64,000 bases of DNA, taken from Cohnella algarum (GTDB lineage Bacteria > Bacillota > Bacilli > Paenibacillales > Paenibacillaceae). The notes under the pieces were generated by a model. That model did no database searches and had not been told where the DNA came from. It saw only the letters and a list, made by a program, of their open reading frames with translations. The DNA is taken from assembly GCF_016937515.1 (NCBI RefSeq), contig NZ_JAFHKM010000002.1, positions 3,839,001 through 3,903,000 of the forward strand, read 5' to 3'. The position numbers were made by a program, and so were the translations under genes. Of this stretch, positions 1 to 64,000 are shown one piece after another; within the stretch, counting starts at the first letter, position 1, and each line of letters begins with the position of its first letter.

Positions 1-617
1 TCGTCGGCGTGATCGCCGGAGGCGAGGGGGCCATTACGCGATCGATCGAAAATGCGGAGGACGATGCCGACGCGGGACGCGGCGAGGCGGCTCGGCGGGT
101 CACGCCGCGAGACGCGGTCGTCGGAATCGCCGCGAGCGGTCGCACCCCGTTCGTCATCGGAGCTCTGCAAGAAGCTTCGCGCATCGGAGCGCTGACGGTA
201 AGCCTGAGCTGCAACAAAGGCGCGCCGATGAGCAGGGAAGCGCGGTATCCGATCGAAATTCCGGTCGGTCCGGAAATCGTAACCGGCTCGACGCGGTTGA
301 AGGCCGGTACCGCGACCAAAATGGTGCTGAACATGATCACGACGACTCTGATGATTCGTCTCGGCAAAGTTTACGGCAATTTAATGGTTAACGTTCAGGC
401 GACGAATTCGAAGCTGAGGGAGCGCGTTGTCCGCATCGTGCAGAAGGGAACGGACCGCGACGAAGAAACGGCAAGGGCGTATGCCGAATTCGCCGGAGGA
501 GACGCCCGGGTGGCGATTTTGATGCTGAAATACAACGTCGGAGCCGGGGAAGCGGCCCGGGCGCTGGAGGAATCGGGCGGCCATTTCGGAAAGGCGATCG
601 AGCGGCTGGGCCGGTAG
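1..617 (+). CDS. murQ: N-acetylmuramic acid 6-phosphate etherase, C-terminal part
   Basis: The frame is open to the window edge (first full codon at 3), so only about 204 C-terminal residues are present. MurQ is a cytoplasmic SIS-fold enzyme that splits the lactyl ether of MurNAc-6-phosphate into GlcNAc-6-phosphate and D-lactate during cell-wall recycling. Seen here are the A-A-S-G-R-T-P-F sugar-phosphate loop, the S-T-R-L-K-A-G-T-A-T-K signature of the MurQ/GckR group, and a helical C-terminus ending in a UBA-like segment. The next gene starts 22 bp after the stop, so they may be co-transcribed. The family call is firm; the N-terminal half cannot be judged. Confidence 0.93.
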   Translation, partial: VGVIAGGEGAITRSIENAEDDADAGRGEAARRVTPRDAVVGIAASGRTPFVIGALQEASRIGALTVSLSCNKGAPMSREARYPIEIPVGPEIVTGSTRLKAGTATKMVLNMITTTLMIRLGKVYGNLMVNVQATNSKLRERVVRIVQKGTDRDEETARAYAEFAGGDARVAILMLKYNVGAGEAARALEESGGHFGKAIERLGR

Positions 618-639
618 AGAGAAAGGGGGGAATTCGGGC

Positions 640-1383
640 ATGACGGCCGGCACGGGAAGCGTTTGGGAACTTTCGCAGGCGGATTTGGCGATTCGCATGA
701 TACTTGCCGCCGCGTTGGGGGGCTTGATCGGAATCGAACGGGAGTGGAGCAACCATGCGGCCGGCTTCCGCACCCATATATTGGTTTGCCTCGGCTCGGC
801 GACGATCATGCTGATGTCGCTCTACGGGTTTTCGCAATTCGTGAACGAACCGAACGTTCAGGTCGATCCGGCCCGGCTGGCCGCCCAAGTGATCAGCGGA
901 ATCGGATTTCTCGGGGCCGGGGCCATTCTCCGCAACGGGGACGTCATCAAAGGGCTGACGACGGCCGCGTCGATCTGGACGGTAGCCGCCATCGGACTTT
1001 GCGTGGGGGCCGGATTTTTTACCGGCGCGCTAATTTGCACGTTCCTGGTCCTGGTCAGTTTGTACATGCTCAACAAATGGGAGAAGCGCCTCCTGAGGCA
1101 TCGCAGATTTTGCTCGGTAGAGATCACGTTCTCGAACGATCACGGATCGCTGGGAGCGATTGCATCCGTATTCATGGAGCGACGCATGCAAATTTCCGCC
1201 CTGAAAATCAATCCGGTCTCCGGAGGGACCGGCAACGAGCGGGAATTAAGGTTGGAAATCAAGCTGAAAAGCGTCCGGCAGGATGCGCTAGTGGAAGCCG
1301 TCGAGGAAATCGGCATGCTGGACTTCGTCAAAAAGATCGAAACGGCCGGCCTGAACGCGGCCGAAGCCAAGCGCGCCGGATAG
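640..1383 (+). CDS. MgtC/SapB family membrane protein with C-terminal ACT-like domain
   Basis: 247 residues. The N-terminal ~150 residues hold about four to five hydrophobic segments with the family signatures G-G-L-I-G-I-E-R-E (near residue 30) and G-I-G-F-L-G-A-G-A-I-L (near residue 90). The last ~90 residues are soluble and resemble the ACT-like regulatory domain of longer MgtC proteins. MgtC proteins sit in the cytoplasmic membrane and are tied to Mg2+ limitation and, in some bacteria, inhibition of F-type ATPase; which role applies here is not shown. An AAGGGGGG ribosome site lies 9 bp before the ATG. A terminator follows at 1506-1530. Confidence 0.9.
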   Translation: MTAGTGSVWELSQADLAIRMILAAALGGLIGIEREWSNHAAGFRTHILVCLGSATIMLMSLYGFSQFVNEPNVQVDPARLAAQVISGIGFLGAGAILRNGDVIKGLTTAASIWTVAAIGLCVGAGFFTGALICTFLVLVSLYMLNKWEKRLLRHRRFCSVEITFSNDHGSLGAIASVFMERRMQISALKINPVSGGTGNERELRLEIKLKSVRQDALVEAVEEIGMLDFVKKIETAGLNAAEAKRAG

Positions 1384-1505
1384 GGCGGGCTCGGGCCGGG
1401 CCGGGACGCTCAAGCAAGAACGTAACGGGGCGCTGCCGGAACGGCCGTCCCGGACTGCCGGAAAAACGGGGCTAAACCGAAAATCCAAAAGCCGATCACA
1501 TGCTG

Positions 1506-1530
1506 AAAACGCCTTCGAGGCGTTTTTTTT
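1506..1530 (+). terminator. Intrinsic terminator after the MgtC-family gene
   Basis: A seven-base-pair stem (AACGCCT/AGGCGTT) with a TCG loop is followed directly by eight T residues. It separates murQ and the MgtC gene from the glycosyltransferase locus that begins at about 1657. Confidence 0.85.
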
Positions 1531-1656
1531 ATGGAAAACCGCCTCGGCTCGGAATCCGATTCGCCGGCCGCGGCTTAGTACAGATGCCGTTGCGCATGGA
1601 CACGTTACACATACAATGTCATGTGCATACCGTTGCCCGAGTCGGGGGTGAGAGGG

Positions 1657-2493
1657 TTGGCTGGAAAAAGGGGCAACATCCGTCCGAAACGAAGGCCGGT
1701 CAGGAAAACCGGAGGCTACGCTTCTCGCGGGAAGCGGCCCGCAAGCGAAGAGAGGGCGGCGGGGAAGCCCGCCGTTTCGGTCATCATTCCCGTCATGAAC
1801 GAAAAGCGGAGGCTGGCTCGCGTCATTCGGGAAGCGTTTCGCATCCGTCCCCGAACCGAAGTGATCGCGGTCGTCAACGGTTCGACCGACGGTTCGCTGG
1901 ACATCGCCCGCAACAGCGGGGCGAGGGTCATCGTTTTCGACCGGCCGTTAGGCCACGATGTCGGGCGGTCGGTAGGAGCGATGGAGGCGCAGGGCCGGGT
2001 TCTTCTTTTTATCGACGCCGACATGGTGATTCCCGCCGCGCAGCTCCGGACGTTCGTCGAGGCGGTGGAACGGGGAGTGGATGTGGCGTTGAACGACTAT
2101 TCGGGCCCGACGGACCGAGCGACCGTGCACAGCGTCGTTTTGGCGAAGCACGCGCTCAACGGGCTGCTCGGGCGCAAGGATTTGCGCGGCGCCTCGATGA
2201 CGGCCGTGCCTCACGCGATCAGCCGCAAGGCGCTGGAAACGGTCGGCGCCGCCGCGCTCGCGGTGCCGCCGCTCGCCCATGCGATGGCCGTTCACGGGAA
2301 GCTTTCGGTCGAGCGCGTCAAACACGTCAACGTGGGCCGGCTGAACCCGCTGCGCATTCGAAGGGAACGCACGAACTCCTTGGAGCCGCTCATCGTCGGC
2401 GATCATCTCGAAGCGATCGATTGGCTTATGCGGAACACCGACGGCCGGGGAGGGTGCGGGGAAGACGACCGCAAGCGATGGATGGTGAGATAA
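1657..2493 (+). CDS. GT-A fold glycosyltransferase (family 2-like) with basic N-terminus
   Basis: 278 residues from TTG 1657, chosen because GGGGGTGA sits about 5 bp upstream; the frame is open further up (ATG 1621) but without a ribosome site. The first ~35 residues are rich in Arg, Lys and Gly. The nucleotide-sugar-binding fold follows: [17 protein letters not shown] and the metal-binding F-I-D-A-D-M (DxD). It would transfer a sugar to an unknown acceptor. It is the first gene of the locus, and its stop is one base before the start of the next gene, a diverged paralogue. Donor and acceptor cannot be deduced. Confidence 0.8.
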
Positions 2494-2494
2494 C

Positions 2495-3691
2495 GTGAAG
2501 GCAAGAGTCCGCAAGTCATTGGCAGCATCGTCCGGAAAACCGAAAACCGGCCGCGCGGCCGGCAAACCCTTCGCGAAGACGTCGTCCCGCTCCGGGCTTG
2601 CCGGAAAAAGGGGCGCCCGGGGAGCCCGCAAACGGCCCGGCGGCCTTCGCGCGGTGAAGCCCCGGGACGGCAGCCGGCGAACGCATGCGGCCGGAAGCGT
2701 CCGGCGGCGAAAGCCGCCGAAGCGGTCGGCGCTTCTCGCCGGGCTTTGGAAGGAAGGCCGGGGCGACGGAGCGGATTGGCGAGCCGGGCATCCCGAGGCC
2801 GCCGACGTTGCCATGAACGAAGCCGTTCGAAAAACGTGGATGCAAAAGCTGCAAGAACATTCGAACCTGCCGAAACTGGACGGCAAGGAGGTATGGGAAA
2901 GAGCGAAGGCGTATGCCGAAGGCTTTGCGGCCGGAGCGGGAATGGCCCCCTCGCGGGTTCCGCTGCCGTTGTCGCGGGGCGCGGGCGCGGTCGTTTACGC
3001 GAACGCGAACCCGGATGCATTACGTTCGGTGCTCACGGAGCTGGCCCGGCTGCCGCTGGCCGAAATCGTCGTCGTGCTCGGGAGTCCTTCGGAACGACTG
3101 CTCGAGGCGGCCCGAAGCGGCGGTACCGCCACGATCGCCTGCTTGCCGGAAGACGTTCATCCCGACATTGGACGGGCACTGGGCGCCAAACTAACCGATG
3201 CGGATCTGCTTCTGATCGCCGACGGCGAACAGAAGGCCGAAGCGTCGGAGCTGGCCCGGTTGCTGTGGGCGGTCGACGGGCGGTTGGACGTCGCGTTGAA
3301 CGACCGTTCCGCTTTTTTGGGCCTGTTTCATAAACGAAGCGACGTGGAACGGTTTCACGAATTTTTGAATGTCACGTTAAACAGACCGGATCTTCAAATG
3401 AACACGATGGCCGCGCTGCCGCTCGCCATGACCCGAAAAGCGTTGGAAACGCTTGGAGCCGCGGAGCTGTCCGTGCCCGTCAAAGCGCATGCCAAAGCGC
3501 TGCAGCGGGGCCTTGCCGTCGGCACGGCCGCCGCGGTCGATTGGCGTCCGCCGGCCATGCCAAACCGGGATCGCATAGCCCGAGGGGACCACCTCGAGGC
3601 TTGGAAGATGGCGTTTGCGGAAGCGGGTTTTCGGCTTCGTTTTCCCGACAAGGCGCGCAATCGAAAGGCTGCGAAAGGAGCGGTCGGCTAA
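2495..3691 (+). CDS. Degenerate glycosyltransferase paralogue with Arg/Lys-rich N-terminus
   Basis: 398 residues from GTG 2495. Residues 1-80 are low-complexity and strongly basic. Residues 140-149 carry a short aromatic-x-x-Gly repeat (Y-A-E-G-F-A-A-G). The rest aligns by eye with the preceding gene: V-L-G-S-P-S-E-R for N-G-S-T-D-G-S, D-V-A-L-N-D in both, and R-K-A-L-E-T-L-G-A-A-E-L-S-V-P against [15 protein letters not shown]. The DxD position reads I-A-D-G, so metal-dependent catalysis may be lost. Its stop overlaps the next ATG by one base (TAATG). It could be a partner subunit or an inactive paralogue. Confidence 0.65.
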   Translation: MKARVRKSLAASSGKPKTGRAAGKPFAKTSSRSGLAGKRGARGARKRPGGLRAVKPRDGSRRTHAAGSVRRRKPPKRSALLAGLWKEGRGDGADWRAGHPEAADVAMNEAVRKTWMQKLQEHSNLPKLDGKEVWERAKAYAEGFAAGAGMAPSRVPLPLSRGAGAVVYANANPDALRSVLTELARLPLAEIVVVLGSPSERLLEAARSGGTATIACLPEDVHPDIGRALGAKLTDADLLLIADGEQKAEASELARLLWAVDGRLDVALNDRSAFLGLFHKRSDVERFHEFLNVTLNRPDLQMNTMAALPLAMTRKALETLGAAELSVPVKAHAKALQRGLAVGTAAAVDWRPPAMPNRDRIARGDHLEAWKMAFAEAGFRLRFPDKARNRKAAKGAVG

Positions 3692-4422
3692 TGCGCGCAT
3701 CGATTATTATCCCGACATTCGACAGGCTCGATTTGCTGCAGGCTTGCGTCGCTTCCATTCGGGAGCATACGGAAAGCGAGTACGAGATCGTCGTCGTCGA
3801 CAACGGATCCCGCGACGGGACGATCGACTGGTGCGCCGCCGAGAAGCTGGCGTTCGTCTCACTGCCCGCAAACGCCGGTTTTCCGACCGCATGCAACAAA
3901 GGGCTGCGTCTTGCGACGGGAGATACGCTCGTTCTGCTTAACAACGATACGATCGTGACGGCCCGCTGGCTGGACAATTTGCTGGCCGCGCTCTACAGCT
4001 CGCCGAGTGTCGGAATGGTCGGCCCGGTCGCCAATTATTGCAGCGGGAAACAGCAGGTCAAGTATTCTTACGATAGCTTTGAGGAATTTCAGCGAATCGC
4101 GGCGGAAGTCAACCGCTCGAATCCGGAAAAATGGACAAAAACCGACCGGCTCGTCGGTTTTTGCCTGGCGTTTCGCCGAGAGGTAATGGAGCGGATCGGA
4201 CTGCTCGACGAACGGTTCGCTCCGGGGCATTTCGAAGACGACGATTATTGTTTGCGGGCCAGGCTGGAGAACTTCGAGCTGCTTATCTGCCGCGACTGCC
4301 TCATCCATCACGAAGGAAGCGCCAGCTTTAAAATGGACGCCGCGGCCCAGCGACGGCTGATCGAACGAAATTATCGGCTCTTTCTGGAAAAATGGAAGAT
4401 CGATCCGCATGTCTTCATTTAA
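3691..4422 (+). CDS. Family 2 glycosyltransferase (rhamnosyltransferase-like)
   Basis: 243 residues from ATG 3691, which overlaps the previous stop; GAAAGGAG lies about 10 bp upstream. This is a complete GT-A domain: S-I-I-I-P-T-F-D-R at the start, V-V-D-N-G-S-R-D-G-T, then L-L-N-N-D-T (DxD equivalent), and a late H-F-E-D-D-D-Y catalytic or acceptor motif followed by I-H-H-E-G-S. The layout resembles WcaA/RfbN-type rhamnosyltransferases that extend surface polysaccharides. It lacks the basic extension seen in its paralogue at 6235, with which it shares the T-D-R-L-V-G-F-C-L and F-E-D-D-D-Y blocks. Confidence 0.88.
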   Translation: MRASIIIPTFDRLDLLQACVASIREHTESEYEIVVVDNGSRDGTIDWCAAEKLAFVSLPANAGFPTACNKGLRLATGDTLVLLNNDTIVTARWLDNLLAALYSSPSVGMVGPVANYCSGKQQVKYSYDSFEEFQRIAAEVNRSNPEKWTKTDRLVGFCLAFRREVMERIGLLDERFAPGHFEDDDYCLRARLENFELLICRDCLIHHEGSASFKMDAAAQRRLIERNYRLFLEKWKIDPHVFI

Positions 4423-4454
4423 ATCGTCAGCTATGACGCGAGGAGGGCATTTCG

Positions 4455-5180
4455 TTGAAAGCAGTCATTCTGGCTGGCGGCACGGGTACAAGGTTAAAGC
4501 CGCTGACCTATTGGAACAACAAACACCTGCTTCCCGTAGGGACGTATCCGATGATCTGCCATGGAGTGGCTAAACTCCGCCAAGCCGGAATCCGGGACAT
4601 CGTGCTCGTAACCGGCAGGGATGCGCTCGGCAATTTTGCGGATGTGCTCGGAAGCGGGAGAGATTGGGGAGTCTCGCTCATATACCGGGTTCAGGAGGAA
4701 GCGGGCGGGATCGCGCAGGCGCTCGAACTGGCGGAGCCCGTCATGAAGCCTGACGAGAAGTTCGCCGTTCTGCTCGGCGACAACCTTTTCGAGGAATCGC
4801 TGGCGCCTTACGCGGAGGCGTTCGAGAAACAGAGGGACGGGGCGATGGTGCTTCTCAAAAAAGTCGAAGACCCCAGGCGGTACGGCGTTCCGCTGCTGGA
4901 TCGCGCTTCGAGCCGGATCGTGCATATCGACGAAAAGCCGGCCGTTCCGCAATCGTCCTATTGCGTCACCGGTCTGTATTTTTATTCGAGCGAAGTGTTC
5001 GAAATCATACGCCGCGTTCATCCGTCGCATCGGGGCGAACTGGAAATTACCGACGTGAACAACGTATTTGCCGGGGAACGAAAATTGCATTACCGCATTT
5101 TGGACGGCTGGTGGACGGATGCGGGAACGTTCGAGTCGTTGGAGGAAGCCGGGCGGAGATTGAAAGGAACGCTCCCTTGA
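4455..5180 (+). CDS. Sugar-1-phosphate nucleotidylyltransferase (RfbA-like)
   Basis: 241 residues from TTG 4455, with AGGAGGG 7 bp upstream. It opens with K-A-V-I-L-A-G-G-T-G-T-R-L, the nucleotide-binding signature of glucose-1-phosphate thymidylyl- and uridylyltransferases, followed by the substrate motifs L-L-G-D-N-L-F and the conserved K-P of I-D-E-K-P. The family makes NDP-sugars from sugar-1-phosphate and NTP, here plausibly supplying the surrounding glycosyltransferases. At 241 residues it is nearer the short RfbA type than GalU. The nucleotide and the sugar used cannot be told from sequence alone. Its TGA overlaps the TTG of the next gene. Confidence 0.88.
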   Translation: MKAVILAGGTGTRLKPLTYWNNKHLLPVGTYPMICHGVAKLRQAGIRDIVLVTGRDALGNFADVLGSGRDWGVSLIYRVQEEAGGIAQALELAEPVMKPDEKFAVLLGDNLFEESLAPYAEAFEKQRDGAMVLLKKVEDPRRYGVPLLDRASSRIVHIDEKPAVPQSSYCVTGLYFYSSEVFEIIRRVHPSHRGELEITDVNNVFAGERKLHYRILDGWWTDAGTFESLEEAGRRLKGTLP

Positions 5181-6192
5181 GCGCCCGTTTGGCGGTCCGG
5201 GCGGGAGCGGGCAGGCTTGCGTCCCGCGCCTCCGGACCGAGAAAAGGAAAAAGATCGAGACGCGCCCGCAAAATAAGGCCGATCCGGACCGGCCGCCGCA
5301 AGCTGCACGGAACCGCGACGCCGCGTCCGGGACGGCCGGAGCGGAACGGAAGCAATCGGGTCGACGTTTTGCCGGATGCTTACGACGAAGGCGTCTACGA
5401 CGGCGGCGAGGCGCTGCTGGAAGCGAGGCTGCCTGCGGATCGCGTTTACCCGGATTTGACGCTGGACGACGTGCTGGCCGCCGGGATCGCGGCGCTTAAG
5501 CCGAGCGGCATTCCGTTGCTCGGTCCGGCGGCGGTCTACGACGAGCTGGAAAGGGCGCTTGACGAAGGCATTCCTTATTCGCTGGTCCGTCTGGGGACGG
5601 GGAATTGCTGACGATGGCGCAAGGCACGGTGCTTTCGGCGACCGAAGTTTCCCGGCAAGGCCCGTTTCTGGCCTATGCGGGAGTAAACGTGCCGGATATA
5701 AAGGCCAGGGACGTACTTACCGCCGCCGTCCAAGCGGCTTCCGTCATCGGAATCCCCCTTTCGCGAAAACCGACGTTCCAGCCGCTTTTATTCAAGGTAT
5801 GGAGGGCGCTCGGCATCGATTGGGAACGCATCCGGCTGACGACCTCGACGATCAATTACGCACTGGAAGAAGGAGACTATTGGCCGAAGCTGATGGCCGG
5901 CCGCCGCGTCCTGGTCGTCGGCAACGCGGCGGCGCCGCTGGCGCGGGTGCTCGGCAATCGAGGAGTCCGCATCGCCGCCGCGGTCGGCCCTGTTAGAGGG
6001 ATAAGCGACTGGGAACGGGTCGCCGAAGAGGCGTCGGGACATCCGTTCGATCTGGCGCTCGTGTCGGCCGGAATCGCGGCCGTTCCGATTTGCGTGCGAC
6101 TGGTCGAACGAACCGGCAAAGCGGCCGTCGATTTCGGCCATTTGGCCGATCGGATGGCCGGGTTGGAATATCAGCCGAAAATCCGGCGGTAA
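5177..6192 (+). CDS. GT-D fold glycosyltransferase with basic N-terminus (frameshifted in this sequence)
   Basis: The frame starting at TTG 5177 (AAGGAA upstream, overlapping the previous stop) runs to a stop at 5609-5611. Homologous sequence continues in the frame one base back up to 6192. Adding one G to the run at 5593-5596 joins them and restores L-G-D-G-E, the motif of GT-D/DUF1792 glycosyltransferases; adding it to 5599-5602 gives L-G-T-G-E. The repaired protein is about 338 residues. Residues 1-60 are Arg/Lys-rich and residues 69-77 hold Y-D-E-G-V-Y-D-G. No canonical slippery heptamer is seen, so a lost base (read error or mutation) is more likely than programmed frameshifting. Confidence 0.75.
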
Positions 6193-6234
6193 AGCGAAAG
6201 GCTCGCCATCAATTTCAGAAAGAGGTGCGTCGGC

Positions 6235-7611
6235 ATGGGCTTGGCAAAAAGGCCGGCTCGCAGCCGGCGTTCGCGTCGCCCGCCCCGTTCCGACCCCGCC
6301 CGGAGAAAAAGCGGGGGAAAAGCGCCGAGCAGACGAACGCCGGCGAGGCCGGGAGAATGGTACGATCGCGGTTATCAAGAAGGGTACCGGGAGGGCGTCC
6401 AAGTCGGACTGCAAAGATTCCATGAGGGGTTCGAAGGAACCAGCATCATTATTCCGACTTACAACCAGCTGGCCCTGCTAAAGGAATGCATTCGCAGCAT
6501 TATGGACAATACGAATGTACCTTACGAGATTATCGTCGTGGACAATGCCTCTGCCGACGGAACGGCCGCCTATCTTCGGAGTCTGGGCGGCCAGGTCCGC
6601 TTCCGGGCGCTGGACGCGAACCGCGGCTTCGCCGGCGCGATCAACGTCGGCCTGATGATGGCCAAAGGCAGCACCCTTTTGCTGCTGAACAACGATACGC
6701 TCGTCACCGAGCGGTGGCTGGACAACATGCTGGCCTGCCTGAACAGCGACGAACGCATCGGCATGGTGGGACCGGTTTCCAATTGCGTGAGCGGCGACCA
6801 GCAAATAACGGTTCCGTACGATCACATCGGCGACATGCCTCGGTTCGCCGCCGCCTTCAACCGTTCCGACGCTTCTCGCTGGCGCCGCACCGACCGGCTT
6901 GTCGGCTTCTGCCTTTTGTTCCGCCGCGAGCTGTTCGAGCAGATCGGGTACTTCGACGAGGGCTTCGAATTGGGAAATTTCGAGGACGACGATTACGGCA
7001 TTCGGGTTCGGCTGCTTGGCCGCAATCTCGTCGTAGCGGAGGATACGTTCATCCACCATTTCGGCAGCGTCAGCCTTCGCGCGATCGGCGAGCAATTCGC
7101 CCGCATCAACGATCGGAATCACCTCTATTTTAATGAAAAATGGCAGCACCCTTACGAGTGGATCCATCGGGTTTTGAAGCTGTCTCCGTCCGTGTCCGAG
7201 CCGCTTGCGGATATGTCGCTGCTGTATCCCGAACGGATTGCCGTTCAAGGCATCGGCGCCGCCGTATATTGGGTGGAGGACGGAATGCGGCACTCCGTGG
7301 AGGGGGAGCTGTCGCTTCCCGTGACCCGGATTTCGCAAATCGATTTGAAGCGCTGGCCTATCGGCGGCAAAATAAGCGGAGAGGAAGCGTCCGCGCGCTG
7401 GTTCGGAGAAGCGACAGGCGTAGTCATGCTGCCGGACGGGACGCTTTTTTACCGGGAAGCCGATCGCTTGCGGCGAATCGTCAGTTTGGCCGCCATGCAG
7501 GCGTGGCACCTTCATCTGAAAAAAATCGACGTCATGCAGCCGGAGGAGGCGGCCCGCTGGGCGGAGGGATTGCCGATCGTCGCGCCTCCCGTTTTGCGGC
7601 AGCGGCTTTGA
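6235..7611 (+). CDS. Family 2 glycosyltransferase with basic/GxxxG N-terminus and C-terminal beta-type domain
   Basis: 458 residues from ATG 6235, with GAGGTG upstream. There are three parts. Residues 1-40 are Arg-rich and disordered-looking. Residues 43-67 form aromatic-x-x-Gly tetrads (Y-D-R-G, Y-Q-E-G, Y-R-E-G, V-Q-V-G). Residues ~68-310 are a GT-A domain with S-I-I-I-P-T-Y-N, V-V-D-N-A-S-A-D-G-T, L-L-N-N-D-T and F-E-D-D-D-Y. From ~338 onward a separate region begins A-V-Y-W-V-E-D-G-M-R, resembling the end of the GT4 protein at 10914. It is a paralogue of the gene at 3691. It probably adds sugars to a surface polymer; the substrate is unknown. Confidence 0.86.
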   Translation: MGLAKRPARSRRSRRPPRSDPARRKSGGKAPSRRTPARPGEWYDRGYQEGYREGVQVGLQRFHEGFEGTSIIIPTYNQLALLKECIRSIMDNTNVPYEIIVVDNASADGTAAYLRSLGGQVRFRALDANRGFAGAINVGLMMAKGSTLLLLNNDTLVTERWLDNMLACLNSDERIGMVGPVSNCVSGDQQITVPYDHIGDMPRFAAAFNRSDASRWRRTDRLVGFCLLFRRELFEQIGYFDEGFELGNFEDDDYGIRVRLLGRNLVVAEDTFIHHFGSVSLRAIGEQFARINDRNHLYFNEKWQHPYEWIHRVLKLSPSVSEPLADMSLLYPERIAVQGIGAAVYWVEDGMRHSVEGELSLPVTRISQIDLKRWPIGGKISGEEASARWFGEATGVVMLPDGTLFYREADRLRRIVSLAAMQAWHLHLKKIDVMQPEEAARWAEGLPIVAPPVLRQRL

Positions 7612-7964
7612 AACGCGCGAAGATACCTCCGGCGCATCATAGCCGCGGCTGCCGGCCATATGCGGGCGCCCTGCCGTCGGCTTGAGCGCCGGGCCGCCGT
7701 TCGGCCGAAAACCGATGCGTTTTCGCCGCCGGCGGCTTTTGTGTCGGGAACGGCTGCGGGCACCGGAGGGCGTTGCTCGGGTAGTGGAACCCGGTTGGAT
7801 CGTTTCTTGACGGCGTGAGAGTGGACAAGCCATATGCTCGGGCGAACGATTTTCGGACGGGCGAAGCCGCGTCTTCTTCGGCGCAACATGTGGCAAGGAA
7901 AGCGAAAAGGCATATGCTGTAAAGACTCGGCAGTTTGCCAGCAAAGGACGGTGGCTAAGGCCGC
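7612..7964. other. 353-bp gap inside the glycosylation locus
   Basis: No convincing coding region is seen. The gap separates the glycosyltransferase at 6235 from the small-protein genes and probably holds their promoter. CATATGCT occurs at about 7831 and about 7911, fitting the CATANNNT minus-10 pattern of mother-cell sigma factors, but no matching minus-35 element was found at a proper distance. Confidence 0.4.
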
Positions 7965-8252
7965 ATGCAGGACTTAATGACGGAAATCGTCGTCCATTTA
8001 TCCCAGTCCCACCAGCAAATGGCGAGGATGCTCGACGCCAAGCGGCACGTGACGGTTCGAATGGCGCATCTGGTGCAGGCGCTGCCGGATGAAATGCCGC
8101 AATTCGAAGGCCTGGACGGTCTGGCGGACAGTTCGTCCAAGGTCACCAAAAGCGTCATTTCTTACGTGAATTCCATTGCGGACTTGCAGGAGGCGGTGGC
8201 GGACAGCCTGACTCAAATCGTAAAAGCGACCAGTTCCCCGGATGAGGAATAA
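7965..8252 (+). CDS. Small helical protein of the glycosylation locus
   Basis: 95 residues from ATG 7965. I do not recognise a characterised family. The sequence is largely alpha-helical, has no signal peptide or membrane segment, and contains S-Q-S-H-Q-Q-M-A-R-M-L-D-A-K. A comparable helix (L-A-x-I-A-R-S-Q-type followed by x-A-R-I-L-E-S) recurs at the start of the two following genes, so the three look like diverged paralogues. Placement between glycosyltransferase genes suggests a structural or acceptor role in the spore surface, but that is inference. A short hairpin with four T residues follows at 8256-8277. Confidence 0.65.
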   Translation: MQDLMTEIVVHLSQSHQQMARMLDAKRHVTVRMAHLVQALPDEMPQFEGLDGLADSSSKVTKSVISYVNSIADLQEAVADSLTQIVKATSSPDEE

Positions 8253-8255
8253 AAC

Positions 8256-8277
8256 GTCCGCCGCATAGCGGACTTTT
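8256..8277 (+). terminator. Weak hairpin terminator or attenuator
   Basis: GTCCGC/GCGGAC forms a six-base-pair stem with a six-base loop, followed by TTTT. It lies between two related small-protein genes and may lower read-through into the second. Confidence 0.5.
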
Positions 8278-8313
8278 GCGCGGAGAGCGGCGACAGAAGG
8301 GAGGGGCGAAAAA

Positions 8314-8610
8314 ATGACTCGCGAAGACGCGTATAGAGTAACTCTCGACGCGCTGGCCAAGCTGCATTGGAACATGGCGATGATGTTGGAAGCGAAGGCG
8401 TCCGAGGCGGAGAAGGTGCGCAACTGGGTGCTTAACCACATGACTCCCGATAAATATGAAGAACAGACGGAACAGTTGTCCACGTCCCTTCAATTCCACA
8501 AGCAAAATGTCGAATTGATCGACGGATTGACCAAGCTTTGCAACGGCCTGAACCGCAATATGAAAGCCATCCTCGAACCGGAGGAGGACGACGACGGGGC
8601 GGAGGGCTGA
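8314..8610 (+). CDS. Small helical protein, paralogue 2
   Basis: 98 residues from ATG 8314, with GAAGGGAGGGG upstream. No known family was recognised. It is predicted mainly helical and soluble, with an acidic tail (E-P-E-E-D-D-D). The N-terminus M-T-R-E-D-A-Y-R-V-T-L-D-A-L-A-K matches the pattern of the gene at 8660 (M-N-R-E-Q-A-W-E-V-K-L-S-L-L-A-S), and its M-M-L-E-A-K-A corresponds to M-L-D-A-K in the gene at 7965. The shared pattern and tandem position argue for duplication. Expression together with the spore-surface locus is likely but not shown. Confidence 0.65.
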   Translation: MTREDAYRVTLDALAKLHWNMAMMLEAKASEAEKVRNWVLNHMTPDKYEEQTEQLSTSLQFHKQNVELIDGLTKLCNGLNRNMKAILEPEEDDDGAEG

Positions 8611-8659
8611 TGGGCGGCGGAGGGTTAATGGGCGGATTCGACTTCGGAGACGGGGAAGG

Positions 8660-8962
8660 ATGAACCGGGAACAGGCATGGGAGGTAAAGCTGTCTTTGCT
8701 CGCATCCATCGCCCGCAGCCAGGAGGCGCTCGCCCGGATATTGGAAAGCGTGGCCGACGTCACGGAAGGCAGCTCCGGTTCCGCCGCGGTACTGAGAGAG
8801 CATGTCCGGGTCATTTCCAATATGCAAAGAGCGTTGCTCGGGACGGCGGCCGGCGGCACCTGGGCGCCTCCCGTGCGGGGCGAAGCCGCCGCTCCTTGGC
8901 TGAACGAGAGGCTGGTCCCGCATAACCTCCGCAGGCGAAATACGGGAGGGATGCCGCAATGA
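8660..8962 (+). CDS. Small helical protein, paralogue 3
   Basis: 100 residues from ATG 8660, with GGGGAAGG directly upstream. The first ~35 residues are the conserved helix shared with the two preceding genes (A-W-E-V-K-L-S-L-L-A-S-I-A-R-S-Q-E-A-L). The C-terminal third is Pro/Arg-rich rather than acidic. Its stop overlaps the ATG of the next gene (ATGA at 8959), indicating translational coupling to the Arg-rich protein that follows. No enzymatic motif is visible. Function unknown; a coat structural or adaptor protein is one possibility. Confidence 0.62.
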   Translation: MNREQAWEVKLSLLASIARSQEALARILESVADVTEGSSGSAAVLREHVRVISNMQRALLGTAAGGTWAPPVRGEAAAPWLNERLVPHNLRRRNTGGMPQ

Positions 8963-9224
8963 AGCCGCGCTTCAGGCGGGGGTCCCGTCCCGCGGGCAAA
9001 ACGAGGACGGGCGCCCGGGGAAAAAAGCGGACGAACAGCCCGTCCCCGGCAAAGAAGAGGGGGCGGCCGGAAGTCGGACGCGCAGGCGCAGGGGGCGAAC
9101 GGCCGGAAACGTCAGACCGCCGCTTCTTCACGGGAGCGGTTCGGCCTACCGCGAGGGCTACCACGCCGGCTTTGCCCAAGGCTTCGAAGACGGGCATCAA
9201 TTGGCCTACGAGCAGCAACTATGA
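8959..9224 (+). CDS. Small Arg-rich protein with aromatic-x-x-Gly repeat (frameshifted in this sequence)
   Basis: From ATG 8959 the frame encodes a basic segment (M-K-P-R-F-R-R-G-S-R) but then loses the family pattern. The frame one base back encodes T-R-R-R-R-G-R and a clean tetrad repeat Y-R-E-G, Y-H-A-G, F-A-Q-G, F-E-D-G, ending at TGA 9222-9224. One extra G in the run at 9059-9063 joins the two into an 88-residue protein with the same design as the next gene. The 3' end overlaps that gene's ATG. There is no enzymatic domain: this is essentially the targeting or assembly module on its own. Exactly where the base was lost is inferred. Confidence 0.6.
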
Positions 9225-9529
9225 ATGGGGGGAGCCGACTGAAACGCAAAGGACATTCGCGGACGGCGGCCAAGCGAAGACGCGCCGGACTCGGAAGAAA
9301 GGGCGCCGCGAGGCGGAGCGGACGGAAGGCGGGCAACCCCGGCCGGAAACGAAGAAAAACAGGACCCGCTCGCCGGCGCGGCCGGGTTTTGCGCAAACGA
9401 TCTGCCGCCCCGAGGAAGGCTGCCGCGGGAGGACAGACGTATCGGCAAGGATTTGACGAAGCGTACGAACAAGGGTTTCAAGCCGGGTTTGCACAGGGGC
9501 TTGAGGAAGGCGGCAAGCTCGAATTTTAA
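9221..9529 (+). CDS. Small Arg/Lys-rich protein with aromatic-x-x-Gly repeat
   Basis: 102 residues from ATG 9221, which overlaps the preceding TGA. Residues 1-70 are dominated by Arg, Lys, Gly and Ala. Residues 74-98 are tetrads Y-R-Q-G, F-D-E-A, Y-E-Q-G, F-Q-A-G, F-A-Q-G, L-E-E-G, predicting an amphipathic helix with a glycine stripe. No catalytic domain is present. The ribosome site is weak, consistent with coupling to the upstream gene. Similar modules start the glycosyltransferases at 5177 and 6235 and the CgeB-like protein at 9704. The basic part could bind acidic polymers and the helix could self-associate; both are inference. A strong terminator follows. Confidence 0.7.
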   Translation: MNGGSRLKRKGHSRTAAKRRRAGLGRKGAARRSGRKAGNPGRKRRKTGPARRRGRVLRKRSAAPRKAAAGGQTYRQGFDEAYEQGFQAGFAQGLEEGGKLEF

Positions 9530-9549
9530 ACCGCATACGGGTTTTCGGC

Positions 9550-9589
9550 AGTCGTCTTCCCGAGTAGGGAGGGCGGCTTTTTCTTTTTT
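9550..9589 (+). terminator. Intrinsic terminator after the Arg-rich small proteins
   Basis: A GC-rich stem (around GTCGTCTTCCC and GGGAGGGCGGC, with some G-T pairs) with a five-base loop is followed by TTTTTCTTTTTT. It ends the small-protein transcription unit, so the CgeB-like gene needs its own promoter in 9590-9690. Confidence 0.8.
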
Positions 9590-9703
9590 CGATTTACGCA
9601 CTTGCGGACGGGTAACTATCCATGTCCGACTCAGAGAGGGCGCATATATTGATGTTGGGTGATCGTGGACGACTAGGCGGTAGAACGCGAAGGAGGAATG
9701 GAT

Positions 9704-10855
9704 TTGGCAGTCATCCGCAATCGCGCGAAGATCGGCGGGAAAGTCCGGACCGGGCAAAAATCGGGAACGGCATCCGCGTATGCCGCCGGACAAAGGTCGG
9801 GTCTGGCGCTCGGGTTCGCCCATGGTCGCTGGCAGGGACTGTGCGAGGCCGTCATCCAAAAATCGGCCGGCGCGCTTCCGCGCCGGGCGGCGACCGTACT
9901 GTTCGTAACGTCGGGCAAAGGCTTCCCGTACAGCCCTCTGGACGAAGCCGTGCAGCTTTCGCTTCTTGGGTTGGCGGAGCGGGTCATCGTAGCTTCCCCC
10001 AAGGACGATGTCGCCGGACTCGCCGCGGCGGAACGCCCTGATTTGGTGCTGGTGCTGGAAGGCATGGAATTTCCGCCGGAGCAGGTAGCCTCCATACGCT
10101 TGAACGGCATCCGGACCGCGATCTGGTTCACCGACGATCCTTATTACACGGACATTACGAGCGGACTCGCTCCTTGCTACGACTACGTATTCACGCTGGA
10201 AAACAATTGCGTGCCTTATTACCAGCAGTTGGGCTGTCCCCGGGTTCATTACCTTCCGCTCGGAGTGTTTCCCGAGTATTTCCGACCGCGCAATCCGCAG
10301 CTGTCGCTTCGCGGCGACGTCTGCTTTATCGGCAGCGCGTACTGGAATCGGGTCGACTTTTTTTCAAGGCTGCTTCCTTATATCGAGCATCGGTCTTTTC
10401 ATTTGTCGGGAATCTGGTGGGACCGCCTTCCCGAATACAAGCGGTGGAAGGATCGGATTCAATTGGACCGCTGGATGACCCCGCTGGAAACGGCGGAGCA
10501 CTACAACGCCTTCAGCATCGTGATCAACGTGCACAGATCGCATGACGACGAAACGTTCAATCGCAACGGCGCCAAAATCGTGGCCCAGTCGCCGAACCCC
10601 CGCGTATTCGAAATTTCCGCCTGCGGCACGCTGCAAATCGTCGATCAACGAAGCGATTTGCCCTTGTATTACAAGCCGGGAGAAGAAATCGTCACTTACG
10701 ATACGCCCGAGGATCTGGCGGCCAAAGTCGAGTATTACCTGAATCACGAGGAAGAACGGCAACTGTTAGCCTTGAGGGCTTTGCGCCGCACGATGAGGGA
10801 CCACACGTACGCGAACCGGCTGCATCAATTGCTGGAAATCGCTTTGGCTCCGTAA
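9704..10855 (+). CDS. CgeB-like glycosyltransferase (spore maturation type)
   Basis: 383 residues from TTG 9704, where AGGAGG lies 7 bp upstream; ATG 9698 is too close to that site. Residues 1-25 are basic and residues 26-45 form Gly tetrads (Y-A-A-G, Q-R-S-G, L-A-L-G, F-A-H-G). The body matches CgeB-type proteins: an N-terminal Rossmann half with A-I-W-F-T-D-D-P-Y-Y, V-F-T-L-E-N-N-C and Y-L-P-L-G, then a C-terminal GT-B half with F-I-G-S-A-Y, V-F-E-I-S-A-C-G-T-L-Q and Y-Y-x-x-G-E-E-I-V. CgeB in B. subtilis is a sporulation gene affecting the outer spore layer, the best single clue to this locus's role. Confidence 0.85.
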   Translation: MAVIRNRAKIGGKVRTGQKSGTASAYAAGQRSGLALGFAHGRWQGLCEAVIQKSAGALPRRAATVLFVTSGKGFPYSPLDEAVQLSLLGLAERVIVASPKDDVAGLAAAERPDLVLVLEGMEFPPEQVASIRLNGIRTAIWFTDDPYYTDITSGLAPCYDYVFTLENNCVPYYQQLGCPRVHYLPLGVFPEYFRPRNPQLSLRGDVCFIGSAYWNRVDFFSRLLPYIEHRSFHLSGIWWDRLPEYKRWKDRIQLDRWMTPLETAEHYNAFSIVINVHRSHDDETFNRNGAKIVAQSPNPRVFEISACGTLQIVDQRSDLPLYYKPGEEIVTYDTPEDLAAKVEYYLNHEEERQLLALRALRRTMRDHTYANRLHQLLEIALAP

Positions 10856-10913
10856 CGCAGAAACCGTAATCGGATAAAAGCGGAACAGCCGCATGGAGAA
10901 GGAGGAGGGCGGC

Positions 10914-12410
10914 ATGCAAGCAGTCACCGTTCGGCCGAAGCTGGTCATTTTTTCCCATTTGTGCAACGACGTTCACGCCACGGGCGCGGAAAAGCTTTTG
11001 CTCGCCTTTTTGAAGGAAATGCGGCATTTTTTCGAATGCTTGCTTGTCGTTCCGCAAGAAGGGGCCATCGCCAGAGCCGCGTTGCGCGAAGGGATCGAGT
11101 CGGCAACGCTCCCTATTCCGCTATGTCCGGCAGTGCAAGACGGTTCGCCGCAGCTCGACCGGGAATTGGAGTCGCTTCGGACCGATCCGGTTTGGGAGCG
11201 GATTATCGATCTTTTGCAGCGGGAGCAGCCTTCTTATGTATGGGTGAACACGTGCGCGCATCCCCTGCCCGCAATCGCGGCGAAGGCGCTCGGAATTCCC
11301 GTTGTGTGGGCGCTGATGGAAACGATCGCCGAAGACGGTCCGCGCAGGGCTCAGGCCGCGGCGCTGATCAACACTTACAGCGATCTGATCGTCGGCATTT
11401 CGGAGACGGTGCTGGCTCCGTTCAGCCGCAAGACGCTGCTCTCGAAGACGGTCGTGCTGCCGCCTTTCGTAAGCTTGAGGGAGGCGGAGCCGGAAAGCTG
11501 GTTCTCCCATCGATTTAACGTGCGCAGGAGCAACGGGTGGGGGGAATACCATCGGGTCGCGGGCTTCGTGGCGGCCGGCCTGCACCCGTCCAAAGGGCTG
11601 AAAGAGTTCGTCGAAGCGATGATCCCGCTGGCGCTGAGAGATCCGATGATCCGAATGCTGATCGTCGGCAACGGCGCCGACGAGGAATTCGTCCACTCCT
11701 GCATCGAGCTCGCGCGCGGGGCGGGGCTCGGCAACCGGATCGGGTGGGTGCGGTACGCGGAAAAAATCGAGACGATCTATCCGGCGATGGACGTGTTGGT
11801 CGTGCCCAGTCTCGTCAAGGAAGGCTTCGGCATGACCGCGGCCGAAGGCATGCTGTTCGGCAAGCCGGTCGTCGCGTTCGCTTCCGGAGGCCTGACCGAG
11901 CTGATGCAGGCTACCGGCAACGGCGAATTTTTGGTCGCCCCGGGAGACGTTCCCGGGCTCGCCGCCGCGGCAGGCGGTTTGCTGGCCAGCGACGAGTGGC
12001 GCTTTACGGTCGGCGGGCGGAATATGCAGGCGGTGCAGCAAGCGTATGGACTTGAAGCGTTCCAAGCGAAGCTGGCCAAGCTCATCCAGAAGCTTCCCGA
12101 TCCGGTCGAACAGCTCGCCGGTCTCGTTCGGGGCATGGGCCCGACCGTTTATTGGCTCGAAAACGGCCGAAAACGGCCGTTTCCTTCGCCGGAGTCGCTA
12201 TTGGCCGCGGGGTTTCGGTTCGAGGACGTGCGTTATATTTTGGAAGAGAAGCTCGTCTTGATTCCGCCCGGCTTGCCGATGGAGGAACCGGAGACGGACG
12301 AAGCTCCCCCTCGAAGAAGACGCCGGCGCAAACGCCGAAGACGGATGCGGGCCAAACGAAGCGCGGTCAAAACGAGGAAACGCCGCGGCCGCAACCGTTC
12401 GCGCGGGTAA
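10914..12410 (+). CDS. GT4-family glycosyltransferase with C-terminal VYW domain and Arg-rich tail
   Basis: 498 residues from ATG 10914 (AAGGAGGAG 7 bp upstream; the in-frame ATG 10893 precedes that site). This is a two-domain GT-B retaining glycosyltransferase: N-terminal L-V-I-F-S-H-L-C-N-D-V-H, mid G-L-H-P-S-K-G-L, and C-terminal V-P-S-L-V-K-E-G-F-G-M-T-A-A-E-G-M with the E-x7-E-type donor site. Residues ~408-460 form a segment starting T-V-Y-W-L-E-N-G-R-K-R, similar to the end of the protein at 6235. Residues ~463-498 are nearly all Arg and Lys, so here the basic element is at the C-terminus. It likely builds surface glycan; the substrate is unknown. Confidence 0.87.
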   Translation: MQAVTVRPKLVIFSHLCNDVHATGAEKLLLAFLKEMRHFFECLLVVPQEGAIARAALREGIESATLPIPLCPAVQDGSPQLDRELESLRTDPVWERIIDLLQREQPSYVWVNTCAHPLPAIAAKALGIPVVWALMETIAEDGPRRAQAAALINTYSDLIVGISETVLAPFSRKTLLSKTVVLPPFVSLREAEPESWFSHRFNVRRSNGWGEYHRVAGFVAAGLHPSKGLKEFVEAMIPLALRDPMIRMLIVGNGADEEFVHSCIELARGAGLGNRIGWVRYAEKIETIYPAMDVLVVPSLVKEGFGMTAAEGMLFGKPVVAFASGGLTELMQATGNGEFLVAPGDVPGLAAAAGGLLASDEWRFTVGGRNMQAVQQAYGLEAFQAKLAKLIQKLPDPVEQLAGLVRGMGPTVYWLENGRKRPFPSPESLLAAGFRFEDVRYILEEKLVLIPPGLPMEEPETDEAPPRRRRRRKRRRRMRAKRSAVKTRKRRGRNRSRG

Positions 12411-12459
12411 GTTCCGTTTCGCACGAAGCAGCAGTCTACTTTCGGCTCGGGGGGATACG

Positions 12460-13452
12460 ATGTTCGCGGGGCAGCGTATTTTGATCACCGGAGGAACCGG
12501 TTCCTGGGGACGGGAACTCGCGCGGCAGTTGCTCGATCGGTCTCCGGAGGAAATCATCGTTTATTCGCGCAACGAGTCCGGCCAGGTGGCGATGGATCGG
12601 GAGCTCCGCGACTCGCGGGTTTCGTACCGCATCGGCGACGTGCGCGATCGCAAGGCGCTTACCCAAGCGTGCAAAGGGGTCGATCTGATTTTTCACCTGG
12701 CCGCCCTGAAGCATGTGCCGGTATGCGAGAATCATCCGTACGAAGCGCTCAAAACGAATGTGCTCGGCACGCAAAACGTCATCGAGGCCGCGTTGGAGAA
12801 CGGCGTGAAAAAGGTCGTGAACGTTTCGTCGGACAAAGCGGCCAGCCCGTCCGGTTTTTACGGCATGACGAAAGCGATCGGCGAAAAACTGATCGTCTAT
12901 GCCAACCTGCTCGATGGCAACACCAAATTTATCTCCGTGCGCGGGGGCAATGTGCTCGGAACGGCCGGAAGCGTCTTGAGCTTGTTCATGAACCAAATCG
13001 CGAAAGGGGAGCCGATCGGCATTACGCATCCGGCCATGACCCGGTTTTTTCTGACGCTTGCGGATACGGTCCGGTTTTTGATCGGGGCGGCGTCCGAAGG
13101 CGAAGGCGGGGAAATATACGTCATGAAGGCGCCCGCATGCCGCATCGCCGATTTGGCGGAAGTGTTGATGGAAGAGGCCGGAAAGCGGGTTGATGTCGTG
13201 GAAACGGGGGTCCGGCCGGGCGAGAAGCTCCACGAAACGCTATTGACGGAGCAAGAATCCGCGACTGCGATCGCGTACGACGATCGTTATTTGATTCTTT
13301 TGCCGACGATCGACATCCCCGGCCTCAAACCGCGTTATTCGGGCTTTGCCGGCATCGGGAGCGGAGGCATCCGTTCCGACCGGCCGACGATCGGCAAGGC
13401 GGACATTCGCCGCTTGCTGGAACGCGGCGGGCTTCTTTCGCGGCCCGGCTAG
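12460..13452 (+). CDS. NDP-sugar 4,6-dehydratase, CapD/PseB type (extended SDR)
   Basis: 330 residues from ATG 12460, with a GGGGGGA ribosome site. It is an extended short-chain dehydrogenase: the NAD(P) motif T-G-G-T-G-S-W-G at residues 10-17, G-D-V-R-D, and the catalytic S-S-D-K-A with Y134-x3-K138. Y-S-R-N-E near residue 35 is typical of UDP-GlcNAc inverting 4,6-dehydratases and polysaccharide CapD proteins. Such enzymes start synthesis of deoxy-amino sugars from UDP-GlcNAc. As last gene of the locus it would supply a modified sugar donor for the glycosyltransferases upstream. Stereochemistry and exact substrate are not certain. Confidence 0.88.
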   Translation: MFAGQRILITGGTGSWGRELARQLLDRSPEEIIVYSRNESGQVAMDRELRDSRVSYRIGDVRDRKALTQACKGVDLIFHLAALKHVPVCENHPYEALKTNVLGTQNVIEAALENGVKKVVNVSSDKAASPSGFYGMTKAIGEKLIVYANLLDGNTKFISVRGGNVLGTAGSVLSLFMNQIAKGEPIGITHPAMTRFFLTLADTVRFLIGAASEGEGGEIYVMKAPACRIADLAEVLMEEAGKRVDVVETGVRPGEKLHETLLTEQESATAIAYDDRYLILLPTIDIPGLKPRYSGFAGIGSGGIRSDRPTIGKADIRRLLERGGLLSRPG

Positions 13453-13482
13453 CATCTGTCCGACTCGCGCCGGCCAGATGCT
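13451..13482. terminator. Inverted repeat between convergent genes, possible bidirectional terminator
   Basis: AGCATCTG and CAGATGCT are a perfect eight-base inverted repeat with a 16-base GC-rich loop between the ends of the dehydratase gene (+) and fabH (-). There is no T run, so terminator function is only suggested by position. Confidence 0.4.
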
Positions 13483-13504
13483 GTGCGGCCTGCCGGACCG
13501 AGCT

Positions 13505-14512
13505 TCACTCCAGCGTCCAGTCCAGCACCAACCCCGCTTGCGCAAGGCCGGATCCGAATCCGTAAAGGGCGATGCGCTCCCCTTTCTTCAACTTGCCTTC
13601 CTTAACGGCAAGATCGAGAGCGAGAGGAATGGATGCCGCCGAGGTGTTGCCGTAAGGACCGACGCTGTGCAGCGAGCGTTCGAAGGGGAAGCCGAGCCGC
13701 TCGCAAATCGCTTCGATCATGCGCAAGTTGGCGCTGTGGGGAACGAACCAGTCCAGATCGGCGATCGACAGGTTCGCCTTTTCCAGCATGTTCTTCATAC
13801 CGTCCGGGATGGTCGAAACCGCCCATTTATACACTTCCCTGCCGTTTTGCCCGATTTTTCCCCCTTCTTCCGCAGGCTGCCCGTCGAGCTCCGACGCCAG
13901 TCCTCCGGCCATTACATAAGAACCGCCTTTCCCGTCCGTGACCGCGTAGGATCCCAGCATCGCTCCTTTCTCCGCCCGCTCAAGAAGAACGGCTCCCGCT
14001 CCGTCGCCGAATAATATGCAGGTGGACCGGTCGGCGTAATTCGTGATCTTGGATAACGTTTCCGTCCCGACGACGACGATTTTGCGATAAGCGCCGGAAA
14101 GAATAAGGCCGTTGGCCGCTTGCATCGCGGAAACGAAGCCGGCGCAGGCGGCGTTCAAATCGAAGGCGAGCGCGCGTCGGATGCCAAACGCCTGCTGCAC
14201 TCTCGAGGCGACGGAAGGAAAAAGAAAATCGGGCGTGGTCGTGGCGCCGATAACCGCGTCGATATCCGTCGAATCCGTCGGATAACGTTCGAGCAAATCG
14301 CGCACGGCTTCGATGGCCAGATGGCTGGAAAATTCGCGCGGTCCGGCGATTCTGCGTTCGCGGATTCCCGTCCGGCGAACGATCCATTCGTCGTTCGTGT
14401 CGACGATTTGCGACAAATCGTCGTTCGTCAGCCGTTTTTCCGGTACGTAGCTGCCGATGCCTGTCATTTCCGCTTGCGAATAAAAGGAGCCCGGATTCGG
14501 CCGATCGTTCAT
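13505..14512 (-). CDS. fabH: 3-oxoacyl-ACP synthase III
   Basis: 335 residues; ATG at 14512 preceded by GGAGGG. This cytoplasmic thiolase-fold enzyme condenses acyl-CoA with malonyl-ACP to start fatty acid synthesis. The Cys-His-Asn triad is visible as C123 (N-A-A-C-A-G-F), H259 (V-P-H-S-A-N) and N289 (Y-G-N-T-S-A). In Firmicutes, FabH prefers branched-chain primers; that preference cannot be read here. The gene stands alone, facing away from its neighbours, and its promoter region holds a FapR-type operator (14553-14569), so control by malonyl-CoA through FapR is likely. Confidence 0.96.
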   Translation of the reverse strand: MNDRPNPGSFYSQAEMTGIGSYVPEKRLTNDDLSQIVDTNDEWIVRRTGIRERRIAGPREFSSHLAIEAVRDLLERYPTDSTDIDAVIGATTTPDFLFPSVASRVQQAFGIRRALAFDLNAACAGFVSAMQAANGLILSGAYRKIVVVGTETLSKITNYADRSTCILFGDGAGAVLLERAEKGAMLGSYAVTDGKGGSYVMAGGLASELDGQPAEEGGKIGQNGREVYKWAVSTIPDGMKNMLEKANLSIADLDWFVPHSANLRMIEAICERLGFPFERSLHSVGPYGNTSAASIPLALDLAVKEGKLKKGERIALYGFGSGLAQAGLVLDWTLE

Positions 14513-14536
14513 TTTCTTCGCCCTCCATTTGGCTTG

Positions 14537-14569
14537 ATTATAGAACTTGATTCTAATACCTGGTACTAA
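14537..14569 (-). promoter_or_regulatory. FapR-type operator and minus-10 box ahead of fabH
   Basis: On the minus strand, TTAGTACCAGGTATTAG (14569-14553) is a near-perfect 17-bp dyad of the AGTACC/GGTACT type recognised by FapR, the malonyl-CoA-responsive repressor of Firmicutes lipid genes. A perfect TATAAT lies just downstream at 14542-14537. The operator overlaps where the minus-35 element would be, the usual repression geometry. Confidence 0.75.
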
Positions 14570-14703
14570 TTTTAATTCTTGTTTCCATACTAGGTCGAAA
14601 ATGTTCCGCTGTCAAGGCGAATGCAGAAGCATATTCAGCGTGCCCGGAGGCCAACCTAACGATGCGGCGGGAACAGCCGAAAACCGATTAAAGGAGGAGT
14701 TCG

Positions 14704-15591
14704 ATGCGCAAGGGATTAGCCGCCTCGACGCTTGTTTTATCGGCGGCTTTGGCGTTGTCCGGCTGTGCTGCCAATCAGGGGGATTTGGGCAATAAAAACA
14801 TCCGCCCCAACAATGCGGGCAATATGAGAGGCCTGAACAACCGGTTCGCGAACGATCAGGCGAACGAAATGAACCGCATTCACGGCACGCAGCAAATGAA
14901 CAACAACGTGGTCGGCCTTCACGGCAATACGAATATGGAACTGAGCGACGATATCGCGAACAAGCTCGCCGCGCTGCCGGAAATCAAATCGGCGTACGTG
15001 ATGCTGACCGATCGCAACGCTTACGTTGCGATCACGGAGGAGACGAACGGCCGACAACGCGTCAAAGGCACTTATCGTTCTAATAACGGAACCGGCCGAA
15101 CGAAAGGCATGGGAGCCGGCATGGCCGAACGCGGCGTCGGCATGAGCAATCCGAACAGCGTAACGCCCCGTTCGGCCGCTCCTTACCGCTCGGATTATTA
15201 CAGCGTGGGAGACAACACGGGAACGACGGCGGGCGGAGGCACTTACGGCGGTTTTGGCCGCGGCGGAGCGAATAGCCGCGCCGGAACGAACGGCCGCGCC
15301 GGAACGAACGGCCGCGTCGGCGCGATGAGCGGCGATGCTTCCGACACGCTCAAAAACAAGGTCGGAGATTTGGTTAAAGGGATGTCGCCGACGACGGAAA
15401 ACGTCTATGTATCGACGAATCCGGACTTTTTCGGCCGGATGGAGCGGATGGCGAACGACTTCCGCAACGGCAATCCGATTCAAGGCATGATTACCGAATT
15501 CAATACGCTCGTCGAGCGCATCTTCCCCGAACAATCCGGCATGAACGGAACGTCCCGGGCTCAGACGGCGCCGAACTATATGCACCGCTAA
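14704..15591 (+). CDS. YhcN/YlaJ family sporulation lipoprotein
   Basis: 295 residues from ATG 14704, with AAAGGAGGAG upstream. A signal peptide with lipobox L-S-G-C (Cys21) predicts a membrane-anchored lipoprotein. Two blocks match the YhcN/YlaJ domain: D-D-I-A-N-K-L-A-A-L-P-E-I-K-S-A-Y-V-M and, after a Gly/Arg/Asn-rich linker, L-K-N-K-V-G-D-L-V followed by V-Y-V-S-T-N-P-D-F. The linker has a short duplicated unit (R-A-G-T-N-G, twice plus one variant). Family members are spore-associated lipoproteins made under forespore control in Bacillus and linked to germination or outgrowth. A terminator follows. Confidence 0.88.
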   Translation: MRKGLAASTLVLSAALALSGCAANQGDLGNKNIRPNNAGNMRGLNNRFANDQANEMNRIHGTQQMNNNVVGLHGNTNMELSDDIANKLAALPEIKSAYVMLTDRNAYVAITEETNGRQRVKGTYRSNNGTGRTKGMGAGMAERGVGMSNPNSVTPRSAAPYRSDYYSVGDNTGTTAGGGTYGGFGRGGANSRAGTNGRAGTNGRVGAMSGDASDTLKNKVGDLVKGMSPTTENVYVSTNPDFFGRMERMANDFRNGNPIQGMITEFNTLVERIFPEQSGMNGTSRAQTAPNYMHR

Positions 15592-15622
15592 GCGGGGCTT
15601 GGGCGGAAATCGAAAGTTGGCC

Positions 15623-15652
15623 GCGGCAGGGACGAGGGTCCCGCCGCTTTTT
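15623..15652 (+). terminator. Intrinsic terminator after the YhcN/YlaJ gene
   Basis: A stem GCGGC-A-GGGAC / GTCCC-GCCGC with one bulged A and a short loop is followed by TTTTT. Confidence 0.8.
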
Positions 15653-15678
15653 ATCGTATAAAGGGGGGCAAACTTATG

Positions 15679-15857
15679 TTGGATTTTATCCAACGGGCGG
15701 CGTGAAAAACGAGAAAACTTCGAGATAGAGTGGATTTTATCCAATGAGGAACGGCCATTACGGCCGAAAGGCATGAAACGGTCTCGCCCCGTTGGACAAA
15801 ATCCAACCAAGCCCGAGGATGTCGTAAAAAAGCCGGTTTAGATTGGACAAAATCCAA
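15679..15857. repeat. Four-dyad TTGGA...TCCAA array, locus 1
   Basis: Four 15-bp dyads with arms TTGGA/TCCAA lie at 15679, 15730, 15792 and 15843 (spacing 51, 62, 51). The first two have a TTTTA-type centre and the last two an AAAA-type centre, so the pairs point at each other. The same arrangement, with related sequence between the sites, occurs at 54564-54743. Nothing codes here. The function is unknown; spacings near whole turns of B-DNA suggest protein binding on one helix face. Confidence 0.85.
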
Positions 15858-16014
15858 CGAGGGACGAGGCAAAGCAGAGGAAAGGATGTCGGGGCAGAGC
15901 TGCGCCAGGCACGTGAATTTGTTCAGCATCAAAGTAAAAACCTTCTTTCCGCGCCGCCCTCACGGAGGACAACGAAAAAGAAGGCTTGCTGATCAGGAAA
16001 GCGGCGAAGGAAGG

Positions 16015-16239
16015 TCAAATTTTCAGTTCCCCGAGCTTAATCAGCTCGACAACCGCTTGCGAACGCCCTTTTACATTTAATTTCTGCATGACATTCGAAA
16101 TATGATTCCGCACCGTTTTCTCACTGATAAACAATTGCTGGGCAATGTCGCGAGTCGTTTTGTCCTGCACTAACAGTTCAAAAACTTCGCGTTCCCGATT
16201 GGTGAGAAGGAATTTGCTTTTGTGATCGCTGCCTTTCAA
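16015..16239 (-). CDS. gerE: Spore coat transcription regulator GerE
   Basis: 74 residues, exactly the length of B. subtilis GerE, from TTG 16239 with AAGGAGGGG about 10 bp upstream. It is one LuxR/FixJ-type helix-turn-helix domain: L-T-N-R-E-R-E-V-F-E-L-L-V-Q-D-K-T-T-R-D followed by I-S-E-K-T-V-R-N-H-I-S-N and V-K-G-R-S-Q-A-V-V-E-L, all hallmark GerE stretches. In Bacillus it is the last mother-cell regulator, made under sigma-K, and switches late coat and crust genes on or off. Its position close to the CgeB/glycosyltransferase locus makes that locus a natural target. Confidence 0.96.
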   Translation of the reverse strand: MKGSDHKSKFLLTNREREVFELLVQDKTTRDIAQQLFISEKTVRNHISNVMQKLNVKGRSQAVVELIKLGELKI

Positions 16240-16588
16240 CGTGTGTCACCCCTCCTTGCCCGGGAATGGAAGTGATTACAAGGTCCAGGGATACAGTCAA
16301 CTTTATCATATGAAAGCATGCGAACTCTGGTGCGGTAACCCGGTAATTTTGGGCGTACAGCCTCCGGAAAAGCGCCTTAGGCTTTCGTATTATGCAACGT
16401 CGCCCTTTATCGAGATACAGCACAATATATGTAGACGACGGAGGGCGCGCAACGTACAAACACCCATTTTTTCGACTTATGTATACCTTGTCCGACAAGA
16501 GAATCCGACAGCTTTTTCGGCCAGGCCCGGCTATAATCGACTCATATCGGCGGTTTAATTCACATTGATCACGCGGGGAGGAAGAAAC
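16240..16588. other. 349-bp divergent regulatory gap between two LuxR-type genes
   Basis: No coding region is convincing. A TATAAT hexamer at 16532-16537 points toward the plus-strand regulator but lacks a good minus-35 partner. The minus-strand side must hold the gerE promoter; no clear sigma-K element could be assigned. Confidence 0.4.
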
Positions 16589-16819
16589 GTGCTGCTTCAA
16601 ACGCTGGAGAAGGCGCTGCGCGACAAATCCGAGATGTACGGGTTAACGGCGCGGGAGAAGGAAATTTTGAATTATTGGGTTCAGGATCTCGACTACAAGG
16701 AAATCGCGCTCAAGCTCGGCATCAGCAAAAATACCGTCAAAGTCCACATTTCCCGGATTAACCTCAAGCTTCAGGTCAATTCCAAAGCGTCCCTTATTTT
16801 GAAGCTGATCGGGGCCTGA
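16589..16819 (+). CDS. Small LuxR-type HTH regulator
   Basis: 76 residues from GTG 16589 (GGGGAGGAAG about 6 bp upstream; the longer frame from TTG 16565 would put that site inside the gene). It is little more than a C-terminal effector-type helix-turn-helix: Y-G-L-T-A-R-E-K-E-I-L-N-Y-W, I-A-L-K-L-G-I-S-K-N-T-V-K-V-H-I, then L-Q-V-N-S-K-A-S-L-I-L-K-L. It has no receiver or sensor domain, like GerE, which it faces divergently and resembles in size. It may be a diverged GerE paralogue with a sporulation or stationary-phase role. Target unknown. Confidence 0.82.
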   Translation: MLLQTLEKALRDKSEMYGLTAREKEILNYWVQDLDYKEIALKLGISKNTVKVHISRINLKLQVNSKASLILKLIGA

Positions 16820-16932
16820 CGGACGGCCGATCGCGCAGAAGCCCCAGGCGATTGGCGGGCTGCTCCGGTCACAGGCTAAACGGGCCGAGCGGAACAGCCC
16901 GCCCGACCGTTGTGCCCGGCACGGTCAAGGCG

Positions 16933-17073
16933 TCACTCTTTTTTCCACGGGGGATCCCCGTACTTGTGCCACCATCCGTTAATCTTATAGATGCACCAAG
17001 GAACGAAAACCGACAGCAAGGCATAAAACAGCTCGTTCAACGAGGGTATGCGGTCTCTCCAAAACTCCGACAT
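16933..17073 (-). CDS. 46-residue membrane microprotein of the germination operon
   Basis: ATG 17073 is preceded by AAGGAGG and starts 18 bp after the gerC stop on the same strand. The product has one hydrophobic segment (L-F-Y-A-L-L-S-V-F-V-P-W-C-I-Y) and a Trp-rich, charged tail (N-G-W-W-H-K-Y-G-D-P-P-W-K-K-E). A tight ribosome site, operon position and membrane segment support a real gene that length filters would miss. It could be an accessory subunit of the germinant receptor, by analogy with the small GerD/2TM-type partners known in some spore formers. I do not recognise the family. Confidence 0.68.
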   Translation of the reverse strand: MSEFWRDRIPSLNELFYALLSVFVPWCIYKINGWWHKYGDPPWKKE

Positions 17074-17091
17074 GTACGGGCGCCTCCTTCG

Positions 17092-18243
17092 CTATTCCGC
17101 TTTCTGGATCGAACCGACGACATGCAGTCTTACTTTGGCCTCGACGCGAATCGTGCATCCGGAAAAAAGGTTTTCCCCCGAGTCCCAGTCGTCTTTGATT
17201 TGCTGCCAAACGCCGTAGTGCTCCCTGTAGAGATGCTTGCCGAACTCGAAAATGTCGGACCGGTACTCCTTCTGGGCTTTTTCGGCCACGATCCGGGTCA
17301 GGGATTCGATCTTTTCCTCGATCTTCTTCTCCGCTTCGGCGAGGACGGCCTTGTTCAGCAGCGACGCATTCAGGTGCGATTCGCCGATATTGCCGTCCGC
17401 CATGACGGAGACATGAAAGACGGGACGTCTCGGATCCGAGACGTCGGCCTCCAAGGTGCGCGCCACATGCTTCATTTCGAAAACGACGAACGCATCGTTC
17501 AGCTTGATTTCAAGAGCTCCTGCATTCAAGCTGCCGAGGATGAAATTCCGTCCCGTCGTTTCCGCCTCGTTCAGAAATCCGCGCAGCCGATGGTCGTGAC
17601 CGTTAAACACCGCGGCTCCGCTGGTCGCGACGGCGTTCTCGGCGGCCAGGGCAATTTTCGGCACGGCAAAGCTCGTATCCTGCAGCAAAAAGGCGTGCAC
17701 GTTCCCGATGTTGGTGGGCGGCGAGATCGACTCGCTTTTGTCCGGATTTTCCGACGTTTTCTCGATATAGCGAACGGGCAGCGCCTCGACCGGAGTCGTC
17801 GCCTCCAGCAATTGTCGAGCTTCTCCCTCAGCGATCATCACCTTGGCGGCTCTCCGCGTCTCCGAATCCCGAAAGAAGACATCCAGCACGTCGCCCAAAT
17901 CGCCCCGCCTCGCCAGGCTTTCCGAGATGAGGATGATCCGGTTGTGCTCCAAATATGGCGATCGGCTAAAAACGTTGGACATCTGCCTTGCCGCCTTGAA
18001 CACGGTATTGGCGGTTACGGAGAGATTGCTGTACGTTTTTCCGCCGGGCTTCGAAGCGCTGTCCGTGCTGTGCAAGGCGCTCGGGTTTGCGAACTGGAAC
18101 GTAAGCATCACTTTGCCGTCGTCTCCCGCGTCCAACGCGGAGCCGACAACGAATCCGCGTTCCTCGATCTCGGTCCGGTCCCAGCATCCCGCCGCCAGCA
18201 CGACGAGAACGGCCATTCCGCATGTCCGCAGCCATTTACGCAT
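17092..18243 (-). CDS. Germinant receptor C subunit, Ger(x)C lipoprotein
   Basis: 383 residues. The N-terminal signal ends in lipobox L-A-A-G-C (Cys20) followed by the family hallmark W-D-R-T-E-I-E-E-R-G-F-V-V-G. The rest follows the GerAC layout (R-I-I-L-I-S-E-S-L-A, D-V-F-F-R-D near residue 120, and a C-terminal helical region with a Y-x-x-D-I-F-E-F-G block). It is anchored on the outer face of the inner spore membrane as part of the nutrient receptor. Its start overlaps the end of gerB by 8 bp. The germinant cannot be deduced. Confidence 0.95.
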   Translation of the reverse strand: MRKWLRTCGMAVLVVLAAGCWDRTEIEERGFVVGSALDAGDDGKVMLTFQFANPSALHSTDSASKPGGKTYSNLSVTANTVFKAARQMSNVFSRSPYLEHNRIILISESLARRGDLGDVLDVFFRDSETRRAAKVMIAEGEARQLLEATTPVEALPVRYIEKTSENPDKSESISPPTNIGNVHAFLLQDTSFAVPKIALAAENAVATSGAAVFNGHDHRLRGFLNEAETTGRNFILGSLNAGALEIKLNDAFVVFEMKHVARTLEADVSDPRRPVFHVSVMADGNIGESHLNASLLNKAVLAEAEKKIEEKIESLTRIVAEKAQKEYRSDIFEFGKHLYREHYGVWQQIKDDWDSGENLFSGCTIRVEAKVRLHVVGSIQKAE

Positions 18244-19345
18244 CCGGTTTCACCCGCCGCGCTTTGGCCGCGATCAGAAGGAAAGCGGGGAAAACCCAAG
18301 CGACGATGATGCCCAAATAGCTGATCCACTCGGAAAAAAGGCGGATTTCTTGCAGATTCGTCGGCTGCATCGCCACGAGAAACACAAATGGAGTCAGCAG
18401 AAAAATCAGGCTCATTCGGCTCGCCTTCGGGAACACCGACTGCAGCGCGATCAGCGTCACGTCGAAAGCCATGACCGCGGTGCAGTACAGGGACATGACC
18501 CAAACCGCGAAAAAAACCGATTCGAACCGCTCGAAAAAGCCGCCGGGCACTTCGACCTGCTTGGCCAGCTCCGCGAGCGGAAAAAGGGTGTTGGCGACGA
18601 CCTCGGTGCTGAAGACGCCGACGACAAACAGAAAGACGAGCAAATAGACGAGAGTCGGCATCAGCATCCCGATGAATACGGCTTTTCCGAGTTTTTTCGG
18701 GCGGTTGACGAATAGGTTGTAGAACAGCAGGATCTCGAACCCGAGGAAAGAAAAGGCCGTTTCCTTGGCCGCAATCAGAAGCTTCGGGAAAGGCGTGACG
18801 AAAAACGGCTTCAGGCGTTCGTAATCGAAATCGCCGGCGCTCAACGCCAGGACGGCCGTCAAAATGAGCAGGATGATCGGAAAAAACAGCAGATTGAGCC
18901 GCAGCAGCGAAATGCTCGGGCCGGACACGCCGTAAACGAGCACCAGCAAAAACACGAAGCAAATCGCTTCCACCGGCGTGCGGTCGAACAAATACAGCTT
19001 CGATATGCTCGACACTCCGCGAACTTCGTAGCTTACGTACAAAAAGGTGTAAAAAGCGAATGACAGCGTCAGCACGTTGGCCGTCGGGCGATTGGTCAAG
19101 GACGCGGCGATATCGCGATAGCTTTGCTTCGGAAAGCGGACGGCCAATCGGGTCAGCATCCAGGCGAAGCCGATCGCGATCAGCCCGCCGAGCAAAATCG
19201 ACACCCATCCGTCCGAGGAGTTCGTGGCCACGACGATCGAAGCGGGCAGCGTCAAAATGCCGAGGCCGATGACGACGTTGCTGACCGCATAAGACACTTC
19301 CTTGCTTCCGATTTCACGGTCGGCATACTCGAAGCTTTTCGTCAT
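18236..19345 (-). CDS. Germinant receptor B subunit, GerAB/ArcD/ProY permease family
   Basis: 369 residues with about ten membrane segments and the APC-superfamily fold of germination permeases. The beginning has I-G-S-K-E-V-S-Y-A-V-S-N-V-V-I-G-L-G-I-L, equivalent to the unwound first helix that lines the ligand pocket in GerAB. In known receptors this subunit sets nutrient specificity. ATG 19345 is preceded by GGAGGGAGAA. It lies 61 bp after gerA and overlaps gerC. Confidence 0.95.
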   Translation of the reverse strand: MTKSFEYADREIGSKEVSYAVSNVVIGLGILTLPASIVVATNSSDGWVSILLGGLIAIGFAWMLTRLAVRFPKQSYRDIAASLTNRPTANVLTLSFAFYTFLYVSYEVRGVSSISKLYLFDRTPVEAICFVFLLVLVYGVSGPSISLLRLNLLFFPIILLILTAVLALSAGDFDYERLKPFFVTPFPKLLIAAKETAFSFLGFEILLFYNLFVNRPKKLGKAVFIGMLMPTLVYLLVFLFVVGVFSTEVVANTLFPLAELAKQVEVPGGFFERFESVFFAVWVMSLYCTAVMAFDVTLIALQSVFPKASRMSLIFLLTPFVFLVAMQPTNLQEIRLFSEWISYLGIIVAWVFPAFLLIAAKARRVKPDA

Positions 19346-19406
19346 GGTTCTCCCTCCTTGTCCGCCCGCACCGGATTTTTTGTCTGCATGAACCGGGGCC
19401 GGCCGG

Positions 19407-20840
19407 TCAGAAGCGTGATCGGAGGCGGACGATCAGGTCCCGCCAATCGCTCTTGAGCGTCGGCGCATAGGGAGCCGAATACGGAACGCCGAAGCTGTAC
19501 AAGCGCAAAAGATGGATGCAAATCGTAATCATCGCAAGCACGATGCCGTAAAGCCCGAAGATGCTGGCGGCCAATATAACGGCGAACCGGAGAATGCGGA
19601 ACGCGATTCCGACGCTGTAAGCCGGAATGGCAAAGGAGGAGATCGCCGTGATCGACACGATGATGACCATGACCGGACTGACGATGCCCGCCTGGACCGC
19701 GGCTTCGCCGATGACGAGGCCGCCGACGATCCCGATCGTCTGGCCGATCGGCTTGGGCAGCCGGATGCCGGCCTCGCGCAGCAGCTCGAACGTTCCTTCC
19801 ATCAACAGCGCTTCGACGACGGCCGGAAACGGAACGCCCTCCCTTGTCGCCGCGATCGAAAAGGCGAGTTTGAAAGGGATCATTCCCTGGTGAAAAGAGA
19901 TGAGCGCGACATAAAGAGCGGGCAGCAGCAGCGTAACGAGAACCGCGGCATACCGGAGCGTGCGGATCAGGGAACCGATGATCCACCTTTCGTAATAATC
20001 TTCGGGGGATTGGATCAGGGAAACGAGCGTCGTCGGCAGCAGGAGGACGAACGGCGTGCCTTCGAGCAGCAGGGCGACTTTGCCCTGCAGCAGCGCGGAC
20101 GCGACTTTGTCCGGTCTTTCCGTATGTAAAATTTGCGGAAACGGAGACAGAAAGCTGTCTTCGATCCATTGCTCGATCGTGCCCGATTCCGGAGCGGCGT
20201 CCACGTCGAGCGATTCCAGCCTGCGTTTGACTTCCTTGACGATTTCGGGGTGCGCGATGCCGTCGATATACGCGACCGCGAGCGTTTGCCGGGAACGCCG
20301 GCCGACGAGAACGGTGTCGAACGTCAGGTTGGGATCGCGAATTTGCTTGCGCACGAGCGTCATATTGGCGGATATGTTTTCGGTGAAGCCTTCCCTCGGG
20401 CCCCGGACCAGCGCTTCGGTTTGCGGTTCTTCGATCGCGCGTCCGGGCGGGTTGCGGCTTTTGATCAGGAGCGCCCGGTCTTCTCCGTCCAGCAGCAAGG
20501 CCGCGTCCCCCGCAAGGACGGCCGCAACGATTTCGTCCCATTCGTTCGTCCGTTTCAGGACGGGCAGGGAGATGAAGCGGGTCTCGATTTCGTCGAGCCA
20601 TCCGCCGCTCCGATCCTGCAAAGCCGATTCCCTTCCGCCGAGCTGCAGCGGCTGGACCAAATGCTTCTGAATCGCGTAAATATCGTTCAATCCGTCAAGC
20701 GTGATAATCGACGCGACCCGATGGCCGAATTGGACGTTTTGGATCGTTAAATCGCCCGATTCGCTGAGTTTTTGCCGGATAAATCGGAGATTTTGGCCTA
20801 GCGTCGTCGACAATAAGGGAGATTGTCCGCTGGTGTTCAC
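19407..20840 (-). CDS. Germinant receptor A subunit, GerA family
   Basis: 477 residues when started at GTG 20840, which has AGAAGGAGA about 10 bp upstream; the frame extends to TTG 20918 without a ribosome site. The N-terminal ~240 residues are the soluble two-lobe domain (I-R-D-P-N-L-T-F-D-T-V-L-V-G-R-R-S-R region). The C-terminal part has four to five membrane helices with P-x-x-Y-V-A-L-I-S-F-H-Q-G-M-I-P and the E-G-T-F-E-L-L-R-E-A-G-I-R-L-P motif typical of GerAA. It heads a gerA-gerB-gerC-microprotein operon on the minus strand. Confidence 0.95.
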   Translation of the reverse strand: MNTSGQSPLLSTTLGQNLRFIRQKLSESGDLTIQNVQFGHRVASIITLDGLNDIYAIQKHLVQPLQLGGRESALQDRSGGWLDEIETRFISLPVLKRTNEWDEIVAAVLAGDAALLLDGEDRALLIKSRNPPGRAIEEPQTEALVRGPREGFTENISANMTLVRKQIRDPNLTFDTVLVGRRSRQTLAVAYIDGIAHPEIVKEVKRRLESLDVDAAPESGTIEQWIEDSFLSPFPQILHTERPDKVASALLQGKVALLLEGTPFVLLLPTTLVSLIQSPEDYYERWIIGSLIRTLRYAAVLVTLLLPALYVALISFHQGMIPFKLAFSIAATREGVPFPAVVEALLMEGTFELLREAGIRLPKPIGQTIGIVGGLVIGEAAVQAGIVSPVMVIIVSITAISSFAIPAYSVGIAFRILRFAVILAASIFGLYGIVLAMITICIHLLRLYSFGVPYSAPYAPTLKSDWRDLIVRLRSRF

Positions 20841-20945
20841 GGCATCGGTGTCTCCTTCTCTGGCGGATTCGTCCCTTGTATGTATCTCCAAATGATCGAA
20901 TAATAAACCTTTTAGCAAAATAAAAGAGGGTTGCGCGTTTATGCC

Positions 20946-22313
20946 TTAGCCGATCCGGATGTCGCCGCTTTCGGCCGCCGAACCGCCGCGATGCGGAAGA
21001 CGGATGCGAAACGACGTCCCTTCCGCCGCAGTCGATTGCGCCTCGATCGTTCCGCGGTAATGCTTGACCCGTTCGAGCACGATCGACAGCCCGAGTCCGG
21101 AGTGGCCTCCGTTTTTCGTTGTATATCCGGGCGCAAACATCCGCTGCAGCTCGGATTCCGCGAGAATCCGTCCGGAGTTGCGCACCGCCAGCTCGATATG
21201 GTCGTCATGGCAGCGGATTTCAACATGGACGAGGCGTTCCGCCGGCGGCAGCGATTCGACTTCTTCGAACGCGTTATTGACGAGATTGCCGACGATTTTG
21301 ACGACGTCGATCGTCCGGATCGCCGACCGGTCGTTCCACGTATCCGACAGTTCGAACGTAAAGCGGATATCGAGGCTGACGGCGACGGCGATTTTGGCTT
21401 TCAAAAAAGCGGCCAGCGGCGGAGAAGGATGGTGCACGATTTCGCTGACGTCGCGGATGTCGTGAACCAGATCGCCCATATAGTCTTTCAGGGCGGCGGT
21501 TTTGCCCAACTGAAGCATCGTATGCATGACCTGGACATGATTTAAAAAATCGTGCCGCTGGCCGCGAATCGACGTGAACATTCGGCCGATGTCCTCCACA
21601 AACACTTCCTGCGCCGCGCGGGCTTCTTCCCTGGCGCCGGAGAGCAGCCTCGCCACATAGACGAGGGAGACCAGGCTCATCAAGATCGCGGCGCAGACGA
21701 GAACCGAAACGATCAAGTCGCTTCCTTGCTGGTTGACGTGAAAAAAACGGGTGGTGCCGAGCAGGACGAATTGGAGCGCCGCGAGAACGACAAGCTTGCC
21801 GAGTCCGGTCCGCCAGCCGTCCACGATCTTCGCGAACATGCGTCTCGCCGTCTTCAAGCCCCGTTTGCGAAGGTAAGCGGCAAGAAGCCACAGCGCGATC
21901 AGCACGGGATACAGTCCCGCCGCCAGCAGCCACGGAGGGCCTTTTAAAATTTGTTCCCGGTCCGCCAGCCCGGAGATCGCCATGGCGATCTGGGCGAACA
22001 GCAAATCGGTCAAAATCGCCATCAGATGAACGCACGCATAAACGCCCAGTTTCTGCTTGAGCGGCACTTCGCGGAACAGAACGCCAAGCATGACGGCGTT
22101 GATGAGCATCGAATTAAGCAGATGCAGCTGAAACGGCAAAAAAAACAATAGCGAATCCGTGTAAACGGAGGTTGCGATCGTAAGCAGAATCAATTTGCGC
22201 AAGAGGCGTTCCGGCCTGTTTTCCAGCAGCGTGAAGCTGAAGAGCCAGACCATGAAGGTCTGCGGCCACGAGTACAAAAGATCGAGCTTGACGATATCCC
22301 AAAAAGTAGTCAT
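20946..22313 (-). CDS. Membrane sensor histidine kinase with Spo0B-type phosphoacceptor domain
   Basis: 455 residues. Residues 1-~225 contain six to seven membrane helices. After them comes R-G-Q-R-H-D-F-L-N-H-V-Q-V, the H-x-x-x-N helix of Spo0B/CitA-type kinases, where the His is the likely phosphorylation site. A GHKL ATPase domain follows (N-box N-L-V-N-N-A-F-E-E, G-box G-L-G-L-S-I-V). The layout resembles AgrC/DcuS-related kinases with a polytopic sensor. No response-regulator gene lies beside it, so it is an orphan. It begins about 100 bp upstream of gerA on the same strand; a sporulation role is possible but unproven. Confidence 0.88.
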   Translation of the reverse strand: MTTFWDIVKLDLLYSWPQTFMVWLFSFTLLENRPERLLRKLILLTIATSVYTDSLLFFLPFQLHLLNSMLINAVMLGVLFREVPLKQKLGVYACVHLMAILTDLLFAQIAMAISGLADREQILKGPPWLLAAGLYPVLIALWLLAAYLRKRGLKTARRMFAKIVDGWRTGLGKLVVLAALQFVLLGTTRFFHVNQQGSDLIVSVLVCAAILMSLVSLVYVARLLSGAREEARAAQEVFVEDIGRMFTSIRGQRHDFLNHVQVMHTMLQLGKTAALKDYMGDLVHDIRDVSEIVHHPSPPLAAFLKAKIAVAVSLDIRFTFELSDTWNDRSAIRTIDVVKIVGNLVNNAFEEVESLPPAERLVHVEIRCHDDHIELAVRNSGRILAESELQRMFAPGYTTKNGGHSGLGLSIVLERVKHYRGTIEAQSTAAEGTSFRIRLPHRGGSAAESGDIRIG

Positions 22314-22446
22314 TTGAAAAAGCGCTCCTGCCGTTGTTTCTTCCAGCTTCTACTTTACCTTTTTTCGCGGGCAATATCATAGTCTTTTTTTCCTATGGAC
22401 GCGTTATGGTAAACTGGATAAAAACCGGATGCAAGGAGGAACCGCG

Positions 22447-23789
22447 ATGACGGCTGGCGACGCGCCGGGCGGAGAACAGACGAAGCACGAGCAGCTGCTG
22501 CAGTATATACGCGACTTGCCGGTCGGAACCCGGATCTCGGTTCGCCGGATGGCAAAGGATCGCGACGTATCCGAAGGCACGGCGTACCGGGCGCTCAAGG
22601 AAGCGGAGCAGCTCGGCTACGTAAATACGAAGGAAAGAATCGGCACCGTGCGGGTCGACAAAAAGCGCCGCAACAGCCCGGATCAGCTTACGTTCGAGGA
22701 AGTGCTGGAGATCGTTCAGGGAAGCTTGCTCGGCGGGGAAGCGGGGCTCGGCAAATCGCTCCACAAATTCGTGATCGGGGCGATGGAGCTGGACGAGATG
22801 ATGGGCTATATCGACGCGGGCAGCCTGCTGATCGTAGGCAACCGCCAAAACGCCCACCGCCTCGCGCTCGAGCACGGAGCGGGGGTGCTCGTGACCGGCG
22901 GCTTCGGCACGAGCGACGACGTCAAGGCGCTGGCGGACGAACGGCAGCTGCCGATTTTGACGAGCCGGCACGATACGTTTACGGTCGCGTCGATGATCAA
23001 CCGGGCGATGTTCGACCGGCTCATCAAACGAAAAATCATGATGATCGGCGATATCGTGGAGCCGTCGGCAAGGACGCGTTCGCTGAAGCAATCGGCTTCG
23101 GTGGCGGATTTCGCGAAGCTGAGCGCCGAAACCGGGTTTACGAGATTTCCGGTGACGGACGAATGGAACCGCGCGGTCGGGATGATCACGGCCAAAGACG
23201 TGGCCGGCTCGCCCCCGGATCAGCCGCTCGACAAGCTCATGACGCGCAGGCCGATGACGGTGACGCTGACGACGCCGATCGCGGCCGCCGCCCACCAGAT
23301 GGTATCGGAGGGACTGGAGCTGCTCCCGGTCGTCGACCGGCAGCGCAAGCTGATCGGCGTCATCAGCCGTACGGAGGTGCTCCGGTCGATGCAGTTCGGG
23401 GACAGCAGGCGCAGCAGGGCGAAACGTTCGACGCCCTGATGTGGAGCGGATTTACGGAACGGAGGGACGAGGAGAACCGTCCGGTCTTCACGGGGATGGT
23501 CTCGCCGCAAATGTCCGGTCCGCTCGGCACGGTGTCCGAAGGCGTGCTCGCGGCGCTGATGCAGCAGGCCGCGGTCAAGGCGGCGAGCGATTTGCGCAAG
23601 CGGGAGCACGTGCTGGAAAGCATGACGACGTATTTTCTCCGTACCGTGCCCATCGATTCGACGATCGCCATCGTGCCGAGTATTATCGAATCCAGCCGCC
23701 GTCACATCATAATGGAGGTGCAGGTGCTGCACGAAGGGGACACGATGGCCAAAGCGATGCTTATCGCGCAGACGATCGGAGTTTCGTGA
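22447..23789 (+). CDS. ytoI: YtoI-type DRTGG/CBS/hotdog transcription factor (frameshifted in this sequence)
   Basis: ATG 22447 has AAGGAGGA 6 bp upstream. One frame encodes a GntR-like winged helix (residues ~15-70), a DRTGG domain and two CBS motifs, and stops at 23437-23439. The hotdog domain (E-E-N-R-P-V-F-T-G-M-V-S-P-Q-M onward) continues one frame back to 23789. A single extra G in the GGGG at 23398-23401 joins them into ~447 residues, close to the size of YtoI-type proteins. The last ~29 bp overlap the convergent ytpI end. The hotdog part suggests sensing of an acyl-CoA-like ligand and the CBS part a nucleotide; neither is demonstrated here. Confidence 0.85.
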
Positions 23790-24111
23790 AAACCGAATGG
23801 TTGCGGATGCCCGCAAACAGGTTGAACAGCCCCATCAGCAGGAAAACGGCGCCGACGATGACGCGGACGGTCGAGCCGGTAAACAGAACCATCTGAACGA
23901 GCGCGAGAACGGAGAGCGTCAGCCCGATAAAGATGTTCGTCCGGGCCCCGTAAAGGCCGCGCAGCACCGGATCGGCATTCCGGCGGGAACGGTAGCTGTT
24001 GTAGACGGCAAGCACCGACAACACGACGACGGACAGGGAAAACGTCCATTGAAGCACGGATATTAACAACTCGAGCAACCCCTTAAACGTTTGTCCCCCA
24101 CATTCTATCAT
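23761..24111 (-). CDS. ytpI: YtpI-like small membrane protein
   Basis: Up to 116 residues with three hydrophobic segments. Its position, convergent with and overlapping ytoI, is the same pairing as in Bacillus. The start is uncertain: ATG 24111 has no ribosome site, while an in-frame TTG near 24069 sits about 9 bp after AAGGGG and would give a protein of about 100 residues that begins close to the first membrane helix, as family members do. Function is unknown in the family. Confidence 0.75.
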   Translation of the reverse strand: MIECGGQTFKGLLELLISVLQWTFSLSVVVLSVLAVYNSYRSRRNADPVLRGLYGARTNIFIGLTLSVLALVQMVLFTGSTVRVIVGAVFLLMGLFNLFAGIRNHSVFTKLRSSAR

Positions 24112-24134
24112 AAAAAGACGGAGGCCGCTTCGGG

Positions 24135-24626
24135 CTATTTAAGCGTAGGGCGGGCTTCGATCCATACGGTCAGGACGCCGTCGGCGACCAGCATCGTCCT
24201 TATGCTGACGGCGTAATTTTTTCCTCCGATGTCCGTGTACCGCTTGCCCTCCAGAAGCGCCCGGGCCATTTGGGCTTCGGAGCCGATATCGTAGATTTTG
24301 CGACCGAGAAAAACGTTCAAATCCCCGTTTTTGCCGGAGAGCCTTTTCTTGAGCTCCGCTTCGGCCGCCCGGTCGAGCGGAGGGTCGTCCGGCCGTTCCT
24401 CGATATAGACGACGATGCTGCGGATGGACGTTTCCTTGCGCGTCGCCTGCAACTGCTGCTCGGTCAGGTGAAGCTGCTCTTTCAGCTCGTAATTGTCCGC
24501 GACGATCCGGTGCGTCTGGTCGAGCACCATGCCTTGATGGACGGCGGCCCCCAGGATCATGCCGCACAGCAGAAAAGCCGCGGCCTGCATCCCTTTGCGG
24601 TAACGACTGAAATCCGGCACTCTCAT
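24135..24626 (-). CDS. ytrI: Sporulation membrane protein YtrI
   Basis: 163 residues from ATG 24626, 7 bp after the end of ytrH. It has one N-terminal membrane segment (A-A-A-F-L-L-C-G-M-I-L-G-A-A-V), then a short coiled-coil stretch (Y-E-L-K-E-Q-L-H-L-T-E-Q-Q-L-Q) and a mixed alpha/beta soluble domain. In B. subtilis, ytrI and ytrH form a mother-cell (sigma-E) operon next to dnaE and are needed for efficient sporulation; the order here is the same. Biochemical role unknown. Confidence 0.9.
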   Translation of the reverse strand: MRVPDFSRYRKGMQAAAFLLCGMILGAAVHQGMVLDQTHRIVADNYELKEQLHLTEQQLQATRKETSIRSIVVYIEERPDDPPLDRAAEAELKKRLSGKNGDLNVFLGRKIYDIGSEAQMARALLEGKRYTDIGGKNYAVSIRTMLVADGVLTVWIEARPTLK

Positions 24627-24633
24627 CGGCCGC

Positions 24634-24960
24634 TCACCCCGCGTCCCGGCACATCCACTGGATGAGCTCCGTCGCCAGATGCGCGCCGAGGAAGGCGCAT
24701 AAAATATAGCCGATCTGCTCGACGGCCGGAGACAGATAGCCTTTCATGACGTGCGACTCGATGACGCGGATCGGATCGATCGAGCCGCCGATGGCGACGA
24801 CGACCGCCCATATTTTGATTCGGCCCGCGATGTCCAGCATCGTTTCGACGGGCGACCGCCACAGAAAAAAAGAAGCCATTCCCGCGAGCACGGCCGCGCC
24901 GAGCACGACGCCGAACGCGATGAAAAAATCCAGCGTCGCTTGCGCATAGATCCGGTTCAT
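24634..24960 (-). CDS. ytrH: Sporulation membrane protein YtrH
   Basis: 108 residues from ATG 24960, chosen because GGGAGGA lies about 6 bp upstream; two earlier in-frame ATGs (24981, 24966) are worse placed. It has three membrane segments, with F-I-A-F-G-V-V-L-G and [15 protein letters not shown] matching YtrH. It is the first gene of the ytrH-ytrI pair, transcribed away from dnaE through a 93-bp shared upstream region. Role in Bacillus: mother-cell-specific sporulation protein of unknown mechanism. Confidence 0.92.
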
Positions 24961-25053
24961 GTCCATTCCTCCCACTATCATCTATATGGGACGGGTCCGG
25001 CCGCTTATGATACAATGAAAAAAGGGAGTTTACGCGGAAAAGAAGGGATCGAT

Positions 25054-28000
25054 ATGTGCGAATTCGTTCATTTGCACGTTCACAGCGAATACAGCCTGCT
25101 CGACGGCGCCTCCCGCATCCGGGAGATGGCCGACCGGGCGGCGGAGCTCGGCATGAAGGCGCTGGCGCTTACGGACCACGGGGTTCTGTACGGCGCCATT
25201 CCATTCTACAAGGCGTGCCGGGAGCGCGGCATCAAGCCGATTATCGGCATGGAGGCGTATATAACGGCCGGTTCGCGCCACGAGAAAACGTCGCGCAAGG
25301 AACAGCCGATCTACCATTTGACGCTGCTCGCCAAAAACGGGACGGGCTACCGCAATCTGATGAAGCTGAGCACGATCGGCCATCTGGAAGGCTTTTATTA
25401 CAAGCCCCGCATCGATTTCGAAGCGTTGTCGCGCCATGCGGAGGGACTGGTCTGTCTGAGCGGCTGCCTGAACGGCGAGCTGTCGCAGCACCTGCTGCAC
25501 GACCGCTACGACGAGGCCAAAGCGCTGGCGCTGAAGTACCGGGAGCTGTTCGGGGACGATTATTTTCTCGAGCTTCAGGATCACGGCGTGCTCGAGCAGA
25601 AAAAGACGGCCGCGGGCCTTTTGCGGCTCGCGGAGGAAACGGGCATCCCGCTGGCGGCGACGAACGACTCGCACTATCTTTGCGAGGACGACGCCGAGCT
25701 GCAGGACGTGCTCATCTGCATCGGCACCGGCAAAACGCTCGACGATCCCGACCGGCTGAAATTGGATACGAGCCAGCTGTTTCTGAAAAGCGCGGACGAA
25801 ATGGCGGCGCTGTTCCGCCACGCGCCGGAGGCGATCGCCAATACCGCGCGCATCGCGGAGCGCTGCGAGCTGGAGCTCGACTTCGATCGGCACGTGCTGC
25901 CGAAGTTTCATCCGCTGCCGGAAGGGACGACCTCCGGCGAGTATTTGGCCCGGCTCAGCCGGGAAGGGCTGGCCCGGCGATACGGCTGGGCGGACGGGAG
26001 CCGCGCGGCGCAGCCGGCGAACGATGCCGGCGGCGCGGCGGGGGAGCCGGCCGAAAAGGCGGGACGCGGGAGCATGGCTGCGGCTTCGGAAGGCGAGGGC
26101 GAGGGCGCTCCCGGCACCGGGAAATTCCGGCGCGAGGCCGAGGAGCGGCTCGCTTACGAGCTCGGGGTCATCGGAAGAATGGGATTCGACGATTATTTTT
26201 TGATCGTGTGGGATTTTATCCGGTTCGCCCGCGAGAACGGCATCGTCACCGGCCCCGGCCGGGGGTCGGCCGCCGGAAGCCTCGTCGCCTATTCGCTGTT
26301 CATTACCGACGTCGACCCGCTCAAGCATCACCTGCTGTTCGAACGGTTCCTCAACCCGGAGCGGGTGACGATGCCCGACATCGACATCGACTTCAGCGAC
26401 GAGCGCCGGGACGAGGTGATTCGCTACGTTGCCGGCAAATACGGCAGCGACCGCGTCGCGCAAATCATCACGTTCGGAACGCTCGCCGCGCGCGCCGCCG
26501 TCCGCGACGTCGGCCGCGCGATGAACGTCCCGTACGGCGAGGTCGACAAGGCGGCGAAGCTCATTCCGCCCGCCCCGGGCATGTCGATCGAGCGGGCGAT
26601 GGAGATCAGCCCCGAGTTTCGCGCGCTAAGCGAGGCCGGAGGGCGATCGGCGGAGCTGGTCGCCATGGCCCGCCGCGTGGAAGGGATGCCGCGGCACGCT
26701 TCGACGCACGCCGCCGGCGTCGTCATCTCGACCGAACCGCTGACCGACTACGTTCCGCTGCAGGAAGGGACGGACGGCGTGCCGCTCACGCAATATTCGA
26801 TGGAAAACCTGGAGTCGGTCGGCTTGCTGAAGATGGACTTCCTCGGCCTCCGCACGCTGTCCATCATCGAGCGGACGCTCGGCTGGATCGAGGAGGAGAC
26901 CGGCAGCAAGCTGGACTGGTCCGGCATTTCCGCGGACGACAGGGAAACGTACGAGCTGCTCGGACGAGGCGATACGACCGGCATCTTCCAGCTCGAGTCG
27001 GCCGGCATGCGGCGCGTGCTCCGGGAAATGAAGCCGTCCTCGTTCGAGGACATCGTCTCGGTCATCGCGCTGTACCGGCCGGGACCGATGGAATTCATTC
27101 CGCAGTTCATCGCCTCGAAGCACGGGAAGGCGGCGGTCCATTATCCGCACCCGTCGCTGGAGCCGATTTTAAAAGATACGTACGGCATCATCGTGTACCA
27201 GGAACAGATCATGCAAATCGCGTCGCAAATGGCCGGCTTCACGCTCGGCGAAGCGGATCTGCTCCGGCGCGCCGTCGGCAAAAAGAAGCGCGAAATCCTG
27301 GACGAGCAGCGGCAATTTTTCGTTCGGGGGAGCCTGAGGCAGGGCTTCGGGGAAGAGGAGGCCAACCACGTTTACGATATGATCGTCCGGTTCGCCGATT
27401 ACGGCTTTTGCCGGGCGCACGCCGCCGCGTATGCGGTGCTCGCTTTTCAGACGGCCTACTTGAAGACGCATTATCCGGTGCCTTTCATGGCGTCGATGCT
27501 GACATCGGTGATCGGCAACCAGCGAAAAACGGCGGAGTACGTCGACGAATGCAGGAGGATGGGGATTTCCGTGCTGCCGCCGGACGTCAACGAGAGCGGC
27601 GTGCTGTTTGCGCCGGCTAACTCCTCCGCCGGCCGTGCGATCCGCTTCGGTCTCGCCGCGGTCAAAAACGTCGGCACGCAGGCGATCGAGAGCGTGCTGG
27701 CGGTGCGGCGCGAGGCCCCGTTTGCCGATTTGCTCGATTTTTGCCGAAGGGTCGATCCCCGCACGTGCAACAAGCGGGTCATCGAATCGCTGCTGCTCGC
27801 CGGAGCGCTGGACACGTTCCCCGGCCATCGGGCGCAGAAGTACGCGGCGCTGGACGAAATGGTCGAAGCGGCCGTGCAGTGGCGGAAGGAACGGGATGAA
27901 ATGCAGCTCCAGCTCGTGCTCGACGATCTCGGCGACTCCCCGAACTGGGCCGTCGAGTTGCCGGGGGTGTCGCCGTTCACGCAGGCGCAGACGCTGGAGT

Positions 28001-28794
28001 TCGAGCGCGAGCTGATGGGCTTGTACCTGACGGGCCACCCGCTCGACGAATACGCCGGGTTATGGGATACGCTCCGGCTGGACCGGCTTGTCGATCTCGC
28101 GGAAGCGCCGGACGGCGCGCCGGTGCTTACGGCCGGCATGATCGTTTCCGTCAAGCCGATCGTGACGAAAAACGGCCAGGCGATGGCGTTCCTCGAGCTG
28201 GAGGACCGGATCATGGGCGTCGAGCTGGTCGCGTTCCCGAGCGTTTGGAAGACGGCGTCCTCCTTTGCGGGGAAGGGGGCGCTCGTGCTCGTGAAGGCGA
28301 AGCTCCAGCACGGCGACGAAGACTTCAAGCTGCTCGCCGACGGCATCGTGCCGCTGGCGGCGCCGGATTTGGCCGCGCAGGCGGAGCGTCTGCGCCGCGC
28401 GGGCCCCGGCTTCGGCCGCGAGGCGCCGGCGGGGCGCCAAGCGGCCGCAAAGGCGGCGCCGTCCACCGGAGGCGCCGGGAGGATCGCGGCCCGGCCGGAA
28501 GCGGGCGGCGGGCGCGCGGCTTCCGCCGAGGCGGGGCAAAGGCGCGCTAGCGGACGCCGGGCGGAGGGCCAGCGCGTGTACGTCCGCATCGGCGAGCGTT
28601 GCGAGCGGCCGGAAGTGCTGGCCCGGCTGCAGGAGATGCTGTCCGCGCACCCCGGGCCGCTGCAGACGGTGCTGTTTTACGAGCGCGGGCACCGGACGCT
28701 GGCGCTCAACGACGCATATCGCGTCAAGCCGTCGCCCGAGCTGCTCCGCGAGATCGAGTCGCTGCTGGGAGAAGGCAGCGCGCGGGTCAAATAG
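25054..28794 (+). CDS. dnaE: DNA polymerase III alpha subunit, DnaE
   Basis: About 1246 residues from ATG 25054 (AGAAGGGA upstream); an in-frame ATG at about 25015 would add 13 residues. Order of domains: PHP ([12 protein letters not shown] at the start), the polymerase core with catalytic P-D-I-D-I-D-F near residue 440, tandem helix-hairpin-helix region, and an OB domain. It is the Firmicutes DnaE-type replicase, thought to extend primers on the lagging strand before PolC takes over. It is longer than B. subtilis DnaE (~1115) because of a Gly/Ala/Glu-rich insertion at residues ~312-354 and an Ala/Gly/Arg-rich linker at ~1107-1174. Confidence 0.97.
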
Positions 28795-28890
28795 CCATCA
28801 GCCGCTCGGACCTTCGGTTGCTAGTCTCACGACATGTGTGCTATCATTTCTTTATCGTGATAGGCGGCGTCGGCGGCCAAGCTTCCAAAC

Positions 28891-28950
28891 TTGTGTTCGA
28901 GCGTCTAATCTTGCGCCCAAGCGTCTAAATTTGCGTCCAAGCGTCTAAAG
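28891..28950. repeat. Three tandem copies of a 20-bp repeat
   Basis: Units TTGTGTTCGAGCGTCTAATC, TTGCGCCCAAGCGTCTAAAT and TTGCGTCCAAGCGTCTAAAG follow each other without spacers between dnaE and the next small gene. The core AGCGTCTAA is invariant. They could be operator sites for a regulator acting on the downstream gene, or simple slippage products. Confidence 0.8.
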
Positions 28951-28972
28951 TAATTATTTGGGGTACCGCTTC

Positions 28973-29161
28973 ATGTGGACGGTCATCTACATCGCGCCGA
29001 CCGCTAAAATCGCGGAACGGATTCAGAAGCGCCTCACGGAGGAAGGCTTTCTCGTGCAGGTGCGCCCCATCAACCTGACCAAGCCTCAATATGAGATATT
29101 GGTGCCGTCCGGCGAAGTGCAGGAAGTGCAGGAAGTGCTCGGAAGCATTTTGCATATGTAA
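28973..29161 (+). CDS. 62-residue conserved small protein between dnaE and accD
   Basis: From ATG 28973 with a GGGG stretch upstream; TTG 28958 is an alternative. The sequence W-T-V-I-Y-I-A-P-T-A-K-I-A-E-R-I-Q-K-R-L then E-E-G-F-L-V-Q-V-R-P and E-I-L-V-P-S-G-E-V-Q-E-V suggests a compact beta-alpha-beta fold resembling the signal-transducing or DUF2007-like small domains. There is no signal peptide or membrane segment. I do not assign a function. It sits where other spore formers have short genes or malic enzyme between dnaE and accD. Confidence 0.72.
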   Translation: MWTVIYIAPTAKIAERIQKRLTEEGFLVQVRPINLTKPQYEILVPSGEVQEVQEVLGSILHM

Positions 29162-29396
29162 CCGATTGGAATCGACTGTTTTCCGGTCTCATTTTTCATA
29201 GTTTAGTTGAATGCGCGGCAGACGCCCCGGAAGCCGTCATGCGGCTTGCGGCATGACAGGCGCGAACGGAAACTCATGCGGCTGCACGCCCGCACTTCGG
29301 CGGACCGAAATGCGAACGTCTCGCCTGCTCGACGCGGGACATAGGCCGATCGTACGGCCGGAGAAGCCCGTCATCTTTGCCATGTGAGGTGTCGCT
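29162..29396. other. 235-bp leader region before accD with a hairpin
   Basis: Non-coding. GTCATGC (29236-29242) and GCATGAC (29251-29257) form a seven-base-pair stem with an eight-base loop. No T run follows. The region probably holds the acc promoter and a long leader. Confidence 0.5.
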
Positions 29397-30292
29397 GTGT
29401 TCAAGGATTTATTTCAGAAGAGAAAATACGCCGTCGTCCCGTCGGCTGCAGGGACAAGTCCCGACCAGGAGGAAGAACGCCCGAAGCGGGAAATTCCCGA
29501 AGGGCTGATGAACCGCTGTCCTCAATGCGGCACGATTCAGTTTACGAAAGAACTGGAAAAGAACTTTAAAGTATGCTCCACCTGCGGACACCATTTTCGA
29601 TTGAGCGCCTCGGAACGCGTCGCGATGACGCTTGACGAAGGGCGTCTTTTTGAGATTGACGCCGATCTGATCGCCGAGGATCCGCTCGAGTTCCCGGGCT
29701 ATAAGGAGAAGCTGGAGCTGCAAAAGCAGAAATCCGGCCTGAACGACGCGATCGTGACGGGCGAAGGCACGATCGGGGGCTTCCCCGTCGTCATCGGCGT
29801 CATGAGCTTCGACTTTTTTACCGGCAGCATGGGCTCCGTCGTCGGCGAAAAGACGACGCGAGCGATCGAGCTCGCCATGGAAAAGAAGCTCCCGCTGCTG
29901 CTGTTCTCCACCTCCGGGGGGCGCGGATGCAGGAAGGGATTTTAAGCTTGATGCAAATGGCCAAAACGAGCGCCGCGCTGGCGAAGTTCCAGCAAGACGG
30001 CGGCTTGTTCATTTCCGTCTTCACCGATCCGACGCTGGGCGGCGTTTCCGCCAGCTTCGCAAGCCTTGGCGATTACATTATCGCCGAGCCGGGAGCGATC
30101 GTCGGCTTTGCGGGCCGCATCGTCATCGAGCAGACGATCCGCCAGAAGCTGCCGGACAATTTCCAGACGGCCGAATTCAACCTGAAGCACGGCCAATTGG
30201 ACAAAGTGGTGCACCGCAAGGACATGAAGGCGTTCTTGACCAAACTGCTTGACATGCATTCGGGGAAAGGAGAACGCGCCGATGTCAACTGA
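29397..30292 (+). CDS. accD: Acetyl-CoA carboxylase carboxyltransferase beta subunit (frameshifted in this sequence)
   Basis: GTG 29397 has GAGGTG 6-7 bp upstream. A zinc ribbon is complete (C41-x2-C44-x15-C60-x2-C63). The carboxyltransferase domain reads normally to S-T-S-G-G near residue 176, then the frame is lost; the next frame back starts [11 protein letters not shown], exactly the expected continuation of the G-G-A-R-M-Q-E-G signature. One additional G in GGGGGG (29916-29921) restores A-R-M-Q-E-G and a 298-residue AccD. The gene is essential in bacteria, so this is most likely a read error. It overlaps accA by 11 bp. Confidence 0.95.
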
Positions 30293-31247
30293 GCTGCCGT
30301 TCGAACAGCCGCTGGACGAGCTTCGCAAGAAAATCGAGCATCTGCGGCGTGTCGGCCTCGATCAAAATATCGATTTTTCGGAAGAGCTGAACCGGCTGGA
30401 GGAGCGCTACAAGAAGCTGGAGGAAGAAATCTACAGCCAATTGACCGGCGCGCAAATCATGCATCTGGCCCGGCTGCATCAGCGCCCGACTTCCCTTGAT
30501 TATATCAATCTGATTTTTACCGACTTTATCGAGCTTCACGGCGACCGCCTGTTCGCGGACGATTTGGCGATCGTCGGCGGACTTGCCAAGCTGAACGGCG
30601 TTCCGGTCACGGTCGTCGGCCATCAGCGGGGGAAGGACACGAAGGACAACATTCAGCGGTTTTTCGGCAGTCCGCACCCGGAAGGGTTCCGCAAGGCGCT
30701 CCGGTTCATGCAGCAAGCGAACAAATTCGGACGCCCGATCATTACGTTCATCGATACGAAGGGCGCTTATCCCGGCGACACCGCCGAGATGCGCGGCCAA
30801 TCCGAAGCCATCGCCCGCAACCTGAAGGAAATGGCGCTTTTCGGCGTGCCGATTATTTGCGTCGTCATCGGCGAAGGCGGAAGCGGCGGGGCGCTCGCTC
30901 TCGGCGTCGGCAACCGCGTCCTCATGCTCGAGAACGCGATTTATTCCGTCATTTCGCCCAACGGCGCGGCTTCGATTTTGTGGAAGGACGCGTCCAAGGC
31001 GGAGCAAGCCGCGGAAGCGATGAAGATCACGGCCAAGGATCTGAAGCAGTTCGGCATCATCGACGAGATCGTGCCCGAGCCGAAAGGCGGAGCGCACCGC
31101 GACCCCGCGGCCTCGGCCGAAGCGGTCAAGACGGCGCTGTGGGCGCAGCTTGAGGAGCTTTCGCGGATGACGGCCGAGCAGCTGATCGAGGATCGCTACG
31201 CCAAGTTTCGCAGCATCGGCCGATTCGCCTCCCTGGAGCCTGTTTGA
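30282..31247 (+). CDS. accA: Acetyl-CoA carboxylase carboxyltransferase alpha subunit
   Basis: 321 residues from ATG 30282 (AAAGGAGA 8 bp upstream), overlapping the accD stop by 11 bp, the normal coupling for an alpha2-beta2 complex. It has the N-terminal helical region and the crotonase-fold carboxyltransferase domain ([34 protein letters not shown]). With AccD it transfers carboxyl from biotin-AccB to acetyl-CoA, giving malonyl-CoA. That product is also the ligand of FapR, for which an operator is present ahead of fabH. Confidence 0.97.
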
Positions 31248-31311
31248 CCGCAGGCGCAGAGAAGCGGGGCCGTTTGACTTTGATGTTTAAACGACGGAGG
31301 AAGAGAAAACC

Positions 31312-33066
31312 ATGCGCAAAACAAAAATCGTCTGTACGATCGGTCCGGCAAGCGAATCGCTGGAAAACACAAAAAAGCTTATCCAAGCCGGCATGAACGT
31401 AGCCCGTCTCAACTTTTCGCACGGGGATTACGAAGAACACGGCAAGCGGATTTTGAACATCCGGCAAGCTTGCAAGGAGCTCGGCAAGACGGTCGCGATT
31501 TTGCTCGACACGAAAGGTCCCGAAATTCGCCTCGGCAAGCTGAAGGAAGAGCCGATCGAGCTCGTTCAGGGCGAGACGATCACGCTGACGACGGAAGAAA
31601 TTTTGGGCGATAAAGAGCGTATCCCGGTTACGTACAAGGACTTGCCGCAAGACGTCAGCGTCGGTTCGACGATCCTGATCGACGACGGCCTGATCGGGCT
31701 CAGCGTCCTGGACGTGCAGGGGACGGAAATCAAGTGCGAGATCGTGAACAGCGGACAAATCAAGAGCAAAAAGGGCGTCAACGTGCCCGGCGTCGCCATC
31801 TCGATGCCCGGCATCACCGAAAAGGACGCGAACGACATCCGTTTCGGCATCGAGCAGGGCGTCGATTTCATCGCGGCTTCGTTCGTTCGCCGGGCGAGCG
31901 ACGTGCTGGAAATCCGCGAAATTTTGGAGCGCCACGATGCGCGCCACATCCAGATCATTTCGAAAATCGAGAATCAGCAGGGCGTGGACAACCTCGACGA
32001 AATTTTAGAGGTTTCGGACGGGCTCATGGTCGCCCGCGGCGACCTCGGCGTCGAAATTCCGGCCGAAGAAGTTCCCCTCGTGCAAAAATTGATGATCGAA
32101 AAGTGCAACCAGGCCGGCAAGCCGGTCATTACCGCTACCCAAATGCTCGATTCCATGCAGCGCAACCCGCGCCCGACGCGGGCAGAAGCGTCCGACGTCG
32201 CGAACGCGATTCTGGACGGAACCGATGCGATCATGCTGTCCGGCGAAACGGCCGCGGGCAAATATCCGTTCGAATCCGTCGCGACGATGTCCCGCATCGC
32301 CGAGCGCACGGAAGCGGCTTTGCATTACCGCGAAATTTTCCAAAAGCAGGCGAAAGCGCAGCAGACGACCGTTACCGAGGCGATCAGCCAGGCGGTAGCG
32401 AACTCCGCGCTCGATCTCGACGCGAAAGCGATCGTTACGTCGACGGAGAGCGGCTATACGGCCCGCATGGTATCCAAATACCGCCCGAAATCGCCGATCA
32501 TCGCCGTTACGCCGCAGGAGCAGGTGCTTCGCCGCCTGCAGCTCGTATGGGGCGTCGTGCCGGTGCAGGGAACGATGGCCGACACGACCGACGGCATGTT
32601 TGAAATCGCCGTGGAAGGCGCCCTGCAATCGGGCATCGTCCGCGTCGGGGATACGATTATCATTACCGCGGGCGTTCCGGTCGGCCGTTCCGGCACGACG
32701 AACCTGATCAAAATTCACCACATCGGCGAATTGATCACGCAAGGGCAAGGAATCGGCTCCCAAAGCGCGACCGGCAAAGTCGTGACCGCGCGCACGCCGG
32801 ACGAAGCCGTGGCGAAAATGACCGAAGGCGCCGTTCTGGTCGCTCCGTCGACGGACAAGGAATATATGCCGGCATTCCAGAAGGCCGCCGCCGTCGTTAC
32901 GGAGAGCGGAGGCATTACGTGCCATGCGGCCGTCGTCGGCCTCAACCTCGGCATCCCGGTCATCGTCGGCGTCGCCGACGCCCTGGAAAAGCTGTCCGAC
33001 GGCATGGAAATTACGCTGTACGCCGAAAAAGGCGTCATCTATTCCGGCCAGGCGAAAGTGCTGTAA
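31312..33066 (+). CDS. pyk: Pyruvate kinase with C-terminal phosphohistidine-type domain
   Basis: 584 residues from ATG 31312. The TIM-barrel core shows [28 protein letters not shown] and the catalytic [11 protein letters not shown]. After the allosteric domain comes the extra C-terminal module found in Bacillus-type enzymes, ending [11 protein letters not shown] (His538), like the phosphohistidine domain of PEP synthase. It makes pyruvate and ATP from phosphoenolpyruvate and ADP. pfkA, which separates accA and pyk in B. subtilis, is absent here. Confidence 0.97.
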
Positions 33067-33090
33067 CTTTACAAATACGGGCAAAGACCG

Positions 33091-33120
33091 GGAGCGACGG
33101 CCATTACAGCCGTCGCTTCC
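33091..33120 (+). promoter_or_regulatory. Strong hairpin between pyk and the thioesterase gene
   Basis: GGAGCGACGGC pairs with GCCGTCGCTTCC (one bulge) across a seven-base loop, just upstream of the next ribosome site. No T run follows, so it is more likely an mRNA processing or stability element than a terminator. Confidence 0.45.
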
Positions 33121-33148
33121 GGCATATCGAAAGGTGGTTTCGCAAGCT

Positions 33149-33652
33149 TTGGGCGATTGGTTTCTTCACGCGCTTCGCGTCCGGTACCAAGAGACCGACC
33201 GGATGAAGGTGGTTTATCATACGAATTACGTCACCTGGTTTGAAATCGGAAGGACGGAATGGATTCGCCAGGCGGGAATCGCATACCGCGATATCGAGGA
33301 AAAAGGGCTGCTTCTGCCGGTCGTGCGCCTGGAAGCGAACTTTCATCAACCCGCAAGCTACGACGATCGGGTCACCGTCTGCACGAGGGTGACGGAGATG
33401 ACCAAAGTTCGCCTGCGTTTCGAATATCGCATCATGCTTGGCGATTTGACGCAAAACGGGCAAATCCGCCATGCGGACCCTGCGCCCGAAGGCAAGCTTC
33501 TGGCAAGCGGAGGCACGCTGCACGGCTGGGTGAACGGGGACTGGAAGCCGGCCCGGCTGGACAGGGAGGCGCCGGAGGTATATGCGACCCTCGTCGAACT
33601 TGCAAAAAAAACCGGCGCGAACGGCGAAACGGATTCGGCCTCTTCTACGTAG
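33149..33652 (+). CDS. Acyl-CoA thioesterase, YbgC/FadM (4-hydroxybenzoyl-CoA thioesterase) type
   Basis: 167 residues from TTG 33149 (AAAGGTGG about 11 bp upstream); GTG 33134 is a poorer option. It is a single hotdog domain with the family start R-V-R-Y-Q-E-T-D-R-M-K-V-V-Y-H-T-N-Y-V-T-W-F-E-I-G-R, where the usual catalytic Asp of Y-x-x-T-D is conserved. It hydrolyses acyl-CoA or acyl-ACP thioesters in the cytoplasm; chain-length preference is unknown. The C-terminus is longer than in short YbgC proteins. Confidence 0.88.
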   Translation: MGDWFLHALRVRYQETDRMKVVYHTNYVTWFEIGRTEWIRQAGIAYRDIEEKGLLLPVVRLEANFHQPASYDDRVTVCTRVTEMTKVRLRFEYRIMLGDLTQNGQIRHADPAPEGKLLASGGTLHGWVNGDWKPARLDREAPEVYATLVELAKKTGANGETDSASST

Positions 33653-33694
33653 CTCATAGAAGGCTTCGGCACGTTTCCAAGGGGAGGGATGATC

Positions 33695-34096
33695 ATGAGA
33701 AAAAAATACGGCTTATGGCTTGTCTTGGCCGTCGCGGCGGAAATTGCGGGCATCGTCGTTGTCGCCGATTGGATCGGAGCGGGCTCGACATTCGGTTTGC
33801 TGCTGCTCGGCGTCGTTGCCGGCGCGCTGCTCGCGCAGACGGAAGGCCGCAAAGCCTGGATGGAAGCGCAGCGGCAATTCCAATCCGGCGGTGCGCCCGG
33901 ACATGCGATGCTGAACGGCCTTTGCATACTGGCGGGCGGCTTGCTGCTGATCATCCCCGGTTTTTTGTCCGATATCGTCGGGCTGACGCTGCTGCTTCCG
34001 TTTACCCGCCCGCTTTACAAAGGCTGGCTATACCATTGGCTCGAGCGCAAATTCCGCTCGGGCTCGTTTCGCATCTACGGCGGCCCGATGCGGTAA
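33695..34096 (+). CDS. fxsA: FxsA family membrane protein
   Basis: 133 residues from ATG 33695 (AAGGGGAGGG, 6 bp spacing; ATG 33689 abuts that site). It has three to four hydrophobic segments: W-L-V-L-A-V-A-A-E-I-A-G-I-V-V, a second at F-G-L-L-L-L-G-V-V-A-G-A-L-L, and a third with I-P-G-F-L-S-D-I-V-G-L, the most recognisable FxsA motif. E. coli FxsA reduces exclusion of phage T7 in F-carrying cells; the Firmicutes role is unknown. It is 42 bp after the thioesterase gene and probably co-transcribed. Confidence 0.9.
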   Translation: MRKKYGLWLVLAVAAEIAGIVVVADWIGAGSTFGLLLLGVVAGALLAQTEGRKAWMEAQRQFQSGGAPGHAMLNGLCILAGGLLLIIPGFLSDIVGLTLLLPFTRPLYKGWLYHWLERKFRSGSFRIYGGPMR

Positions 34097-34199
34097 TGCC
34101 GCCTTTCGGATCATTTGCCGTTCGCAATGAACCGGCCGGAAATCGCGAAAGTCGCCGGCCCAACGGCAGGTCGCCGCAAGGATCGTTTCCCGAAGTCAT

Positions 34200-34253
34200 T
34201 TTACGCAGCGTTAACAATCCCATAACGTTATGTTTACATTTTTCCGACATAAT
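34200..34253 (+). promoter_or_regulatory. Pho box and minus-10 ahead of ppk
   Basis: Hexamers TTTACG (34200), TTAACA (34211), ATAACG (34222) and TTTACA (34233) recur at exact 11-bp steps, the PhoP-binding pattern known from B. subtilis (TT(A/T/C)ACA repeats with 5-bp gaps). CATAAT at 34248-34253 follows after 9 bp as minus-10, with no minus-35 box, as expected of a PhoP-activated promoter. Confidence 0.85.
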
Positions 34254-34304
34254 GATAGAAGAAAGTGGGTTCGCATGCCTAAGCGCAGCATAGGGGGACT
34301 TGTG

Positions 34305-36431
34305 GTGACCGCTTCAAAGAAATATATAAACCGGGATTTGAGCTGGATCGAATTCAACCGCAGAGTATTGGAAGAGGCGGAAGACGCGACGACGCCGCTG
34401 CTTGAGCGTTTTCAGTTTTTATCGATCGTAACGAGCAATCTGGACGAATTCATGAGCGTTCGCGTGGCCGGGTTGAAGGATCAACTGCGGGCGGGGTTCA
34501 ACAAGCCCGATTTTACCGGCTATACTCCGCAAGGATTGACCAAACGGCTGGCCAAGCGGATCAACCGGATGGTGAAGGATCAATACAAGGCGTACCGGGA
34601 GCTGATGCGGGCGATCGCCAAGGAAGGCGTCGTCTTCGTCAAATGGCCGGATTTGACCGAAGAGCAAAAAGAAGAATTGGCCTCGTACTTTCAGCAGATC
34701 GTCTATCCGGTGCTGACGCCGATGGCGGTCGATTCGAGCCGGCCGTTTCCGCTCGTGCACAGCAAGGAGCTGTACATGGCCGTCGTCTTGCGGCCCGATA
34801 CCGAAGGGGACAAGCAGGAAGAGCGAACCTATTGCGCGATCGTCCAAGTGCCTTCGATCCTGCCTCGAACGGTTCCGGTTCCGGGACGCAGAGGAACGCG
34901 CAGGCACTATTTCATCATGCTCGAAGACTTGATCAAGGAGCAGATCGGTCGGCTGTTCAGCGGCTACGCGACCGAAGCGGTACACGCTTTCCGCGTGACG
35001 CGGAATTCGGATCTTACGCTTAATGAAGAAGGCGCGGAGGATTTGCTGGCGGAAATCGAGAAGGAGCTTCGCCGCCGCCGCCGGGGGTTTCCCGTCCGGC
35101 TGGAAATCGAGAAAGGCATGCACGAGGACGCTCGCGAATTGCTAGCCGACGAACTGGAGCTGGCCGACGACGAAATCGAGGAGATCGACGGACCGTTGGA
35201 CTTGTCGTTTTTGTCCCGGTTCGCGGGCTCGCTGCCGAACGCCGAACATCTCCGCTATCCCCGAGTAGAGCCGGTCTATCCGGCGGAATTCGAGGAAACG
35301 GACGACATGCTGTCGGCGGTGCGGGAGCGGGACGTGCTCGTCTACCATCCTTACGAATCGTTCGAAGCGGTCAACGATTTCATCAGCGAGGCGGCGGAAG
35401 ATCCGGAAGTGCTCGCGATCAAAATGACGCTCTACCGGGTCAACGCGAATTCGATTCTCGTGCAGGCGCTCGCCGCGGCGGCCGAATCGGGCAAGCAGGT
35501 AACCGTTGTCGTGGAGCTTAAGGCGCGGTTCGACGAGGAGCGGAACATCGCCTGGGCGAGACAGCTGGAGAAAGCGGGATGCCATGTCGTCTACGGGCTG
35601 GTCGGCCTGAAAACCCACGCGAAAATTACGCTCGTCGTCCGGCGGGAAAACGGGCTGCTCCGCAGGTACGTCCATGTCGGAACGGGGAACTACAACGAAA
35701 ACACGGCCCGTTTGTATACGGACGCCGGCCTGTTTACTTGCGATCCCGAGATCGGGGAGGATGCTTCCGCCCTGTTCAACGAAATGACCGGATACTCGAC
35801 GCCCCACGACTGGCGTTCGATCGCCGTCGCCCCTTCCGGCCTGCGGCCGAAGCTGTTCGAGCTGATCGACCGGGAAATCGCCTTCGCCCGGGAAGGAAAA
35901 CCGGCCCGCATTCTGGCGAAGATGAACTCGCTGTCGAACCAGTCGATAATCGACAAGCTTTACGAGGCTTCGGCGGCCGGCGTCAAAATCGATCTGATCG
36001 TCCGCGGCGTCTGCTGCCTCCGGCCGGGCGTTCCCGGCCTGAGCGAAAACGTGCGCGTCATCAGCATCGTGGACCGGTACCTGGAGCATTCCCGCATTTT
36101 GGCGGTCGGCGGCGGAGGCAAGGAAGAAGTGTTTATTTCGAGCGCCGACTGGATGACGCGGAATTTGATTCGCCGCGTGGAATTGCTCTGTCCGGTTTAT
36201 GACCCCGGGCTGAAAAAGATGCTCGTCAACTTGCTGGAGTTGAATTTGCATGACAATGTAAAGGCGCGGGAGCTTCAGGCGGACGGCGGCTACAAGCGCG
36301 TCGCTCCGAAGGCCGGCGAGGCGCCGCTGCGCAGCCAGTTTGCGGCCGCCGATATTTTGCTGTGGAAAAAAGTGGCCGCAGCCGCGGCGGAGGAAGAGCA
36401 GGCGGGCGCGCAAAACGCCGGGGATTTTTGA
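34305..36431 (+). CDS. ppk: Polyphosphate kinase 1
   Basis: About 708 residues from GTG 34305 (AGGGGG 7 bp upstream); ATG 34275 is an alternative start. PPK1 hallmarks are complete: Y-I-N-R-D-L-S-W-I-E-F-N-R-R-V-L at the N-terminus, the phospholipase-D-like catalytic core with G-L-K-T-H-A-K-I-T-L-V-V-R (active-site His) and the second H in Y-L-E-H-S-R-I. It reversibly transfers the gamma-phosphate of ATP to inorganic polyphosphate, at the membrane or in polyP granules. The promoter has a Pho box, so synthesis is tied to phosphate starvation. It converges on ppx. Confidence 0.97.
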   Translation: MTASKKYINRDLSWIEFNRRVLEEAEDATTPLLERFQFLSIVTSNLDEFMSVRVAGLKDQLRAGFNKPDFTGYTPQGLTKRLAKRINRMVKDQYKAYRELMRAIAKEGVVFVKWPDLTEEQKEELASYFQQIVYPVLTPMAVDSSRPFPLVHSKELYMAVVLRPDTEGDKQEERTYCAIVQVPSILPRTVPVPGRRGTRRHYFIMLEDLIKEQIGRLFSGYATEAVHAFRVTRNSDLTLNEEGAEDLLAEIEKELRRRRRGFPVRLEIEKGMHEDARELLADELELADDEIEEIDGPLDLSFLSRFAGSLPNAEHLRYPRVEPVYPAEFEETDDMLSAVRERDVLVYHPYESFEAVNDFISEAAEDPEVLAIKMTLYRVNANSILVQALAAAAESGKQVTVVVELKARFDEERNIAWARQLEKAGCHVVYGLVGLKTHAKITLVVRRENGLLRRYVHVGTGNYNENTARLYTDAGLFTCDPEIGEDASALFNEMTGYSTPHDWRSIAVAPSGLRPKLFELIDREIAFAREGKPARILAKMNSLSNQSIIDKLYEASAAGVKIDLIVRGVCCLRPGVPGLSENVRVISIVDRYLEHSRILAVGGGGKEEVFISSADWMTRNLIRRVELLCPVYDPGLKKMLVNLLELNLHDNVKARELQADGGYKRVAPKAGEAPLRSQFAAADILLWKKVAAAAAEEEQAGAQNAGDF

Positions 36432-36446
36432 GAGATTGCAGCCAAG

Positions 36447-36497
36447 GCGGATGCCGGTGCCGGTTTCGGAAGTCGAAATCGGCCCGGCATCCGCTTT
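36447..36497. terminator. Bidirectional terminator between ppk and ppx
   Basis: GCGGATGCCGG (36447-36457) and CCGGCATCCGC (36484-36494) form an 11-bp stem between the two convergent genes, followed by TTT on the plus strand. It would stop transcription from both sides. Confidence 0.7.
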
Positions 36498-36523
36498 CGT
36501 ATCGTTTCGCCCGCTTGGCGCGT

Positions 36524-38167
36524 TTAGCGGGCTTTGAGCTTGGGGCTCAGCCCCCAGCATTTTTTGAAGTCTTTGGCGATGGACTCGACTTCCATTTTCT
36601 CCATCGGAAGCGGATGGCGCGCTCTGGCCGTCAGCACCAGGCTTTTGCCTTTTTCGACGGCGACGTCCAGATCGACGATTCCTTGCGATTCGCTGCGGTC
36701 GAGCGCGGCCGCAAGCTGCAGCAGGACGCCAAGCCGGGCCGAGGCCTCCACGTCTCCGTCCTTCAGAATGGAACGATACGGCGCCAGCTTGCGGCGGAGC
36801 TGGCTCGGTCCCCGGTAGGAGGCGATCGACGCGGTAATCAGCGTCTCCCGGTGCGACAGCCCGTACCAATGCGCGTTCAGCAGCAAGTAGAACGTATGGT
36901 TCGCGCATTCGTTGTAATCGATGACCGCGCCGATGCGAAAGAGGCGCGAAGCCGCGTCGAGCCATTTGCGCGAAGGCTCGTCCAGGCCGGCGGCCGGCGC
37001 GAGGCGGTCGAACAAGTCCAAGGCCAGCCGGTTGACCTGGGCCAAATGCTCCCGCGGCGCGGCCGGATACAGCGTCGTCAGGTTGCGTACGCTTTCGTTC
37101 AGCACGTCTTGCGGAGAGGGCGTTTTTTCCCGGGGGAGGCACGTTTCGAAAAACAGCCCGTCCCGGATGCCGGCGCCGCACACGACGATGCGCGAGGCCG
37201 CGGCCGATTTCAAAACGGCGCGAAGAATGGCCAGCCCGGGGACGATGACGTCGGTCCTGTCCTTGGACAAACCGGGCACCTTGCGCCTTTTCTCGACGTC
37301 CAAGGCGGCCAGCATCCCGACGCTCTCGTCCAGAAGCCGGGGCTCGATCTCGAAGCCGTGCAAGTTGGACAGCGGATAGTTGTCGCTGCGCTGCCGGAAT
37401 TTGGCCAATGCCCGAACCGTGCCCCCCAGTCCGATCAGCGGGAGACCGGGATAGGACGAAATCCAGGGCTCGCCTTCGAACAGCTTCCGCGCCTCGGCTT
37501 CGATTTTTTCCAGGAGGGCGGGCGGCACCGGGTTGCCGTTCAACGACCAGCGGGCGGCGGTGTTGACGCAGCCGATCGGAAACGAAACGGAGGCCGCGAC
37601 CTTGCGGCCGAGGATCAGGCTGATTTCGGTGCTGCCGCCCCCGATATCGACGAGAAAAGCGTCGGAAAAATCCATCGTGCGCAGCATGGCGACGCTCCCG
37701 TAACGGGCTTCGTCCTTGCCGGACAGCAGCTCGACCGACAAGCCGGTTTCGCGCTTCAAACGCTGCAGCGCCACATCGCGATTGGCCGCCTGGCGGATCG
37801 CGGCGGTCGCGACGGCCCGGATTTGCTTCGCGCCGTGCATGTTGCAAATGCTGCCGTAATGCCGCAGCACCTCGGCAAGCTCGGCGAGCGTCGCGTCCGG
37901 CAGCGTTCCGTCTTCGGCCAGCTTTTGGCTGAGCCTGGCGGACCACCGGCCCTGGTCGATGACGCGGTACGCGCCTTCGCTTGATACTTGATAGACGGCA
38001 AGACGCACGGTGTTCGAACCGATATCGATCATGCCGGTTACGGTGGCGGATGCATTCAAAAGGTCGGGAGCCTCCTTCGATGACGAACGGCCGGCAGGTT
38101 TCGGCAATTTCCCCGTCGGAGGACGAATCGCCGAACGCCGGACTTCTGATGTGCGTTTAGCAATCAT
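36524..38167 (-). CDS. ppx: Exopolyphosphatase, Ppx/GppA family
   Basis: 547 residues from ATG 38167, chosen over the open frame up to 38281, which reads like intergenic sequence. After a ~40-residue basic leader comes the actin-like ATPase fold: M-I-D-I-G-S-N-T-V-R-L, L-V-D-I-G-G-G-S-T-E-I-S and I-G-L-G-G-T-V-R-A-L. The C-terminal half is a helical HD-type region (H-T-F-Y-L-L-L-N, L-S-H-R-E-T). It removes terminal phosphates from polyphosphate, or converts pppGpp to ppGpp if GppA-like; sequence alone does not separate these. Pairing with ppk favours the polyphosphate role. Confidence 0.93.
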   Translation of the reverse strand: MIAKRTSEVRRSAIRPPTGKLPKPAGRSSSKEAPDLLNASATVTGMIDIGSNTVRLAVYQVSSEGAYRVIDQGRWSARLSQKLAEDGTLPDATLAELAEVLRHYGSICNMHGAKQIRAVATAAIRQAANRDVALQRLKRETGLSVELLSGKDEARYGSVAMLRTMDFSDAFLVDIGGGSTEISLILGRKVAASVSFPIGCVNTAARWSLNGNPVPPALLEKIEAEARKLFEGEPWISSYPGLPLIGLGGTVRALAKFRQRSDNYPLSNLHGFEIEPRLLDESVGMLAALDVEKRRKVPGLSKDRTDVIVPGLAILRAVLKSAAASRIVVCGAGIRDGLFFETCLPREKTPSPQDVLNESVRNLTTLYPAAPREHLAQVNRLALDLFDRLAPAAGLDEPSRKWLDAASRLFRIGAVIDYNECANHTFYLLLNAHWYGLSHRETLITASIASYRGPSQLRRKLAPYRSILKDGDVEASARLGVLLQLAAALDRSESQGIVDLDVAVEKGKSLVLTARARHPLPMEKMEVESIAKDFKKCWGLSPKLKAR

Positions 38168-38556
38168 TTTACCACCCGGGGCGCCGGGGCAAAAGAGAGA
38201 AAGCGGACGAGATCGCGGTCTCGGGACGGATCTTGGCATTTTTTCCGAAACGCCGAAAACGTGGCTCGAATAATTTGTCACAATTTGCTAATCCTTATGG
38301 GTGGCCGCATGACAAGAAATCATTATCCAATCGATAAGACATTTTTATTCGGGCCTCGGTTCCATTCGCCGTTGAAATCGTTTATCATAAAAAAAGGTCA
38401 GAAAAGCTGAAACTTTTTCCGTTTTACGCGTCCTAACGCGCGGAATGTCTTCGTTGCTCGCTTTTTTGGCGGCCTGCAGCAGAATCCGCGCACGAAATCA
38501 TGCGCTCGCATTCGCCCCGGCGAATTCGAAATTTTGGGAACGAAGGAGAGAAAACG
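38168..38556. other. 389-bp divergent regulatory gap between ppx and citZ
   Basis: No gene is seen. It must hold promoters for ppx (-) and the citZ-icd-mdh group (+). AT-rich patches occur around 38300-38410 (TTTATCATAAAAAAAGG), but no promoter pair of good quality and no 11-bp Pho repeats were found. Confidence 0.4.
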
Positions 38557-39672
38557 ATGACGGCAACAAAAGGTCTGGAAGGAATCGTCGCCGCGACTTC
38601 ATCCGTCAGCTCCATCATCGATGGCGTTTTGACGTACCGCGGCATCGATATCGACGAGCTCGCGGAAAAGGCGACTTTCGAAGAAGTCGCCTATTTACTG
38701 TGGAAAGGCAAGCTTCCGACGCAACGGGAACTGGACGAACTGCTCGCCCAGCTCGGGGAATACGCGGCCGTGTCCGACGAAGTGATCGCGGGTCTGCGCC
38801 TCTATCCAAAGAGCGCCAACTCGATGGCCGCGCTCCGCACGGTCGTATCGAGCCTCGCTTTGTACGACGGGGAAGCTCAGGACATGAGCGCCGAAGCCAA
38901 TTACCGCAAGGCGGTCAAGCTGCAAGCCCAATTGCCGACGGTCGTCGCCGCTTTCGCGCGCATCCGCCAAGGACTGGAGCCGGTCGCCCCGAAGAAAGGC
39001 GTCGGCATCGCGCATAACTTCCTTTACATGCTGACGGGCGAAGAACCCGCGGCGGTGGCGATCGAAGCGCTGGACAAGGCGCTCGTGCTGCACGCCGACC
39101 ATGAGCTGAACGCGTCGACGTTTGCCGGCCGCGTTACGGTCGCGACGCTGTCGGATATTTACTCCGGCGTCACGTCGGCGATCGGCGCGCTCAAAGGTCC
39201 GCTGCACGGCGGCGCCAACGAGGCCGTCATGGTCATGCTGGACGATATCGGTTCCCTGGCCAACGTCGAGCCGTACATTCAAAACAAGCTGAACAACAAG
39301 GAAAAAATCATGGGCTTCGGCCACCGCGTGTACAAGAACGGCGACCCGCGCGCGAAGCACCTTCAGGAAATGTCCCGCCAGCTCGGCGAGCTGAAGGGCG
39401 ACTCGACCCTGTACGAGATGTCCGTCAAGATCGAGGATCTCGTCACCGGCCAGAAGGGCCTGAAGCCGAACGTGGATTTCTACTCGGCTTCTTGCTACAC
39501 GATGCTGGGCATCCCGCGCGACCTGTTCACGCCGATTTTCGCGATCAGCCGCGTGTCCGGCTGGACCGCCCACATTTTGGAGCAGCTTGCCGACAACCGT
39601 CTCATCCGCCCGCGCGCCGAATACGTCGGTCCCGTCGGCCAGCACTACGTGCCGATCGAACAGCGCGGCTAA
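38557..39672 (+). CDS. citZ: Citrate synthase
   Basis: 371 residues from ATG 38557, with GAAGGAGAG upstream. It is a short, Gram-positive type II citrate synthase. Visible are L-T-Y-R-G-I-D-I near the N-terminus, the catalytic His in H-A-D-H-E-L-N-A-S-T, the G-G-A-N-E-A substrate loop, and G-F-G-H-R-V-Y-K with the second catalytic His. It condenses oxaloacetate and acetyl-CoA. It is first in a citZ-icd-mdh cluster as in Bacillus, with icd 42 bp downstream. Confidence 0.97.
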   Translation: MTATKGLEGIVAATSSVSSIIDGVLTYRGIDIDELAEKATFEEVAYLLWKGKLPTQRELDELLAQLGEYAAVSDEVIAGLRLYPKSANSMAALRTVVSSLALYDGEAQDMSAEANYRKAVKLQAQLPTVVAAFARIRQGLEPVAPKKGVGIAHNFLYMLTGEEPAAVAIEALDKALVLHADHELNASTFAGRVTVATLSDIYSGVTSAIGALKGPLHGGANEAVMVMLDDIGSLANVEPYIQNKLNNKEKIMGFGHRVYKNGDPRAKHLQEMSRQLGELKGDSTLYEMSVKIEDLVTGQKGLKPNVDFYSASCYTMLGIPRDLFTPIFAISRVSGWTAHILEQLADNRLIRPRAEYVGPVGQHYVPIEQRG

Positions 39673-39714
39673 GCTTCCGGTTTTTTGCGAACAAATAACC
39701 TTGCAGGAGGATAA

Positions 39715-41013
39715 ATGAACATGCAATTGGAAAAATTCGCTCCCCCGACTTCCGGCCAACCGATTACCGTAACGAACGGCGTACTGAACGTGCCGAACAA
39801 TCCGATCATTCCGTTTATCGAAGGCGACGGCACCGGCCGCGACATTTGGCGCGCTTCCAAACGCGTCCTCGACGCCGCCGTCAAGAAAGCCTATAACGGA
39901 GAGAAAGAAATCGCCTGGTACGAAGTGTTCGCCGGCGAAAAAGCGTTCAATACTTACGGCGAATGGCTGCCGGCAGACACGCTGACCGCCATCCGCGAAT
40001 ACATCATCGCCATCAAGGGTCCGCTGACGACGCCGATCGGCGGCGGCATCCGTTCCTTGAACGTCGCGCTGCGCCAGGAGCTCGACCTGTACGTTTGCTT
40101 GCGTCCCGTGCGCTATTTCGACGGCGTGCCTTCCCCGGTCAAACGCCCGGACCTCGTGGACATGGTCATTTTCCGCGAAAACACCGAGGACATCTATGCC
40201 GGCATCGAGTACCAAGCCGAAACGGCCGACGTGAAAAAAGTGATCGAATTCCTGCAAAAGGAAATGGGCGTCAAAAAAATCCGCTTCCCGGAAACGTCCG
40301 GCATCGGCATCAAGCCGGTATCGTCCGAAGGCTCCAAGCGTCTCGTTCGCGCCGCGATCGAATACGCGATCAAGCATAAACGCAAATCGGTTACGCTCGT
40401 GCACAAAGGCAACATCATGAAATTCACGGAAGGCGCGTTCAAAAACTGGGGCTACGAAGTGGCCGAAACCGAGTACGCGGATCAAACCTTCACCTGGGGC
40501 CAATACGACAAAATCAAAGCCGAGCAAGGCGAGGAAGCGGCCAACGCCGCGCAAAAAGCGGCTCTCGCCGAGGGCAAAATCCTCGTCAAGGACGCGATCG
40601 CCGATATCGCGCTGCAGCAAGTGCTGACCCGTCCGACCGACTTTGACGTCATCGCGACGCTGAACCTGAACGGCGACTACCTGTCCGACGCGCTGGCGGC
40701 CCAAGTCGGCGGCATCGGCATCGCTCCGGGAGCCAACATCAACTATGCGACCGGCCACGCCATCTTCGAAGCGACGCACGGCACCGCTCCGAAGTATGCC
40801 GACAAGGACGTCGTCAACCCGGGCTCCGTCATTCTGTCCGGCGTTATGCTGTTCGAGCATCTCGGCTGGCTGGAAGCCGCGGACCTGGTGTACAAAGGCC
40901 TGGAAAAATCGATCAACAGCAAAATCGTGACCTACGACTTCGCCCGCCTGATGGAAGGCGCGACCGAAGTCAAATGCTCCGAATTCGCCGACGAAATCAT
41001 CAAAAACATGTAA
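39715..41013 (+). CDS. icd: Isocitrate dehydrogenase (NADP-type)
   Basis: 432 residues from ATG 39715 (GGAGG 4 bp upstream) or 430 from ATG 39721 (10 bp). Bacterial NADP-IDH features: [10 protein letters not shown] at the N-terminus, [16 protein letters not shown] (substrate Ser and Arg residues), Y-V-C-L-R-P-V-R-Y, and [10 protein letters not shown] coenzyme loop, whose K and Y favour NADP. It oxidises isocitrate to 2-oxoglutarate. mdh starts 19 bp after the stop. Confidence 0.97.
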
Positions 41014-41032
41014 CCGGGAGGCGCTGCGGGAT

Positions 41033-41977
<945 letters not shown>

Positions 41978-42000
41978 CCCGGCGCCATCGACGCTAATCA

Positions 42001-42046
42001 AGCGCACCTTCGCTGCGGCCTAGCCGCTTCGGAGCGTGCGCTTTTT
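42001..42046 (+). terminator. Intrinsic terminator after mdh
   Basis: A long hairpin, AGCGCAC... with ...GTGCGCT and inner GC-rich pairing (CTGCGGC/GCCGC), is followed by TTTTTATT. Confidence 0.88.
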
Positions 42047-42177
42047 ATTCGATTCGGATGAAAAATCGGCAAATTCAAACTTTCCGTTAATTCGAAGCGG
42101 CTCGTTTTCGTTTTGGGCGTTTTTTGTGTATACTGGACATGAACTGTTGTAAATATTGGCTGGGAGGATTTCTACAA

Positions 42178-42603
42178 ATGTCGACGTTTATGTTGTTTTT
42201 GCATGTCGTGGGCGCCGTCGGAATGGGCATATATGCCGTGCTTCCGTTCGTCGCGGCAAGGTTTCGGCAATTGTCCACGCCTGCGCAGGAAGGACTTGCG
42301 AACGGATTGGTGACGGCCGGCAGAGTCGGGCAGTTCGCGCTCGTCATTCAGCTGCTTACCGGCGGCTATCTGATTTCGCAAGCCGACTATACCGTCCCCT
42401 GGATGATCGTCGTGGTCGTGCTGTTTGTCGTCATGGGCGCTTTCACCGGCATTATGCAAGGACCGCTGAAGCGGATTCAGGCCGCGGCCGCAAGCAACAC
42501 GGACGCCAGCGGAGCGATCTCGCGAGTGCAGACGCTGAGCGTGCTGACGCTGATCGTTTTCCTCGTCGTTTTGTGGCTGATGCAGGATCCGTGGTACGCC
42601 TAA
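42178..42603 (+). CDS. Four-helix membrane protein of unknown function
   Basis: 141 residues from ATG 42178 (GGGAGGAT upstream). Four hydrophobic segments are spaced along the whole length: F-M-L-F-L-H-V-V-G-A-V-G-M-G, a second around L-V-I-Q-L-L-T-G-G-Y-L-I, a third W-M-I-V-V-V-V-L-F-V-V-M-G and a fourth L-T-L-I-V-F-L-V-V-L-W-L. The His in the first helix and general layout resemble CopD- or DUF2269-like proteins, but no ligand residues are convincing. It is flanked by terminators and stands alone. Function not assigned. Confidence 0.75.
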   Translation: MSTFMLFLHVVGAVGMGIYAVLPFVAARFRQLSTPAQEGLANGLVTAGRVGQFALVIQLLTGGYLISQADYTVPWMIVVVVLFVVMGAFTGIMQGPLKRIQAAAASNTDASGAISRVQTLSVLTLIVFLVVLWLMQDPWYA

Positions 42604-42620
42604 AACGAGAAGACGTTTGC

Positions 42621-42665
42621 CTTGCTTCGTTCGGGGGATCTTCCCCAAGCGGAGCAAGTTTTTTT
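42621..42665 (+). terminator. Intrinsic terminator
   Basis: CTTGCT...AGCAAG encloses GGGGGATCTTCCCC-type pairing and is followed by TTTTTTT. It ends the four-helix protein gene. Confidence 0.85.
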
Positions 42666-42823
42666 ATATTCATTGACCGTTGACCGTCCCGCGACAGCCG
42701 AATGTACCCGCCATTTTCGCCCTCTTGACCGCCGATCGTCCGCAGCGGTGCCGGAGCCGTATTCCGAAGTCTCCAGGCCGTAGCGTTTTTCGACAAAGAA
42801 TAGGCACAAAGGTCAAGGCCACC

Positions 42824-42852
42824 TTGCCATCCGGCAAACCGGGACTTATAAT
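42824..42852 (+). promoter_or_regulatory. Sigma-A promoter with overlapping dyad, sugar transporter operon
   Basis: TTGCCA (42824-42829), a 17-bp spacer and a perfect TATAAT (42847-42852) make a strong housekeeping promoter 55 bp before the first gene. The minus-35 box is part of the dyad TTGCC-ATCC-GGCAA (42824-42837), a possible repressor site. Confidence 0.75.
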
Positions 42853-42906
42853 CAGAAAAGTTGCAAATATGTTCGATCGTCCATACAAACTGGGAGGCAC
42901 TACGCA

Positions 42907-43857
42907 ATGAAAAAAGGATTTTTGCTACTGACGGCTATCATACTGGCGCTGAGCCTTGCGGCTTGCGGAGCCTCGGAAAATGAAAGCGGCAACGCCGGCA
43001 CGGAGAACGCGGGTCAGAAGATTGTCTCGATTATGACTCCTTTCCTATCCTCGGTCACGACCGGCCAAATGGTGGAAGAGCTGAAGAAAGACGCGGAGGC
43101 GAAAGGCTGGAAGACGAACGTCGTCGATACGAAGGGCGATGTCGGCCAGTTGGCAAGCCGGATGGAAGACGTCATTTCGTCGAAAACGGACGCGATCGTG
43201 CTCGTCAGCACGGACCCGAATCAAGTAAAAAGCCAAATCCAGTCGGCGGCGGAGCATAACATTCCCGTCTTCGGCTGCGATTCCGGATATATCGAAGGCA
43301 TGGCGATGAACGCCACGAGCGATAATGCGGCCATGTCGGAGATGATCACGAACCACTTGTTCGAAACGATCGGCGGCAAAGGCAATCTGGTCGTGCTGAC
43401 GTACCGGGCCCATCCCGGCGTGCTGAAGCGGACCGAGAAGCTGGATGAGCTGCTGGCCGCCGCTCCGGACGTGAAGACGGTAACGGAGCAGCAGGTCGAA
43501 GTGCCCGGGCCGATCGAAAGCGCCCGCAAGCAAATGGAAAGCCTGCTTCTCGCCAATCAGCAGGAAGGCGCCGTCACGGCCGTCTGGGCGGGCTGGGACG
43601 AGCCGGCGATCGGCGCGGCGCAGGCGATCGAAGCGGCCGGACGGGACGACATCGTCGTCATCGGAATCGACGGCAACAGCCAGGCGGTCGATATGATCAA
43701 AAAGGGTTCGCCGCTGATCGCCACCGTCGAGCAAAACTTCGAAGGAATGGCGGATATCGTCGTCGCCCAGATCGATCGCACCTTCCAGGGACAGGAAGTG
43801 GAAGGAACCGAGCTTTACGCACCGGCCAGCCTGATTACGAAGGACAGCGCCGAATAA
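42907..43857 (+). CDS. Sugar ABC transporter substrate-binding lipoprotein (RbsB-like)
   Basis: 316 residues from ATG 42907 with GGGAGG upstream. Signal peptide and lipobox L-A-A-C (Cys20) anchor it outside the membrane; an Asn/Gly/Glu linker follows. The body is a periplasmic-binding-protein type 1 fold: T-D-A-I-V-L-V-S-T-D-P-N-Q-V, N-I-P-V-F-G-C-D-S-G-Y, A-V-W-A-G-W-D-E-P-A, I-G-I-D-G-N-S-Q-A-V-D. Such proteins bind ribose, galactose, inositol or similar pentoses and hexoses; the ligand is not evident. First gene of a transporter plus kinase operon. Confidence 0.93.
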   Translation: MKKGFLLLTAIILALSLAACGASENESGNAGTENAGQKIVSIMTPFLSSVTTGQMVEELKKDAEAKGWKTNVVDTKGDVGQLASRMEDVISSKTDAIVLVSTDPNQVKSQIQSAAEHNIPVFGCDSGYIEGMAMNATSDNAAMSEMITNHLFETIGGKGNLVVLTYRAHPGVLKRTEKLDELLAAAPDVKTVTEQQVEVPGPIESARKQMESLLLANQQEGAVTAVWAGWDEPAIGAAQAIEAAGRDDIVVIGIDGNSQAVDMIKKGSPLIATVEQNFEGMADIVVAQIDRTFQGQEVEGTELYAPASLITKDSAE

Positions 43858-43930
43858 CGCCGATACGTTGGGACGATGAAGGGATTAGAATCGAAGTTTG
43901 GCAAGAGGCCGAACGGAAGGGGCGGGGGTT

Positions 43931-45424
43931 GTGGCCTTGTTGAAGGCAAGCCGACTCGATAAGAGGTTCGGTCAAAACTACGCGCTATCCGGGGTCGACA
44001 TCGAAATCGAACCGGGGGAAGTGCACGCTCTCGTAGGCGAAAACGGCGCGGGCAAGTCCACGTTGATCAAAATCGTGACGGGAGTGTACGTCCCGGACGG
44101 CGGAGAGCTGCTGTGGGAGGGACGGCCGGTCGATGTCGGCAGTCCCGTTCAGGCGCGCCGGCTCGGGATCAACGCGGTGCACCAGGAAAGGCATCTCGTT
44201 CCGTCCTTTACCGGGTATGAAAATCTTTTTCTCGGACTGGACTATCCGAAAAGAGCGTTCGGAGCGGCGGTCGACTGGCGAAAAATGCGCCGGGAGGCCG
44301 ATCGGCTGAAAGACGAGCTCGGCCTTTCCCTCGAGCTGAATCTGGCCGCGTCGCGAATGTCTCCTCCTCAGAAGACGATGCTGGAAATAATGCGGGCGAT
44401 GATGACGGGGTGCAGGCTGCTCATTTTGGACGAGCCGACGGCTTCGCTTACCGATCAGGAATCGGAGCGGCTGTTCGAATTGATCGGCAGGCTGACGAGC
44501 CAGGGCACGGCCATCTTGTACGTGTCCCACCGGATGGACGAAATTTTCCGGCTGTCGGACCGGATTTCCGTGTTCCGCAACGGACGGTCGGTCGGAACGT
44601 TCCTTGCCGAAGACACGAGCAAAGAGCGCGTGATTCGGCTGATGAGCGACGACAAGACGGACGGAGCGTCCGCGAAGCGCGATCGGCTCCGCCCCGGCGA
44701 ATCGCTGCTCGAGGTGAGCGGGCTTTCGACGGCAGACGGAAAGGTGCGCGAGGCGAGTCTTACGGTACGCCGCCATGAAATCGTCGGCCTGTTCGGGCTG
44801 GCGGGCGCGGGGCGGACGGAGCTGCTGGAAGCGATTTACGGGCTCCGGCGGGTTTCGTCCGGCGAGGCGCGGCTGAAAGGCGGCCCGATCGCCCTGAGTC
44901 CGCGCCATTCGCTCGGGCGGGGAGCCGTTCTTATTCCGGAGGAGCGCAAACGGGACGGGCTCGTGGCCGGCATGTCGATTCGGGAAAATATGACGCTGCC
45001 CGTTCTTGGCGTTTTTTCCGGCGGGTTTCGGATGAAGGGCCGGAAGGAACGCGGCGAAGTCGAACGCCGGATGGCGGAGATGAACGTCAAGGCGACGGGA
45101 ACCGAACAGGCCGTCGGCGAGCTTAGCGGCGGCAACCAGCAGAAGGTCGTTTTCGCGAAGGCGCTGCTTTCCGACCCCGACCTGCTGCTCTGCGACGAAC
45201 CGACGCAGGCGGTCGACGTCATGACGCGGGCCGAGATTCATCGCCTGCTGAAAGAACAGGCGCGGCAAGGCCGCGGGGTTTTGTTCGTCTCTTCGGATTT
45301 GCAGGAAGTGCTTGACGTCGCGGACCGCTTGTACGTCATGCGGGAGGGCCGCATCGCGGCCGAGCTGGACGAAGACGGCCTGACCGCCGGTCAGGTGCTG
45401 CAAATCTGCTACGGGCAGGGATAA
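43931..45424 (+). CDS. Sugar ABC transporter ATP-binding protein (RbsA/MglA-like)
   Basis: About 497 residues from GTG 43931 (GGGG-rich site upstream; TTG 43937 or 43940 are alternatives). Two fused ATPase domains. The first has Walker A G-E-N-G-A-G-K-S-T, Walker B L-L-I-L-D-E-P-T. The second has a degenerate P-loop G-L-A-G-A-G-R-T-E, signature L-S-G-G-N-Q-Q-K and Walker B L-L-L-C-D-E-P-T. This asymmetry is standard for the ribose/galactose class. It powers the permease encoded next. Confidence 0.95.
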   Translation: MALLKASRLDKRFGQNYALSGVDIEIEPGEVHALVGENGAGKSTLIKIVTGVYVPDGGELLWEGRPVDVGSPVQARRLGINAVHQERHLVPSFTGYENLFLGLDYPKRAFGAAVDWRKMRREADRLKDELGLSLELNLAASRMSPPQKTMLEIMRAMMTGCRLLILDEPTASLTDQESERLFELIGRLTSQGTAILYVSHRMDEIFRLSDRISVFRNGRSVGTFLAEDTSKERVIRLMSDDKTDGASAKRDRLRPGESLLEVSGLSTADGKVREASLTVRRHEIVGLFGLAGAGRTELLEAIYGLRRVSSGEARLKGGPIALSPRHSLGRGAVLIPEERKRDGLVAGMSIRENMTLPVLGVFSGGFRMKGRKERGEVERRMAEMNVKATGTEQAVGELSGGNQQKVVFAKALLSDPDLLLCDEPTQAVDVMTRAEIHRLLKEQARQGRGVLFVSSDLQEVLDVADRLYVMREGRIAAELDEDGLTAGQVLQICYGQG

Positions 45425-45440
45425 GAAAGCGAGGCGCTTT

Positions 45441-46409
45441 ATGGGGAAGACGTTAGCATCCGCGGCCGGCGCCAATTACGTGCGGCTGCTGCGGGCGTAC
45501 GGTACGGTTATGGCCGCCGTTCTGATCATTGTCGTTTTTTCGGTTTTAAGTCCGTCTTCGTTCGCGACGGTAGACAACGCGATCAACATTTCGCGCCAAA
45601 TTTCGTTTCTCGTGCTGATCGCGATCGGCGCGACCCTGGTGATGGCGGTCGGCGAATTCGACCTGTCGGTCGGCTCGATGGCGAGCTTCGGCGGCGTGGC
45701 GGCGGCATTGCTTGCGGTAAAAGGATATCCGCTTGCGGTCGTTTTTCTAGTTACGCTTGGCGCGGCGCTGGCGATCGGATTCGTGAACGGCTGGATCGTC
45801 ACCCGCTTTAAAGTGCTGTCGTTCATTACGACGCTGGCGATGGGGACGATTTTGGGAGGGCTGAACTTCCGGCTGACCGGAGGGGCGACCGTGTTCGAAA
45901 ACATTCCCGATTCGTTCCGATATTTGGGACAAACGTCCGTGGCGGGCATTCCGCTGCTGTCGATCATCATGCTGCTCGCGACCGTGCTGTTCTGGTACGT
46001 CATGGCCCATACGCCGTTCGGGCGCAAGCTTTACGCGATCGGCGGCAACGAATCGGCTTCTCGGGTCGCGGGCGTTCGCGTCGCGATCAACAAGAACGCC
46101 GCTTTCGCGCTTTGCGCGGCGATGGCGGCGCTGACCGGCATTTTAATGGCGTCGAGGCTCGGTTCCGCTCATCCGAACGGCGGGGAAGGCTTGTTTTTGC
46201 AGGCGTACGCGGCGGCGTTTATCGGCATGACCTCCTTCAAGGAAGGCGTCCCGAACATTTGGGGCACGTTCGTCGGGGCGGCGATCATCGGCATATTGGC
46301 CAACGGGCTGACGATTTTGCAGGTGCCGACCTATATGCAGGACATCATTACCGGGTGCATCATCGTCGCGGCGGTTCTGCTGCAGAAGATGGGGCGCCCG
46401 CAGGCATGA
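45441..46409 (+). CDS. Sugar ABC transporter permease (RbsC-like)
   Basis: 322 residues from ATG 45441 with AAAGCGAGG upstream. About nine to ten membrane helices. Family signature G-E-F-D-L-S-V-G-S-M-A-S near residue 70 and F-G-R-K-L-Y-A-I-G-G-N-E-S-A-S-R-V-A-G in the cytoplasmic loop that docks the ATPase. It forms the channel for the sugar bound by the lipoprotein two genes upstream. Spacing to the ATPase gene is 16 bp. Confidence 0.95.
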   Translation: MGKTLASAAGANYVRLLRAYGTVMAAVLIIVVFSVLSPSSFATVDNAINISRQISFLVLIAIGATLVMAVGEFDLSVGSMASFGGVAAALLAVKGYPLAVVFLVTLGAALAIGFVNGWIVTRFKVLSFITTLAMGTILGGLNFRLTGGATVFENIPDSFRYLGQTSVAGIPLLSIIMLLATVLFWYVMAHTPFGRKLYAIGGNESASRVAGVRVAINKNAAFALCAAMAALTGILMASRLGSAHPNGGEGLFLQAYAAAFIGMTSFKEGVPNIWGTFVGAAIIGILANGLTILQVPTYMQDIITGCIIVAAVLLQKMGRPQA

Positions 46410-46452
46410 CGGGGCCGGCGCAAGTCGGGCGTCCGGAAAGGAGTTTTTCGCT

Positions 46453-48003
46453 TTGAAGTACATCGCCGCATTCGATATCGGGACGACCAACGTAAAAGGA
46501 ATTCTCGTCTCGCAGGACATGGGGGTCCGGGCGGAACGGGACGTCCCGCTTCGCATCCTGCAATCCGGACAGCGGATGGAGCAGCATCCGGACGATTGGT
46601 ATGCGGCGGTAGCCGACATCTCCCGCCATTGGTTTTCCGCGGGCATCGCGCCCGAAGCGATCGTTTCCGTCACGTTCAGCGGCCAAATGCAGGACTGCAT
46701 TCCGGTGGACGGGCGGCTGCGCCCGATTCGTCCGGCTATCTTATATTCCGACGGACGGGCATCGGCCGAATCGGACCGGCTTCGGGCCGATATCGGGGAC
46801 GAGGAAATTTTTCGGGTCACCGGCAATCATATGGACGGGACGCTTACGTTTCCGAAGCTGCTGTGGCTGCGGGAGCACGAGCCGGACGCGTACGAGCGGA
46901 CCGCCGGCTTTCTGATCAGCGCGAAGGACTATGTCGTCGCGCGGCTTACGGGAGAGTTGGCCACCGATCCGACGGCGGCTTCCACGTCCGGGTGCATGGC
47001 CATCGCGACGCGGGATTGGGCGGGAGCCTGGTTCGAGCGCTACGGGCTCGATCCGGGCAAAATGCCGCCCGTCCGGCCTTCCGACGAGCAGGTCGGCGTC
47101 GTCGTCCCCGAGGCGGCGGCGTTTACCGGCTTCGCTCCGGGCACGCCCGTTCTGTGCGGCATCGGGGATGCGGGAGCGGCTACGCTCGGAGCCGGCATCT
47201 ACCGGGAAGGCGATTTGTACGCCTACATCGGGACGACCGGCTGGGTCGCCGCGGCTGCGTCCGCTTTCGTCGACGTTTCCTCGGGAGCCTTCAACTTAAG
47301 CTACGTGAAGCCGAAGTCGTATATTGCGATCGCGCCGGTGCTGAACGCGGGCAACGTCATGGAGTGGGCGCTTGCGGCTTTCGGGCCCGCGGCTGTGCCG
47401 GGCGGCGCCGGGGCGGAAGCCGGCGGGCCGGAGCCGGGCGGAACGGAAACGGCGGAAACGGCATACGAAGCGTTCGAGCGGCTGCTTCGGACTTCGGACC
47501 GCTCGGCCAACGAGCTGCTGTTCCTGCCTTACTTGAACGGCGAACGGTGCCCGGTGCAAAAAGGCCGGGCGTCCGGCTCGATGATCGGCCTGCGGCCGAC
47601 GTCGACGAAGGCCGATATGGGCGTCGCCGTACTGGAAGGCGTCGCGTTCGCCCTGCGGCAGATGATGGAGGTCGTCGCGCCCGCCGCGCCTGCGCCGTCC
47701 GGCCGCCGGATGACGATGATCGGCGGCGGCACGAAAAGCCGGCTGTGGTGCCAAATCATGGCCGATATATTCGGCTTCGAGATCGCGGTGCCGGGGGAGG
47801 CGCAATATTTGCCCTCGGCCGGAGCGGCGGCGCTCGCCTTCGCGGCGGTCGGCTGGACCGGGGATTACCGGGAAGCGGTCGACCGTCTCGGCCGGGACAG
47901 GCAGGAGGAGATTTTCGTTCCGGATCCGGAGCTGATCGCGCATTACGAGCGGAAGTACGAGCGGTACAAGCTGCTGTACCCGGCGCTGGAAGCATTGTTT
48001 TAA
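46453..48003 (+). CDS. FGGY-family carbohydrate kinase (xylulokinase-like)
   Basis: 516 residues from TTG 46453 with GGAAAGGAG about 10 bp upstream. Actin-fold sugar kinase: F-D-I-G-T-T-N-V-K-G at the start, T-F-S-G-Q-M-Q-D, I-G-D-A-G-A-A-T-L-G-A-G, G-T-T-G-W, and G-G-G-T-K-S-R-L-W-C near the end. A Gly/Ala/Pro/Glu-rich insertion (residues ~316-338) is unusual. It would phosphorylate the imported sugar, so xylulose, ribulose or a related polyol are candidates. Last gene of the operon, just upstream of the 103-bp tandem array. Confidence 0.9.
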   Translation: MKYIAAFDIGTTNVKGILVSQDMGVRAERDVPLRILQSGQRMEQHPDDWYAAVADISRHWFSAGIAPEAIVSVTFSGQMQDCIPVDGRLRPIRPAILYSDGRASAESDRLRADIGDEEIFRVTGNHMDGTLTFPKLLWLREHEPDAYERTAGFLISAKDYVVARLTGELATDPTAASTSGCMAIATRDWAGAWFERYGLDPGKMPPVRPSDEQVGVVVPEAAAFTGFAPGTPVLCGIGDAGAATLGAGIYREGDLYAYIGTTGWVAAAASAFVDVSSGAFNLSYVKPKSYIAIAPVLNAGNVMEWALAAFGPAAVPGGAGAEAGGPEPGGTETAETAYEAFERLLRTSDRSANELLFLPYLNGERCPVQKGRASGSMIGLRPTSTKADMGVAVLEGVAFALRQMMEVVAPAAPAPSGRRMTMIGGGTKSRLWCQIMADIFGFEIAVPGEAQYLPSAGAAALAFAAVGWTGDYREAVDRLGRDRQEEIFVPDPELIAHYERKYERYKLLYPALEALF

Positions 48004-48211
48004 GCAGGTCGGGGATCGGATGGAACGGCGGTTGGCGGCTGCCGGACGCGGCTTCCGGGACGAAGGCCGGGGAAGCGCCGTTTGTCGAGCGACAGAATCG
48101 GTGGAAAGCTCTCCGGACCGTTGCGGCATCCGAACGAAAGCTCTCCGATCCGCTCCGGAAGCGGATTGGAAGCATTCCGGTTCGCTCCGGCAGCGGCATA
48201 CAGCCGTCCGA

Positions 48212-48828
48212 AGTTGAGTCGTGGCGACTCATCTCAACCCGCCAGACGCATAAGGCCGCCCGCAGTTGAGTAAAAATGACTCATTTCACCGTCCCCGCAC
48301 GCCGCTGCCGATCCAGCTGAGTCGTGGCGACTCAGCTCAACCCGCCATTCGCATAAAGTCGCCCGCAGTTGAGTAAAAATGACTCATTTCACCGTCCCCG
48401 CACGCCGCTGCCGATCCAGCTGAGTCGTGGCGACTCAGCTCAACCCGCCATTCGCATACAGCCGCCCGCAATTGAGTAACAATGACTCATTTCACCGTCC
48501 CCGCACGCCGCTGCCGATCCAGATGAGTCGTGGCGACTCATCTCAATCCACCAGCCGCATACAGTCGCCCGCAGTTGAGTAACAATGACTCATTTCACCG
48601 TCCCCGCACGCCGCTGCCGATCCAGCTGAGTCGTGGCGACTCAGCTCAACCCGCCATTCGCATACAGCCGCCCGCAATTGAGTAACAATGACTCATTTCA
48701 CCGTCCCCGCACGCCGCTGCCGATCCAGATGAGTCGTGGCGACTCATCTCAATCCACCAGCCGCATACAGCCGCCCGCAGTTGAGTAAAAATGACTCATT
48801 TCACCGTCCCCGCACGCCGCTGCCGAGC
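48212..48828. repeat. 103-bp tandem array with two palindromes per unit
   Basis: TGAGTCGTGGCGACTCA occurs at 48215, 48318, 48421, 48524, 48627 and 48730, exactly 103 bp apart. Midway in each unit lies a second dyad TGAGT-AA(A/C)AATG-ACTCA, so dyads with arms TGAGT/ACTCA recur about every 51-52 bp. In copies 2, 3, 5 the first dyad is flanked by C...G, in copies 4 and 6 by A...T, preserving pairing. Units 3-4 and 5-6 look like a further 206-bp duplication. There is no coding sequence, and it is not CRISPR. A function in DNA binding or mRNA 3' structure is possible. Confidence 0.93.
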
Positions 48829-48899
48829 CAGACGACGAAGTCGTTTCGGCCGCAGGGCGCCGATGGAAGCCGCCGTTGAGCCGGCGGCACGACAGCGCG

Positions 48900-49490
48900 C
48901 TATTCGTCCTCCGACAATTCGTCCACCGTCTTCTCGAAGCTGGGCGCTAACCGGTCGAGAAACCATTCCACCTCGGGCAGATCGAGGCCGCGCAGGCGCT
49001 CTTCCATTTGCCTTCGGGCGGTGGCGAATTCCCGGTTGCCGGCCGACATTTCGCTTACGCATTTCAGATAGGCGTCCAGCACGTCCGCGGCTTTGACCAG
49101 CTTCGCGAGCGCCGGGGAGACGGCCTTCCTTCCGAGCAGCGGCCGGTACACGTCGCGCAGCGGCTCCGGAACCGTGGACAAAAGCCGGTCCGCGGCCAGC
49201 GTCTCGATTTGGCGAAAGTTCGACAAAATGTCCGGGTTATGGTGCTTGACCGGCGTCGGAATATCTCCGGTGATCACTTCGGTCGCGTCGTGGAACAACG
49301 CGTAGGTCGCCGCTTCCTCGGGGCTCACGTCGTTGCCGAAAACATAGCGGGAAATGCTGGCGAGCAGGTGCGCGAGCAGCGCGGTATGAAACGAGTGTTC
49401 GGCTACGTTTTCCTCGGTCGTTTTGCGCATCAGACTCCATCGCTCGATATACTGCAGCCGGTACAAATAAGCGAGAAAATGATGAGGCAT
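48900..49490 (-). CDS. yfbR: 5'-deoxynucleotidase, YfbR-like HD hydrolase
   Basis: 196 residues from ATG 49490 with GGAAGGAAAG upstream. HD-domain metal ligands are visible as E-H-S-F-H-T (near residue 30), F-H-D-A-T-E (HD pair, near residue 67) and D-V-L-D (late Asp). R-W-S-L-M-R-K and T-P-V-K-H are the nucleotide-binding stretches of YfbR. It removes phosphate from deoxyribonucleoside 5'-monophosphates in the cytoplasm, helping nucleotide salvage or pool control. Single gene, opposite in direction to its neighbours. Confidence 0.9.
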   Translation of the reverse strand: MPHHFLAYLYRLQYIERWSLMRKTTEENVAEHSFHTALLAHLLASISRYVFGNDVSPEEAATYALFHDATEVITGDIPTPVKHHNPDILSNFRQIETLAADRLLSTVPEPLRDVYRPLLGRKAVSPALAKLVKAADVLDAYLKCVSEMSAGNREFATARRQMEERLRGLDLPEVEWFLDRLAPSFEKTVDELSEDE

Positions 49491-49684
49491 GCTTTTCTTC
49501 CTTTCCTTCCGTTCCTAAAGACGGCTTCACAGGGTTTTATTATATCACGACTCGCGCGAAACCGACGGGGGCCGAACGCGCTTCCGACGGTTTTCTGACG
49601 TTTTATCATTCGTAGGAGCGCCGCGAATGTGCTATTATTATAGATATTGTGAACTAGCGATCAGAGAGGAGAATTGACACGAAA

Positions 49685-51229
49685 ATGTCACAATTCGAAG
49701 ACAGCATTTATAAGTTAATCGTCGAAACGTCCACCAACCTGCCCGCCGACGTGCGCAGGACGATCGCCAAAGCCCGGCAAGCCGAAGACAGCGCCACGCG
49801 CGCCGGCCTGTCGCTCAGCACGATCGCGCAAAATATCGAAATGGCGGAGTGCAACGTTTCTCCGATTTGCCAGGATACGGGCATGCCGACGTTTATCGTT
49901 CATACGCCGGTCGGAGCCAATCAAATCGTCATGAAACGGGAAATCCGCCAAGCGGTCGCCCGCGCGACGAAGGACGGCAAGCTGCGGACGAACTCGGTCG
50001 ATTCGCTGACGGGCGCCAACACGGGGGACAACCTAGGCCCGGGCACGCCGGTCATTCATTTTGAGCAATGGGAAAAGGACGAGGTCGACGTCCGTCTCAT
50101 TCTGAAAGGCGGCGGCTGCGAAAACAAAAACATCCAGTACAGCCTGCCGTGCGAGCTGGAAGGTCTCGGCAAGGCCGGACGCGATCTGGACGGCATTCGC
50201 AAATGCATTCTGCACGCCGTTTACCAGGCGCAAGGACAGGGCTGCAGCGCGGGCTTCATCGGCGTCGGCATCGGCGGCGACCGGACGACGGGCTACGAGT
50301 TGGCCAAGCATCAGCTGTTCCGTCCGGTCGAGGACACGAACCCGATTCCGGAGCTGGCGAAGCTGGAAGAGTACATCATGGAAAACGCGAACAAGCTCGG
50401 CATCGGCACGATGGGCTTTGGCGGCAACGTCACGCTGCTCGGATGCAAAGTCGGCGTCATGAACCGCCTTCCGGCGAGCTTTTTCGTCTCCGTCGCTTAT
50501 AATTGCTGGGCGTATCGCCGCCAGGGCGTGCTGCTCGACGGCAACACGCACGAAATCAAGGAATGGATTTACGAGAGCGGCTCGAACGAGCCGATGAACG
50601 CTTCGGCCGAGAAGGAGAGCGCGGCCGCCTCGGCATCTAGCGGGGAGCGCCGCGAGGTCGTCCTGACCGCGCCGCTGACGGAAGAACAGGTGCGTTCGCT
50701 CAAAGTGGGCGACGTCGTCATTTTGAACGGCGAAATGCATACCGGGCGCGACGCGCTGCACAAGTATTTGATGGACCACGACTCGCCCGTCGACCTTAAC
50801 GGCGGCGTGATCTACCACTGCGGTCCGGTCATGCTGAAGGACGAAGCGGGCTGGCACGTGAAGGCGGCGGGCCCGACGACGAGCGCTCGCGAGGAGCCGT
50901 ACCAGGGCGACATCATCAAAAAGTTCGGCATCCGCGCGGTCATCGGCAAGGGCGGCATGGGCGCGAAGACGCTGGCCGCGCTGAAGGAGCACGGAGCCGT
51001 CTATTTGAACGCGGTGGGCGGCGCGGCCCAATATTACGCGGAATGCATCAAGAACGTCAACGGCGTCGACTTCATGGAGTTCGGCATTCCGGAAGCGATG
51101 TGGCACCTTCAGGTCGAAGGCTTCGCCGCGATCGTGACGATGGACGCGCACGGCAACAGCCTGCACGCCGATGTCGAGCAAGATTCGAAGCAAAAGCTCG
51201 CGCAGTTCAAAGATCCGGTGTTCGCGTAA
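49685..51229 (+). CDS. Fumarate hydratase, class I iron-sulfur type
   Basis: 514 residues from ATG 49685 with GAGAGGAG about 10 bp upstream. Alpha and beta regions are fused, as in FumA. N-terminal region: C-N-V-S-P-I-C-Q-D-T-G-M-P, G-C-S-A-G-F-I-G-V-G-I-G-G-D-R and L-G-C-K-V-G supply cysteines for the [4Fe-4S] cluster. After a Ser/Ala/Glu linker (~residues 305-320), the beta region has G-E-M-H-T-G-R-D-A-L-H-K and I-G-K-G-G-M-G. It interconverts fumarate and malate and is oxygen-sensitive in the family. It complements the citZ-icd-mdh cluster. Confidence 0.94.
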   Translation: MSQFEDSIYKLIVETSTNLPADVRRTIAKARQAEDSATRAGLSLSTIAQNIEMAECNVSPICQDTGMPTFIVHTPVGANQIVMKREIRQAVARATKDGKLRTNSVDSLTGANTGDNLGPGTPVIHFEQWEKDEVDVRLILKGGGCENKNIQYSLPCELEGLGKAGRDLDGIRKCILHAVYQAQGQGCSAGFIGVGIGGDRTTGYELAKHQLFRPVEDTNPIPELAKLEEYIMENANKLGIGTMGFGGNVTLLGCKVGVMNRLPASFFVSVAYNCWAYRRQGVLLDGNTHEIKEWIYESGSNEPMNASAEKESAAASASSGERREVVLTAPLTEEQVRSLKVGDVVILNGEMHTGRDALHKYLMDHDSPVDLNGGVIYHCGPVMLKDEAGWHVKAAGPTTSAREEPYQGDIIKKFGIRAVIGKGGMGAKTLAALKEHGAVYLNAVGGAAQYYAECIKNVNGVDFMEFGIPEAMWHLQVEGFAAIVTMDAHGNSLHADVEQDSKQKLAQFKDPVFA

Positions 51230-51251
51230 TTGCAGGCGCCTTTCCGGAGCG

Positions 51252-51277
51252 AATGACGGCCGATAGCGGCCGTTATT
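51252..51277 (+). terminator. Hairpin after the fumarase gene
   Basis: ACGGCC-GATAGC-GGCCGT, extendable to eleven pairs with flanking AAT/ATT, lies 23 bp after the stop. No T run follows, so termination would be weak. Confidence 0.45.
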
Positions 51278-51462
51278 CGACCGGAACCGAATAAGAATTC
51301 AAATAACGGCCAAAATGACCCCGAATCTCTTGTCAACATCGATTTCAAACGATGATGCGGCAGGCACGGTCTTTTGACCGTTCATTTTTGTAAAGAAACG
51401 CTCCCGCTTCTTGAAAAGCCGCTTTTTTGAATCGTTAAATCCCGCGCGCGTGAGGAGTTTTC

Positions 51463-53262
51463 ATGAAAAAATTTCGCTTCAAGCTGACCGCGTTGTTCGT
51501 CCTGATGATCGGGCTTTCCGTTCTGGCAGCCGGCCTGTTGATGGGGAAGAGCTATAAGGACAACCATACGCTCGCGCTGCAGGAGCATATGGAAAAGGAG
51601 ATGCGCGTGCTCATCGCCGCGGCGCCATGGCCCGTCGGCCTGACGGAAGACGGCCAGACGGAGTATTTGCAAAGCCAGGCCGTCCGATTCAAGGAATTGG
51701 CGGACATGCGGGTCACCTACGTTCGCGCCGACGGCGTCGTGCTGGGCGATTCCGATCATGAGCCGGAAACGATGGCCAACCATCTGGACCGCGAGGAAGT
51801 GCGGGAAGCGCTGGAACACGGCATCGGCAGCAGCGAACGGCATAGCAGCACGCTGGACGAAAACATGCTGTATATGGCGATGGCGGTCAAGGACGGCGAT
51901 CGGGTGCAGGGCGTAATCCGGCTGGCCGTCGGCATGACCGACATCGAAAGAAGCCTGAGCAAAATGTGGGTGGCGCTCGTTTTGGGCTTGCTCCTGCTGT
52001 TCGTGTTGGCGGCCGGGGTCAGCTACCGGGTGGCGCTCGGCGTCACGCGTCCGCTGGAGCGGATGACCGGCGCCGCGAAACGCATGGCGGATATGGACTA
52101 TGAAATCCGCGTCCCGGACGACGGAAAGGATGAAGTGAGCGAGCTGGCGCGCGCCTTGAACGCGCTGGCCGAGAGCCTGCAGGGGCAGATGGCCGTCATC
52201 CGGCGAAACGGCATGCGGCTGCAGTCGGTGCTCGACAACATGCCGAGCGGCGTCGTCATGATCGATCCTGCGGGCAACGTAACGCTTTACAACAGCAGCG
52301 CCGAATGGCTGCTCGGCAGCTCCGCGAAGGAGCGGGTCGGGCGCAGCTTTACCGAGTTCAAGCAGCATTACGAGCTGAGCCAGTTGATTCGCCAGGCGCT
52401 GGACAGCCGCGAGCCGCTTCACGAAGAGCTGACCGTTTATTTTCCCGAAGAACGGCTGCTGGAGCTGAACCTCGTGCCGATGCGCATGAGCGGGGAAGAG
52501 GAGACGGGCCTGCTCATCGTGCTGCAGGACGTGACCGCCATTCGCCGCCTGGAGCGGATGCGGAGCGAATTCGTCGCCAACGTGTCGCACGAGCTGAAGA
52601 CGCCCGTCGCCGCGGTCAAAGGTTTTGCCGAAACGCTGATGGCCGGTGCGGTGAACGATCCGGAAACGGCCCAATCGTTTTTGAAAATCATCCACGACGA
52701 AAGCGAGCGGTTGAACCGGCTGATCGGGGACATTCTGGAGCTGTCGAAAATCGAGTCCCGCCGTTCCACGCAGCAATTTTCGCCGGTCGATCTGAACGCT
52801 TTCCTCGAGCGGACGATGGAATTCATGAAAACGGAAGCCGCGAAAAAAAACATCGAGCTCCAGTGGGAAGCCGATCCGGAGCTGTTTTTGGAGGCGGACG
52901 AGGACCGGCTGGGACAAATTTTGCTGAATTTGCTCCAGAACGGAATCAATTACACGCCGGATGGCGGCAAGGTGAAGGTTCGGGCCGAATACGTGGCCGG
53001 CGAGGGCGCGGACGATGTCGACGGAAAAATAAGAATTACGGTTTCGGACACCGGCATCGGCATCCCGAAAAAAGATTTGCCCCGCATTTTCGAGCGTTTT
53101 TACCGGGTGGACAAAGCCCGCTCCCGCAGCTCCGGAGGCACCGGACTGGGACTGTCCATCGTCAAGCATCTCGTCGATATGCATCATGGCACGATTCGCG
53201 TCGAAAGCACGGTCGGCGTCGGGTCCCATTTTATCATCGAGCTGCCGTTGCTTCAGCCTTGA
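51463..53262 (+). CDS. phoR: Phosphate sensor histidine kinase PhoR
   Basis: 599 residues from ATG 51463 (TGAGGAG upstream). Membrane helix at residues ~6-27, an extracytoplasmic domain to ~166, a second helix ~168-190, HAMP, PAS, then the dimerisation domain with V-S-H-E-L-K-T-P (His376) and an ATPase domain (N-L-L-Q-N-G-I-N-Y, G-T-G-L-G-L-S-I-V). This architecture is shared by PhoR, WalK and ResE; assignment to PhoR rests on phoP next door, the Pho box between them and the TCA-gene neighbourhood. Unusually, the kinase gene comes before the regulator gene. Confidence 0.88.
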   Translation: MKKFRFKLTALFVLMIGLSVLAAGLLMGKSYKDNHTLALQEHMEKEMRVLIAAAPWPVGLTEDGQTEYLQSQAVRFKELADMRVTYVRADGVVLGDSDHEPETMANHLDREEVREALEHGIGSSERHSSTLDENMLYMAMAVKDGDRVQGVIRLAVGMTDIERSLSKMWVALVLGLLLLFVLAAGVSYRVALGVTRPLERMTGAAKRMADMDYEIRVPDDGKDEVSELARALNALAESLQGQMAVIRRNGMRLQSVLDNMPSGVVMIDPAGNVTLYNSSAEWLLGSSAKERVGRSFTEFKQHYELSQLIRQALDSREPLHEELTVYFPEERLLELNLVPMRMSGEEETGLLIVLQDVTAIRRLERMRSEFVANVSHELKTPVAAVKGFAETLMAGAVNDPETAQSFLKIIHDESERLNRLIGDILELSKIESRRSTQQFSPVDLNAFLERTMEFMKTEAAKKNIELQWEADPELFLEADEDRLGQILLNLLQNGINYTPDGGKVKVRAEYVAGEGADDVDGKIRITVSDTGIGIPKKDLPRIFERFYRVDKARSRSSGGTGLGLSIVKHLVDMHHGTIRVESTVGVGSHFIIELPLLQP

Positions 53263-53317
53263 TTAACGCGGTCGCATTTTAACGCTGCGTTAACAAAAGG
53301 ATAATGCGGTTTTTACA
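53263..53317 (+). promoter_or_regulatory. Pho box between phoR and phoP
   Basis: TTAACG (53279), TTAACA (53290), ATAATG (53301) and TTTACA (53312) recur at exact 11-bp steps; another TTAACG lies at 53263. This matches the PhoP-binding repeat and starts immediately after the phoR stop, so phoP can be autoregulated separately from phoR. Confidence 0.85.
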
Positions 53318-53381
53318 TTGGCATGATAAATTGACAGCAGGCGTATTAAACGGCGGAACGATAGCCGGACCGGAGGTACCC

Positions 53382-54110
53382 ATGTCGGACAAGGCGCTAA
53401 TCATAGAAGACGAGCCTACCATCGCACGCTTGTTGACGTACAACTTATCCCAGGAGGGCTACTCGACGGAAGTCGTCGCGAACGGCTCCGAAGGGCTGCA
53501 AGCGGCGCTGCGAGGCAATTATGCCATCATTTTTCTCGATCTTATGCTCCCGGGCATGAACGGTTTCGAAGTGCTTCAGAAGCTGCGGCAAAGCGGGCTG
53601 AAAACGCCGGTCATCATTCTGACCGCCCGCAACGCGGAAGAAGAGGTGGTTCAAGGACTGAAGCTCGGAGCGGACGATTATATTACGAAGCCGTTCGGCG
53701 TAGCCGAGCTGCTCGCCCGCACGTCGGCCGTTCTGCGGCGAACGCGCAATGAGGACACGCAAGCGGCAGAGCAGGATAGCGACGAGAAAGTCATCACGCA
53801 CGGCGATTTGCAAATTTTTCCGGATAAGTACGAAGTATCGCTGAACGGCGAATGGATTACGCTGCGGCCGAAGGAATTCGAGGTGCTGCTGTACCTCGCG
53901 GAGCGGCCGGGCATCGTCATTACGCGCGACGACCTGATGAACGTCGTGTGGGGCTTCGATTACATCGGAGGGCAGCGGACGGTGGACGTGCACGTCAGCT
54001 CGCTCCGCAAAAAGCTGGAGATGAACCAGCAATCCGTGCAAATCGAGTCGATTCGCGGCGTCGGCTACAAGCTGACGGTCAACCGCAAGGCGGGCGCTTC
54101 GAGCAAGTAA
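53382..54110 (+). CDS. phoP: Phosphate response regulator PhoP (OmpR family)
   Basis: 242 residues from ATG 53382 (GGAGG 5 bp upstream). The receiver domain has E9-D10-E11, phosphoacceptor D53, T81 and K103. The C-terminal winged helix ends with the OmpR-type R-T-V-D-V-H-V-S-S-L-R-K-K-L and G-V-G-Y-K-L. Phosphorylated PhoP binds 11-bp repeats such as those before phoP, ppk and pstS. The 119-bp gap from phoR and the Pho box in it mean phoP has its own promoter. Confidence 0.94.
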   Translation: MSDKALIIEDEPTIARLLTYNLSQEGYSTEVVANGSEGLQAALRGNYAIIFLDLMLPGMNGFEVLQKLRQSGLKTPVIILTARNAEEEVVQGLKLGADDYITKPFGVAELLARTSAVLRRTRNEDTQAAEQDSDEKVITHGDLQIFPDKYEVSLNGEWITLRPKEFEVLLYLAERPGIVITRDDLMNVVWGFDYIGGQRTVDVHVSSLRKKLEMNQQSVQIESIRGVGYKLTVNRKAGASSK

Positions 54111-54336
54111 GTCGCTTCTTGGCGGGGGGCGGGCCGGGGGCGGTTGCGACTTGCGCGACTCGGGAGCCGGGCGGACGACGTTGAATGGAATTAGAATGCA
54201 TAAGTGCCCGGCAGCGCCGGGGCTGTATCGGGGAGCCGTCTCGCAGAGGGAGGGCTTCTTTTTATTGCGCCCCTGGAGAGCTGAGCGGCCGCGCGTGCCG
54301 GAGGCGGAGACGTAAACGGCGAGACCTAAGGGAAGG

Positions 54337-54406
54337 GGCGGTAAACGCGAGCGGTAATACCTGCGGGAGGGGGCGAGAAATACGAGCGGTGCGACCTGCG
54401 GGAGGG
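54337..54406. repeat. 35-bp direct duplication
   Basis: Two adjacent 35-bp units, GGCGGTAAACGCGAGCGGTA... and GGCGAGAAATACGAGCGGTG..., both end in CTGCGGGAGGG. A third, more degenerate copy precedes them (GACGTAAACGGCGAGACC). This is probably local slippage. Confidence 0.65.
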
Positions 54407-54563
54407 AGTGGCGATCCATGCCCCGCCTGCGCTAACCGATCCGGCAGTGGCGCAGTTGGGAAATAGGGCGGAAGCGCCAGTCAAGGGTTTGTACGATATG
54501 GCTTAAATTCGGTGTGCAATCAGCGGCGCTTGACGCTTCAATTGTTGGTGGCGGCAGCCTAGG

Positions 54564-54743
54564 TTGGATTTTATCCACTCTACGGAACGGAAAACGAGGA
54601 CGCCTTTGGACTAGAGTGGATTTTATCCAACGAAAAGCGGGGATTTCGGACAAAGTCTCCAAAAAGGTCCCGCCTGATTGGATAAAATCCAACGAAGGCA
54701 GCGAGTTTCGCCAAAACGCCGCTTTTGATTGGACAAATTCCAA
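54564..54743. repeat. Four-dyad TTGGA...TCCAA array, locus 2
   Basis: Dyads start at 54564, 54616, 54677 and 54729 (spacing 52, 61, 52), nearly identical to the 51-62-51 pattern at 15679-15857. Again the first two have a TTTTA-type centre and the last two an A-rich one. Short blocks between the sites also match the first locus (ACGAG then TAGAGTGGATTTTATCCAA), so the ~180-bp element as a whole is repeated. Confidence 0.85.
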
Positions 54744-54968
54744 CGAAGCTTCGTCGATCCTGAAGCGCGAGTCAATTGTAAGCCGGAACGAGCATAAAAG
54801 AGGAACTGCAGAGGGCCGGGCGGAAACCGGAGCAAGGTGAAAAGGAGAAGCGAAGCGGAGCGCGCGGAGTGACCGTTCGCCACAGCCAAGTTGCATTCGG
54901 GATTCAGGGTTAAAATTTCAAAACGGTTTTTCCGATATTTAGGGTAAATGGATTTCAGGAGGAAGAAC

Positions 54969-55733
54969 ATGCAAGTCAATTACGAGACGTTTATGCGGTC
55001 GTTTGCGTCCGTTCGGCGGCTGGATGCCGATTCCGCTTTCGCAACCGGACGGTTTTCCGATCGTCCGATCCATCTGGGCGGCATCGATCGATCGCGGATG
55101 CCGGCCGCGCCGCCGCCGGATAAGCAAGCGGGCGACTCGGCGAGTCCGGCGGAAGAGACGGCAACGGTCCGAGCCGAAAAACGCGAAAGCCGAGGATCGG
55201 CCGCCGGAATGCTGTCCAATACGTACGGAGCGCTCCGCGATAGCTTGCAGGCTTCGCTGGATCCGCTGGCCGAACAGTTGGAGGCCGCGGAACGGCTTTA
55301 CGCGGAAGCGGCCGCCGCGCCCGATGCGGACGAAGAATATCTGGCCGCGCTTCAGGGGAACGTCGGGATGGCGAAAGCCCGCATCCGGCAGGCGGCGGAC
55401 ACGATAACGGGGTTCTACGGCGGGTTTATGCAAGCCGTATCGCGGCTGCCGAGTGCCGGAGGACTCGGGAGCTGGTCCGAAGCGGTCCGGAATGCGGCCG
55501 CTCAAGGGCGGGCGTTCGGAGCGGACGGGCTCGATCTTTCCGCCGAAGGCCTCGGCCTCGACCGGCTGGATGGCGGCGCGGAGGAGATCCGCAACCGGCT
55601 GCAGCAAGCGTACGGGCTGCTGGATTCGCTGAGAGAGCTGATGGACCGGGCGCAAAAAGGTTCCAACGAAGTTTACGGCCAGGCCCGGAGGCAAGCGGAG
55701 ACGTCAGCGAAGTTTGTCGATGCCGTCATATAA
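54969..55733 (+). CDS. Conserved-looking helical protein, function unknown
   Basis: 254 residues from ATG 54969 (CAGGAGGA 6 bp upstream). I do not recognise a family. Residues ~1-60 are variable, with a Pro/Ala-rich linker; residues ~75-150 are long amphipathic helices rich in Ala, Glu and Leu (L-D-P-L-A-E-Q-L-E-A-A-E-R-L-Y); the end is again helical and Gln/Ala-rich. No signal peptide or membrane helix, and no catalytic motif. A strong bidirectional terminator follows, so it is transcribed alone. Confidence 0.7.
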   Translation: MQVNYETFMRSFASVRRLDADSAFATGRFSDRPIHLGGIDRSRMPAAPPPDKQAGDSASPAEETATVRAEKRESRGSAAGMLSNTYGALRDSLQASLDPLAEQLEAAERLYAEAAAAPDADEEYLAALQGNVGMAKARIRQAADTITGFYGGFMQAVSRLPSAGGLGSWSEAVRNAAAQGRAFGADGLDLSAEGLGLDRLDGGAEEIRNRLQQAYGLLDSLRELMDRAQKGSNEVYGQARRQAETSAKFVDAVI

Positions 55734-55746
55734 CCGGAAGCGAAAA

Positions 55747-55776
55747 AAGGGAGACTGCGAGAGTCTCCCTTCTTCC
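55747..55776. terminator. Bidirectional terminator
   Basis: AAGGGAGACT and AGTCTCCCTT form a perfect ten-base-pair stem with a five-base loop, followed by TCTTCCTTTT on the plus strand and preceded by AAAAAA, which reads as a T run on the minus strand. It lies between convergent genes. Confidence 0.88.
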
Positions 55777-55778
55777 TT

Positions 55779-56663
55779 TTACGGCCGGCCCCATGCCAGC
55801 ATTTTGCGCTGAAACTCCTTGGGCGAGCATTGGTTGAAGCGCCGGAACATTTTGTAGAAATGAGCCATGTTCGGCATGCCGGTCATATCGCCCACCTCGC
55901 TTACGCTCAAATCGCGGGTCAGCAGCAGCTGCTCCGCGTATTTGATTTTGCGGAAGTTGACGTATTCGGTAAACGACAGCCCCATCGTCCGCTTGAAAAA
56001 TTTCACGAAGTAATAATAGCTCATGTTGGCAAGGCGGCAGGCTTCCTCGACGGTGATCCGCTCGGCGATGTTGCGGTCGACGTAATCGAGCACGGGCTTG
56101 AGCCGGATGCGTTCGACGCGGTCCTGGTCGGCTAGCAGGCCTTTCGTGTCGTTGCGGATGAGAATGAGCAGAATCTTCTTGATGAGCAAATTGACCGCCA
56201 ATTCGTAACCGCTTTCTTTTCGCTGCGCTTCCTCGTCGATTTGCCGGACGCATTCGGCAAGCTCTTCGCGGGCTTTCGGATTGTCGCGGAAAATATAGTT
56301 CATCGCGCTCAGCGGTACTTTCGTCTCGTTGAAGTATTGCAAATAGGGAATCGTGCTTTTGTCGAAAAAGGTTTGCAAATCGAACTGCAGCACGATGTAA
56401 TCGAGCTTGTCCGCGTAGCTCCTGTCGCGGTGAAGCTGCGAGCTGCCCAGCACGATCACGTCGTCGCTGCCGAGCGAGAACAGCTCGTTCTCCACTTCGA
56501 CATCGAGCCGGCCGTTCAGCACGAGCATGATTTCGCATTCGGGGTGCTGGTGCCAGTTGACCGTGTTGGCCCGGTCGCGGCGGGCGTGCCAAACCTTTAT
56601 CGAAAGCAGCGGGTTTTCGTATTGGATTTTCTCCTGACGGATATCTTCGTGGCCGGAATTCAT
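55779..56663 (-). CDS. AraC-family transcriptional regulator with cupin domain
   Basis: 294 residues from ATG 56663. The N-terminal half is a cupin-type sugar-sensing domain (N-W-H-Q-H-P-E-C-E-I-M-L-V-L-N-G, H of the barrel). The last ~100 residues are a double helix-turn-helix of AraC type: I-T-V-E-E-A-C-R-L-A-N-M-S-Y-Y-Y-F-V-K-F-F-K and V-G-D-M-T-G-M-P-N-M-A-H-F-Y-K-M-F-R. It is divergent from the Gfo/Idh/MocA operon, so it most likely activates that operon in response to a sugar. The ligand is unknown. Confidence 0.93.
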   Translation of the reverse strand: MNSGHEDIRQEKIQYENPLLSIKVWHARRDRANTVNWHQHPECEIMLVLNGRLDVEVENELFSLGSDDVIVLGSSQLHRDRSYADKLDYIVLQFDLQTFFDKSTIPYLQYFNETKVPLSAMNYIFRDNPKAREELAECVRQIDEEAQRKESGYELAVNLLIKKILLILIRNDTKGLLADQDRVERIRLKPVLDYVDRNIAERITVEEACRLANMSYYYFVKFFKRTMGLSFTEYVNFRKIKYAEQLLLTRDLSVSEVGDMTGMPNMAHFYKMFRRFNQCSPKEFQRKMLAWGRP

Positions 56664-56742
56664 TTCGAAGCAGGGCCCCCTATTGCCAAAATCGCATAAT
56701 GACCACTCACCATTGGAGAATGGGAAAAAGAGCTCACCGTGT

Positions 56743-56748
56743 TATACT
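56743..56748 (+). promoter_or_regulatory. Minus-10 box of the sugar-oxidation operon
   Basis: TATACT lies 50 bp before the first gene of the operon, with no good minus-35 box 17 bp upstream. This fits a promoter needing an activator, here probably the divergent AraC-type protein. Confidence 0.5.
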
Positions 56749-56798
56749 TTGAATTGTAGTTGGAATCCTGATCACTGGCAAGGAGGACGCCGAAAATA

Positions 56799-57869
56799 AT
56801 GAGCAACGTTCACATTGGAATGATCGGCTGCGGCGGGATCGCATACGGAAAACATTTTCCCGCATTGGCCAAAATCCCGGAAGCCCGCATCGTCGCGTTT
56901 TTCGACGTGTCGGCCGAGCGCGCCCACGATGCCAAAAACCAGTTCGGAACTCAAGATGCTAGGGTTTACGGCAGCGTCGAAGAGCTGCTGAACGATCCGG
57001 ACGTGCATGCCGTCCATGTGTGCACGCCGAACGACACGCACGCGGAAATCTCGATCAAGGCGATGGAAGCGGGCAAGCACGTTTTGTGCGAAAAGCCGAT
57101 GGCGAAAACATCGGAAGATGCCAGAAAAATGCTCGAAACGTCCGAACGGACGGGGCGCAAGCTCAGCATCGCTTATCAGAACCGGTTCCGCGCCGACAGC
57201 CGCTGGCTGCATGAAGCGTGCCGGCAAGGCCAGCTTGGCGAGGTCTATCTCGCGAAAGCGCATGCGGTTCGCCGCCGCGCCGTGCCGACGTGGGGCGTTT
57301 TCCTCGATCTGGAGAAGCAGGGCGGAGGCCCGCTCATCGACATCGGCACCCATGCGCTCGACCTGGCGTTGTGGATGATGGACAACTACGAGCCGCGCAC
57401 CGTTCTCGGCACGACGTTCCGCAAGCTCGCGGAGCAAGGCAGCGAAGCGAATGCCTGGGGCCCTTGGGATCCCGCGAAGTTTACGGTCGAGGATTCGGCT
57501 TTCGCGATGATTACGATGAAAAACGGCGCTACCGTCTGGCTGGAATCGAGCTGGGCGCTCAATACGCTCGACGTCGACGAGGCGAAGGTGACGCTGTGCG
57601 GCTCCAAGGCGGGCGCCGATATGAAGAACGGCCTGCGCGTCAACGGGGAAGAGCACGGCAAGCTGTACACGAAGGAAATCACGCTTGGCGACCAATGGAA
57701 AAGCGAACCGCCGAACGATTCGGCCGAGCGCGAGGCGCGCGCCTGGATCGACGCGATCTTGCACGACCGGGAACCGGTCGTAACGGCGAAACAAGCGTAT
57801 GTCGTGCAGCAAATTCTCGAGGCGGTCTACGAATCGGCAAACAAGGGACAAGCCGTCTCCTTCGTATAG
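56799..57869 (+). CDS. Gfo/Idh/MocA family oxidoreductase 1
   Basis: 356 residues from ATG 56799 (AAGGAGGAC upstream). Rossmann domain I-G-M-I-G-C-G-G-I-A near the start, catalytic E-K-P motif in V-L-C-E-K-P-M-A, then the alpha/beta C-terminal domain with D-I-G-T-H-A-L-D-L-A-L-W. These NAD(P)-dependent enzymes oxidise or reduce sugars, inositols or their derivatives. First gene of an operon with a sugar isomerase-like protein and a second member of the same family. Substrate unknown. Confidence 0.92.
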   Translation: MSNVHIGMIGCGGIAYGKHFPALAKIPEARIVAFFDVSAERAHDAKNQFGTQDARVYGSVEELLNDPDVHAVHVCTPNDTHAEISIKAMEAGKHVLCEKPMAKTSEDARKMLETSERTGRKLSIAYQNRFRADSRWLHEACRQGQLGEVYLAKAHAVRRRAVPTWGVFLDLEKQGGGPLIDIGTHALDLALWMMDNYEPRTVLGTTFRKLAEQGSEANAWGPWDPAKFTVEDSAFAMITMKNGATVWLESSWALNTLDVDEAKVTLCGSKAGADMKNGLRVNGEEHGKLYTKEITLGDQWKSEPPNDSAEREARAWIDAILHDREPVVTAKQAYVVQQILEAVYESANKGQAVSFV

Positions 57870-58052
57870 CCCGGGAGCCGGTTGTCCGCATTTTTAAGGA
57901 AATAAGTGGACGCAAACGGATGACAGCGCTTTTACGATCGGTTAAACTAAGTATGGCGGATAAACAAAGATTCGCCATGCTCGACCTCGCACCGCGCTGC
58001 CCGGAAGGGCAGGCCGGAAATCCTTTAATTAGAGAAAGGTAAGGTGAGCTTT

Positions 58053-59015
58053 GTGAAACTCGGTGTTTTTCTCGTGTTATTCGGTCAACAATCGTTGGAG
58101 GATGCGCTCGACACGGCCAAATCGGCCGGCATTCAGGCCGTCGAATTGGGAACGGGGGCGTATCCGGGCACCGCGCATGTGAACGCCGCGGCCATTCTGA
58201 ACGACGAAGCCGCCATTTCCCGCATCAAGACGGCGGTGGAATCGCGCGATCTGACGATCAGCGCGCTGAGCTGCCACGGCAATCCGCTGCATCCGAACAA
58301 GGAAATCGCGAAACAGCATCATGACGATTTCGTCGCCACGGTGCAGCTCGCGGAGAAGCTCGGCGTCGATACGGTCATCACGTTCTCCGGCTGTCCGGGA
58401 GAATCGCCGTCTTCGCAATATCCGTCCTGGGTCACCTGCCCCTGGCCGCCGGATTTCCTGACCGTGCTCGAATGGCAATGGAACGAAATCGCCATTCCTT
58501 ACTGGAAAGAGCAATCCGCGTTCTGCCGCAAGCACGGCGTCAAGGTGGCCATCGAGTCGCATCCGGGCTTCCTCGTTTACAATACGGAAACGGCCCTGCG
58601 TCTGCGCCGCGAAGCCGGCGACAACATCGGCGTCAATTTCGACCCTTCCCACTTGTTCTGGCAGGGGATGGATCCGATCGAGTGCGTCAAGGCGCTCGGA
58701 GATTCGATTTTCCACGTTCATGCCAAAGATACGAAAATCGACGCGCGCAACACGGCGATCAACGGCGTGCTGGATAACAAGCCTTACGCGGACGAGCTGA
58801 ACCGCTCGTGGATTTTCCGCACGGTCGGCTACGGGCACGACGATGATTTCTGGAAGCACTTCGTGAGCACGCTCCGGCTTGTCGGCTACGACGGCGCGAT
58901 CAGCATCGAGCACGAAGACAGCCTCATGTCGGTAGGCGAAGGCTTCCGCAAGGCGGCGAGCTTCCTGAACGGACTTATTCTTAAAGAGAAAGCGGGCGAG
59001 ATGTGGTGGGCGTAA
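58053..59015 (+). CDS. Sugar phosphate isomerase/epimerase (xylose isomerase-like TIM barrel)
   Basis: 320 residues from GTG 58053 (AAGGTGAG 4-5 bp upstream; GTG 58044 is an alternative). AP endonuclease 2/xylose isomerase fold with probable metal ligands in the E of A-I-E-S-H-P-G-F, D and H of N-F-D-P-S-H-L-F-W, H-V-H-A-K-D-T, and the final S-I-E-H-E-D. This group includes inosose isomerases and keto-sugar epimerases that partner Gfo/Idh/MocA enzymes. Its end overlaps the next gene by about 12 bp. Confidence 0.9.
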   Translation: MKLGVFLVLFGQQSLEDALDTAKSAGIQAVELGTGAYPGTAHVNAAAILNDEAAISRIKTAVESRDLTISALSCHGNPLHPNKEIAKQHHDDFVATVQLAEKLGVDTVITFSGCPGESPSSQYPSWVTCPWPPDFLTVLEWQWNEIAIPYWKEQSAFCRKHGVKVAIESHPGFLVYNTETALRLRREAGDNIGVNFDPSHLFWQGMDPIECVKALGDSIFHVHAKDTKIDARNTAINGVLDNKPYADELNRSWIFRTVGYGHDDDFWKHFVSTLRLVGYDGAISIEHEDSLMSVGEGFRKAASFLNGLILKEKAGEMWWA

Positions 59016-60169
59016 ACAAGACGCTTAACGTCGGCATGGTGGGCTACAAATTCATGGGCAAAGCCCACAGCCACGCTTATAAGGACGTCGGCATGTTTTT
59101 CGATATGGAAGCGGGCGTCGGAATGAAGGCGATCTGCGGCCGGGATGCGGCGGGCGTGAAGGAAGCCGCCGAGCGGTTCGGCTGGGAAAGCTTCGAAACC
59201 GATTGGCGCAAGCTGGTCGAGCGCGACGATATCGACGTGATCGACATCAACGCGCCGAGCGACGCGCACAAGGAAATCGCGCTGGCGGCGATCGCAAGCG
59301 GCAAGCACGTCTTCTGCGAAAAGCCGCTGGCGCTTAACCTTGCGGATGCGCGCGAAATGCTGGAAGCGGCGGAGAAGGCCGGCGTCAAGCACGGCATTTG
59401 CTTCAATTACCGCTTCCTGCCGGCCGTTCAGCTGGCGAAGTCCATTATCGACAGCGGCAAGCTGGGCGAAATCCATCATTATCGGGCGACTTATTTGCAG
59501 GACTGGCTCGTCGATCCGGAAGCTCCGCTTGCCTGGAGACTCAAGAAGGAAGTGGCAGGCTCCGGGGCGCACGGAGATATCAACGCCCACAGCATCGACC
59601 TCGCCCGTTTCCTGATCGGAGAGTTCGACCGGGTCATCGGCCATAACCGGACGTTCGTCAAGGAGCGTCCGATCCCGGTGTCGACGTCCGGCCTCGGCGG
59701 CGTCGGCTCGGCCGAGAAAGGCGAAGTTACCGTGGACGACGCGACGGCGTTTCTCGCCGATTTCAAAAACGGCGCGATGGGCATCTTCGTCGCCAGCCGC
59801 TTCGCGACCGGACGCAAAAACGGCAACACGTTCGAAATTCACGGCAGCCGGGGCTCGATCCGCTGGGATCTGGAGCGCCTGAACGAGCTGGAAGTGTATT
59901 TCCGCGACGACGAGCCGGAGCTGGCGGGCTTCCGCCGGATCATGGTGACCGAGCCGCAGCACAAGTACGCGGGGAACTGGTGGCCGACCGGACACATTAT
60001 CGGCTACGAGCACGGCTTCGTGCATATCGTGTACGAATTCATGCAGCATATTTCGACCGGCTCGCCGTTCGCGCCGACGTTCCTGGACGGCGTGCGCTGC
60101 CAGGAAGTGCTGGAAGCGGTCGATCTGTCGATCGAGCGGGGCGCTTGGGTAAGCGTGGACGAAATTTAA
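59003..60169 (+). CDS. Gfo/Idh/MocA family oxidoreductase 2
   Basis: 388 residues from GTG 59003 (or 59006), overlapping the previous stop, so translation is coupled. V-G-M-V-G-Y-K-F-M-G is the nucleotide-binding loop (with Y-K instead of a second Gly, as in many of this subgroup), F-C-E-K-P-L-A-L the catalytic region, and G-A-H-G-D-I-N-A-H-S-I-D-L-A-R-F the substrate-side motif. It is longer than the first member and distinct in sequence, so the two probably act on different steps of one pathway. Confidence 0.92.
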   Translation: MVGVNKTLNVGMVGYKFMGKAHSHAYKDVGMFFDMEAGVGMKAICGRDAAGVKEAAERFGWESFETDWRKLVERDDIDVIDINAPSDAHKEIALAAIASGKHVFCEKPLALNLADAREMLEAAEKAGVKHGICFNYRFLPAVQLAKSIIDSGKLGEIHHYRATYLQDWLVDPEAPLAWRLKKEVAGSGAHGDINAHSIDLARFLIGEFDRVIGHNRTFVKERPIPVSTSGLGGVGSAEKGEVTVDDATAFLADFKNGAMGIFVASRFATGRKNGNTFEIHGSRGSIRWDLERLNELEVYFRDDEPELAGFRRIMVTEPQHKYAGNWWPTGHIIGYEHGFVHIVYEFMQHISTGSPFAPTFLDGVRCQEVLEAVDLSIERGAWVSVDEI

Positions 60170-60179
60170 TCCATCAAGC

Positions 60180-60219
60180 AAAAGAGGAGCACGTCCCTTC
60201 GGGGGCCTGCTCCTCTTTT
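60180..60219. terminator. Bidirectional terminator
   Basis: AAAAGAGGAGCA and TGCTCCTCTTTT form a twelve-base-pair stem, followed by CGATTTTT. It serves the oxidoreductase gene (+) and the convergent cupredoxin gene (-). Confidence 0.88.
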
Positions 60220-60236
60220 CGATTTTTGAAAGCCGG

Positions 60237-60689
60237 TCATTCCACGACGATCGAACCGACCATGTCATTGTGGCCGGAACCGCATTGGATGGAGCAATGA
60301 TATTCGTAGGTCCCGGCCTTGTCGACGGTAAACGTGGCCGTTTCGCCGCCTTTGACGTTGACGTTAAGCTCGGGAATTTCGATGCCGTGATTGCCGGCTT
60401 CGTTGTTTAGCGTCAAGTTGATCGTATCCCCGGCTCTCACCCGAATTTCCGTCGGTTCGAACGCCCAGTTGGTCGCATTTACGGTAATGTCCTGGGTTCC
60501 GCCGCCGCCTGCCGCGTTGCCGGCTCCTTGCGTCGCGGTACCGGTAGCCGTCGGCGTCGGCGTCGCATTGTTGTTGCCCGCGTTGCCGTTGCCCGCATTG
60601 CCGTTGCCCGCGTTGCCGCCGCAAGCGCCAAGCGTAAAAATAACGGCGGCCGTCAGGCATGCGGCTGCGATCTGTCTTGGTTTATTCAT
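60237..60689 (-). CDS. Cupredoxin lipoprotein with CuA-type copper site
   Basis: 150 residues from ATG 60689 (GGGAGGACG upstream). Signal peptide with lipobox L-G-A-C (Cys23), then a repeated N-A-G-N-G linker and a Pro/Thr stretch. The cupredoxin domain (residues ~65-150) has H101 and C132-x3-C136-x3-H140-x2-M143, the ligand spacing of the binuclear CuA centre of cytochrome oxidase subunit II. There are no membrane helices of a true CoxB. It could shuttle electrons or copper outside the membrane. Not an ordinary blue-copper plastocyanin site. Confidence 0.88.
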   Translation of the reverse strand: MNKPRQIAAACLTAAVIFTLGACGGNAGNGNAGNGNAGNNNATPTPTATGTATQGAGNAAGGGGTQDITVNATNWAFEPTEIRVRAGDTINLTLNNEAGNHGIEIPELNVNVKGGETATFTVDKAGTYEYHCSIQCGSGHNDMVGSIVVE

Positions 60690-60909
60690 TTTAACGTCCT
60701 CCCGGAATTCAAATCGTCATTCGCTTTGCAGGATGCTCTTATTATTCCCCCGTCTTCTCCAAACGAATACCTCTTCGGGCTGATGCTATAGACCTAAATT
60801 TTAATACTGAGCAAACACGAACCGAATGTCGAATTTACATCCAATTGTTAACATCGGGCATGGGAAGGAAATTGCAGGATATCTCGCAGGATGACGAGGG
60901 GGACATGCT

Positions 60910-62178
60910 GTGGTTTTGGCCGTAGAGGAAAGACCGGGACGAGAAAAAGAGAAAACCGCCGTCAAAACGCCTGAAACTGCCGAACTAGCGCAACGTGCCG
61001 CAAACGCGGAGTCAAGTCCGAAGCTGCAGAACCAAACCGGAGACAAGATCGACAAGGACCGCAACGGCCCCCGGAACGTCGAGACCGCGGAGCAATTTCG
61101 TTTGCAGGAAAAGATCCGACGCTGTCCGACCGTTTCCCCGGACGAGCTTTGCGGCGACGTGATCGCTTTGTTTCGGCGCAGCGCCGATTCGGAATGCATT
61201 GTCGTATGCGACGAAAACGACAAGCCGCTCGGACTTGTCATGAAGCACCGCTTTTTCCGGATGCTGGGGACGCTTTACGGAATGTCGCTTTACGGGGAGA
61301 AGCCGATTTCGAAGCTCATGGACAGCGAGCCGTACATAGCGGATTGCGGACTGCCTGCCCAGGAACTGATCGACAGGGCGATGTCCAGGCCCGAGGAGCA
61401 TGTGTACGATACCGTAATCATGTCTCAAAACGACGTTTTTGCGGGGATTTTAACGGTCAACGATTTGCTCGGCATTTCGCGGCTGCTTCAACGGGAGGCG
61501 TCGGGAAGGCAAATTCGTACCGTGCGCGACGTAGACGGCATGATCGGCGACATTCACGGCGCCGTGGAAAAGGTAGCCGAAACGGCCGAGTTGTCCCGCC
61601 GCAGCAGCGAGCGGATCGCGGAAGCGACGGAAAACGGGAAGGCGGAGCTGAGTCAAATCTTATCGCTTCTCCATGTATGGACGTCCTCCGCGGACCGTCA
61701 GGACAAATCCGTGACGGAATTGCTTCAGCGCACGAACGAGGCATTCGGCATTACGAGAATGATCGCCGAGCTCGCGGATCAATGCAACCTGCTGGCGATC
61801 AATGCGCAAATCGAAGCGGCGAGAGCCGGGGAACACGGGCGCGGATTCGCCGTCGTCGCGCAGGAAGTCAAGGCGCTCGCCGACCAGACGAAGGACTCGA
61901 CCGAGAGGATCAAACGGCAGCTGAGCGATATGGCGCAAGCCGCGGAAGCCGCAGCTCGGGCCGTGAGGGACGGCAAGCTTGGCGCGGAGGAAGGGATTCG
62001 GCATGTCCATCTGGCCGAAGCGAAGTTCAACGAATTGTGGGACATCAGCGGCTCCAATCTCGAAGCGGCTTCGAAGCTGAATGCCGCGTCCGCCGAGGCG
62101 AAAGCGATATCCGGCCAAATTCGCGGCCAAATTCGCAAGCTGACGCAGCAATTGAACGGAACGGAAACGGACATTTAA
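60910..62178 (+). CDS. Soluble CBS-domain / methyl-accepting chemotaxis-type signalling protein
   Basis: 422 residues from GTG 60910 (GAGGGGGAC upstream). No membrane helix. Residues ~70-200 fit a CBS pair ([17 protein letters not shown], then [12 protein letters not shown]). The rest is a long coiled coil with the chemoreceptor hairpin [16 protein letters not shown] and [15 protein letters not shown]. It would signal through CheA/CheW according to nucleotide or metabolite bound to the CBS part. It is next to pstS but has no obvious Pho box. Confidence 0.88.
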
Positions 62179-62238
62179 GAGTAGTCCGGGCATTCGGTAA
62201 AACGAAACGAAAAAACTTTTTGTTATGATCGCGCAATT

Positions 62239-62292
62239 TTTACATTCCGTTAACAAAACGAAAACATGGCTAAAACGAATGGTAGATAGAAT
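62239..62292 (+). promoter_or_regulatory. Pho box and minus-10 ahead of pstS
   Basis: TTTACA (62239), TTAACA (62250), AAAACA (62261) and AAAACG (62272) follow 11-bp steps; the last two are weaker matches. TAGAAT at 62287-62292 comes 9 bp after, the same distance as before ppk. The leader from there to the pstS start is about 90 bp. Confidence 0.78.
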
Positions 62293-62384
62293 CGAAGATG
62301 TGCAAGGGACATGACGAAGCGAAATGCGGAGAGGCCATGTCTAAAAAAACGAAAAGCACAACATGGAAAGGGGAACCTATTTCA

Positions 62385-63365
62385 ATGAAGAAATCTATGA
62401 CTTTGTTAATGACGGTCGTACTCGGTTTGACGCTGGCCGCCTGCGGCAGCAACAACGGCAACAACGCGAACGGCGCTGCGAGCCCGAGCGAAAGCGCATC
62501 GGCATCGCCGTCGGCATCCGCGCCTGCATCGGAATCGCCAAGCCCGAGCGCGGAAAAGCTGACCGGCTCGATTCTCGCAACCGGCTCCTCGGCGCTGCAA
62601 CCGCTCGTCGAGCAAGTCGCTCAAAAGTTCATGGCCGAAGAAGAGTATAGCGGCATCACGGTTCAAGTACAAGGCGGCGGCAGCGGCACGGGCCTGACGC
62701 AAGTATCCGACGGCCAAGCGGATATCGGCAACTCCGACATTTTCGCGGAAGAGAAGTTCAAGGACGCGGACGCTCCGAAAGCGGCCGAACTGGTCGATCA
62801 TCAAGTGGCGGTTGTCGGCATGGCCGCGGTCGCTCATCCCGAAGTCGGCGTCGACAACCTGACGAAGCAGCAACTGGTCGACATTTTCACCGGCAAAATC
62901 ACGAACTGGAAAGACGTGGGCGGCGCCGATCAAGAGATCGTCATCATCAACCGTCCGAGCAGCTCCGGCACGCGCAAAACGTTTGAAACGTACGCGCTCG
63001 GCACGACGACGGAAGACCTTCCGGGTTCGATCCAACAGGATTCCTCCGGTACGGTTCACAAGCTGGTAGCCGAAACGCCGGGAGCGATTTCCTACCTGGC
63101 CCTGTCTTACCTGGACGATAAGATTCAAGTTCTGAAATACGACGGCGTCGAGCCGACGGTCGAAAACATCACGACGGGCAAATTCCCGGTATGGGCATAC
63201 GAGCACATGTACACGAAAGGCGAGCCGAATCCGGTCGTCAAAGCCTTCCTCGATTACATGATGAGCGAAGAAGTTCAAAACACCGACGTAACGGAGCTTA
63301 ACTTCATTCCGGTCACGAGCATGCAAATCGTTCGCGATATCGACGGCAACATCACGCAAAAGTAA
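62385..63365 (+). CDS. pstS: Phosphate ABC transporter substrate-binding protein
   Basis: 326 residues from ATG 62385 (AAAGGGGAA upstream; the open frame extends to 62298 without a site). Lipobox L-A-A-C (Cys20), then a Ser/Ala/Pro-rich linker. The phosphate-binding PBP domain has G-S-I-L-A-T-G-S-S-A-L-Q-P (phosphate loop), G-G-G-S-G-T-G-L, G-N-S-D-I-F and N-R-P-S-S-S-G-T-R-K-T-F. It captures inorganic phosphate outside the membrane for PstCAB. First gene of the pst operon, under a Pho box. Confidence 0.96.
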   Translation: MKKSMTLLMTVVLGLTLAACGSNNGNNANGAASPSESASASPSASAPASESPSPSAEKLTGSILATGSSALQPLVEQVAQKFMAEEEYSGITVQVQGGGSGTGLTQVSDGQADIGNSDIFAEEKFKDADAPKAAELVDHQVAVVGMAAVAHPEVGVDNLTKQQLVDIFTGKITNWKDVGGADQEIVIINRPSSSGTRKTFETYALGTTTEDLPGSIQQDSSGTVHKLVAETPGAISYLALSYLDDKIQVLKYDGVEPTVENITTGKFPVWAYEHMYTKGEPNPVVKAFLDYMMSEEVQNTDVTELNFIPVTSMQIVRDIDGNITQK

Positions 63366-63416
63366 GGCTATGATGGAACGCGATTGCGAATAACTTCCGA
63401 AATATTTCTTAGCGGC

Positions 63417-63461
63417 GAGAGGCGACAATAGTGTGCCTCTCCTTGCCGTTGGAGGAGAGGC
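63417..63461 (+). promoter_or_regulatory. Mutually exclusive hairpins covering the pstC ribosome site
   Basis: GAGAGGC occurs at 63417-63423 and 63455-63461; GCCTCTC at 63435-63441 can pair with either. Pairing with the second copy buries the pstC ribosome site GGAGGAGAGG (63451-63460); pairing with the first leaves it open. This could down-tune pstC translation relative to pstS, or switch it. Confidence 0.65.
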
Positions 63462-63465
63462 GTGC

Positions 63466-64000
63466 ATGAACATTCCCTACGAAGAAGTTAAAAAGGATCC
63501 GGCCTCGGCCGCACCAAATTCGAAAAAGTTTCCGAAGCACCGCATGGAAGAGCTGCGGGGTAAGGCTTACGTATATGCTTGCATTCTCGTGCTGATCGTC
63601 ACCATCTTCTCGATCGTCTACTTTATCGCGGTTCGGGGCCTGTCTCCGTTTTTGTCCGACGGTGTAGGCATCGGAGAAATGCTGTTTGGAAAAACTTGGG
63701 CGCCGGATGCGGACGTTCCGCTGTACGGGGCGCTTCCCTTCCTGTTCGGCTCGTTTTCGACGTCGCTCCTGGCGGCGCTCATCGCCGCGCCGCTCGGCTT
63801 CTGCGCGTCGATCTTCATGACCGAAATCATGCCGAAGCTCGGAAAAACGGTGCTGCAGCCGGCCATCGAGCTGCTTGCGGGGATTCCTTCGGTCGTCTAC
63901 GGCTTCGTCGGCCTTTCGGTCATCGTGCCGTTTTTGCGCGACACGTTCCCCGGCCAGGGCATCGGCATTTTGGCGGGGGGAATCGTGCTGTCGATCATGA
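63466..64000 (+). CDS. pstC: Phosphate ABC transporter permease PstC, N-terminal part
   Basis: ATG 63466 with GGAGGAGAGG upstream; the frame runs off the end of the window after about 178 codons. A ~40-residue charged N-terminus is followed by a membrane helix (Y-V-Y-A-C-I-L-V-L-I-V-T-I-F-S-I-V) and the start of the permease domain with F-S-T-S-L-L-A-A-L-I-A-A-P-L-G and I-E-L-L-A-G-I-P-S-V-V-Y-G-F-V-G, the PstC/PstA signature. With PstA it forms the phosphate channel. 100 bp after pstS. Confidence 0.94.
   Translation, partial: MNIPYEEVKKDPASAAPNSKKFPKHRMEELRGKAYVYACILVLIVTIFSIVYFIAVRGLSPFLSDGVGIGEMLFGKTWAPDADVPLYGALPFLFGSFSTSLLAALIAAPLGFCASIFMTEIMPKLGKTVLQPAIELLAGIPSVVYGFVGLSVIVPFLRDTFPGQGIGILAGGIVLSIM

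Follow-up and report, generated by a model that had tools for sequence, protein, structure and literature searches.

Across Cohnella, Paenibacillus and their relatives, glycosyltransferases tagged with a short helix of regularly spaced glycines are encoded beside a small protein that carries the same kind of helix with no enzyme attached, a pairing that looks like a plug for enzyme assembly. The helix is tied to one type of glycosylation locus, and the enzyme-free (module-only) proteins co-occur with the tagged enzymes across genomes. We consider it moderately probable that this is a GxxxG docking helix, comparable to those of Yae1-Lto1 or FliH, which would bring the glycosyltransferases together on a polybasic adaptor protein while the cell sporulates.

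In Bacillus subtilis, nine glycosyltransferases are potentially involved in the spore surface, and a role as glycosylation target or hub has been proposed for CgeA (PMC10502511). For the gathering of such enzymes, the comparisons made here suggest one particular helix together with one small partner protein, so that the question can be narrowed to a single-residue experiment.

A glycine-tetrad helix in one glycosylation locus

When the window (the whole 64-kb stretch of Cohnella algarum DNA analysed here) is translated in six frames, (Y/F/W/L/V/I/M)xxG tetrads stand four in a row in three places only, all within the glycosyltransferase locus: in GT2d and in both module-only proteins (Table 1). 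The glycines stand at a spacing of four, mostly as (Y/F)xxG. The CgeB-type protein has the tetrads YAAG, QRSG, LALG, FAHG and RWQG, the GT-D enzyme about two and the 2495 protein YAEGFAAG only.

Table 1 Features of the glycosylation locus, in positions of the window
Feature	Position (strand)	Evidence and remarks
Core of conserved element	1586..1618 (+)	whole element about 1573-1650, ahead of the first GT2 gene; possible promoter region for mother-cell expression
GT2a, GT2 family enzyme without helix	1621..2493 (+)	PF00535 E 1.6e-19
GT2b (2495 protein), Arg-rich N-terminus	2495..3691 (+)	GT-A-like in the preliminary description; weak helix YAEGFAAG at 2912-2935
GT-D enzyme, frame interrupted near 5.6 kb	5177..6192 (+)	basic stretch, then YDEGVYDG at 5381-5404
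GT2d, Arg-rich N-terminus	6235..7611 (+)	PF00535 E 1.8e-27; helix YDRGYQEGYREGVQVG at 6361-6408
h7965, small conserved protein, first of trio	7965..8252 (+)	found in 67/80 relative loci
h8314, small conserved protein	8314..8610 (+)	found in 68/80 relative loci
h8660, small conserved protein	8660..8962 (+)	found in 66/80 relative loci
Module-only protein 1, polybasic arm and helix YREGYHAGFAQGFEDG	8959..9221 (+)	helix 9147-9194; frame interrupted before helix
Module-only protein 2, intact, 102 aa	9221..9529 (+)	helix YEQGFQAGFAQGLEEG at 9464-9511
CgeB-type GT-B enzyme	9698..10855 (+)	helix YAAGQRSGLALGFAHGRWQG at 9779-9838
GT4 polybasic C-terminal tail, no helix	12306..12407 (+)	gene 10893-12410; from sequence

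The preliminary description had assigned a basic stretch followed by tetrads to six proteins. A profile (A1) trained on these six stretches of the window ranks them first in the organism's own genome, the 2495 protein being a weak and marginal member; the next match (E 0.003), on which A1 was not trained, lies about 304 kb away and is another module-only protein, with further tagged CgeB genes next to it. The 5177 and 8959 proteins, also named there as carriers, do contain the helix, in frames that are interrupted here: the GT-D gene, whose start at 5177 is the value given in that description, shifts to a second frame near 5.6 kb, whereas in the 8959 gene it is start and module that lie in different frames. 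Intact copies of both gene types are present in relatives. Used as a homologue query, residues 22-70 of the 6235 protein retrieved only that protein among 7 candidates, and the module profile found no sequence relative in the PDB.

The GT-D assignment is given by PF22882 (208.4 bits, E 1e-61) and NF040628 (187.9 bits), both above their cut-offs, on 5605-6189. Likewise above cut-off, the 9698 protein matches PF13524 (115.2 bits) and PF12996 (63.4 bits), which together we take to mark CgeB; searched against the PDB, this protein had no sequence relative. Neither the trio h7965, h8314 and h8660 nor the 2495 protein matches a Pfam or NCBIfam family above cut-off, and weak, sub-threshold Pfam matches to DIL or Reb1 (trio) and Mur_ligase_C (2495 protein) were dropped. 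A profile of h8314 gave only chance-level matches in the PDB (E 0.08-0.6). GT2a perhaps truly starts at TTG 1657. The core of the upstream element is present in 26 of the 41 neighbourhoods scanned, window included (at most 7 substitutions per 27 bases); the element contains CATACAATG, presumably resembling sigma-K/E -10 sequences, and as a regulon finder it yielded a single copy across the organism's own genome.

The helix recurs on several enzyme folds of the locus

We then counted the helix by enzyme class in relatives (80 of 218 kept; 27 of the 39 neighbourhoods of one set are also among the 80 named loci, so these sets are not independent), taking open reading frames that scored 120 bits or more in BLAST and had at least 30 N-terminal residues to examine. 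The helix lies N-terminal of GT2d in 77/80, of CgeB-type enzymes in 96/104 and of GT-D in 44/62, and is found in 4/9 GT-B enzymes; shuffling predicts at most 0.14 helices per enzyme class. It was detected in none of 330 neighbours of seven other types. For GT2a the figure is 0 of 98 relatives, and none of 36 relatives of the 2495 protein (GT2b) passed the three-glycine test. Among the enzymes of the locus, GT2a, GT2b, GT2c and GT4 do not have the helix.

In an alignment of GT2d (A4; the window protein and 62 of 70 references), the four helix glycines (46, 50, 54 and 58 of the 6235 protein) are invariant in 63/63 sequences and Tyr 51 is kept in 58/63; the two positions between them are mostly variable (1.6-3.2 bits, where the catalytic domain averages 1.07), a pattern that fits packing through one face. 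The distance from helix to catalytic domain is nearly fixed in CgeB and GT2d, and a natural module-CgeB-module-CgeB fusion (locus L136) has one helix copy per domain.

Comparison with homologues from elsewhere separates tagged from untagged forms. All 20 CgeB proteins examined from the host's own family have the helix, compared with 0 of 9 readable homologues outside it; for GT-D the figures are 11/11 in copies of the cluster and 0/17 in readable same-genome paralogues and proteins from outside the family. This comparison covered 20 and 10 CgeB places, and 11 cluster, 9 own-family paralogous and 9 outside GT-D places; it left out an unreadable CgeB (L265), an unreadable GT-D paralogue (L298), the interrupted GT-D of the window (L292) and weaker own-family CgeB matches, such as those in G295 and G541. 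Because homologues outside the family and GT-D paralogues have no helix, the helix is, on comparative grounds, a tag added to the enzymes. The earlier proposal of a module attached to unrelated enzyme folds, with enzyme-free partners, is strongly supported by the class counts and by these outside homologues.

One GT-D gene from outside the family (L289) keeps the last tetrad only and is a possible sister case; a module-only match was not found in its genome.

The basic stretch (a 30-residue window with at least 35% Arg plus Lys, preceding the helix) was scored on frames taken from stop to stop, so that Arg/Lys counts can include sequence before the true start. On this measure it lies ahead of the helix in 79/79 module-only proteins, 61/62 GT-D and 58/71 GT2d proteins of the relatives; of the CgeB proteins, 61 are long enough ahead of the helix to be scored and only 22 of these have a strong basic stretch, while another 43 are too short to contain one. 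C-terminal extensions of at least 30 residues in GT4 are rich in Arg and Lys in 28/28 relatives and carry no helix, and GT2a has a basic N-terminus without a helix in 26/55. Helix and basic stretch thus also occur apart, and their earlier description as one unit applies to the module-only proteins and, among the enzymes, to GT-D and GT2d.

Module-only proteins accompany the tagged enzymes

An Arg/Lys-rich module-only protein is encoded in 76/80 loci (74/80 by a second pattern), and the gene order GT2d-h7965-h8314-h8660-module is kept in 63/80. The preliminary description had named random scatter of profile matches among unrelated loci as the outcome that would refute it, and the scan did not refute it: across 80 genomes, 69 of 71 module-only matches have a GT2 or CgeB gene matching this cluster no more than 5 kb away, and 70 have one within 10 kb, the last standing at a contig end (the 71 are 73 profile matches minus two inside GT2d proteins; distances used part of the enzyme positions). 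The profile (A2) holds 27 of 46 peptides, all from the window and the relatives' loci already gathered, so that the genome-wide scan is partly circular for the loci that supplied them; among 20 outlying loci, none of them represented in A2, 19 have matching glycosylation genes beside the module.

A module-only match occurs in 53 of the 59 genomes with a CgeB or GT2d match versus 2 of the 21 without, in 80 genomes related by descent, for which a Fisher P value overstates independence. Two of the six exceptions do have a module-only protein that the profile missed; the other four have, in the loci examined, only untagged CgeB and no module-only protein.

Elsewhere, the profile matched 16 of 200 genomes in a class sample, all of the own family, and 8 of 299 in a phylum sample, where the four matches outside the family are weak. 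One of these we take to be FliH, beside FliG, and another, outside the order, to be an exported protein with long YxxG repeats. Against the enzyme modules the module-only profile gave weak detection, with none at 1e-3, which indicates that residues outside the glycine and aromatic stripe differ by protein class. Such differences would fit class-specific pairing and would also fit independent origins.

A proposed docking helix and its alternatives

Helix pairing, a complex and its seat on the spore surface are what we infer from these patterns. With a glycine at every fourth position and aromatic side chains to either side, the helix would present a flat strip against which a second helix could pack, making the tetrad helix a soluble GxxxG docking helix. 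Through it, tagged GT2d, CgeB paralogues, GT-D and some GT-B enzymes would bind module-only proteins and possibly one another. The polybasic arm of the module-only proteins may anchor the assembly to an anionic surface, which would most probably be that of the developing spore, and the protein would act as the adaptor through which the glycosyltransferases of a single late-sporulation pathway form one complex. A scaffold role, as first suggested, is the best inference for the module, and the link to sporulation draws on two features, CgeB and the promoter-like element. More tentatively, we suggest a docking code dedicated, throughout Paenibacillales, to glycosylating the spore surface, in which an operon-encoded adaptor with a polybasic arm and a glycine-aromatic helix would recruit to a single complex on the forespore at least four glycosyltransferase types of unrelated fold, each with its own version of the helix to match. 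The co-occurrence of adaptor and tag across genomes argues for docking. Against it stand the nearly fixed helix-domain distance in CgeB and GT2d, as for an intramolecular part, the absence of the helix from GT2a, GT2b, GT2c and GT4 of the same locus, and helix-less CgeB beside short module-only genes in three genomes (L137, L138 and L141).

The same nearly fixed spacing would suit a structural cap, an N-terminal element that homodimerises or packs against the catalytic domain of its own enzyme, with the module-only protein unrelated in function. So would the retention of one helix per domain in the L136 fusion, and the Streptococcus parasanguinis enzyme CgT, which depends on a helical domain to oligomerise and to be active (PMC5063993). 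Yet the same folds exist without the helix, the tagged folds are mutually unrelated and the module-only proteins accompany them, and we regard a cap as distinctly unlikely. A coat morphogenetic protein might instead read helix and basic stretch together as a signal and bring each protein to the forespore, with no mutual contact needed. The joint occurrence of the two elements in module-only, GT-D and GT2d proteins speaks for such sorting, as does the place of CgeB among the glycosyltransferases potentially involved in B. subtilis crust glycans (PMC10502511); but only part of the locus enzymes bear the helix, though all must reach the spore if they glycosylate there, GT4 and part of GT2a have a basic tail without it, and no common receptor was identified, which leaves sorting rather unlikely.

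Docking could also serve glycosylation of the module-only protein itself, the helix bringing each enzyme to its acceptor; this is compatible with docking and only adds a role. The module-only gene shares a gene row with the enzymes, and CgeA is a suggested glycosylation target or hub (cited in PMC10502511). The Ser plus Thr count in up to 56 residues upstream of the module-only helix, however, varies between 1 and 17 (median 9, n=79), so an O-glycosylated arm is not constant, and we hold the acceptor role to be highly improbable. That the likeness arose by chance, short GxxxG helices forming easily in low-complexity sequence, is scarcely credible: the same pattern does occur in the FliH-like protein and the unrelated exported protein outside the order, and 29 residues are too few for sequence comparison to separate homology from periodicity, but the shuffle expectation of at most 0.14 contrasts with the 77, 96 and 44 helices observed, and nearly all genome-wide matches lie close to the enzymes. 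Even if convergent, the helix is kept by selection.

Relation to known helices and adaptors

FliH contains an ATPase-binding part and has a flagellar role. Its GxxxG repeats resemble the present helix, as do those of YscL, in having glycine at every fourth residue and a strong preference for Tyr or Phe at x1, where these fill over 45% of positions in FliH (PMC2674601). Here, by contrast, the helix tags glycosyltransferases, and NCBIfam FliH models score 13-18 bits here against cut-offs of 180-293. The combination had been put forward as undescribed; given the FliH precedent (PMC2674601) the helix chemistry is not new, and what stands is that several glycosyltransferases share it as a tag, a use which we did not find in the titles and abstract openings of the matches listed.

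A second parallel is Yae1-Lto1, soluble proteins with glycine at every fourth residue in which deca-GX3 motifs mediate complex formation and join partners that act as an adaptor (PMC4523923). There the repeats number about ten and serve eukaryotic Fe-S protein assembly, whereas the module here mostly has three to six units; about ten consecutive GX3 units were not seen in the window and the relatives examined, and Yae1_N (PF09811, cut-off 27.5) scores 21.3 bits on the 9221 protein and 11.5 on the 6235 protein. In CgT of the S. parasanguinis dGT1, extra glycosyltransferase helices are needed for protein-protein interaction (PMC5063993), but as a three-helix domain on one enzyme rather than a portable single helix common to several folds. 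B. subtilis CgeB and CgeA likewise combine a CgeB-type catalytic domain with a small partner suggested as glycosylation hub, in a glycosylation locus of the sporulation type; the nine readable CgeB homologues from outside the family, a set that does not include B. subtilis CgeB, have no helix.

If the docking proposal is right, enzyme assemblies could be built with the helix as a small, soluble tag only about 20 residues long, and a function would be found for the module-only family, whose members mostly go by the name hypothetical protein and occasionally by flagellar assembly protein. Of 28 module-only homologues, two are named as flagellar (FliH) in a source, and two of 28 homologues of a relative have a precomputed PF09811 assignment (P0009 and P0014).

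Glycine-repeat helices in a glycosylation cluster

Pfam and NCBIfam family scans place a glycosylation cluster at 1621–13452 of the window. The preliminary description had proposed that six of its proteins share an Arg/Lys-rich stretch followed by a helix of (Y/F/V/L)xxG tetrads. In the six-frame translation of the 64 kb, four aromatic/aliphatic-x-x-Gly tetrads follow one another at only three places, namely in GT2d and in two small Arg/Lys-rich proteins that consist of a basic arm and the helix (module-only proteins). The CgeB-type enzyme has a run of five glycines, the GT-D enzyme two clear tetrads and the 2495 protein a single tetrad pair. Two genes had been read wrongly as single open frames: the match to a relative's GT-D is split over two frames of the window, with the change near 5.6 kb, and the start and module of the 8959 gene lie in different frames. 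Open copies of both exist in relatives, and the interruptions in the window are either an assembly error or real decay.

In 63 of the 80 named loci the genes follow the order GT2d, h7965, h8314, h8660, module-only, and the three small h proteins could be structural or acceptor proteins. By eye, the C-terminal parts of GT2d and GT4 have a VYW(V/L)E-x-G-x-(R/K) region in common, perhaps a small shared domain.

Features of the glycosylation cluster and its upstream region in the window
Feature	Position	Strand	Description
Conserved upstream element	about 1573–1650		candidate promoter or operator
GT2a	1621–2493	+	GT2 enzyme
2495 protein (GT2b)	2495–3691	+	between GT2a and GT2c; no Pfam/NCBIfam family above cut-off; GT-A-like in the preliminary description
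GT2c			GT2 enzyme
RmlA-like nucleotidyltransferase	within 1621–13452
GT-D enzyme	5177–6192	+	frame interrupted
GT2d	6235–7611	+	further GT2 enzyme
Four-tetrad chain	6361–6408		in GT2d
VYW(V/L)E-x-G-x-(R/K) region	7200–7611 and 12100–12300		in GT2d and GT4
h7965, h8314, h8660	7965–8962		three small proteins, about 100 residues each, conserved, no family
Module-only proteins	8959–9221 and 9221–9529	+	small, Arg/Lys-rich; first frame interrupted
Four-tetrad chains	9147–9194 and 9464–9511		in the module-only proteins
CgeB-type enzyme	9698–10855	+	PF13524 plus PF12996
CgeB helix	9779–9838		five-glycine run, some tetrad starts non-aromatic
GT4 enzyme	10893–12410	+
Polysaccharide-type dehydratase	within 1621–13452

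The helix recurs on particular enzyme classes

A GT2d search of 80 relatives matched 63 genomes at 1e-40 or better. The regions compared were 39 neighbourhoods and a second own-genome locus, 20 outlying neighbourhoods, six more, and 80 named loci (Cohnella, Paenibacillus, Thermobacillus and unclassified Paenibacillaceae), which include 27 of the 39. When the helix was defined as three or more glycines at spacing 4, two or more of them with an aromatic three residues ahead, it was present in the named loci in 77/80 GT2d, 96/104 CgeB, 44/62 GT-D and 4/9 GT-B proteins (expected from shuffling the same N-terminal regions: 0.14, 0.12, 0.08 and 0.01, respectively). By the same test in these loci it was absent from all GT2a (0/98), GT2b (0/36), GT2c (0/55), RmlA (0/75), GT4 (0/31), dehydratase (0/18) and FabH (0/17) proteins. 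Module-only ORFs (up to 320 residues, with four or more glycines and three or more aromatics) numbered 82 in 76 of the 80 loci; an alternative pattern found them in 74.

The helix takes a different form in each class: GT2d proteins have F/YxxGYREGVQSG, GT-D proteins GYxEGYxEGLYxGGE, CgeB paralogues GRxxGxxxGWxHGxWxGxCEA or GWxxGWRxGACQG, and the module-only protein has FNQAYNEGYNAGFAKGFEDGHQLAYEQ. The profile of the module-only protein matched no enzyme module at 1e-3. In an alignment of 63 GT2d proteins the four glycines of the module never vary and tyrosine 51 is conserved in 58, while variation is seen at the two positions that separate glycine from aromatic (1.6–3.2 bits, against a mean of 1.07 in the catalytic domain), a pattern that fits packing along one helix face rather than a sequence-specific linear signal.

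The supposed unity of basic stretch and helix stands in part. If any 30-residue window with 35% or more Arg+Lys is taken as a basic stretch, one precedes the helix in 79/79 module-only, 61/62 GT-D, 58/71 GT2d, 2/2 GT-B and 22/61 CgeB proteins long enough to be counted; 9 GT2d, 43 CgeB and 7 GT-B, too short ahead of the helix, were left out. The two are partly separable, however: basic stretches without the helix occur in 28/28 GT4 C-termini, 26/55 GT2a N-termini and 17/36 GT2b N-termini.

Tagged enzymes and module-only proteins mostly occur together

A profile of the module-only proteins (A2) gave 73 matches in 55 of 80 whole genomes at E 0.01. Excluding two inside GT2d proteins, 69 of 71 lay within 5 kb and 70 within 10 kb of places matching GT2d or CgeB, and the last was at a contig end; A2 was partly trained on such loci, but the genome-wide search was free to match elsewhere. 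Random scatter among unrelated loci, which the preliminary description had named as evidence against its sorting or scaffold module, was thus not seen.

The module-only protein was found in 53 of the 59 genomes that match CgeB or GT2d and in 2 of the 21 that do not. In two of the six exceptions a module-only protein is encoded next to one or more tagged CgeB genes but escaped the profile; the remaining four are genomes of a single family, in which none of the five CgeB ORFs read has the helix. This co-occurrence, together with the exceptions, indicates that tag and partner are mostly gained and lost together. As a counter-case, an untagged CgeB adjoins a short module-only gene in three genomes (L137, L138 and L141). 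A long gene also lies near this pair in all three, and in L137 it is of the U32 peptidase family. In the own genome, a module-only gene accompanies two tagged CgeB genes in a second locus about 304 kb from the cluster (L091, 3245–5858).

At the places read, the helix is present on CgeB homologues in 20/20 own-family (Paenibacillaceae) loci versus 0/9 readable outside, and on 11/11 GT-D cluster copies. It is found on 0/8 readable GT-D paralogues elsewhere in own-family genomes and on 0/9 GT-D genes outside the family. Judged from these sequences, the helix appears to have been added specifically in this glycosylation system and not to be an inherent part of the enzymes. In one genome (L136), two fused CgeB domains each have their own helix ahead of them. 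The module-only profile matched 44 of the 49 own-family genomes and, among the other families of the order, 11 of 31; in a class sample of 200 genomes there were 16 with a match, all own-family, and in a phylum sample of 299 there were four own-family and four others, the latter weak. In another class of the phylum, L145 (1291–2106) encodes an exported-looking protein with long YxxG-type repeats, and the short stretch read there has no glycosyltransferase locus.

Possible role and spore context

The chemistry of the helix is already known. GxxxG repeats with an aromatic x1 are described as characteristic of FliH, with Tyr or Phe at more than 45% of x1 positions (PMC2674601), and Yae1 and Lto1 are reported to be joined by deca-GX3 motifs, their interaction weakening after mutation of the middle or C-terminal glycines (PMC4523923). 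By analogy with these GxxxG/GX3 helices, that of the cluster enzymes most likely pairs the tagged enzymes with the small polybasic module-only protein; the polybasic arms, which GT4 and some of the other enzymes have too, would fasten the assembly to an anionic surface.

What appears to be new is how the helix is used: as a portable tag that several glycosyltransferase folds carry and that has a dedicated partner. A literature search returned no paper joining CgeB, spore, glycosyltransferase and Paenibacillus, and the titles and abstract beginnings of the matches listed, with subscription literature mostly not covered, describe no such glycosyltransferase tag. Among 28 homologues of one module-only protein, the named ones are mostly hypothetical or uncharacterized proteins; two have flagellar names and one is labelled a general stress protein. 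PF09811 is assigned to two of the 28.

The CgeB of B. subtilis is named as one of nine glycosyltransferases with a potential role in crust glycans (PMC10502511). A conserved element immediately precedes the first GT2 gene of the cluster; it was found in 26 of 41 neighbourhoods scanned, the window included (up to 7 substitutions in 27 bases tolerated), and is present in single copy in the own genome. Because the cluster combines CgeB-type enzymes with this element, we infer a spore context. Most copies of the element contain CATACAATG, which we take to be near the sigma-K and sigma-E −10 sequences.
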